Positions 1 to 35,796 of a DNA stretch of 35,796 nucleotides are shown here, one piece after another. The DNA is from Hellea sp. (GTDB lineage Bacteria; Pseudomonadota; Alphaproteobacteria; Caulobacterales; Maricaulaceae), in NCBI GenBank assembly GCA_020629875.1, contig JAHDCL010000022.1, positions 1-35,796 on the forward strand, written 5' to 3'. Position numbers and translations under genes: made by a program. The notes beneath the pieces are model-generated. The model worked only from the letters and a program-made list of their open reading frames with translations, was not told the DNA's origin and did not search any database. The number at the start of each line of letters is the position of its first letter. Positions within the stretch are counted from its first letter, which is position 1.

Positions 1-1
1 T

Positions 2-463
2 CGCAAATGCGCGCGGGCAGGGCAGTCGCCTCTAATTACGCGGGACCGTTACAAAATGGATTTTGAGGGGCAGTTTCGACTGCCTCCTTTGCCCCGTCAG
101 AAAACGGGCGTTAGGCAAATGAAAGTCTACACCCAAAGCAGCATTGTCGATTACGACTTCAATCCCGTGCCCTTTGGACAGTTCAAAGGCATTGGCCCTG
201 CGATGGTTTGGCCTGTGGAGTTTTATGCGGCTATGGAGGTGGACACAAACTGTCATTCCGGGGCGCGTAGCGAACCCGGAAGGTCGATAGATTGTGAAGC
301 TCCGTCAACCATGCATGCGGCCTCTCGAGCTTCCGCATCCCATTGTATTTTGCGAGGCAAAACACAAAAGGTGCGGAATGACAGAGTTAAATATCGAGCA
401 ACGCCGCTACATCTCTCTTTAGACCCGAAAACCTATCGTTATCTCTTTGAAAATCCTATCTGA
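2..463 (+). other. Long unassigned open frame, possibly partial
   Basis: The frame is open from the window edge to a TGA after 461, about 154 codons without a stop. The first ATG in frame is at 56. I recognise no domain. The middle of the frame runs through the inverted-repeat element at 251-383, so at least that part is probably repeat DNA read by chance. The first 80 codons could be the tail of a real upstream gene or a degraded gene. A competing 74-codon frame lies on the opposite strand at 32-256, and neither is convincing. Bases 464-623, up to parC, hold nothing I can name apart from a weak hairpin (GGCGG at 509-513 with CCGCC at 523-527). Confidence 0.2.
251..383. repeat. Inverted-repeat-bounded intergenic element
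   Basis: The element starts with TGTCATTCCG (251-260) and ends with its exact reverse complement CGGAATGACA (374-383), giving 10-bp perfect terminal inverted repeats around 113 bp. Inside the left end, TTCCGGG and CCCGGAA (256-281 area) form a second palindrome. This resembles the short palindromic intergenic repeats seen in many alphaproteobacterial genomes, often beginning TGTCATTCCGGG. No transposase is present, so it would be a non-autonomous or structural repeat. I see only one copy in this window. Confidence 0.55.
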
Positions 464-623
464 CACGTCTCTTAATCCGTTTAGCTCACCACGCCTCCTG
501 GCACTCTGGGCGGTGAACATATCCGCCTGCTTAAATCTTCGAAAAAGCGGGGGTTTATGAGCAGTATCTGTGGAGGCTCGCACTCTGCCTCGCTATATTG
601 AACGCGAATCACAAGAGATATAA

Positions 624-2885
624 ATGACCGACGATACAACGACCGAAGGCGGCCTTCCCACAGATGGCGTGATTGAAGAGCATATTGATGATGCGCTGTC
701 TTCGCGATATCTCGCTTATGCGCTCTCGACCATTACGCAGCGCGCGCTACCTGATGTGCGGGACGGCTTAAAACCTGTTCATCGCCGTATCCTTTACGCC
801 ATGCGCCAACTAAAGCTGAATCCCGAAGGCGCGCATAAGAAATCCGCGCGGATTGTTGGTGACGTGATGGGTCAATATCATCCCCATGGTGATGCCTCGA
901 TTTATGACGCGCTTGTAAAGCTTTCTCAGAGTTTTGCGTCGCGCTATCCTTTGGTCGACGGTCAGGGGAATTTTGGTAACATTGATGGGGATAGCCCCGC
1001 GGCGATGCGCTACACCGAAGCGAAGATGACAGCGGCTGGTGTGGCCTTGCTTGAAGGTCTCGAAGAAGACGCCGTTGATTTCATAGATACCTATAATGAG
1101 GAAGATGAAGAACCTGTTGTCCTGCCAGCGGCGTTTCCCAACCTTCTTGCCAATGGCTCAACGGGTATTGCTGTGGGCATGGCAACATCTATCCCGCCAC
1201 ATAATGTGGCCGAGATTTGTTCTGCTGCACTGCACCTGATTAAAACACCTAATGCGCGGATTCCAACCTTGATGGACTATATCAAGGGGCCCGACTTGCC
1301 GACGGGTGGAATTATTGTTGAGAGTAAAGAGTCAATGCTCGAAGCCTATAAGACGGGCAAGGGGAGCTTCAAAGTGCGCTCGCGCTGGCACAAGGAAGAT
1401 TTGGGGCGCGGGACCTATCAGATTGTTGTAACGGAAATTCCTTATCAGGTTCAAAAATCTCGCCTTATTGAAAAACTTGCAGAGGTAATTGAAACAAAAA
1501 AAGCTCCTTGGCTTGAGGACGTAAGAGACGAATCCGCCGAAGACATTCGCATAGTCTTGGAACCTAAGAGCAAGAACATTGATCCAGAATTATTGATGGA
1601 GAGCCTTTTCAAAATCACCAGTCTTGAAAGCCGTACATCGCTAAATATGAATGTCCTGGATGCCACGCGTACGCCGCGTGTTATGGATCTGCGTGAGGTT
1701 ATTCAATCCTTCCTGGATCACCGCCGCGAAGTTCTCATTCGCCGCTCACGGCAGCGCCTCGGAAAAATCGAAGACCGCATGGAAGTTCTTGACGGCTATA
1801 TGATTGCGTTTTTGAATTTGGACGAAGTCATTCGCATCATCCGTTTTGAGGACAAGCCTAAGGAAGAACTCATCAAGGCTTTTAACCTGACCGAGCGTCA
1901 GGCCGATGCGATTTTGAATATGCGGTTGCGGGCCCTTAATAAGCTTCAGGAAATCGAAATCAAAACAGAGTTTGATAAATTGGCGCTTGAGAAGGCTGAA
2001 ATTGAAGGGTTGCTAGGCTCTGATAAAAAGCAGTGGGATAAGGTGGCCGAGCAGGTGAAAGCCGTGCGCGAAACCTATAGTTTGAAAACAGAAATTGGTG
2101 CTCGCCGCACCACATTCGCGGAGGCACCCGAGGTGGATATCGACTTCGCGCAAGCCTTTATTGAGAAGCAACCCGTGACGGTTGTCCTCTCTGAAAAAGG
2201 ATGGATACGGGCGATGAAAGGCCATGTGTCTGATACGAGCTCGATTAAATTCAAGGACGGTGATGCCGCGGCCTTTATCGTGCCGTGCCAAACCACGGAC
2301 AAGATTATTCTCTTTGCCTCCAATGGTAAGTTTTACACTATTGGCGCTGATAAGCTTCCGGGCGGGCGCGGAAATGGTGAACCGATCCGTCTCATGATTG
2401 ATTTGGAAAATGATCACATGCCGATTGGCATGTTCCTGCATAACCCTGAGCGTAAGTTGTTGGTTGCCAGTACGGATGGTTATGGCTTCCGCGTAAACGA
2501 AGCTGATATTATTGCCTCGACGAAGGGCGGACGGAAAACACTGAATGTTAAGGGCGATGCCGAGGCTGTACGCTGTGTCGAAATTGTCGGAGATAAGATC
2601 GCCTGCATTGGTGAGAACCGTAAGATTCTAATTTTTGATGTGGATGAGCTTCCGGAAATGGCGCGCGGTAAGGGCGTGCGGTTACAAAAATATAAGGATG
2701 GCGGCCTGGCCGATGTGACGACATTTACTGCGCTAGAAGGACTTAGTTTTGTGGATAGTGCCGGCCGAACGAATAGTGTTCCAGATTGGAATATTCTCGA
2801 AGGTAAGCGGGCCGGGGCAGGCCGCATGGCCCCGCGGGGTTTCTCTCGTCAGGGTCTGTTTGCGCCGGATAAACGGCTCAAGTAA
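624..2885 (+). CDS. parC: DNA topoisomerase IV subunit A (ParC)
   Basis: This is the 753-aa breakage-reunion subunit of topoisomerase IV, which decatenates daughter chromosomes together with ParE. The N-terminal winged-helix/tower part has the type IIA signature [20 protein letters not shown] (41-60) and the catalytic tyrosine is Tyr130 in RYTEAKM. The region [10 protein letters not shown] (86-95) is the quinolone-determining loop, with Ala91 where Escherichia coli ParC has Ser80 and Asp95 where it has Glu84. A coiled-coil segment (about 370-480) precedes a six-bladed beta-pinwheel C-terminal domain. The length is shorter than GyrA and I see no GyrA box, so ParC is preferred over GyrA. The start ATG follows a weak purine stretch. 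The gene ends at a shared terminator facing the M16 peptidase gene. Confidence 0.93.
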
Positions 2886-2898
2886 AAATAGGACAAAT

Positions 2899-2950
2899 AA
2901 AAACCCGGCCCCCGGCATTCGCTTAACGCGAATGACTAGGACCGGGTTTT
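2899..2950. terminator. Bidirectional terminator, parC / M16 peptidase
   Basis: AAAACCCGG (2900-2908) pairs with CCGGGTTTT (2942-2950). A nested hairpin CATTCG/CGAATG (2916-2934) sits in the loop. A-rich and T-rich flanks let it work on both strands, and it lies between the convergent ends of parC and the M16 peptidase gene. Confidence 0.8.
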
Positions 2951-2974
2951 CTATTCAGTTTAGAAGCGCTTTGT

Positions 2975-5866
2975 CTATTCGACAGGATTACCATCGGCGT
3001 CGATTTCGACGACGGGATATCCAAGGGCTTTGACCTCATCCATATATTTGGCCTTATCGCCCACCACGACCATGATCATTTCATCAAGGTTGAGATGTTT
3101 ATCCGCGAGGGCGTCGATATCGGCTTTGCTCATACTTTGCAGAATATCAGCTTGGTCATCTACAAAGGAAGGTTTGAGATTATAAGTCATCATTCTGCCA
3201 AGGAAGCCCAGCTTTTGACGCGGCGTTTCATAGGCCCGTGCGTCGCGCTGTCCCATAGCCGATTTGGTGAACTCCAGCTCTTCGGGAGTGATTCCTTCTG
3301 CGTGATATTGGCTGATCTCAGAGACGAATTCCTTAATCGAAGCCGCTGTAGAATCAGCGCGAACGCCAGCACCGGCGCGGTACCACCCACGGGTTTCATC
3401 TCCGTTAAAGAAGGAGCGGGCTCCATAAGTATAGCCCTTATCTTCACGAAGGTTCAGATTTATCCGAGAGTTGAAAGCGCCGCCCAACATGAAGTTCATG
3501 ATGCCGGCTTTGTAATATTCGCCAGTGGCGTCATATGGCAGTGCGCGCTTTCCGATACGGATTTCAGATTGCGGCGCACCCGGCTGGTCAATGAAGTAAA
3601 CGGTTTTAGCGTTCAATTCGGGGAAGGCTTTTGCTTCTACAGATGGGACTTCTCCGCCATTCCAATCTTTGAGCGGCGCCAGAGCTTTTGTCAGAGCGGC
3701 TTCGCCCAAATCACTCACTGCGATAATGCTCGCCGCTTTTGGCGAAAAGTTCTCAGCATAAAAGGCTCGAACGTCATCCAGAGTGATTTTGGGAAGCGTT
3801 TCTTCTGTGCCGGAATTGCTGAAAGCAAAGTTGTTATTAGTGCCATACATCATCTTGTTGAATACTTCGCTGGCTGTCTGGCTCGGCTGTTTTTTCGCTT
3901 GGCGAATAGCTTGCAAAGTATTCGCTTTATTACGTTCGAAATCAGCCTCGTCAAACTTGGGCTCCAGAATGGATTTCACAGCAAGATCGACAGTCTTATC
4001 AAGATTTTTCGTCAAGCTGCGAATACGAAGCGTCGTGTAAGTGTCGCCCGAAGACCAGCTATAGCTCGAGCCGAGTTTTGCGAGCTCATTAGAGATGTCC
4101 TCGACGGACATAGATGCCGTGCCTTCATCAACCATCGCAGCGGTCAAAGCGGCAACGCCCAATTTGTCCATGGGTTCGTGCATTTGCCCCGTCTTTATAC
4201 GAATACTGATCGTCGTCGTCGGGACCTCGTCATTCACTGTGCCCAACACAGGAATACCATTTATGGAGGCGTTATATACATCGGGAGCCTTGATTGTCGG
4301 GTTGGGTCCTGCGGGGGGAATGACCGAACGGTCGAAATCATCCACCGGCGCTTCCCATTCAAACGCCTCTACCTCTGTAGCAGGTGGCAGGGTGCGCTCA
4401 TAGCGCTCCCAAGTGTCTGCTTTGGCGATGGCGTCCTTTTTGCCTTCAGGAACTATGGACATAACGACGGCGGACTTGCCCTTGATGTATTGATTGTAAA
4501 CCCGCATGACATCTGCTTTCGTCACATTCTCGTAGCGGGCGATATCATCCGCAATGCCATTTGGATTATCTCTATAGGTTTGATAGGCGGCGAGCTGACG
4601 GATTTTTCCGCTGACGCTCTCAAGACCGTAGACCATGCCGGAAACGATATCCGCTTTCACGCGGATCAGATCATCGTCTTGTACGCCGCGCTCCTCAAAC
4701 TCTACCAGGGAGTCACGGATGACTGTCTCCATGTCAGCAAGAGATTGAACGCGCGCTGGATTAGCCAACGCGAAAAGCGAGAAAGAGCAGGAAATCTCGC
4801 GGCAACCATGACCAGCAGAGGCTTGAACCGTCAGACCTGGCTTTTCGAGGTTTTTATACAGCAGGGAGGTTTGTCCGCCGCCCATGATATTTTGCAACAC
4901 GTCCAAAGGAGCTTCATCAGGATGATTGGCATGAACGGTTGGCCATGCCATATACAGAAGCGGCATACGCGCGTTTTTGTCCTCAAGCGAAATATACCGA
5001 TCGGCGTCAAGCGTGACAGGGACATACTCCGGATTTCCAACGTCTGGACCAGACGGGATTGGGGCAAAGTACTTCTTAATCCACTCCAAGGTCTGCGCTT
5101 CATCGAGATCACCGCCAATTGTCAATGTCGCATTGTTCGGACCATACCACTTCAGGAAAAAACGCTTAAGGTCATTAATATCTGCACGGTCAAGGTCCTC
5201 AAGGTAGCCAATTGTCGACCAGCTATAAGGATGGCCCTCAGGGAACATCGCTTCGCCCACGCGTTCCCAAAGCAGACCATAGGGTTGGTTATCTACCCGC
5301 TGTCCGCGTTCATTTTTCACCGTCTCTCGCTGAACCTCGAAAGCTTCGTCTGTTACAGCAGGGCCATTGAGGAAATACCCCATCCGGTCGGCTTCGAGCC
5401 AAAGCATTTTCTCAAGTTGATTGGACGGAACTGTTTCATAGTAATTGGTGCGGTCAGAGTTGGTCGTGCCATTCAGCGTACCACCAGATTCAGTAATGAT
5501 GGCAAAGTGCTGCTCGTCTTTAACGTTCATAGATCCTTGAAACAGCATGTGCTCAAAGAAATGGGCGAATCCGGATTTTCCGATATCCTCTCGGCCTGAT
5601 CCGACATGATAAGTCACATCAACATGGACGAGGGGGTCAGATTTATCTTGGTGAAGAACAACAGTTAAGCCATTGTCCAATTTGTATTTTTTATAAGGAA
5701 TAACGATGTCATCACCCTTTTTGGTGACGGTTTCAAGCAGCGTGATGCCCGAGGGAAGCGTTACTTCGGCGACGGCATCCTTTGTGGCATTCACGGTGTT
5801 TTCGGCGCCTTGACAGGCAGTGAGCATTATCGCGGCGCTAACTGACAGGAGTAATTTTTTAGTCAT
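2975..5866 (-). CDS. M16 family zinc peptidase lipoprotein (two-domain)
   Basis: This 963-aa protein has a type II signal peptide with lipobox LTAC and lipidated Cys18, so it should be a membrane-anchored periplasmic lipoprotein. The first M16 domain carries the inverted zinc motif HFFEH (His102, Glu105, His106), followed by the downstream ETVKNERGQ segment expected to give the third ligand. The second half (about 530-950) is the inactive partner domain with the conserved segment LNLREDKGYTYGARS, which contains the Arg/Tyr pair that closes on substrate. Together they make a PqqL/pitrilysin-like clam shell that degrades peptides; the substrate cannot be read from sequence. The start is supported by AGAGGA seven bases upstream. 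It lies downstream of the M48 gene on the same strand, 63 bases away. Confidence 0.9.
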   Translation of the reverse strand: MTKKLLLSVSAAIMLTACQGAENTVNATKDAVAEVTLPSGITLLETVTKKGDDIVIPYKKYKLDNGLTVVLHQDKSDPLVHVDVTYHVGSGREDIGKSGFAHFFEHMLFQGSMNVKDEQHFAIITESGGTLNGTTNSDRTNYYETVPSNQLEKMLWLEADRMGYFLNGPAVTDEAFEVQRETVKNERGQRVDNQPYGLLWERVGEAMFPEGHPYSWSTIGYLEDLDRADINDLKRFFLKWYGPNNATLTIGGDLDEAQTLEWIKKYFAPIPSGPDVGNPEYVPVTLDADRYISLEDKNARMPLLYMAWPTVHANHPDEAPLDVLQNIMGGGQTSLLYKNLEKPGLTVQASAGHGCREISCSFSLFALANPARVQSLADMETVIRDSLVEFEERGVQDDDLIRVKADIVSGMVYGLESVSGKIRQLAAYQTYRDNPNGIADDIARYENVTKADVMRVYNQYIKGKSAVVMSIVPEGKKDAIAKADTWERYERTLPPATEVEAFEWEAPVDDFDRSVIPPAGPNPTIKAPDVYNASINGIPVLGTVNDEVPTTTISIRIKTGQMHEPMDKLGVAALTAAMVDEGTASMSVEDISNELAKLGSSYSWSSGDTYTTLRIRSLTKNLDKTVDLAVKSILEPKFDEADFERNKANTLQAIRQAKKQPSQTASEVFNKMMYGTNNNFAFSNSGTEETLPKITLDDVRAFYAENFSPKAASIIAVSDLGEAALTKALAPLKDWNGGEVPSVEAKAFPELNAKTVYFIDQPGAPQSEIRIGKRALPYDATGEYYKAGIMNFMLGGAFNSRINLNLREDKGYTYGARSFFNGDETRGWYRAGAGVRADSTAASIKEFVSEISQYHAEGITPEELEFTKSAMGQRDARAYETPRQKLGFLGRMMTYNLKPSFVDDQADILQSMSKADIDALADKHLNLDEMIMVVVGDKAKYMDEVKALGYPVVEIDADGNPVE

Positions 5867-5929
5867 GAATTTGTCCTCTGATATTCTGGAGAATATATTA
5901 TTATTGATTATCGATAAGGATATAGCGCG

Positions 5930-7000
5930 TTAGCTTCCGCGAGTCCATGGTCCTTTTAGCGGCGGGCGTGAGCGCTTTCCAAACTCCTTTTGTGTTGGGG
6001 GGGCGGGTTGTCGACGCTGTGGACGAGATTGGGTGTCTGGTCTGCCCCCCGCATATTTTACGAGAGCCTCTATGCGCTTCTCGATGGGAGGGTGAGTAGC
6101 GAACACGCCAGCAAGTCCCACGCGAGGATTTTCGAAAGCCATTTCTCTGACCTCAGCGGGTACATTGGTGAGCTCAGCCCGGCCTGAAATTTTTTGGAGA
6201 GCGCGAATCATCGCATCTGGATTTTTTGTGAGCTCAACTGCGCCAGCATCCGCCATATATTCGCGTTTGCGCGAGAGGGCGAAGCGCGTGAGCATCGCAA
6301 GCAAGTAAGATACTGCGATGATAGCGAAGGCGAAGAAAATGAGAGCCCCTGCATTTCCGCCTCCGCTGCGCCTATGGTGATCGTTTCGGGCAAGGTTCGT
6401 GCGGAAAACACTGCGCACAAGACCTTCACCTACAAAGGCAAAGATACCCACGAAAATCACTGCAATGATAAGAAGCCTTACATCTCTATTGCGAATGTGA
6501 GAAAGTTCGTGAGCGATTACGGCCTCGAGCTCATCATCGTCTAGGTTGTCCATAAGACCACGCGTCAGCGTCACCGTGTAGTTCTTATCTCGAATTCCGC
6601 TCGCAAAGGCGTTCATCACGGGCGTTTCTATGACTTTTAGTTTAGGTGTCGTTTGGCCGCGTGAAATAGAGAGATTTTCTAGCAGACGGTAAGCTCGGGG
6701 TTCCTGAGAAATTGTTACAGACTTAGACTTTGTCGCCATGTCAATCATGGCTTGATGTCCGACAAATGCGATAGCGAACCATCCGCCTGCAGCACCCAAG
6801 GCGATTGGGGCTGCTCTGGGAAGCGTATTTAACGCATAGGCCAATCCTTGTTCCGCGCTAAGATCGGATGTGAAACCCGTCCACAATAAGATCAGCCCGA
6901 ATGCGAGAAAGAGCAGTAGAACTGGAAACAATATGAGTAACAACACGCAGCGCGCGTTGTTATTCCAGATATGAGTTTTCAAGCCATAGGCTTGGATCAT
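5930..7000 (-). CDS. M48 family membrane metallopeptidase (HtpX-like)
   Basis: This 356-aa integral membrane protease has two N-terminal membrane helices (about 18-42 and 63-82), the zinc motif HELSH (His164, Glu165, His168) and a third-ligand glutamate in EYMADAGA (Glu247). Further helices lie at about 176-192 and 218-238. The C-terminal tail after about 320 is rich in Pro, Arg and Gln and looks disordered. The layout matches HtpX-type proteases, which cleave misfolded inner-membrane proteins. It directly follows lemA (26-base gap), a frequent pairing in bacteria, so the two probably act together. It differs from classical HtpX (about 290 aa) by its longer tail and longer loops. Confidence 0.88.
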   Translation of the reverse strand: MIQAYGLKTHIWNNNARCVLLLILFPVLLLFLAFGLILLWTGFTSDLSAEQGLAYALNTLPRAAPIALGAAGGWFAIAFVGHQAMIDMATKSKSVTISQEPRAYRLLENLSISRGQTTPKLKVIETPVMNAFASGIRDKNYTVTLTRGLMDNLDDDELEAVIAHELSHIRNRDVRLLIIAVIFVGIFAFVGEGLVRSVFRTNLARNDHHRRSGGGNAGALIFFAFAIIAVSYLLAMLTRFALSRKREYMADAGAVELTKNPDAMIRALQKISGRAELTNVPAEVREMAFENPRVGLAGVFATHPPIEKRIEALVKYAGGRPDTQSRPQRRQPAPPTQKEFGKRSRPPLKGPWTRGS

Positions 7001-7026
7001 GGCACTAATCCTATATGGGCGAGAGC

Positions 7027-7593
7027 CTATGTTTCAAAGTCGACAACTGGCGCTTCTTGTAGAGCCTCGCGACCTTCAGGGGCTTCGAAGAACTCACGTG
7101 CGTGGAAACCAAATGGTCCCGCAACAAGCACGGCCGGGAATTGCTCTCTGGACGTATTATATTCCTGCGCAGCATTGTTATAAAAACGGCGTGACGCAGC
7201 GATTTTGTTTTCAATATCGGCGAGCTGGTCTTGGAGTTGTAGGAAATTCGTATTCGCTTTTAAGTCTGGATAGGCCTCTGCGAGAGCGAATAGCTTACCT
7301 AGTGCTTGGGTAAGCATGCCTTCTGCAGCCGCTGCGCCTGCTGGTGTATCAGCTGAGACAGCTGCGTTACGGGCTTTGATGACATCTTCGAATGTGCCTT
7401 TTTCATGCTTGGCATATCCTTTAACGGTGTTCACAAGCTGAGGCACAAGATCCTGACGTTGCTTGAGCTGGACTTCGATGTCCGACCAAGCTTGATTGCA
7501 GGTCTGTCGTAATGCGACTAATCGGTTATAAATGCCGATAAGGATGAACGCGAGAACGGCGATAATGCCGAGGATTACGAGAAGTGTGGTCAT
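7027..7593 (-). CDS. LemA family protein
   Basis: This 188-aa protein has one N-terminal membrane helix (starting MTTLLVILGIIAVLAFILIG) followed by a long helical bundle. The segments NQAWSDIEVQLKQRQDLVPQ and AASRRFYNNAAQEYN are hallmarks of the LemA family. The molecular function of LemA is not settled; it is commonly encoded beside M48 peptidases, as here. I chose the ATG at 7593 because GGGGA stands five bases before it. An in-frame ATG four codons earlier (7605) has no ribosome binding site. The preceding TRAP permease gene ends 62 bases upstream on the same strand. Confidence 0.9.
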   Translation of the reverse strand: MTTLLVILGIIAVLAFILIGIYNRLVALRQTCNQAWSDIEVQLKQRQDLVPQLVNTVKGYAKHEKGTFEDVIKARNAAVSADTPAGAAAAEGMLTQALGKLFALAEAYPDLKANTNFLQLQDQLADIENKIAASRRFYNNAAQEYNTSREQFPAVLVAGPFGFHAREFFEAPEGREALQEAPVVDFET

Positions 7594-7655
7594 AGATGTC
7601 CCCATTATTGAATTATGGCCAGTTTAGCGGGAAATGACCCTAAAAGACAAATGAT

Positions 7656-9230
7656 TTAATTGAGCATTACAGCAGGGAGCTTTGTGGCTATTCCAGGCAT
7701 TAAAACTACCATCATAATGACGACTAATTGTATGAGGATAAAGGGTAACACCCCGCGGTAAAGAGCAGTCGTCGTTACCTCTGGAGGCGCGACGCCTCGC
7801 AAGTAGAACAGGGCGAATCCAAAAGGCGGCGTGAGGAAGCTGGTTTGCAGGTTAAGTGCCATGAGCACACCTAACCAAATAGGGTCCATGCCGGTGGCCA
7901 GTAATGGCGGAGCGACGAGCGGAACGACAACGAATGTAATTTCTATGAAGTCCAGAAAGAAACCTAAAATAAACATAACCAGCATGACGAGTGCCAGGGC
8001 TCCCCATTTTCCGCCCGGCGCTGCCGCGAGTAACCTCCCGACAAGTTCATCCCCCCCAAAACCGCGGAAGATGAGACTGAAGACCGTTGCGCCGATCAGA
8101 ATGACGAAGACCATAGATGTGATATGCATCGTTGTGCGGGATACGTCGCCTAGCCGTTTATCTTTAATAAGAGGGAACATGGATAGAGCTGTGCCGATAA
8201 TAGCTATCCCAGCGAGCGATAAGGCTATGGCCACTGAAATGCGCTCGATGGCGGACCAGTCATTTTGGTCAAAACGCATATCAACGCCCGTCAAATCAAT
8301 GCCAACAAGCAGAATTAAACCCAGTGCTGCAAAGAAGGCTGCGCGGCGAGCGGTTGCGTTGGGTGCTGTTCTATAGGCCGCTAAAAGGATGGCCCCCAGA
8401 GCGCCAAGGGCTGCCCCTCGTGTGGGCGTGGCGTAACCGGAAAGTATGGACCCCAGCACGGCCACAATTAGCAATATCGGAGGTAACATAGCGAACAGAG
8501 TTTTACGTATGAATTTCCACGGTGATACGCCTTCGGGCCAATCTTGTGCAGGTGCCATTGCGGGCTTTAGGTAGGCTGTGATCGAAATGTAAACCGCGTA
8601 AAGCGCAACAAGGATAAGTCCCGGTAAGAGCGCTCCTGCGAAAAGGTCCCCCACGGAGACGACCCCAGTCGATTTAAGTCCGAAACTACGTTGGGCTTCT
8701 TGATAGGCATTGCTCAGTTGATCGCCAAGAATAACAAGAACTATCGAAGGCGGTATAATCTGTCCTAATGTCCCAGAAGCTGCGATAGAGCCTGAGGCCA
8801 AGGATGGGGCGTAATTTCGTTTTAGCATGGTAGGCAATGAGAGAAGACCCATGGTCACTACCGTTGCGCCGACAATGCCTGTGGAGGCGGCAAGCAGCGC
8901 CCCGACGAAGACAACGGAGATACCCAGTCCGCCCTTTAACGGCCCAAACAAATCTCCCATCGATTCCAGCAAGTCTTCGGCAATACGGGATTTTTCCAGC
9001 ATTACCCCCATGAATACGAAAAGTGGGACAGCCATAAGAATTTCCCGCGTAATCAACGGGTATATTCGTCCAGGTAATGAAAGAAGAAATTCAGGTTCGA
9101 ATGTGCCGGTGGCCACTCCCAGAGCTGCGAAAATTAAAGATACACCGCTGAGTGTGAAGGCGACGTTATAGCCCCCCATAAGCCCAATACAGGCGAGGGC
9201 GAACATGGCTATGGCGAGAATGTCTGCCAT
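7656..9230 (-). CDS. TRAP transporter large permease (DctM family)
   Basis: This 524-aa, very hydrophobic protein has 12 or more predicted membrane spans. It is the ion-coupled transmembrane subunit of a TRAP transporter, which takes substrate from the periplasmic binding protein. The DctM-type motif GFFLDFIEITFVVVPL lies near residue 430 and a related half-motif near residue 95-120. It is about 100 residues longer than classical DctM. The extra stretch sits in the middle (about 280-370), as in the long variants that accompany TakP-type binding proteins. The start ATG overlaps the stop of the small permease by one base (TGATG); a TTG one codon earlier is possible. Confidence 0.92.
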   Translation of the reverse strand: MADILAIAMFALACIGLMGGYNVAFTLSGVSLIFAALGVATGTFEPEFLLSLPGRIYPLITREILMAVPLFVFMGVMLEKSRIAEDLLESMGDLFGPLKGGLGISVVFVGALLAASTGIVGATVVTMGLLSLPTMLKRNYAPSLASGSIAASGTLGQIIPPSIVLVILGDQLSNAYQEAQRSFGLKSTGVVSVGDLFAGALLPGLILVALYAVYISITAYLKPAMAPAQDWPEGVSPWKFIRKTLFAMLPPILLIVAVLGSILSGYATPTRGAALGALGAILLAAYRTAPNATARRAAFFAALGLILLVGIDLTGVDMRFDQNDWSAIERISVAIALSLAGIAIIGTALSMFPLIKDKRLGDVSRTTMHITSMVFVILIGATVFSLIFRGFGGDELVGRLLAAAPGGKWGALALVMLVMFILGFFLDFIEITFVVVPLVAPPLLATGMDPIWLGVLMALNLQTSFLTPPFGFALFYLRGVAPPEVTTTALYRGVLPFILIQLVVIMMVVLMPGIATKLPAVMLN

Positions 9231-9916
9231 CAATGTTCCAGCTCCTGCTCAGCGAAGAATCGGGGGGTGTGAAGCGGCCTTTCGGGACGGGACTGCCCGT
9301 TTATACACATTGACGCCCGCAACGCGATGGCGAGGCCTTGGATTATCATCATTACAGCGAATAGGGGTATCAACGTTTTTAAGAGATACTCCCCCCGTAT
9401 CCCGTCAGCTTCGGAGGACCCTTCAAATATACGCCAGGCGAAGCTAACAAAGCTTTGGGAGTTCCAAAGGATAATGAGACAAACAGGAAGGAGGAGGGCG
9501 TAATATCCAATGAAGTCAACGAGAGCCCTTGATTTCGCATTCATACGGCTATGAAAGATATCGACCCTGACATGTTGACCCGCAAGGAGTGTTGCGCTGG
9601 CACCTAGCATAATAACTGCTGCATGCAGATATTTGGCGCTCTCAAAAAGTTTGGTCCAGCTTTGCCCGAAAATTGAGAGAGCAAAAACGGTAAAGGCGAT
9701 AGTTAAAACAAGGAGAGGCAAGAACCATTTAGTGATTTCGCCAACGCCGTAGGAACAACTATCAATTGTACGAATCATCGCCTCTGAAATTGCCTTTAAG
9801 CTTTTGGACTTTGGCACGAAGAGATAGATTAACGGCAGCAACAAGACTGGAAGAAAAACCCATCCCATGGCTTGGAAGGCAATTCCCAGATTCGCGATGA
9901 CATCCCCGATACCCAT
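9230..9916 (-). CDS. TRAP transporter small permease (DctQ family)
   Basis: This 228-aa protein has four to five membrane helices. The segment HAAVIMLGASATLLAGQHVRVDIFHSRM is characteristic of the DctQ family: a helix, then HVRVDI, then a short loop. DctQ pairs with the large permease and is essential for TRAP transport. It lies one base after the binding-protein stop and overlaps the large-permease gene, so the three are almost certainly one translationally coupled unit. An N-terminal extra helix (about 15-33) makes it somewhat longer than short DctQ proteins, as is common in TakQ-like members. Confidence 0.88.
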   Translation of the reverse strand: MGIGDVIANLGIAFQAMGWVFLPVLLLPLIYLFVPKSKSLKAISEAMIRTIDSCSYGVGEITKWFLPLLVLTIAFTVFALSIFGQSWTKLFESAKYLHAAVIMLGASATLLAGQHVRVDIFHSRMNAKSRALVDFIGYYALLLPVCLIILWNSQSFVSFAWRIFEGSSEADGIRGEYLLKTLIPLFAVMMIIQGLAIALRASMCINGQSRPERPLHTPRFFAEQELEH

Positions 9917-9917
9917 T

Positions 9918-11060
9918 CTATAGATCTAAGGCCACCTGACGCGCGCGGATGTAGCGGCCATCACTCATTTCCGTCCAGCCACGATATTCATTGCGCGCAG
10001 CGAGATAGGCGTCATAGATTTTTCTCGTTCGCTTATCCGAAGAGCCGAGCTCACGGACAACATCTTCGCTAATTTTACCGATTTCCACCATGATGTCTTC
10101 GCTAAAGAAACGAGGAGCAATGCCGTGGTCATTCTTTAAAATGTTAAGCGCTTTGGCATTCTCATAGGTATATTCACCAAGGCTAGCGTCATTAGCCGCT
10201 TTACAGGCAAATTTGATCATAGCTTGCTCTGAAGCCGTGAAGTCATTCCAGACATTCAAATTTATGCCAACAGCGAGAGAGGCTCCGGGTTCATGAAAGC
10301 CTGGGGCATAATAATAAGGCGCTTCCCGATAAAAGCCGAAAGCATAGTCGTTCCAAGGCCCGACCCATTCGGTGGCATCGATAGATCCAGATTGAAGAGC
10401 TTGATAAATTTCACCGCCAGATAACTGCACAGCCGCACCGCCCAATCGCCGAATAACTTCCCCGCCTAATCCTGGCATGCGCATTTTAAGGCCTTTAAAA
10501 TCCTCTAATGAATTTATCTCACGCTTGAACCAGCCACCGGTTTGATGCCCGGTATTGCCAGCTTGGAAGGGTTTTATATTGAAATCAGCAGACAGATCAT
10601 CCCAAAGTTTTTGTCCGCCGCCGTGATCGATCCATCCCATGATTTCTGATGCGGTCATTCCCATGGGTACAGCCGTAAAGAATGAAAAGCCTTTGGACTT
10701 TCCTTGCCAGTAATATTCAGCGCCGTGATACATATCTGCAGCGCCCGTTGAGGTCGCGTCAAAACTTTCCAGAGCACCGACTAGCTCACCAGCCGCATAG
10801 ACTTTAACGTCAATTCGGCCTTCGCTCATTTCATATAGGGCCTTCGAGAACCTGTTGGGCATTTGGCCTAGGCCTGGGAAATCTTTGGGCCAAGTGGTGG
10901 CCATGCGAAACTGTTTCAGTCCTTTGGCAATATTGGGCGCAGGAATGGTTTTATCTGTCGTTCGTTTAGTAACAGATTTTGTGTCTTTCCCAAGAACGGC
11001 CGCAACGCCCGTACCTGTTGCCACCGCTGCGACGGCTCCCAAGATATGACGCCTTTTCAT
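9918..11060 (-). CDS. TRAP transporter substrate-binding protein (DctP/TakP-like)
   Basis: This 380-aa periplasmic receptor begins MKRRHILGAVAAVATGTG, a twin-arginine-like signal sequence. The conserved segments include NTGHQTGGWFKREI, LKGLKMRMPG (substrate-carboxylate arginine) and IDATEWVGPWNDYAFGF (the EWVGP loop near the cation site in TakP). This places it in the TakP branch, whose characterised members bind 2-oxo acids or lactate, often with a metal ion. A monocarboxylate or 2-oxoacid is therefore a reasonable inference, not proven. The ATG at 11060 is chosen because GGAGG lies seven bases upstream. That start overlaps the Bpt stop as ATGA. An upstream in-frame start (11084) would only add eight residues. 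Confidence 0.92.
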   Translation of the reverse strand: MKRRHILGAVAAVATGTGVAAVLGKDTKSVTKRTTDKTIPAPNIAKGLKQFRMATTWPKDFPGLGQMPNRFSKALYEMSEGRIDVKVYAAGELVGALESFDATSTGAADMYHGAEYYWQGKSKGFSFFTAVPMGMTASEIMGWIDHGGGQKLWDDLSADFNIKPFQAGNTGHQTGGWFKREINSLEDFKGLKMRMPGLGGEVIRRLGGAAVQLSGGEIYQALQSGSIDATEWVGPWNDYAFGFYREAPYYYAPGFHEPGASLAVGINLNVWNDFTASEQAMIKFACKAANDASLGEYTYENAKALNILKNDHGIAPRFFSEDIMVEIGKISEDVVRELGSSDKRTRKIYDAYLAARNEYRGWTEMSDGRYIRARQVALDL

Positions 11061-11785
11061 GCTCCAACCTCCTTGAGGCACCAACCCTCCGGTCCAAGTA
11101 TTTCACAAGGTTGATAGCGGGCTTTGTAATCCATTTTTGGACTGCCCTCGACCCAATACCCAAGATAAAGGTATGGTAATCCCACATCTTGGCAGCGCTT
11201 AATTTGATCAAGAATCATGAGGTTGCCGAGGCTTCGTTTCTTTATGTTGGGGTCGAAAAAACTATAGACCATGGATAGCCCATCTCGCAGGCGGTCAATG
11301 AGAACTGCGGCTATCAAGGTGTTTTCTCTATTCCTATATTCAACGATTTCTGTCTCTGCCGAGCATTCTTCAACCATCATTTCGTAGCGTATAAAGTCCA
11401 TTTCAGACATGCCGCCGCCTTGATGGCGCGACATGAGGTATCGATGAAGTAATTCATATTGCTCTTGTGTAGCGAAGGCTTCTTCGACTGATACTGAGAG
11501 GTCCGCATTGGCGTTCATGATGCGGCGAAAGTTTTTCCCTGGGACAAACTCTGAAGTTCGAATGCGGAGCGATTTGCATTCGCGGCAGGTTTCGCATGCA
11601 GGGCGATAGATCACATTTTGAGAGCGCCGAAAGCCGGCATGTGTAAGGTAGTTATTTAGATGCGGACCAGTAAGAGGGTCTAACTGGGTAAAGATTTTTC
11701 TTTCCATTCTGCCCGGCAAGTAAGGACAAGGCGAGGGGATAGTGAGGTAAAACTGTAATCGGTTAGGATCAAAGGGCTGCGTCAT
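11057..11785 (-). CDS. bpt: Aspartate/glutamate leucyltransferase (Bpt)
   Basis: This 242-aa aminoacyl-tRNA-protein transferase attaches leucine from Leu-tRNA to N-terminal Asp or Glu, creating an N-degron for ClpS/ClpAP. The N-terminal domain has the cysteine cluster ACETCRECKSLRI. The C-terminal GNAT-like domain contains MVYSFFDPNIKKRSLGN and YLYLGYWVEGSPKMDYKARY, both family signatures. I chose the ATG giving MTQPFDPNRLQFYLT, which matches the usual family start. An in-frame upstream ATG at 11848 would overlap the preceding permease gene. The start lies 17 bases after the permease stop, and the end overlaps the TRAP receptor start by four bases. It is thus embedded in a transport operon with no obvious functional link. 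Confidence 0.92.
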   Translation of the reverse strand: MTQPFDPNRLQFYLTIPSPCPYLPGRMERKIFTQLDPLTGPHLNNYLTHAGFRRSQNVIYRPACETCRECKSLRIRTSEFVPGKNFRRIMNANADLSVSVEEAFATQEQYELLHRYLMSRHQGGGMSEMDFIRYEMMVEECSAETEIVEYRNRENTLIAAVLIDRLRDGLSMVYSFFDPNIKKRSLGNLMILDQIKRCQDVGLPYLYLGYWVEGSPKMDYKARYQPCEILGPEGWCLKEVGA

Positions 11786-11802
11786 GTGATTATTATAGCA
11801 CC

Positions 11803-13641
11803 TTAAATGTTGAAGAAGAAAGGGGCTAGAAGACTGAAGGTAATCCATATCACGAGGATGAGCGGAATGCCAAACTTGGCAAAGTCCGCAAATTTATAAC
11901 GCCCCGGCCCCATAACCAAGAGGTTGGTCTGGTAAGCAATCGGCGTTGCGAAGGAACAGTTTGCCGCGAAGATAACGGTCAAAACCATCGCGATAGGGTC
12001 AATGCCGGTTTGCTGACTGATGGCCAAAGCAATGGGGGCGAAGAGCAAAGCCGCGGCGCTATTGGAAATAATATTTGTCATGAATGCGATGAGTAAAAAG
12101 ACAGCAGCAAGGAGGATGTGGTTCCCGAAGGGTTGGAACGTTTCGACAACTTTCATCCCGATATAAGCCGCGCCGCCCGTATTTTCCAGGGCGAGGCCCA
12201 TCGCGAAGGCCGCACCGATTAAGAGGAATATCTTCATATCGAGCGCCCGAACGGCTTGCCGAACGTTTAAGCATCCACTGGTTACCATGGCGAGTGCTCC
12301 GCCTAATGCGGCTATTTCTATGGGTACAAAACTTGTGGCAGCGGCAAGAATTGTCCCAGCAAAAATTATGCGAGCGAAGAGAGACTTACGAATATCTGGA
12401 AGTTCGGCCGTGGACCAATCCAGTAAAAGCAGATCACGACTGCTTCGTAATTCTCTCATATCGGCGTCGTATCCAAATAAGAGGAGGACGTCACCCGCCT
12501 CGAGGCGGATATCGAGCATGCGTGTTCTAATCATCCGTGAGCGGCGTTGAATTCCCAAAACTAAACAACCGGTTTGCCGGCGGAATCCTATTTGTTCGAT
12601 ATTGCGACCAATCATTCGAGAGCCGGGCGCGATTACAGCTTCGCTAATCACGATTGTCTCAGAACTTTCGCTGGTTTTGCTTTCGTCGTGAAACCCTGCG
12701 ATGTTCAGCATCCCCTCCAGATAACGGGGGCTTGAAGAGAGTAGTTTTGAAAGAGATTTACGGGTGGCGGCGACGATCAATACGTCTCCAGACTTGAGTT
12801 CATGTTCAAAAGGGGGGAGAAGTCCCTGTTCTCCGCGTTGAATCATACGGACCGTCACATTTTTAAGTGCGGGATATAATCCTGCGATGGGACGGGTACC
12901 CTCCAACGGGTGATTATCTGTAACTCGGATTTGAGCAATATATTGTTGCCCAGATTCGCTGACCTCCTTTTCAAGGCTTTTTCGTTCCGGCAGAAGGATT
13001 GGCGCGGCGAAAATAATATAAATTGCGCCCGCGGCGGCTAACAATATTCCCATCGAAAATTGCGAAAAGAAGCCGAGAGAAATATCGCTTGAGCGTTGCA
13101 AAACATCATTGACCAAAAGGTTCGTTGAGGATCCAATGAGTGTAGTCATACCTGCCAAAATACAGATAAAGCTAAGCGGCATCATGTAGCGTGAGGCTGC
13201 TTTGCGAAGCCGAGAGGACATGGCGGAAAGGATGGGAATGAACATTACGACAACGGGAGTGTTGTTCATGAACATTGATACAGCGAAGGCAACCGCAAAA
13301 ACGAGCGTTAGTGTTCGCCGAGGGGAGCGATCCAGCGCGTTATTGATGTTCATGATAGGCCCCTCCAGAGCACCGGTTTGGAACATGCCTTGCCCCACGA
13401 CCAGGAGCGCCATGATGGTAATCAGTGCCGGAGCAGCAAAGCCAGAGAGCAGGGACGCGCTATCTAGTCCCTCAGAGCTACTTGGCGCGAAGAAGTGAAA
13501 GAAAACGAGGAGCGCGGAGATGACCCCTACGGAGATAACTTCGATTGAAAATTGCTCGCGTATGTAAAAATACACAGCGGTCAATACGATCGCCATAGTC
13601 GCCCACATCTGCCATGTGGCTACGATTGAAAGCGTCTCCAT
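11803..13641 (-). CDS. SLC13-family permease with two RCK_C (TrkA-C) domains
   Basis: This 612-aa protein is a DASS/ArsB-like ion transporter. Membrane segments lie in the first 210 and last 200 residues. Between them is a soluble region (about 225-400) with two TrkA-C-like folds, recognisable by HPLEGTRPIAGLYPALKN followed by LKSGDVLIVAATRKSLSKL, and by IAPGSRMIGRNIEQIGFRR followed by LEAGDVLLLFGY. The hairpin motif LIGSSTNLLVNDVL is the conserved SNT-type substrate loop of the family. Such proteins are usually annotated as sodium-coupled anion permeases (sulfate or dicarboxylate); the substrate is not readable here. GGAG six bases before the ATG supports the start. It is the first gene of the - strand run. 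Confidence 0.9.
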   Translation of the reverse strand: METLSIVATWQMWATMAIVLTAVYFYIREQFSIEVISVGVISALLVFFHFFAPSSSEGLDSASLLSGFAAPALITIMALLVVGQGMFQTGALEGPIMNINNALDRSPRRTLTLVFAVAFAVSMFMNNTPVVVMFIPILSAMSSRLRKAASRYMMPLSFICILAGMTTLIGSSTNLLVNDVLQRSSDISLGFFSQFSMGILLAAAGAIYIIFAAPILLPERKSLEKEVSESGQQYIAQIRVTDNHPLEGTRPIAGLYPALKNVTVRMIQRGEQGLLPPFEHELKSGDVLIVAATRKSLSKLLSSSPRYLEGMLNIAGFHDESKTSESSETIVISEAVIAPGSRMIGRNIEQIGFRRQTGCLVLGIQRRSRMIRTRMLDIRLEAGDVLLLFGYDADMRELRSSRDLLLLDWSTAELPDIRKSLFARIIFAGTILAAATSFVPIEIAALGGALAMVTSGCLNVRQAVRALDMKIFLLIGAAFAMGLALENTGGAAYIGMKVVETFQPFGNHILLAAVFLLIAFMTNIISNSAAALLFAPIALAISQQTGIDPIAMVLTVIFAANCSFATPIAYQTNLLVMGPGRYKFADFAKFGIPLILVIWITFSLLAPFFFNI

Positions 13642-13733
13642 TCTAGCTCCGCCTTACAATTTTAGAAAAAACTGTCATATTGTCATTTGATTGAATAGAA
13701 GCCTCTAAAGCAAGGTTTTTCTGGAGAATTTTG

Positions 13734-14588
13734 ATGGCCATTTGTGCATTTTTAGGACTGGGCGTAATGGGCTATCCAATGGCGGGCCATTTGGTGTCTG
13801 CGGGGCATGAGGTCCGCGTTTGGAACCGTACTGCGTCAAAGGCCATCGCCTGGGCGGGCGAATATAATGGTCAGGCCTATGGAACTATAGAAGCCGCTGT
13901 TGACGGCGCTGACTTCGTTATGATTTGCGTTGGGGATGATCCAGACGTTTACGCTGTCGTTAAGCCGGCTCTAGAGGTGATGCAAGCTGGCACGGTGATC
14001 GTCGATCATACAACAGCCTCCGCGGAGTGTGCACGTAAATGTCATTCTATGTCACGTGAGAAAAATATAGGTTTCGTGGATGCACCCATCTCAGGAGGAG
14101 AGGCTGGGGCTATTAACGGTCAACTTACGATAATGTGCGGCGGCGAAGAGGCGCACTTTGATAAAGCCGAAGCTATTATGAGTGCTTATGCTAAGGCTAC
14201 GAAACTTATGGGACCAAGCGGAGCGGGGCAGCTTACGAAGATGGTTAATCAAATATGCATCGCGGGAATCTTGCAGGGCTTGGCTGAGGGCGTGCATTTT
14301 GCGCAAAAAGCCGGACTGGACATTGACGAAGTAGTTCAGGCAATCGGCAAAGGTGCAGCGCAAAGCTGGCAGATGGACAACCGCGCTTCAACGATGGGGC
14401 GCGATGAATATGAATTTGGTTTTGCCGTAGATTGGATGCGCAAAGATCTTGGGATAGCCTTAAAAACAGCTGAGGATGTTGGGGCTAACCTCGTACTGAC
14501 TAAGATGGTCGATGATTATTACGCAGATGTACAAAAAATGGGTGGAAATCGTTGGGACACATCAAGCCTACTCAAACGCTTGAGGTAA
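13734..14588 (+). CDS. NAD(P)-dependent beta-hydroxyacid dehydrogenase
   Basis: This 284-aa protein is of the 3-hydroxyisobutyrate / tartronate-semialdehyde reductase family. The Rossmann motif is FLGLGVMGYPMAGHL at the N terminus. The substrate-binding loop is DAPISGGEAGAINGQLTIM, and the catalytic lysine lies in GAGQLTKMVNQ. Family members interconvert 3-hydroxyacids and semialdehydes; the specific substrate (hydroxyisobutyrate, tartronate semialdehyde or gamma-hydroxybutyrate) cannot be fixed. I chose the ATG at 13734, seven bases after GGAG, rather than the TTG one codon before. The gene is divergent from the SLC13 permease gene, with a 92-base intergenic region carrying a TGTCAT-AT-TGTCAT direct repeat, and convergent with hemB. 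Confidence 0.88.
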   Translation: MAICAFLGLGVMGYPMAGHLVSAGHEVRVWNRTASKAIAWAGEYNGQAYGTIEAAVDGADFVMICVGDDPDVYAVVKPALEVMQAGTVIVDHTTASAECARKCHSMSREKNIGFVDAPISGGEAGAINGQLTIMCGGEEAHFDKAEAIMSAYAKATKLMGPSGAGQLTKMVNQICIAGILQGLAEGVHFAQKAGLDIDEVVQAIGKGAAQSWQMDNRASTMGRDEYEFGFAVDWMRKDLGIALKTAEDVGANLVLTKMVDDYYADVQKMGGNRWDTSSLLKRLR

Positions 14589-14599
14589 TCATTTTCGGC

Positions 14600-15586
14600 T
14601 CAGTCTTGTAGCCACGTCGCAGCTTTGGGGGCGAAATAGGTTAGAACGCCATCACAACCCGCGCGTTTAAAGCCCATTAAGCTCTCTAGAATGATGCGCT
14701 GTTCATCTAGCCAGCCATTTTGCACGGCTGCCATCATCATGGCGTATTCTCCGCTAACCTGAAAGGCATAGGTGGGCAGTGCGAATTCATTTTTGATGCG
14801 GCGAATGATGTCCAGATAAGGCATGCCGGGTTTGACCATGACCATATCGGAACCTTCCAATATGTCTTGCTCAACCTCGCGTAAGGCTTCGTGGCTATTG
14901 GCCGGATCCATCTGATAAGTACGTTTGTCGCCTTTCAGAGCGGCGGCTGTGCCAATCGCATCTCGATACGGCCCGTAAAACCCTGAGGCATATTTGGCTG
15001 CATAGGACATTATCATCACATCGGTGTGATTGGCTGTTTCTAGTGCATCGCGAATGACCCCAACCCGTCCATCCATCATATCTGACGGGGCGACGATATC
15101 AGCGCCAGCATCTGCAAGGATAATGGCGCTTTCGGCGAGCAGTTCCACCGTGTGATCGTTGATAATGGTTTCGCCCTCCATCAAGCCGTCATGTCCATGA
15201 TCCGTGTATGGGTCGAGAGCAACGTCAACGATGATGCCAATCTCTGGCACAGCGGCCTTCACAGCGCGGACGGCTTCCGGAACGAGCCCGGTAACATTCA
15301 GAGCCTCGCTTGCTTTTGCGTCTTTGTATTTGGGATTAATGTGGGGAAACAAGGCAATGGCAGGGATTCCCAAATTGTGTGCGCGCTTAGCTTCGCTCAC
15401 GATTTCATCAAGATTGACGCGATCGACGCCGGGCATTGAAGGTACCGGTGTCCGTTTTGCCGGGCCATCTGAGAGCACAATGGTCCAAATCAAGTCGTCG
15501 CGCGATAAAGTGTTTTCGCGAACCAAACGGCGCGACCAATCGGCCTGCCGGGTACGACGCAAGCGAGTATGAGGATAGGTGCTCAC
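14600..15586 (-). CDS. hemB: Porphobilinogen synthase (HemB), Mg-type
   Basis: This enzyme condenses two 5-aminolevulinates to porphobilinogen in heme synthesis. It has about 328 aa with an all-over TIM-barrel fold. The two active-site lysines lie in SYAAKYASGFYGPYRDA and MVKPGMPYLD (Lys198 and Lys252 from this start). The metal-loop segment is DVALDPYTDHGHDG: aspartates replace the cysteines of the zinc enzymes, so this is the magnesium-dependent type typical of Alphaproteobacteria and Pseudomonas. The GTG at 15586 is preferred because GGAG stands six bases before it and the protein then begins STYPHTRLRR. The ATG at 15598 lacks a binding site. It is divergent from hemA, the preceding pathway enzyme. 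Confidence 0.93.
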   Translation of the reverse strand: MSTYPHTRLRRTRQADWSRRLVRENTLSRDDLIWTIVLSDGPAKRTPVPSMPGVDRVNLDEIVSEAKRAHNLGIPAIALFPHINPKYKDAKASEALNVTGLVPEAVRAVKAAVPEIGIIVDVALDPYTDHGHDGLMEGETIINDHTVELLAESAIILADAGADIVAPSDMMDGRVGVIRDALETANHTDVMIMSYAAKYASGFYGPYRDAIGTAAALKGDKRTYQMDPANSHEALREVEQDILEGSDMVMVKPGMPYLDIIRRIKNEFALPTYAFQVSGEYAMMMAAVQNGWLDEQRIILESLMGFKRAGCDGVLTYFAPKAATWLQD

Positions 15587-15722
15587 TATTAACTCCATAG
15601 TTTCAAACGTTTATACAGCTAGTGCCTAAATTTGATACAGGACAAATTGCGACGTTTGTGCAGTAGTAATTCGTTTGAAATCCTATATATCAGGATTGAA
15701 AGCAAGCTTAGGATATCCCGTT
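15587..15722. promoter_or_regulatory. Shared hemA-hemB divergent promoter region
   Basis: About 135 bases separate the two heme genes and must hold both promoters. There is a palindrome AAACGTTT (15605-15612). A 7-bp inverted repeat CAAACGT (15604-15610) / ACGTTTG (15652-15658) also lies here. TTGAT-ACAG-GACAA (15632-15645) is an imperfect match to the FNR/FnrL consensus TTGAT-N4-ATCAA. FnrL control of hemA is known in Rhodobacter; here it is only suggested by position and partial match. Confidence 0.4.
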
Positions 15723-16946
15723 ATGGGCGAAAAATTCAGAGATCAGTTCCAGTCAGCAGTCGATAATGTTCGCGAGGAGGGACGCTATCGCATCTTCCGT
15801 GATATTCGGCGTAAGGCGGGGGCATTCCCTCTTGCGACGTGGTTTAAAGAGGATTCTGAAAAAGACATCACTGTTTGGTGTTCCAACGACTATTTAGGCA
15901 TGGGTCAAAATGAGTGTGTCGTCGAGGCTGTGAAGTCAGCTGTGGACGCGGCCGGAACAGGATCGGGCGGCACCCGAAATATTTCAGGAACTACGCGCTA
16001 TCACGTGCAGCTAGAGCAAGAACTCGCGGGGCTGCATCAGAAAGATGCCGCGCTTGTTCTAACGTCTGGCTACGTTGCTAACGAGGCGACGCTTGGCGTG
16101 ATGAGTAAAATTTTACCGGGCTTGGTCATACTTTCGGATGAAATGAACCACGCCTCTATGATTTCTGGGATTCAACGGGCGCGCTGTGAAAAGCGGATTT
16201 TCAAGCATAACGATTTGGCCGATTTAGAGGCGAAGCTACAAGACTTGCCTCATAATGCGCCGAAACTCATTGCGTTTGAATCAGTTTATTCAATGGATGC
16301 TGACATTGCGCCGATCAAAGAAATTTGCGATTTAGCAGATAAATACAATGCCTTAACCTATATTGATGAAGTACATGCGGTGGGTATGTATGGCCCAACC
16401 GGGGGCGGGGTTTGCGAAGAGCGTGGCCTCATGGATCGCATTGATATCATCCAAGGTACACTCGCGAAAGCTTACGGTATGATAGGGGGCTATATCGCCG
16501 CAGATTCAGTCATTATCGATGCTGTGCGATCAATGGCCTCGGGCTTCATCTTTACTACATCAATCCCGCCCAGCACAGCTGCCGGTGCTTTGCGCTCGGT
16601 GAAGGTGCTGAAAGTCACACCAGAAAAGCGAATGCAGCATCAAGAGCGGGCCAATGCTTTGAAGGCGCGTTTCCGTGATGTGGGATATGATTTCATTGAT
16701 GGCGACACGCATATTGTGCCGCTTATGGTGGGGGATCCCGTTAAATGCCAAGCCATTTCAGACCGTTTAATCGAAGATTTTGGTATATACGCACAGCCCA
16801 TTAATTTTCCGACGGTTCCCCGCGGAACGGAGCGCTTGCGCTTTACCCCGAGTCCTTTCCATACAGACGCTATGATGGATGAGCTCATGAGTGCTTTGGA
16901 TATAGTTTGGGCGGAATTTGGCCTGAAAAAAGCGAACGTCGCCTAA
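15723..16946 (+). CDS. hemA: 5-aminolevulinate synthase (C4 pathway)
   Basis: This PLP enzyme condenses glycine and succinyl-CoA to 5-aminolevulinate, the first step of heme synthesis in Alphaproteobacteria. From this ATG it has 407 aa, the usual length. Family segments include [53 protein letters not shown] and the PLP lysine in [13 protein letters not shown] (Lys249). I rejected a TTG start at 15675, which would add 16 residues, because MGEKFRDQF fits the family start and AGGA stands nine bases upstream. It is of the AOS family, but the GTR-ISGT and HAVG motifs favour ALAS over KBL or BioF. glyA, which makes its glycine substrate, is the next gene. Confidence 0.93.
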
Positions 16947-16966
16947 TCCCGAATATTTGTCTGATT

Positions 16967-16991
16967 AGCGCATTGCGAAATTGCGCTTTTA
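16967..16991 (+). terminator. Probable rho-independent terminator after hemA
   Basis: AGCGCA (16967-16972) pairs with TGCGCT (16982-16987) around a nine-base loop, followed by TTTT. It lies 20 bases after the hemA stop and 42 bases before the glyA start, so it would separate the two genes. Confidence 0.55.
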
Positions 16992-17032
16992 CGCCTATGC
17001 CGTCCGTGAAAATTTAGCAACGGAGTCGCATC

Positions 17033-18328
17033 ATGAGCGATCAAAGCACAGCCCACCTTAGCAACTATTTCTCACAGTCCCTAAAAGACCGCGACCCTGA
17101 GCTCTATGCCTCCATGCAGGATGAACTAGACCGCCAACAACATGAAATCGAGTTGATCGCGTCTGAAAATATCGTTTCCAAAGCCGTGCTAGAGGCGCAG
17201 GGTTCTGTTTTGACGAATAAATATGCCGAAGGTTATCCGGGGAAACGCTATTATGGCGGTTGTCAGCACGTAGATGTTGCCGAAAATCTTGCCATTGAAC
17301 GGGCATGCAAGCTCTTTGATTGTGAATTTGCTAATGTGCAGCCCAATTCCGGATCACAAGCCAATCAAGGCGTATTCTTTGCGCTTTTAAAGCCCGGCGA
17401 TACAATCCTCGGTATGGATTTGGCCTCGGGTGGACACCTTACGCATGGTTCGCCGCCCAACCAATCGGGCAAGTGGTTTAATGCTGTAAATTATGGGGTA
17501 AAAGAGGATACTCACCTCATAGACTATGACCAAGTCGAAGCCCTTGCTCTTGAGCACAAACCACAATTGATTATTTGTGGCGGCTCAGCCTATGCTCGCC
17601 AGATCGACTTTGCTCGTTTCCGTGAAATTGCAGACAAGGTTGGCGCTTATCTGCATGTCGACATGGCTCACTTTGCAGGGCTTGTGGCAGGCGGAACCCA
17701 TCCATCGCCGTTCCCGCATGCACATGTTGCGACAACCACGACCCATAAAACGCTACGCGGTCCGAGGGGCGGCATGATTTTGACCAACGATAAGAAACTG
17801 GCCAAGAAATTTAACTCTGCCATTTTCCCCGGAATTCAAGGCGGACCGTTGATGCACGTTATTGCTGGTAAGGCCGTCGCTTTCGCGGATGCGCTAAAGC
17901 CAGAATTTAAGGCTTATAGTCAAGCGGTTATCGATAATTGCAAAGCAATGGCAGAAGCGCTTGTTGATGCTGGTTATGCTGTAGTTTCGGGCGGTACGGA
18001 TACACATCTCGCGCTCATCGATCTATCGCCGAAAGGCGTGAAGGGCAACGCCGCCGAGGCAGCTCTTGGTCGTGCGTATATAACGTGTAACAAAAACGGT
18101 ATTCCGTTCGATAAAGAGAAGTTCACCGTGACTTCAGGCATACGCGTGGGGTCCCCAGCTGGCACGACACGTGGATTTGGCACCGAAGAGTTCAAGCAAA
18201 TTGGTCAGCTTATGGCTGAAGTTTTGGATGCTCTTGCTTCAAACCCTGAAGGCAATCCTGAGGTGGAAGAAAGCGTGAAGCAGCGCGTTAAGGCGCTCAC
18301 TGCTAAATTCCCAATCTATGCAGACTGA
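17033..18328 (+). CDS. glyA: Serine hydroxymethyltransferase
   Basis: This PLP enzyme converts serine and tetrahydrofolate to glycine and 5,10-methylene-THF, the main one-carbon source. The 431-aa length fits. Visible signatures are [48 protein letters not shown] and the PLP lysine motif [14 protein letters not shown] (Lys239). C-terminal [16 protein letters not shown] binds the substrate carboxylate. A purine run (caacggag) precedes the ATG. In many Alphaproteobacteria glyA is followed directly by nrdR and the rib genes; here two - strand genes are inserted between. The 3' end overlaps the convergent thioesterase gene by 13 bases. Confidence 0.95.
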
Positions 18329-18735
18329 GGTAGGGCGTAAGTCACTGTTGCTCGGCTTGCGATTTTGTCGTTGTCGCCCGAAATTTCAACGGCGATAACG
18401 GCGAGGGCACGCCCTAGTTTGATCATCTTACCCTCGACGGTTACGGTTTGTCCTTGTAGGGGCCGTAAAAAGTCGATGTTCAAGTTGGACGTTAAAGCCA
18501 TAGGGGTGATACCAAGCCTTGTGAATATAACAGCATAAGCAATGTGGTCGGAAAGAGCCATTTGGGTGGGGCCAGAGACGAAGCCGCCAGGGCGCAGGTT
18601 TTGAACGCCCATAGTGGCTTTCATAATTACGTGATCCGCTTCAGCAAGACTAATATCGGGTAAGGTCCCGCGGTCTCCCTTGAAATTCTCTAGGAAGAAT
18701 TCGTTCATCTGCTTGGCTGAAACTTTACTTGTCAA
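18316..18735 (-). CDS. PaaI-family hotdog thioesterase
   Basis: This 139-aa protein has the single hotdog-fold pattern. [24 protein letters not shown] forms the central helix region. [17 protein letters not shown] and [19 protein letters not shown] form the following strands. The usual HGG motif is replaced by SGP, a variant recurring in a subset of PaaI-like thioesterases with Ser/Asp-type active sites. An acyl-CoA substrate is likely but undefined. The start is a TTG at 18735 with AGGA about ten bases upstream; an ATG at 18708 is a possible shorter start. It lies two bases after the upstream membrane-protein gene, so the two are likely co-transcribed. Its end overlaps glyA tail-to-tail. Confidence 0.8.
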
Positions 18736-18737
18736 AA

Positions 18738-19124
18738 TTACTGTTCCTGAGATCTTTTTGTATCGGCTGTTCGCTGCTGTTCAACCAGCTCTCGATAGTT
18801 GGGTTGCTCGTCGTGTCCGCTTCTGGAGGAGTAGAAGGTAATTCCCATAAAGACAAATGCGCTGATGAAGGCTAAAATCACACCAAGAATATGAGCTGTG
18901 TAACCGTGCTGACTTATGTTGTCGCCGTCCTTAAACCCAAAGAAGATAAAATATATTGCAGCGGGTATGGCGATAACCAAGCTAATAAGCAAAACTCGTT
19001 TTGCGTTTTGCTTGGCAGCGAGTGCCTTGTCAGTATCTTGCATTTGTCGCCTCTTCTGCCCGGGATCAAATTCCTTAAAGGCTTGAAATATCTTGATATC
19101 CTGTTTGCGCATCTGTTCAAACAT
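18738..19124 (-). CDS. Two-helix small membrane protein, unknown function
   Basis: This is a 128-aa hypothetical protein. It has a charged, probably cytoplasmic N-terminal part (1-42), two membrane helices (about 43-63 and 77-99) joined by a short loop GFKDGDNISQHGYT, and a hydrophilic C-terminal tail ending RTADTKRSQEQ. I do not recognise a family. The start is uncertain. The ATG at 19124 lies only 18 bases from the divergent nrdR start and lacks a binding site. An internal ATG at 19043 has GAGG six bases upstream and would give 101 aa with both helices intact and about 100 bases of shared promoter. It is translationally close to the thioesterase gene downstream. Confidence 0.6.
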   Translation of the reverse strand: MFEQMRKQDIKIFQAFKEFDPGQKRRQMQDTDKALAAKQNAKRVLLISLVIAIPAAIYFIFFGFKDGDNISQHGYTAHILGVILAFISAFVFMGITFYSSRSGHDEQPNYRELVEQQRTADTKRSQEQ

Positions 19125-19142
19125 GCTAATTGACGCAGAATT

Positions 19143-19616
19143 ATGCGTTGCCCATTTTGCAGTTCCGAAGACACACAGGTCAAAGATAGCCGTCAGGCCG
19201 AGGATAATACAGCTGTGCGCCGCCGCCGCCTATGCGGGAAGTGTGCGGGCCGTTTTACCACCTTTGAACGGGTGCAATTGCGTGAGCTAACCGTGGTCAA
19301 AAAATCAGGCCGACGCACTCCCTTCGATAGAGATAAACTGGCGCGAAGCATTATGATTGCGATGCAGAAGCGTCCTGTCGAACCCGAGCGTATTGAACAA
19401 ATGATTAGCGGCGTTGTCCGGCAGCTCGAAAGTGCTGGGAATGCAGATATTACCTCTGATCATATAGGCGCGCTGGTCATGGAAGGGCTCGCAGGTCTCG
19501 ATAAGGTTGCTTACGTGCGTTATGCCTCGGTCTATAAAGATTTTCGCGCAACGGCTGATTTCGAAACCTTTATTGAGGAAGAAAATCTCGACTCAGACAA
19601 TGAGCAAGAAGAGTAG
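19143..19616 (+). CDS. nrdR: Transcriptional repressor NrdR
   Basis: This 157-aa repressor of ribonucleotide reductase genes senses ATP/dATP. The N-terminal zinc ribbon uses Cys3, Cys6, Cys31 and Cys34 (MRCPFC and [18 protein letters not shown]). The ATP-cone domain follows (about 46-136) with [16 protein letters not shown]. The acidic tail ends [13 protein letters not shown]. It is the first gene of the riboflavin/nusB/thiL run, a common alphaproteobacterial order. Its stop codon lies in the same frame as the next gene, with only one codon between. Confidence 0.95.
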
Positions 19617-19619
19617 GCT

Positions 19620-20273
19620 TTGGCACGTCCACAGGTCACATTAAAGCTCGCCACATCTTTGGACGGTAAAATTGCTCTCGCCAATGGTATGTCGGAGTGG
19701 ATTACCGGAGAGAAAGCCCGGGCAGAGGGACGAAAGCTCCGTGCTCAGCATGAGGCCATCGCCATCGGCGCTAATACCGCTGTACTTGATAATCCTCAAC
19801 TCACGACGCGAATTGAGGGGCAAGCTAATCCCATCCGCGTAATCTTTGACACCAAATTGCGCCTCTCTCCCAAATCCAACCTCGCTTTAACTGCTAAAGA
19901 AACCCCGGTCTGGGTTTTTAGTGAAGTTGCCACTGGAGATGTTGCCGACGCATTGAAAGAGCGGGGTGTTCGCCTCATTAAAACACCTGTCAATTTACGG
20001 ATCGACCTTGAGGCAGCGTTAAAGGTTTTGCACGGCAATGGCGTCTCATCGCTTTTAGTCGAGGGCGGAGGTACGCTGGCGGCCAGTTTCTTTAAACTCA
20101 ACGCCATTGATATCATCGAGTGGTTTCGTGCGCCAATAATATTGGGCGGCGATAGCCGAGGTTCAATTGGCGATTTAAACTTGACGGACATAAACCTCGC
20201 CAAACGTTTCAACCGTATTGAAATCAGAGATCTCGGTGATGATATTCACGAACGATATGAGCGGATAATCTAA
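19620..20273 (+). CDS. ribD: RibD reductase domain only (standalone)
   Basis: This 217-aa protein matches only the C-terminal reductase half of bifunctional RibD, which reduces the ribosyl group of the aminouracil intermediate with NADPH. Visible motifs are VTLKLATSLDGKIALANGMS (NADPH/substrate loop), AIAIGANTAVLDNPQLTTR and SSLLVEGGGTLAASF. Full RibD is about 370 aa and starts with a zinc deaminase domain (HAE and PCxxxGRTPPC motifs), absent here. The upstream frame is closed by the nrdR stop two codons earlier, so no deaminase can be hidden there. The start is TTG, since the first in-frame ATG would cut into the cofactor site. The reaction order implies a separate deaminase gene elsewhere. 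Confidence 0.85.
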   Translation: MARPQVTLKLATSLDGKIALANGMSEWITGEKARAEGRKLRAQHEAIAIGANTAVLDNPQLTTRIEGQANPIRVIFDTKLRLSPKSNLALTAKETPVWVFSEVATGDVADALKERGVRLIKTPVNLRIDLEAALKVLHGNGVSSLLVEGGGTLAASFFKLNAIDIIEWFRAPIILGGDSRGSIGDLNLTDINLAKRFNRIEIRDLGDDIHERYERII

Positions 20274-20274
20274 T

Positions 20275-20883
20275 ATGTTTACTGGCATCATCACAGATAT
20301 TGGAACCATTAGGTCCGTGACCAGGGGAACAGGCGGAGAATGGGGCGATACACGTATGGATGTGACTTGCGCTTATGATACGGCGGGCATTGATATCGGT
20401 GCCTCGATTTCTCATTCGGGTGCTTGCATGACGGTCATTGAAAAAGGAACTGATTGGTATGCGATAGAGGTTTCTGATGAGAGCCTATCCAAGACCACAA
20501 TGGGAGATTGGGTTGAGGGGACACAGGTTAATCTAGAGCGCGCTCTTACCGGCAAAGACGAAATGGGTGGCCATTTGGTGACCGGTCATGTTGACGGAGT
20601 AGGAACACTGCTCAGTATTGAAGAGATTGCCGGTTCCCACAAATTACGTTTTGAGGCGCCTAAGGATATGGCGTTTGGAATAGCGCCTAAGGGCTCAATT
20701 ACAATTGATGGCGTGTCTTTGACAGTGAACGAGGTTGAGGACAGTCAATTTGAGGTCAATATAATTCCTCATACGTGGCAAGTCACCACATTGGGAAATT
20801 TACAGGTGGGTAGCAAAGTAAATCTGGAAATCGACCTCATAGCGCGCTATGTGGCCCGATACTTAGCGCATATGAAAGCTTAA
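20275..20883 (+). CDS. ribE: Riboflavin synthase alpha subunit
   Basis: This 202-aa enzyme dismutates two 6,7-dimethyl-8-ribityllumazines to riboflavin. It has two lumazine-binding barrels. The first starts MFTGIITDIGTIRSV and the second starts near residue 98 with MGGHLVTGHVDGVGTL. SITIDGVSLTVNEV is the conserved second-domain segment. The gene begins one base after the ribD stop and is followed after one base by ribBA, so translation is likely coupled. Naming varies (ribE or ribC). Confidence 0.94.
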   Translation: MFTGIITDIGTIRSVTRGTGGEWGDTRMDVTCAYDTAGIDIGASISHSGACMTVIEKGTDWYAIEVSDESLSKTTMGDWVEGTQVNLERALTGKDEMGGHLVTGHVDGVGTLLSIEEIAGSHKLRFEAPKDMAFGIAPKGSITIDGVSLTVNEVEDSQFEVNIIPHTWQVTTLGNLQVGSKVNLEIDLIARYVARYLAHMKA

Positions 20884-20884
20884 C

Positions 20885-22033
20885 ATGTCAGATAGCAAAT
20901 TAAACGAAATTGACGCTCAGCAAGTTTACAATCTCGCCACGCCAGAAGAAATTATTGAAGATGCGCGAAATGGGCGTATGTATATTCTTGTTGATGCCGA
21001 GGACCGTGAAAATGAGGGTGACCTTATTATCCCGGCTCAATTTGCAACACCTGACGCCATTAACTTCATGGCAAAATTCGGTCGGGGTTTGATTTGCCTA
21101 GCAATCGAAAATTCTAAAGCTGAAGTTCTCGGCCTAACGAACATGTCAGCGGATAATCGTTCACGGTTTGAGACGGCGTTCACGCAGTCTATCGAAGCGA
21201 GAGAAGGTGTGACAACAGGGATTAGTGCAGGGGATCGCTCGCACACCATTCAAACAGCCATTGATCCTGATAGCCGCGCGGATGATATCGTCTCGCCGGG
21301 TCATATGTTTCCAATTATTGCCAAAGATGGGGGCGTATTGGTGCGGACGGGTCATACAGAAGCCTCCGTTGATATTTCGCGTATGGCGGGGTTAAACCCG
21401 TCTGCTGTGATTTGCGAAATCATGAATGATGATGGGACAATGGCGCGCCTTGATGATTTGGTGAAGTTTGCGCAGTTCCACGGCCTAAAAATCGGCACAA
21501 TTGAAGATCTTGTGGCTTACCGCATGAAAAAAGATCATTTCGTAAAACATGTGGCGTCGTCTGATTTCACGTCGCAAAATGGCGATGCGTTTAAAATTCA
21601 CGTCTACCGCAATTTCTTAGACGGAAAAGAGCACGTTGCGCTTTCTAAAGGCGAAGCAAAAGCCGGTGAAGAGAGCCTCATCCGCGTTCATAAAATCGAC
21701 TTCGCGGGTGATATCCTTTATGAAGAAAGCCCGCGCTCAGGACTTATCTGGGACGCTATGAAACAACTGGCGGCCCATGATGGACATTCAGTTTTGGTTC
21801 TTATTCGAGAAGGTTCCATCGATACACTTCTTGAGCGCCTAGGTGCGCATAAGAGCTTTGTGGACCGGAAAGAACAGAATATCCGCGAATATGGCGTTGG
21901 CGCCCAGATCCTTGTGGATCAAGGCGTACAGAAAATGCGTGTTATTACAAATACAATGCCTAAACTCATTGGGCTCGAAGCTTATAATTTGGAGTTATCC
22001 GGTATCACACCGCTGATAACAGGAAAGAAATAA
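20885..22033 (+). CDS. ribBA: DHBP synthase with degenerate GTP cyclohydrolase II-like domain
   Basis: This is a 382-aa two-domain protein. The N-terminal half (about 1-215) is 3,4-dihydroxy-2-butanone-4-phosphate synthase, with the acidic motif VDAEDRENEGDLIIPAQFAT and the later GHTEASVDISRMAGL; it turns ribulose-5-phosphate into the four-carbon unit of lumazine. The C-terminal half aligns with GTP cyclohydrolase II. The zinc site, normally an HSECLTGD...RCDCG pattern with three cysteines, here reads HKIDFAGDILYEESPRSG with none of the cysteines. That domain should be inactive in GTP hydrolysis and may be structural. Such degenerate RibBA proteins are known in several Alphaproteobacteria. 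A real RibA must be encoded elsewhere. Confidence 0.9.
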   Translation: MSDSKLNEIDAQQVYNLATPEEIIEDARNGRMYILVDAEDRENEGDLIIPAQFATPDAINFMAKFGRGLICLAIENSKAEVLGLTNMSADNRSRFETAFTQSIEAREGVTTGISAGDRSHTIQTAIDPDSRADDIVSPGHMFPIIAKDGGVLVRTGHTEASVDISRMAGLNPSAVICEIMNDDGTMARLDDLVKFAQFHGLKIGTIEDLVAYRMKKDHFVKHVASSDFTSQNGDAFKIHVYRNFLDGKEHVALSKGEAKAGEESLIRVHKIDFAGDILYEESPRSGLIWDAMKQLAAHDGHSVLVLIREGSIDTLLERLGAHKSFVDRKEQNIREYGVGAQILVDQGVQKMRVITNTMPKLIGLEAYNLELSGITPLITGKK

Positions 22034-22036
22034 TCC

Positions 22037-22465
22037 ATGAAAATTCTTGTTATCGAAGCGCGTTTTTACGACAAAATTTCTGATGCTCTGCTGGAAGGAG
22101 CGCTTGACGTTTTACAAAAAGCAAAGGCCGAAATTGTCAAAGTGACTGTGCCAGGGGCACTGGAAATTCCACACGTTATTTCTATGGCGGAGGCGGCAAA
22201 TAGTGGTTTTGACGGATATGTGGCTTTGGGCTGCGTCATTCGCGGTGAGACGACTCATTACGATTATGTCTGCCAAGAAAGCGCGCGCGCAATTATGGAT
22301 CTTGCTGTGAATCAGCAGCTTGCCATTGGTAATGGAATTATCACCGTGGAGAATGAGGACCAAGCTTGGGCTCGTGCCTCAAAGGATAAGAAGGACAAAG
22401 GCGGATTTGCCGCCAATGCAGCGCTGAAAATGATTAAAATCAGAGCAGAGCTAAGCGCGAAGTAA
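22037..22465 (+). CDS. ribH: 6,7-dimethyl-8-ribityllumazine synthase
   Basis: This 142-aa protein joins the four-carbon unit to the ribitylaminouracil to make the riboflavin precursor. Motifs are [34 protein letters not shown] with general-acid His74, and [16 protein letters not shown]. The N terminus is short ([21 protein letters not shown]), which is usual for icosahedral or pentameric enzymes of this kind. The gene lies three bases after ribBA, and its stop overlaps the nusB start (TAATG). Confidence 0.95.
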
Positions 22466-22953
22466 TGTCTAAGGGTCCACATTCAAAGCTCCGCAGAGCT
22501 GCACGCCTAGCGGCTGTTCAAGCCCTCTACCAGATGGATGTTGGGGGAACTCTCTCCACGTCGGTCGTCAAAGAATTTATCGAACATCGCTTTGGTCTGG
22601 AAGGCGAGAAAAATTACATTGCTGCAGATGAAGAGTTTTTCGAAGATCTCGTCGAAGGCGTCGTTAAATTTCAAGAGGATATCGACAATCGTATCTCTGA
22701 AAATCTATCAGAGAAATGGTCGTTGAAGAGGCTGGATTTGACTCTGCGGGCAATTATGCGCTCCGCCACATATGAAGTTCTGCGCCGCCCGGATGTGCCG
22801 GCTCTTGTTATCATTGATCAATATGTATCGATTGCCTCGGACTTTTTTGAAGGGAAAGAGCCAGGCTTCGTCAATGGCGCGCTCGATAAAATTGCCAAAA
22901 CCGTGCGTCAAGCTGAGTTCGGATTAGTCGGCGCCGCTGCCAAGAGTGAATGA
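22465..22953 (+). CDS. nusB: Transcription antitermination factor NusB
   Basis: This 162-aa all-helical protein binds boxA RNA with NusE and takes part in rRNA antitermination. The start RRAARLAAVQALYQMDVGG and the segment WSLKRLDLTLRAIMRSATYEVL are typical, followed by VIIDQYVSIASDFFEGKEPGFVNGALDKIAK. It overlaps ribH by one base and thiL by eight bases, the standard ribH-nusB-thiL order. Confidence 0.95.
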   Translation: MSKGPHSKLRRAARLAAVQALYQMDVGGTLSTSVVKEFIEHRFGLEGEKNYIAADEEFFEDLVEGVVKFQEDIDNRISENLSEKWSLKRLDLTLRAIMRSATYEVLRRPDVPALVIIDQYVSIASDFFEGKEPGFVNGALDKIAKTVRQAEFGLVGAAAKSE

Positions 22954-23923
22954 GTTTGACTTCATAGCCACCTACTTGGCGCCGCTAGCGGGAGCAGGCG
23001 GTCTTAACTTAAAAGATGATGCGGCGCTGTTAAAACCCTCTGCCGGCAAAGACTTAGTTTTAACAAAAGATACCATGGTCGAAGGTGTTCATTTCCCGCC
23101 TGGGCACTTTGGCGGCGACACCGCAGATAAGCTGCTGCGCGTGAATCTTTCTGATCTCGCAGCAAAAGGCGCGCATCCTATTGGGTATATGCTCTCCATA
23201 GTCTGGCCGAAGGGTATTGATGGTACCTATTTCAAAGGCTTCGCAGCGGGCTTGCGAGATGTTCAGGATGCCTATAACTTCGAACTCTTAGGGGGCGACA
23301 CGACCTCTAGCGAAGGTCCGATGGTAGTGACCGCGACCTTTATAGGCGAAGTGCCAAAGGGAGAAATGGTGTTGCGCAGCGGAGCCAAAGTGGCGGATGA
23401 CATATGGGTCACGGGTACCATCGGTGATGCCTATTTGGGTCTACAATCGGCGCTCGGTAGGGCGTTGGAGCCGCAGCCAAGTGCTGAAGCGTTATGGCAT
23501 TTCGAAGAGGCTTATTATCGTCCCGAGCCGCGTTTGTTATTTCGGAAAACTCTGCGAAAACATGCAAGCGGCGCTGCGGATATTTCCGACGGACTAGTCG
23601 CAGATGCAGCTCATATCGCAAAGGCAAGTGGAGTTTGCTTTATATTAGAGGCCGATAAGATTCCTTTTTCCAGCGCAGCAGGTGCTTGGCTGTCCAAACA
23701 GAGAGACGAAGATGAGGCGTTTAAAACGCTTGTGACCGCTGGCGATGATTATGAGCTGATATTCACGGCTTCCGCCGGTTTTAGACAGGAGATTAACCGC
23801 GCTGCCAAAACAATAGGGCTTAGAGTTTCCAGGGTTGGTACAGTGGGGCAAGGAGAGGGCGTCAGGATCTCGTCTGACGGGAAAGTTATGACCTTTCAAA
23901 ATACGGGCTATACCCACTTCTAG
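22946..23923 (+). CDS. thiL: Thiamine-monophosphate kinase
   Basis: This 325-aa enzyme phosphorylates TMP to the cofactor TPP. It belongs to the PurM/AIRS family: LKDDAALLKP and LTKDTMVEGVHFPP bind the metals and ATP. LLRVNLSDLAAKGAHPIGYML, LLGGDTTSSEGP and AADISDGLVADAAHIAKASG are further signatures, and TAGDDYELIFT closes the active site. The start is GTG at 22946, overlapping the nusB end by eight bases. It is the last gene of the nrdR-rib operon, with a strong terminator seven bases after the stop. Confidence 0.94.
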   Translation: MNEFDFIATYLAPLAGAGGLNLKDDAALLKPSAGKDLVLTKDTMVEGVHFPPGHFGGDTADKLLRVNLSDLAAKGAHPIGYMLSIVWPKGIDGTYFKGFAAGLRDVQDAYNFELLGGDTTSSEGPMVVTATFIGEVPKGEMVLRSGAKVADDIWVTGTIGDAYLGLQSALGRALEPQPSAEALWHFEEAYYRPEPRLLFRKTLRKHASGAADISDGLVADAAHIAKASGVCFILEADKIPFSSAAGAWLSKQRDEDEAFKTLVTAGDDYELIFTASAGFRQEINRAAKTIGLRVSRVGTVGQGEGVRISSDGKVMTFQNTGYTHF

Positions 23924-23929
23924 ATAAAG

Positions 23930-23966
23930 AAAAACCCGAAAAGGACACTGCCAGTTTCGGGTTTTT
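23930..23966. terminator. Bidirectional terminator, thiL / bamE
   Basis: AAAACCCGAAA (from 23931) pairs with TTTCGGGTTTTT (23955-23966) around a short loop. T-runs on either strand allow termination of both convergent genes. Confidence 0.85.
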
Positions 23967-23989
23967 CAAGAAAGACCTTGGTGTTAAAA

Positions 23990-24493
23990 TTAACCGCCAG
24001 GTCCTCCTCCCCCCCCGGGAATGTTTTGCTGTCCGCCCAGTTGATCGGTTGGAAGGCGCCCAATGGTGCCGAATATTTGCTCTAATACAGAAAGTTCGCG
24101 TCCACGTGTCGGTGTTTTTCTGTCTACGTAATTCACGTAACGGCCATCTTCGATGCCATATTCGGAGACCTTTTTGACTTGGCCATCCTCATTAAATGTA
24201 ATTGCCGTGATAGTACGTTCCTCGATTTTCGGGCGTAGATAGGCATAACGCTGCCGAACCGCATTCATATAAAACCATGTGCTATCTTTGATGTCCTCAT
24301 CAAAGGTCGACTTTACAGATGGGTTACCTAGTCGCGCTAAAACAGTAGCTTTTGTATCTGTATCGGGGTTTACTTCTTGAGGTTTTGCTTCCGCTGTTGG
24401 GACATAGCCATGGGTGCGTAGGACCGGGTTGCAGGCTGTCGTGAGTGCGGCAATACCACAAAGTGCGACAGTTTTAGCGATGAAGCGAGTCAT
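23990..24493 (-). CDS. bamE: BamE (SmpA/OmlA) outer-membrane assembly lipoprotein
   Basis: This 167-aa lipoprotein of the BAM complex helps beta-barrel insertion. From this ATG it starts MTRFIAKTVALCGIAALTTAC, a type II signal with lipidated Cys21. The SmpA fold includes TKATVLARLGNPSVKSTFDEDIKDSTWFY and ITAITFNEDGQVKKVSEYG. The C-terminal extension ends QQNIPGGGGGPGG and is coded by an eight-G homopolymer. I rejected the start at 24604, which would place 37 extra residues before the signal peptide and overlap the divergent chaperone gene. It is divergent from the chaperone gene with 94 bases between, as usual in Alphaproteobacteria. Confidence 0.9.
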   Translation of the reverse strand: MTRFIAKTVALCGIAALTTACNPVLRTHGYVPTAEAKPQEVNPDTDTKATVLARLGNPSVKSTFDEDIKDSTWFYMNAVRQRYAYLRPKIEERTITAITFNEDGQVKKVSEYGIEDGRYVNYVDRKTPTRGRELSVLEQIFGTIGRLPTDQLGGQQNIPGGGGGPGG

Positions 24494-24587
24494 ATAAGGC
24501 TTTAGTTTGTTACTAATTTCGGTAAGACCTAGCGAAACGCAGATTGGCTTGCAATAGGCTATGTGTAATTTTAACGGAATGTAAGTT

Positions 24588-25136
24588 ATGGGTTTTTTTA
24601 GCAAGTTATTAGGTCGTAAAGATCCTGCCCTGGAAGATGCTAGCCGAATTTATCAAAAACTAATGAGACAGTCACGTCAGACCGCCTTTTATGGGGAAGG
24701 CCGCGCGCCGGATAACTATGATGGCCGAATTGATATCTTAACGCTGCATATTTCGGTCATCCTTGATGCGTTGTCAAAACACGGGGAGCAAGGCGAGCGC
24801 CTCTCTCAGGCGATATTTGATGTCATGCGAGATGATTTTGAAGTCGCAATGCGCGAGGAGGGGTTGAGTGATACTGGGATTAAGCGGCGAATTAAGCCAA
24901 TGATGCAGCTGTTTTATACACGTGTAAAAAGCTATGTTGAATCCTTGCAGACGGAAACTCCCACGATCGCACTCCAAAATGCATTCCAGGTAGGTCTTCT
25001 TAACGGTAAAGAAGAATTATTTTCTGTTAAGTTATCAAGATATGTAGTTGAATTTGTTGGGAAGTTGCGAGGCTTGACCTTGGGTGAAATTGCTTTGGCT
25101 GACTTCGATGTTCCGCCATTTACTGGACAAAACTAA
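24588..25136 (+). CDS. Ubiquinol-cytochrome c chaperone (CBP3-like)
   Basis: This 182-aa protein belongs to the ubiquinol-cytochrome c chaperone family (CBP3/UQCC1 relatives), which in mitochondria assists cytochrome b assembly of complex III. Recognisable segments are RIYQKLMRQSRQTAFYGEG, DNYDGRIDILTLHISVILDAL, LSQAIFDVMRDDFEVAMREEG and GIKRRIKPMMQLFYTRVKSY. The N terminus MGFFSKLLGRKD is a short basic stretch as in relatives. The usual alphaproteobacterial neighbour order is bamE, this gene, a DUF177/YceD gene, then plsX. Here the DUF177 gene is missing and plsX follows after 71 bases. Confidence 0.88.
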   Translation: MGFFSKLLGRKDPALEDASRIYQKLMRQSRQTAFYGEGRAPDNYDGRIDILTLHISVILDALSKHGEQGERLSQAIFDVMRDDFEVAMREEGLSDTGIKRRIKPMMQLFYTRVKSYVESLQTETPTIALQNAFQVGLLNGKEELFSVKLSRYVVEFVGKLRGLTLGEIALADFDVPPFTGQN

Positions 25137-25207
25137 ACGAAATATCGTTAGCCCTTTTAAGGTCTTTCCCCTATAGCCTCTTAAATGTGTGATTTGGAAA
25201 GGGCTCT

Positions 25208-26260
25208 ATGCTCGACGGACTGATATTATCCATAGATGCAATGGGCGGCGATCATGCCCCAGATGTTGTCATCAAAGGGATTGAGTATTTTCTGAAACAT
25301 GAGGGTAAGAACCGTCGTGCACGTTTTTTATTGCACGGTGATGAGGCTCAGCTAACTGAACTCCTGAGTAAATATAAGCTCACCGCTGCTCGCTCAGAGA
25401 TCCGCCACACGGATAAGGCTGTCGCTATGGACGCTAAACCTTCGCAAGCTCTGCGAAAGGGTAAGGGCTCAAGCATGTGGAACGCTATTGCAGCGGTGAA
25501 AGCCAAAGAAGCAAATTTCGCAATTTCTGCCGGTAATACAGGCGCCTTGATGGCAATGTCGAAGTTGCAACTTCGCATGAAACAGGGTGTACAGCGCCCA
25601 GCTATTGCTGCCAGTTGGCCGCAAAAAGAAGGGTGGTGTGTTGTACTCGATGTCGGGGCGAATATTGAGTGCGATGCAGCGCAGTTGACAGAGTTCGCTG
25701 TATTAGGAGAGGCATTTTATCGCGCCCTTCACAAAAAAGCCAAACCCTCCGTAGGGCTTCTCAATGTGGGGACTGAAGAGCTCAAAGGCAATGCGGTTAT
25801 CAAAGCGGCACACGAGCGGCTTGCTGAAAGTCAATTAGGCCTCAATTACCAGGGCTATGTAGAAGGGAACGATATTTCCTTTGGGGGAGTTGATGTTGTT
25901 GTCACCGATGGGTTTACTGGCAACATCGCGCTTAAAACTGCTGAAGGAACAGCTAAGTTGATTGGGCATTTTTTTTCAGATGCACTCTCAGGGAATCTTT
26001 GGTCAAAGTTCACGACCATGCTGAATAGCTATGCTCTGCTTAAGCTTAAAAAGCGTATCGACCCTCGGCGTGCAAATGGAGGTGTTTTCCTTGGGCTTAA
26101 CGGCATTGTCGTCAAAAGCCACGGGGGTACGGACCACATTGGATTTGCGAATGCTTTGGGAGTCGCCATCGGACTTGCCGAGAGTACGTTTCTAGAAGAA
26201 ATCGATCGCACGCTCGAAGCGTTGCATGATGAAGATGATAATATTGGGTTCATTTCATGA
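25208..26260 (+). CDS. plsX: Phosphate acyltransferase PlsX
   Basis: This 350-aa enzyme makes acyl-phosphate from acyl-ACP, the first step of phospholipid synthesis with PlsY. Signatures are [20 protein letters not shown] at the start, [44 protein letters not shown] and [17 protein letters not shown], with [17 protein letters not shown] near the end. The stop overlaps the fabH start as ATGA. Confidence 0.95.
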
Positions 26261-27216
26261 TTAGATCCGTCGTTAAGGGTATCGGCAGTTACTTACCCGA
26301 GCGTATTTTGAGCAATGAGGAATTGTCGAAAACCGTTGAAACATCTGATGTGTGGATACGGGAGCGGACGGGTATTGGGCAGCGCCATATTGCGGCCGAA
26401 GGACAATGCACATCAGATTTAGGTTTAGAGGCTGCTAAGGTTGCACTTAAAGATGCGGGAATGACCGCAGATGATATCGACTTGATTGTCGTTGCAACGA
26501 CGACGCCTGATTATACTTTTCCTGCAACCGCTACCATTATCCAGAACCTGCTGGGTATTAAACATGGCGCCGCTTTTGATCTTCAAGCAGTGTGTTCGGG
26601 CTTTATTTATGGCGTAAACGTCGTTGATTCTTTGCTTCGCACCGGCACTGCCAAAAACGCACTTTTAATTGGGGCAGAGACCTTCTCTCGAATATTGGAT
26701 TGGGAAGATCGTACAACGTGTGTACTCTTCGGTGATGGTGCTGGCGCGGTTGTCTTGTCAGCGGAAGAAGGCGGCGAGAGCGGCGTTCTAAATTCGTTCA
26801 TCCGATCTAATGGCGAACATCGAGAACTCCTATATGTGGATGGCGGTCCTTCAAAAACGCAAACGGTTGGCCATGTGCGTATGATTGGAAATCAGGTATT
26901 TAAACATGCGGTAAAGGATATCGCAGGCGCCATGCAGCAATGTGCTGAGGGTGCAGGTATTCCGATTTCCGATATTGACTGGTTCGTCCCTCATCAGGCT
27001 AACCAACGAATATTAAATGGCGTTGCGAAGCGGCTAAAACTTGATCCGGCGCAAGTTATTTCGACGGTGGAGTTTCACGCGAACACATCTGCTGCCTCGG
27101 TTCCGCTTGCAATGGATGCGGCGGTAAAAGATGGGCGTATCAAACGAGGTGATCTCGTCATGCTTGAAGCGTTTGGCGGCGGCTTTACTTGGGGCGCGTC
27201 TTTGCTGCGTTATTAA
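26257..27216 (+). CDS. fabH: 3-oxoacyl-ACP synthase III (FabH)
   Basis: This 319-aa condensing enzyme starts fatty acid synthesis from acetyl-CoA and malonyl-ACP. The catalytic triad is visible: Cys113 in [12 protein letters not shown], His246 in [11 protein letters not shown] and Asn276 in [25 protein letters not shown] is the N-terminal family signature and [16 protein letters not shown] the C terminus. It overlaps plsX by four bases. In many Alphaproteobacteria ihfA and a MerR gene follow; here a convergent patatin gene follows 13 bases after the stop. Confidence 0.95.
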
Positions 27217-27229
27217 GCTTGCAGCTTAG

Positions 27230-28225
27230 CTAGCTGTCAGGCTCTTGCGCGGCCGATGGCATTTGCCCCAAAACATCCATGACGGATTTTATCAGCGGTA
27301 TTTCGTGCTGCATGGCGCGGTAGCCACGTTCAATGAGTTCTTCCGCTTTTGTAAATTCCAGCATCCCGATATGACCAATACGGGGCGCAACGAATACATC
27401 CGGTGGATCACCTGCGAGCCTAGAACGGGAAATGCGGTCCATTACGATATTCAGTGTTCCCATCATGACAGATCCGATTTTAGGCCCTTTGCCAGGCTTA
27501 GAATCGCCCATCATAGACTTAATCAATAAGCGATCGGGTCGGAGTTTGTTGAGCGACTGAGAGGCAAGCTCGAAAGGGTCTGCCGTGTCGTCATCATCAC
27601 TGTCGTCAAAGTTCATTTCATGTGAGCTTCCAATCGGGCCGAAAGCGTCACCATTCAAACTCACCGCGATTACCATATGTGCGCCTAAAGCGCGGCAAGC
27701 TGAAACTGGAACAGGATTCACAAGCGCACCATCGATCATATAGCGGCCGTCGATCTTTATCGGCTCAAATGCGCCGGGCAGGGCGTAAGAGGCGCGGACC
27801 GCGGGAACAATTGGGCCGCGTTGTAGCCAAACTTCATAACCAGTGCGCAGGTCGCAAGCCACGGCTGCAAATTTACAATCAAGGTCTTCGATATTCTGAT
27901 TGCCCAAGTAATGGTTGAGAACGCGTGCAAGTCGCTCACCGCGCATAAAGCCTGAACCTCCCCACCGGACATCCATGTAACTCATCATGCGCCGCTTGTT
28001 TAGTGCGCGGGCCCAATTTTCAAGCACGTCTAATTTGCCTGCGAGGTAAGCCCCTCCGACAACAGCTCCAATTGAGGTGCCCGCGATAATGTCTGGCTTG
28101 ATCCCGGCCTCAATTAAGGCACGAAGCGCACCAATATGAGCCCAGCCTCGCGCAACGCCTCCGCCTAATGCTAGCCCCAGCGGGGGTGTTTTGTGGTGGC
28201 CAAGGCTATTCGGGTCGAGTCGCAT
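27230..28225 (-). CDS. Patatin-like phospholipase (RssA/YchK type)
   Basis: This 331-aa hydrolase has a Ser-Asp dyad. LGLALGGGVARGWAHIGALR is the oxyanion glycine loop, AGTSIGAVVGG the nucleophile elbow (Ser51) and MIDGALVNPVPVSA holds the aspartate (Asp164). The C-terminal part (about 195-331) includes an acidic loop FDDSDDDDTADPFELA and helices typical of the RssA/NTE-like bacterial subfamily. No signal peptide is seen, so it is likely cytosolic or membrane-associated. The lipid substrate is unknown. It converges with fabH. Confidence 0.9.
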   Translation of the reverse strand: MRLDPNSLGHHKTPPLGLALGGGVARGWAHIGALRALIEAGIKPDIIAGTSIGAVVGGAYLAGKLDVLENWARALNKRRMMSYMDVRWGGSGFMRGERLARVLNHYLGNQNIEDLDCKFAAVACDLRTGYEVWLQRGPIVPAVRASYALPGAFEPIKIDGRYMIDGALVNPVPVSACRALGAHMVIAVSLNGDAFGPIGSSHEMNFDDSDDDDTADPFELASQSLNKLRPDRLLIKSMMGDSKPGKGPKIGSVMMGTLNIVMDRISRSRLAGDPPDVFVAPRIGHIGMLEFTKAEELIERGYRAMQHEIPLIKSVMDVLGQMPSAAQEPDS

Positions 28226-28335
28226 GATTTTCTGTAAACTAAGCTGTCGGAAAAATGAACGGCTATCTCATGGAAAGTTCAGCTTAGCTTTTATAGGGAA
28301 GAGAAAATAATAATCGTAAAAAAAGAGGGCGCCTC

Positions 28336-28947
28336 ATGCAAAATTCAATTTTTAAAGCTTCAATTATACTCGGTGTTGCACTGGGGTTGGTTGGTTGTGC
28401 GTCCATTTCAGAAGGCGAGTGTGTAACAGGAAATTGGAGTGATATCGGATACAAAGATGGCGTGAAGGGGAAGCCACGCGGTAAGCTTGCGGGCTATGCC
28501 AAGACATGCGCTAAGTACGGCGCGAAGCCCAATCGCGACGCCTATCTCTCCGCATTTGAAAACGGGTTGGCTAAATATTGCACTTATGAGAGGGGCTTTG
28601 AGCTTGGTGAAAACGGTAGTAGCTACAATCAGGTTTGTTCAGGAAATCTTTCAACGGGTTTTTCACAAGGCTATGATGAGGGGCGGGTAGTCTATGAAAT
28701 ATATCGCGAACATAACGGCCTGATCTCAGAGTATGAAGATACTTTGGACGCAATTGTTGATGTTAGAGGGCGCCTAGCCGGAGACAAGGGGGACCTGGAC
28801 GATGATGGGAATGTCATCCCGTTGAATTCGAATGAGAGAAAGCGCCTAACGAAAAAGCAATATCGCTTGGAAGGCGAGTTAGAAGACTTGCGCCAGGACA
28901 TTCGTGACTTTGAGTATGCTAACAATCTTCCTCGGCACAGCTTTTAA
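28336..28947 (+). CDS. DUF2799-like lipoprotein
   Basis: This 203-aa protein carries a type II signal peptide with lipobox LVGC (Cys21). The body matches the DUF2799 pattern: CVTGNWSDIGYKDGVKGKP, then YAKTCAKYGAKPNRDAYLSAFENGLAKYC, then a repeat of the G-x-x-x-G-Y-D-E-G motif near residue 115. A helical, charged C-terminal region (about 123-195) could form a coiled coil. The function of DUF2799 is unknown. An 8-bp inverted repeat (CTAAGCTG at 28239-28246 / CAGCTTAG at 28280-28287) lies in the 110-base divergent region shared with the patatin gene. The stop shares four bases with the Lrp gene stop on the other strand. Confidence 0.8.
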   Translation: MQNSIFKASIILGVALGLVGCASISEGECVTGNWSDIGYKDGVKGKPRGKLAGYAKTCAKYGAKPNRDAYLSAFENGLAKYCTYERGFELGENGSSYNQVCSGNLSTGFSQGYDEGRVVYEIYREHNGLISEYEDTLDAIVDVRGRLAGDKGDLDDDGNVIPLNSNERKRLTKKQYRLEGELEDLRQDIRDFEYANNLPRHSF

Positions 28948-29381
28948 CGTTTTAACCGCGTTGACAAAATCACTGAGCTTACGGTTCGTTCTACACCATC
29001 AATCGCGATGATTTCATCAATCATTTTGTCGAGGTCGGTTACGCTCATAGCTGCGACTTCGGCAATAAGGTCATGAGGTCCTGAGACTGAATAGACGGCG
29101 CGCATGCCGTCTAATTTTTCCATATCTTTAATGATATCATTGGTCATGCGAGGGCTGACCGTAATCATGACGTGCGCTTTGATTTCCTGATCCAGGTAAT
29201 TCGAGGATAGTTGTACCGTATAGCCGGAAATTACGCCTTCGGATTCCAGACGCTCAAGTCGCTTTTGTACGGTTGACCGCGAAACGCCGAGTAATTGGGC
29301 TAACTCGGTGGTGGTGGCTCTAGCATTGCCTCGCAAGACCGATAAAAGCTGTTGGTCCTTAAATGTTACACGTATTGTCAC
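28944..29381 (-). CDS. Lrp/AsnC family transcriptional regulator
   Basis: This 145-aa regulator has an N-terminal winged helix-turn-helix (TTELAQLLGVSRSTVQKRLE, about 21-41) and a C-terminal RAM/AsnC effector domain (AHVMITVSPRM ... VYSVSGPHDLIAEVAAMSV). These proteins sense amino acids and bind A/T-rich inverted repeats. It is divergent from astA, and several inverted repeats lie between the two (see the regulatory entry). Arginine or a related amino acid is a reasonable guess for the effector. Confidence 0.9.
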   Translation of the reverse strand: MTIRVTFKDQQLLSVLRGNARATTTELAQLLGVSRSTVQKRLERLESEGVISGYTVQLSSNYLDQEIKAHVMITVSPRMTNDIIKDMEKLDGMRAVYSVSGPHDLIAEVAAMSVTDLDKMIDEIIAIDGVERTVSSVILSTRLKR

Positions 29382-29392
29382 AATTTCTTCTC

Positions 29393-29455
29393 ATTTTGCA
29401 AAATAATATACATTAATTTGGTCAAATTGCTACTGCTCATATCGGTCTCAATTTG
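29393..29455. promoter_or_regulatory. Candidate Lrp/AsnC operator region between lrp-like gene and astA
   Basis: The 140-base divergent region contains a perfect 12-bp palindrome ATTTTGCAAAAT (29393-29404). AATTTG-GT-CAAATT (29415-29428) is a 6-bp inverted repeat with a 2-bp spacer. A further half-site CAATTTG (29449-29455) mirrors CAAATTG at 29423-29429. AT-rich palindromes in phase like these fit Lrp-family binding. The assignment is by position and symmetry. Confidence 0.45.
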
Positions 29456-29521
29456 CTTAGATTGTACTTAAAGCGACTCAGAATGCTGAGGGCTCAATGG
29501 GTGAGGACAGCGGAGCTTTAA

Positions 29522-30568
29522 TTGAACACGATAGCAGATAGTTATCTTTTTCGTCCCATCAGGCAGGCCGATGCGCCTGCATTGTTGAGGCTTGTTACGC
29601 AGTCAAGCGGCGGCCTTTCGAGCCTTCAGCCTCGTCTCGACTTTTTAAAGGATTATATTAGCGCGTCTGAGGCAAGCTTTGAGGGCGTAAAGGATATCGA
29701 TGAGCCGCACAAATATTTGTTGGGGCTCTTTACGGCGCGCTCTGAACGTTTGATTGGGTGCGCCGCCGTTAAAACTCAAATCGGTATCGGGTCTCCGTTC
29801 ATAAATTTTGATATCAAGGGTGATGGGGCGGACCAATGCCTTCTCGCTTCGTCCCGCTTTACTGGCGCGACAGAAGTCGGGTCTCTTTTCTTACATCCCG
29901 ACTACAGGGCTGATGGATTGGGTCGGTATTTGGCGAAAGTGCGCTATCTTCTTATGGCATCTGAGCCTTGGAGATTTGGGGATACGGTTATTGCCGAGCT
30001 ACGTGGGATCTGCGGGGTGCAGGGCAGTCCGCTTTATGATCACCTTTTTGAGTATAAACTTGAGAAAAGCTTTTTAGAGGCAGACGCTGAATACTATGAC
30101 AGAAATCCCGATGCTTTAGGTGATATCGTTCCCATTGGCTGCATTGACACGTCAGATATGCCCTTGGACGTGCGGGCTTCTTTAGGGCAACCTCATCCCT
30201 CGGGCATTGGCGCCATGCGCTTGTTGCAACGCGAAGGGTTTATTTTTTCCGGAACCATCGACTTGTTTGACGCGGGACCAATCATGTCTGCTCACCGCGA
30301 TACAATTCGTACAATTATGCAGTCTCAAGCCTCAACAATATCGGCGTCGCCCAGCGGCGCCCAGGGGAGTACTACATTAATAGCCTCGGGAAAGGTTTCG
30401 GATTTTAAAGCCATTTTAACGCCAGCCACGATGAGTGAAAATGGCTTATTGGTGTTGCCGGATGCTATACAGGCGCTAGGTGTCGAAATGGGAGCAGATG
30501 TCCGGTTTTGGCAGGCAGGCCGGCGAAAGCCAGCGAAAGAAGAGACACTAGTCAAAGCCCACGTCTAA
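29522..30568 (+). CDS. astA: Arginine N-succinyltransferase
   Basis: This 348-aa protein matches AstA, which transfers succinyl from succinyl-CoA to arginine in the first step of the AST catabolic pathway. Visible signatures are YLFRPIRQADAPALLRLV, SSGGLSSLQP, ATEVGSLFLHPDYRADGLGRYLAKVRYLLMA (acyl-CoA site), VIAELRGICGVQGSPLYDHL and the DMPLDVRASLGQPHPSGIGAMRLL region. The start is TTG at 29522, supported by GGAG some six to seven bases upstream. No astB, astC, astD or astE gene is in the window. The divergent Lrp-type gene is a likely regulator. The last 60 residues are less conserved. Confidence 0.87.
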   Translation: MNTIADSYLFRPIRQADAPALLRLVTQSSGGLSSLQPRLDFLKDYISASEASFEGVKDIDEPHKYLLGLFTARSERLIGCAAVKTQIGIGSPFINFDIKGDGADQCLLASSRFTGATEVGSLFLHPDYRADGLGRYLAKVRYLLMASEPWRFGDTVIAELRGICGVQGSPLYDHLFEYKLEKSFLEADAEYYDRNPDALGDIVPIGCIDTSDMPLDVRASLGQPHPSGIGAMRLLQREGFIFSGTIDLFDAGPIMSAHRDTIRTIMQSQASTISASPSGAQGSTTLIASGKVSDFKAILTPATMSENGLLVLPDAIQALGVEMGADVRFWQAGRRKPAKEETLVKAHV

Positions 30569-30606
30569 ACTTACAATTACCTCAAATTTTATAAATGGAG
30601 CCGCGC

Positions 30607-31791
30607 ATGGCCAGTAAACCCACTATGACACATCAATGGGATGACCCCTTATTTCTTGAAAGAACACTGTCTGAAGATGAGCGGATGATTCGCGACATGG
30701 CGCGAAACTACTGCACTGATAAGCTGATGCCGCGGGTGAAATCGGCTTATAGCGAAGAAAGATTTGACCGGGAAATATTTAACGAAATGGGTGAGCTTGG
30801 CTTATTAGGGGCCATGGTTGATGAAAAATATGGCGGTATAGGGGCCAGTCATGTGGTTTATGGGCTCGTAGCTCGTGAAGTTGAACGAGTAGATAGTGGC
30901 TATCGCTCTATGATGTCAGTTCAAAGCTCACTGGTCATGTATCCTATTGAGGCTTTCGGATCTGAAGAGCAAAAAATGAAATATTTACCCAAGCTTGCTA
31001 GCGGTGAGTGGATTGGCTGCTTCGGCCTTACAGAGACGGATGGTGGATCCGACCCAGGGGCCATGCGGACAACGGCTGTTGCTGCGCCAGGCGGTTATAT
31101 CCTAAACGGATCGAAAATGTGGATTACGAATTCGCCTGTCGCAGATGTGGCTGTTGTCTGGGCGAAATTAGACGGCGTCATTCGTGGGTTCATCCTCGAG
31201 CGCGGAATGAAAGGGTTCACTGCGCCAGAGATTAAAGGAAAGCTGTCTTTGCGAGCTTCTATCACAGGCGAACTCGCTTTTGATGATTGCTTTGTTCCGG
31301 CTGAAAATTTGATGCCTGATGTAAAAGGCCTTCGAGGGCCGTTTAGCTGCCTGAATAAGGCGAGATACGGTATAGCGTGGGGCGCTATGGGGGCTGCAGA
31401 GTTTTGCTGGCACGCAGCGCGAGATTACGCAATGGAGCGAATTGTATTTGGAAAGCCCATCGCTGCTACCCAGCTCGTGCAAAAGAAGCTTGCGGATATG
31501 CAGACTGAAATCGCACTTGGGCTTCAAGGGGCAATGGCATTGGGCCGCGCCTTGGACGACGGTGCGTGGAGTCCGGAATCTATCTCTCTGATGAAACGTA
31601 ATAATTGTGGTAAGGCATTAGATATCGCGCGCGTTTCTCGGGATATTCATGGTGGGAACGGAATTAGTGAGGAGTACCATATTTTGCGTCACGCGATGAA
31701 TCTGGAAACGGTCAACACCTATGAAGGAACGCATGACATTCACGCACTTATTCTGGGGCGAGCTCAAACCGGCCATCAGGCATTTTACTAG
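30607..31791 (+). CDS. gcdH: Glutaryl-CoA dehydrogenase
   Basis: This 394-aa acyl-CoA dehydrogenase oxidises and decarboxylates glutaryl-CoA to crotonyl-CoA in lysine/tryptophan breakdown, passing electrons to [18 protein letters not shown] holds the arginine that binds the distal carboxylate and marks GCDH among relatives. [17 protein letters not shown] and [16 protein letters not shown] are FAD/substrate segments. The catalytic glutamate is Glu373 in [21 protein letters not shown] chose the second ATG (30607), because GGAG six bases upstream supports it and the ATG at 30595 lies inside that site. It follows astA by 38 bases on the same strand, so the two may share a transcript. Its stop overlaps the convergent paralog gene. 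Confidence 0.92.
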
Positions 31792-32237
31792 GATATTAGA
31801 TTATCACAGCTTGATATATCTCCGCGAATAAGCGTTTTGGCAGACCATGCATTGCTATGTATCGGTTTGCCATTGCGGACGTTGCGGGGGTTATACGAGT
31901 AAAGGCAAGTGCCTGAGGAATAGACCATAAAACAGCTTTCTTCGCCGGACATTTCGCCCGCATAAGTGAAGCAGATGATGTCGTCTTTTATGCGCCAGCT
32001 TCCTTCATCCGTGAGGTTGCCTTCTCGGTAATAGGTCGACCCATCAGTGTAAAAGCTTTCGGTGAACTCGTTGGTTCCAGAGCGTTCCCGTGGACGCTTA
32101 TAAATACCGTCCATGGTCTGACCAATAAAGGCATCATAGAGATATTTCCCTGTGAGACGGTCAAGGTGAGGGACGTCTTGGGCATAACTCGGCAGTGCTG
32201 TGAGGAGTAGAACTACCGCAGGAAAATACCTATTCAT
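31788..32237 (-). CDS. Secreted four-cysteine protein, paralog 3 of a tandem triplet
   Basis: This 149-aa protein has a Sec signal peptide ([19 protein letters not shown], then QDV). The mature part follows a pattern shared with its two upstream neighbours: [45 protein letters not shown], and a final cysteine then S at the end. It has four conserved cysteines. The pattern loosely recalls DUF995-type periplasmic proteins, but I do not recognise a function. The ATG at 32237 overlaps the upstream paralog stop (ATGA) and removes six residues from an alternative start at 32255. Its stop shares CTAG with gcdH. Confidence 0.7.
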
Positions 32238-32710
32238 GAAATAGAAGCCTCGCATTGTGGCTGTTCACCTTTGTGCACGCTTCTGGCAGTCCAGTAATCG
32301 CGATCAAGTTCATCTTGCCGTTCAATCATACGGTCCGAATAAAAATAGTAGCAGTTTTCAACGCGGTAGACTCGGAAACAGCCTCCGGGCATGTCTGAGG
32401 CATCATAGAGATAGCATAGCGTATCCTTCATAATGAGCCAAGTTCCGGGATCCTTTCGGCCATTCTCTGAGTAGGAAATTCGCCCATCCACGCCATGAGA
32501 TTCCTCGTAAAATCGGGTGGGTTGTCCTTTTTCAGTGAAGTTATATGCGCCGCTATGGGTTCTTCCTGAGAAGGCTGTTCTCAGACTTTCCCCCATAAGG
32601 CGATTGGCATCCGGCCGAATGTCCGTTTTTTGGCTTTGGGCTGCACTGACGCTTGAAAAGCTCAGGGTCAGCGAAATCGCAATGATAGGCTTAAGAAACT
32701 TGCGGGGCAC
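32234..32710 (-). CDS. Secreted four-cysteine protein, paralog 2 of a tandem triplet
   Basis: This 158-aa protein has a signal peptide (MPRKFLKPIIAISLTLSFSS, cut near VSAAQ). The mature part has RTHSGAYNF, a DGRISYSENGRKDPGTWLI segment, DTLCYLY, GGCFRVYRVENCYYFYS and ARSVHKGEQPQC, the same order of blocks as its neighbours. The four cysteines are at matching positions. The start is GTG at 32710, giving a 20-base overlap with the preceding paralog, and the signal peptide supports it. Tight overlaps suggest one mRNA for the three. Confidence 0.7.
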   Translation of the reverse strand: MPRKFLKPIIAISLTLSFSSVSAAQSQKTDIRPDANRLMGESLRTAFSGRTHSGAYNFTEKGQPTRFYEESHGVDGRISYSENGRKDPGTWLIMKDTLCYLYDASDMPGGCFRVYRVENCYYFYSDRMIERQDELDRDYWTARSVHKGEQPQCEASIS

Positions 32711-33158
32711 AGTCGGGGGTGTCTCCTTTAATCACGCTGCGAGCCGTAAAGCCGCGCACGGGTTTATTTTGCACTGAGCGTTGATAGTGATAATAGCAAT
32801 TCCCACGCTGATAAATGTTGAAGCATATTGGATTGAACTGGGCAAACTCACCTCGTTCATTCGGATTATAGCTAAAGCAAATCAGCTTGTCTTTAATTTC
32901 GTAACGTCCGGTGTCTGTATGACCGTCTTGGATATGTTTGACACCTCCATCACTTCTCGTTGTTTCTTCGAAGCCGTAACTTTTGAAGCTTCGTCTTTGG
33001 AAGCTATATGTGCCGCGATGTGTTTGCCCCTTAAACACTGCGATAAGCTCTGTTTCGGATAGCGGCTCCTCGCTTGTTGGGTCAGGCATATTGACTTGAG
33101 CTTCTGCTAGTGAGGCTCCGAAAAGAGAGGCGGTAAAGATGAGTCGTAAAAACCACAT
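32691..33158 (-). CDS. Secreted four-cysteine protein, paralog 1 of a tandem triplet
   Basis: This 155-aa protein is the first gene of the triplet. Its signal peptide is MWFLRLIFTASLFGASLAEA. The mature region has GQTHRGTYSFQRRSF, DGGVKHIQDGHTDTGRYEIKDKLICFSY, ICFNIYQRGNCYYHYQ and ARSVIKGDTPDC, then the ending QVS. The consensus across the triplet is F-x-G-x-T-x-x-G-x-Y, D-G, G-x-W/Y-x-I, C-F/Y-x-Y, CF-x-V/I-Y, C-x-Y-x-Y, A-R-S/T-x-x-K/R-G, C. I infer two disulfides in a beta-rich fold. The binding partner is unknown. It is divergent from the small membrane protein at 33207 with 48 bases between. Confidence 0.7.
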   Translation of the reverse strand: MWFLRLIFTASLFGASLAEAQVNMPDPTSEEPLSETELIAVFKGQTHRGTYSFQRRSFKSYGFEETTRSDGGVKHIQDGHTDTGRYEIKDKLICFSYNPNERGEFAQFNPICFNIYQRGNCYYHYQRSVQNKPVRGFTARSVIKGDTPDCAPQVS

Positions 33159-33206
33159 AGGGATGTTTTAGCATGAAAAGTTGGTTTGGCTATGTTAGGC
33201 TACAGT

Positions 33207-33509
33207 ATGACAAATGAAACACCGCGTATTCGCCGCGCTAGCCGATATCAAAAGCAACAAGAGCGTAAAGCTGCCCAGCGGGCCGCAGATAATAAACTTT
33301 ACGGAGCAATGTTTGCCTTAATGAGCATTCTAGCATTGTTTGCAGTGTTGATTAGTGCGCTTATGCTCTATGGCGGCAACGTCGATGTGAGCGGAATGAG
33401 CGGCGTTGCAGAGCCATGGCTGGGGCCTTTTTCCAGATTAGAAGTCGGGGGCATCTTCTTTGTAGCCTTAATCGCGGGCATAGTATATTTGCGCATGCGC
33501 AAACGCTAA
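33207..33509 (+). CDS. Small two-helix membrane protein, unknown
   Basis: This 100-aa protein begins MTNETPRIRRASRYQKQQER and has a strongly basic, probably cytoplasmic N-terminal third. Two membrane helices (about 35-57 and 77-94) flank a short periplasmic loop, and the end is LRMRKR. No family is recognised. I chose the ATG at 33207; an upstream TTG or ATG would add five to seven residues. It lies between the divergent four-cysteine cluster and asd, 80 bases before the latter. By-eye topology is N-in, C-in. Confidence 0.6.
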   Translation: MTNETPRIRRASRYQKQQERKAAQRAADNKLYGAMFALMSILALFAVLISALMLYGGNVDVSGMSGVAEPWLGPFSRLEVGGIFFVALIAGIVYLRMRKR

Positions 33510-33589
33510 TAATGCTTGCGGAGCAAGATTGTTTCCCCTAGACGTGCCGCGCTATTTTAGGCGCAACATTTATCCTCAAGGAGGTCATT

Positions 33590-34618
33590 ATGGGGTATCG
33601 TTTTGCAATCGTTGGCGCGACAGGAAATGTCGGAACGGAAATGCTCGAAATTCTGGCCGAATCTGACATTGAAGTGGATGAGGTTTTTGCCGTTGCTAGC
33701 CGTAAGTCTGTTGGCCGTGTGGTTAGCTTTGGCGATAAAGACATCAAATGCGTTGATCTAGAGACTTTTGATTTTTCAAAATGTGACATAGCCTTGATGT
33801 CAGCTGGCGGAGACATCTCAAAGAAGTGGTCGCCAATTATTGCTAAGGCGGGTGCTATCGTCATTGACAATTCTAGCGCTTGGCGCATGGACCCCGACGT
33901 TCCGCTCGTCGTTCCTGAAGTAAATGCTGACGCCGTTGATGAAATGAAAAAGGGCATTATTGCCAACCCGAATTGTTCTACCATTCAAATGGTCGTTGCG
34001 CTAAAGCCACTTCATGATCGCGCGAAGATTAAACGCGTTGTGGTTTCGACTTACCAATCTGTTTCTGGCGGCGGTAAAAAGAATATGGATGAACTTTGGG
34101 AACAGACAAAATCTGTCTTTCACCCTCAGGACACATTCCCTCCAGTGAACTTCACTAAGCAAATCGCTTTTAATGTCATTCCGCATATTGATGTGTTTAT
34201 GGATGGCGGCGACACGAAAGAAGAGTGGAAGATGAAGGCCGAGACAATGAAAATTCTCGATCCTTCCGTCAAAGTGTCAGCAACCTGCGTGCGCGTTCCT
34301 ACCTTTGTGGGTCACGCTGAAAGCCTCAATATTGAGTTTGCCGAGGAACTCTCCGCAGATGAGGCGCGTTCAATCTTGCGCGAAAGCCCGGGGTTGATGG
34401 TCGTCGACAAGCAAGAAGATGGCGGCTATGTCACGCCAATCGAATGCGTTGGTGAATATGCCACTTATATTTCGCGCGTTCGCGAGGACAGCACACAGGA
34501 CAACACCCTCAATATGTGGTGCGTCTCTGATAACCTGCGTAAAGGGGCTGCTCTAAATACAGTGCAAATCGCAGAGGTCCTCATCAATCGCGGTTTTAAA
34601 GGACGCAAAGCGGCGTAA
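33590..34618 (+). CDS. asd: Aspartate-semialdehyde dehydrogenase
   Basis: This 342-aa enzyme reduces aspartyl phosphate to aspartate semialdehyde, the branch point to lysine/DAP, threonine and methionine. FAIVGATGNVGTEMLEIL is the NADP site. NPNCSTIQMVVALKPL holds the catalytic Cys129. STYQSVSGGGKKNMDELWEQT and CVRVPTFVGHAESLNIEF are later signatures. GGAGGT seven to eight bases before the ATG is a strong binding site. It is monocistronic by layout, with a terminator 20 bases after the stop. Confidence 0.95.
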   Translation: MGYRFAIVGATGNVGTEMLEILAESDIEVDEVFAVASRKSVGRVVSFGDKDIKCVDLETFDFSKCDIALMSAGGDISKKWSPIIAKAGAIVIDNSSAWRMDPDVPLVVPEVNADAVDEMKKGIIANPNCSTIQMVVALKPLHDRAKIKRVVVSTYQSVSGGGKKNMDELWEQTKSVFHPQDTFPPVNFTKQIAFNVIPHIDVFMDGGDTKEEWKMKAETMKILDPSVKVSATCVRVPTFVGHAESLNIEFAEELSADEARSILRESPGLMVVDKQEDGGYVTPIECVGEYATYISRVREDSTQDNTLNMWCVSDNLRKGAALNTVQIAEVLINRGFKGRKAA

Positions 34619-34637
34619 AGACTTTTTATAATTCGAT

Positions 34638-34667
34638 AAAAAAGCCGCCTCATCGGGCGGCTTTTTT
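34638..34667. terminator. Bidirectional terminator, asd / ompW
   Basis: AAAAAAGCCGCC (34638-34649) and GGCGGCTTTTTT (34656-34667) form a GC-rich stem with A/T tracts on both flanks, between convergent asd and the OmpW-like gene. Confidence 0.9.
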
Positions 34668-34683
34668 GATTCTGTGTTTTGGC

Positions 34684-35322
34684 CTAAAAACGGCGCCCGA
34701 CACCCACGCCAATAATCCAGGGGTCGATGCCCACATCAGCACCAACGGTCGCCACCCCTGCGTCGACGGTTACATCAGTAGAGAGGAAGACCTTCTTAAC
34801 ATCCACGTTAAAGAAATATGTTTCGTTGACGGGGATGTCCGCGCCAGCTTGCAAGGCAAAGCCAAAGCCATTGTCATAATTCACGCTGATAGCTTGGCCA
34901 GGGTCATTATCGTAAAACATAGTGTAATTCACGCCGGCCCCCACATAAGGCCGAAATGAGGCCCGCGGGGCAAAATGATATTGCAGTGTCAATGTGGGCG
35001 GCAAAAGCGTAACATCACCAAGGTCAACATCTCCGAGAGTAGTGCCGGTCACGCTTACATCATGCGGATTTGTCGCCAAAATGAGTTCTGCAGCTATGTT
35101 TTCGCTAAAGAAATATGAAATGTCGAGTTCCGGCACGACTTGGTTGGAAATTTCTGCGGTGCCGCCAATGATGTCTATATCAGCGCTTTCATCTGGAATT
35201 ACATCAATTGCACGTAGGCGAATAATCCAGGGGTCCTCAACGTTGCCCGCCAATGCAGTAGGGGCCGAAGATACTGATGCCGCAATGGCGGTTGATATAA
35301 CGAGTAAGTTTTTAAAGGACAT
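34684..35322 (-). CDS. ompW: OmpW family outer-membrane protein
   Basis: This 212-aa protein has a Sec signal peptide (MSFKNLLVISTAIAASVSSA, cut near TALA). The mature part is an eight-strand beta-barrel. PWIIRLRAIDVIPDES is the first strand, LPPTLTLQYHFAP, FRPYVGAGVNYTMFYD and the ending PWIIGVGVGRRF (terminal Phe for BAM recognition) are OmpW hallmarks. OmpW-like porins take up small hydrophobic molecules. The 208 bases upstream (35323-35530) hold its promoter region and the rpsU terminator, with nothing else that I can name. Confidence 0.9.
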   Translation of the reverse strand: MSFKNLLVISTAIAASVSSAPTALAGNVEDPWIIRLRAIDVIPDESADIDIIGGTAEISNQVVPELDISYFFSENIAAELILATNPHDVSVTGTTLGDVDLGDVTLLPPTLTLQYHFAPRASFRPYVGAGVNYTMFYDNDPGQAISVNYDNGFGFALQAGADIPVNETYFFNVDVKKVFLSTDVTVDAGVATVGADVGIDPWIIGVGVGRRF

Positions 35323-35474
35323 CTCATGTCTCTCCCTTGTTATGACCCATGAATTGATGGGCGAGTGCGGGAGTAGAGTTGCGGCGCATAAGTTTTTTGA
35401 CGAGGGACAAAATTGAGCGTCGGGATTAGCATGGCTGATATGTGTTATTGCGCTGTGATGTAACGTTTGTGCAA

Positions 35475-35503
35475 ATAAAAAAGCCGCCCTGTGAGGCGGC
35501 TTT
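35475..35503 (-). terminator. rho-independent terminator of rpsU
   Basis: GCCGCC (35483-35488) pairs with GGCGGC (35495-35500). On the - strand the stem is followed by TTTTTT, 30 bases after the rpsU stop. Confidence 0.85.
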
Positions 35504-35530
35504 ATATATTTTTAAACCTAAGCAGCGGTC

Positions 35531-35767
35531 TTAGCGACGGCGCGGCTTTTTCTTTGATGGGATGAGGCCTTCGATTTGAGCGCGCTTACGAGCGAGCTTG
35601 CGAACGCGGCGAACAGCTTCTGCTTTTTCACGAACACGTTTCTCGGATGGCTTCTCAAAATGCTTACGTGCTTTCATCTCGCGAAGGATGCCCTCGTTCT
35701 GAAGCTTTTTCTTCAGAGCGCGGAGAGCCTGATCGACATTGTTTTGACGGACGTAAATTTCAACCAT
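35531..35767 (-). CDS. rpsU: 30S ribosomal protein S21
   Basis: This 78-aa basic ribosomal protein sits near the anti-Shine-Dalgarno end of 16S rRNA and helps initiation. [20 protein letters not shown] and [20 protein letters not shown] are family-typical, and the Lys/Arg-rich tail (about 55-78) extends it beyond the Escherichia coli length (71 aa), as in other Alphaproteobacteria. The promoter lies at or beyond the window edge. Confidence 0.95.
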
Positions 35768-35796
35768 GTGGTTTTCAACTCATTTCTAATTCTAAA

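Follow-up and report, generated by a model that had tools for sequence, protein, structure and literature searches.

Separate genes for the deaminase and reductase halves of RibD in Hellea sp. and much of its order

In most bacteria the vitamin B2 enzyme RibD is one two-part protein. Its deaminase and reductase are listed among the B-vitamin pathway pairs that are most often fused, with protection of reactive intermediates offered as the rationale, and channelling through the fusion has been challenged (PMC4921024). The isolated deaminase domain of Bacillus subtilis RibG is reported to have activity yet to be too labile for purification (PMC8256712, citing Richter 1997), while Francisella RibD is described as dimerizing through its reductase domain and binding enolase through its deaminase domain (PMC12742849). 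Here we analyse a 35,796-nucleotide stretch of DNA from Hellea sp. (the window), in which the gene at the ribD position codes for the reductase half only, together with the remainder of the genome, the wider family, its order of stalked bacteria and the class.

Results

The rib genes of the window lie in a conserved neighbourhood whose first and last members we take, from their sequences, to be glyA and nusB (Table 1). Among the best 80 of 582 loci, the nearest is that of Hellea sp. MAG-164, at 79% for the reductase and 82–96% for the other six genes. The gene at the ribD position, here called ribD2, had been read from the sequence alone as encoding just a reductase, and profile comparisons bear this out: RibD_C is the sole Pfam domain of its product (residues 4–209, 140.8 bits), which passes the TIGR00227 ribD_Cterm model (161.1 against a cut-off of 150.15), falls short of the bifunctional TIGR00326 model (140.9 against 156.35) and aligns to positions 140–341 only of the latter profile. 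The junction likewise proved to be as first described, with the nrdR stop codon (TAG, 19614–19616) followed by one codon, GCT, and then by the TTG of ribD2 in the same frame. As the nrdR stop closes the frame, deaminase and reductase do not share one polypeptide, and the gap between the two genes leaves no room for a deaminase. Residues K9, T29, R41, D57 and R64 align with K151, T171, R183, D199 and R206 of B. subtilis RibG, whose numbering was reached via an inferred 12-residue tag, while E148 fits the motif of B. subtilis E290 and was placed by that motif. The score above cut-off and the retained active-site residues together assign ribD2 to the TIGR00227 family.

Table 1 Features of the window and of the free deaminase locus in the same genome
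Feature	Coordinates	Strand	Basis
glyA, presumably (serine hydroxymethyltransferase); opens the conserved neighbourhood	17033..18328	+	ORF; adjoins nrdR in related loci
nrdR	19143..19616	+	TIGR00244, 166.6 bits against a cut-off of 124.65; Pfam Zn_ribbon_NrdR and ATP-cone
ribD2, reductase-only ribD	19620..20273	+	ORF, Pfam, NCBIfam; 217 aa, TTG start
ribE (riboflavin synthase)	20275..20883	+	Two Lum_binding stretches
RibBX: DHBP synthase and GTP cyclohydrolase II (GCHII)-like domain without zinc cysteines	20885..22033	+	Pfam, NCBIfam, alignment
ribH (lumazine synthase)	22037..22465	+	PF00885
nusB, presumably; end of the conserved rib neighbourhood	22465..22953	+	ORF; after ribH in related loci
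Free RibD-type deaminase, 136 aa	G000:C61:4708-5118 = L003:1369-1779	C61 minus strand	PF00383, TIGR00326

The identical sequence of stop, single codon and in-frame TTG recurs in MAG-164 (L162) and in a further congener, G153 (L270), and because of this repetition the junction can be put down neither to chance nor to a fault in assembling the contig. In both congeners the intervening codon differs from that of the window. The sequence-only reading had taken the shared frame as suggesting a deletion; given its recurrence around a different codon, and the one-in-three chance of frame sharing that holds for any tightly packed neighbour, the frame carries no information on a deletion scar.

Deamination had been expected to come from a standalone gene, and one is present in the genome that contains the window (on contig C122; 2.59 Mb in 126 contigs, 81% complete). 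This genome has one RibD_C match and exactly two PF00383 deaminase matches, the first of which is TadA (NF008113, 171.5 bits against a cut-off of 150). The second, on contig C61 immediately behind the sugar-metabolism gene gpmA, scores 168.9 bits against TIGR00326 from profile positions 1–133 alone and only 27 bits against the TadA model (cut-off 150), marking it as RibD-type and distinct from TadA, and its nearest solved structures are RibD N-domains. It carries the HxE and PCx8C zinc motifs of the RibD deaminase domain, with H44, E46, C69 and C78 present for zinc binding and catalysis; the equivalents of these four, and likewise Asp101, are conserved in every free-deaminase row compared (46 of 46, including two repeat fetches). 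Within the substrate loop, His76 has become Ala, Lys79 Gly and Asn103 Ser in all eight f3 free deaminases that were read, and the residues of the f1 proteins are mostly unchanged (f and g numbers are our handles for families and genera). A second full-length RibD, which the sequence-only reading had named as a finding that would refute it, was not found in this 81% complete genome, and neither of its two genes holds a remnant second domain of the plant PyrD/PyrR type.

On sequence evidence we consider it very probable that RibD consists here of two monofunctional enzymes working in the bacterial order, the outcome of one ancient fission after which the deaminase moved behind gpmA. The free deaminase would convert 2,5-diamino-6-ribosylaminopyrimidinone phosphate (DAROPP) to AROPP, and reduction of AROPP with NADPH by the free reductase would follow, as is usual in bacteria. 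Archaea and fungi also have separate reductase and deaminase genes (PMC8256712), and the two halves might act in their order, reduction preceding deamination. This appears highly improbable, given that ribD2 has Lys, and neither the Thr of fungi nor the Asn of archaea, at the position (Lys151 of B. subtilis) whose bearing on AROPP recognition is reported from a yeast Rib7 swap (PMC3631187), that it misses the archaeal reductase model TIGR01508 (109.8 against a cut-off of 186.45), and that the deaminase is RibD-type. Lysine occupies this AROPP-selecting position in the window (K9) and in all 54 rib-cluster free reductases; these 54 come from 59 rows in which a reductase stood alone, less L067, L206 and L212, which are truncated or lie at a contig edge and (probably) belong to fused genes, as well as L085 and L086, which are other RibD_C proteins with N-termini that fit the two Asn at the Lys position.

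The division of RibD extends far beyond the genus. When 69 genomes of the family were surveyed for TIGR00326 matches at 1e-17, 58 were matched, and in 54 of these a deaminase-half and a reductase-half match lie at separate places; five of the split genomes are single contigs (G054, G148, G198, G213 and G297). The remaining four comprise three with a fused gene (G004, G078 and G315) and one, 70% complete, with the deaminase half only (G306). Across the order, 264 of 299 genomes were matched, of which 202 have two or more half-strength matches, 52 are of fused type (37 in f5, 13 in f3 and 2 in f1) and 10 have one half only; for genomes beyond the matches listed, the pattern was inferred from match number and E-value. 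The class survey (387 genomes) matched 297 outside the order, 274 at fused strength (better than 1e-58) and 23 more weakly. Counts from the long family, order and class tables were checked by a second manual count, with no script used. The earlier claim that the deaminase domain is gone from the ribD gene thus holds for the window, whereas a local or recent change does not fit a split of this breadth. The idea that the pathway is simply broken, through local deletion or faulty assembly, would suit a fragmented, 81% complete assembly, but the arrangement is shared by both congeners and by those 54 family genomes, single contigs among them, and the active-site residues are intact in both halves; we reject it as having next to no chance of being right.

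Two side observations arose from these surveys. Six genomes outside the order (G402, G456, G505, G536, G592 and G604) have two TIGR00326 matches, none at fused strength, and are possible further cases of split RibD. At 1e-17, RibD went unmatched in eleven of the 69 family genomes (f1 genera g2, g9 and some of g4), and the nine among these that also lack a PF00925 match may therefore be riboflavin auxotrophs.

Genome records agree on the taxonomic range. The best 80 of 582 loci, a sample biased toward likeness with the free reductases, comprise 38 reductase-only loci with nrdR, 40 fused loci and 2 at contig edges. Caulobacterales (26), Maricaulales (4) and Hyphomonadales (3) account for all 33 reductase-only loci with an order given in the record, the other five giving none, and no fused locus in this sample names any of these three orders. 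Reductase-only taxa among the 80 include Phenylobacterium, Brevundimonas, Asticcacaulis, Caulobacter ginsengisoli, Ponticaulis, Oceanicaulis, Maricaulis, Hyphobacterium and Hellea.

Fused ribD genes of relatives occupy the same place between nrdR and ribE, with nrdR adjoining in 20 of 20 class loci, which were chosen for being fused and so show position, not frequency. Because fused relatives have the gene in this place, it is the reductase that appears to have stayed and the deaminase that left. The free deaminase has a constant address of its own: in f1, f3 and f4 its immediate upstream neighbour, in the same orientation, is gpmA at 48 of 48 loci (45 distinct genes, as three were fetched twice), the reading of sequences and neighbours covering f1, f3, f4 and f5, and f2 deaminases being counted only. 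At the f5 locus L268, gpmA is likewise upstream of a free deaminase, in a genome that also has a fused RibD; at two deaminase-only f5 loci, L266 and L267, gpmA is not a neighbour, and the tree places both with the fused RibD of f5. The single contig G213:C1 holds two free deaminases 43 kb apart (L255 at about 507500 and L256 at 550509), each behind its own gpmA.

In the deaminase tree (73 rows, 136 columns), L268 joins the 25 free deaminases in a single group (97/93) nested within the fused N-domains of alphaproteobacteria (52-row set, 92/92), and the fused RibDs of f5, g25/g2 and g9 fall outside it. Alternatively, the native half might have been lost and a foreign deaminase acquired behind gpmA as a substitute; this nesting speaks against it, as does the ordinary identity of about 48–59% between the free deaminases and the fused N-domains of other alphaproteobacteria. 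Such a substitution gains some room from the reductase tree, whose backbone is unresolved and in which the free reductases are not in one group, and from AU tests on a short alignment, in which a grouping of the free deaminases with the fused RibD of f5 (p 0.134) or of g25/g2 (p 0.284) was not rejected; overall we regard it as improbable. Under the preferred fission reading, alphaproteobacterial ribD would have divided once, before the sampled families of the order diverged, with the reductase remaining at its rib-cluster position, flanked by nrdR and ribE, and the deaminase relocated downstream of gpmA.

Fused RibD nevertheless occurs in rib clusters inside the order, at L260-L265 and L269 (f3 g25/g23 and f1 g2) and at L035 and L036 (f1 g9). 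RibBA in the fused clusters of g25, g23 and g2 carries a canonical GCHII motif, and RibE and RibH of the differing fused-RibD clusters are only about 31–40% identical to those of the window. In these members the whole rib cluster has probably been replaced, and the fused RibDs of f5, of most of g25 (f3) and of members of g2 and g9 (f1) are probably later replacements.

A second peculiarity concerns the opening of GTP. The GCHII-like domain that follows the DHBP synthase domain in the window's RibBX is without the CxxGD...CDCG motif and scores 47.5 bits against TIGR00505 (cut-off 205.85); this motif is present in 20 of the 102 ORFs aligned to the GCHII-like half and absent from 82. Each of the seven genomes of the genus (81–100% complete) has one PF00925 match, of the weak type, and no GCHII other than the degenerate RibBX domain was found by PF00925 in these seven. 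With RibBX devoid of zinc cysteines and no other GCHII in the genus, the first riboflavin step there is without a recognised enzyme. Within the family, 53 of the 54 split genomes have only a PF00925 match of degenerate strength, and the three fused genomes have a strong one. As a general rule, the link between the split and this gap was rejected: f5 has fused RibD yet no PF00925 match among the matches listed, G098 and G251 are split yet match strongly, and of 200 matched genomes outside the order about 75 show no match better than 1e-44, with RibD at fused strength in 67 of these (hand counts). We take the gap to be separate from the split because it is scattered over the class, mostly with fused RibD there. 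The f5 genomes also have a short ribB frame, which, with no PF00925 match among the genomes listed, suggests that GCHII is missing in f5 too.

As a possible substitute we considered BrbF, a creatininase-type formamidase found in Sinorhizobium, where the GTP-opening enzyme itself is stated to be undiscovered (Yurgel et al., PMC9478397). BrbF-like creatininases occur in 168 of 299 genomes of the order but are absent from the four genus genomes tested and from some others, and were set aside; among the neighbours of the creatininase loci, a search for a GTP-opening enzyme returned nothing usable, mostly antisense frames. We tentatively suggest, with slightly more doubt than belief, that the front end of the pathway has been rebuilt, with RibD as two free enzymes and GTP opened either by an unrecognised enzyme or by the zinc-cysteine-free domain of RibBX.

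Discussion

If the two halves of RibD act as free enzymes, AROPP would pass through solution or through a complex formed in trans. The free deaminase must then have other means of stability, since the B. subtilis domain is unstable alone and Francisella RibD dimerizes via its reductase. The deaminase gene next to gpmA recalls the enolase binding reported for Francisella RibD (PMC12742849), and this may be coincidence. An order with both enzymes but no fusion offers a natural test of the idea that fusion protects the intermediate, and a source of free bacterial deaminases that, unlike the B. subtilis domain, would be stable alone or paired in trans. Annotation can also be corrected, since within the rib cluster a search for 'ribD' recovers just one half of the enzyme. 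The gap at GCHII, for its part, bears on the search for the GTP-opening enzyme postulated in Sinorhizobium (PMC9478397).

Separate deaminase and reductase proteins are known from archaea, fungi and plants; for an order-wide bacterial version we found no report, our literature search having covered titles and the start of abstracts, with subscription papers mostly outside it. The RibBX described by Brutinel et al. in 2013 resembles that of the window in joining DHBP synthase to a degenerate GCHII-like domain, but bacteria with it reportedly have a separate RibA, which the PF00925 survey of the window's genus did not find. The Rib7 reductase and Rib2 deaminase of archaea and fungi are, like the two proteins described here, separate and monofunctional, but they are described as reducing first, whereas the proteins here combine the bacterial Lys and a ribD_Cterm score with a RibD-type deaminase (PMC8256712, PMC3631187). 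Arabidopsis PyrD and PyrR likewise place deaminase and reductase on separate proteins, but are reported to be full-length RibD homologues with an inactive second domain, which is absent altogether here (PMC9678776). Both domains of the bifunctional RibD/RibG (E. coli RibD, B. subtilis RibG; TIGR00326) are also present here, with the tested zinc, catalytic and substrate-selecting residues; there they belong to one protein, whereas here they are divided between two genes in two places, neither with the domain of the other.
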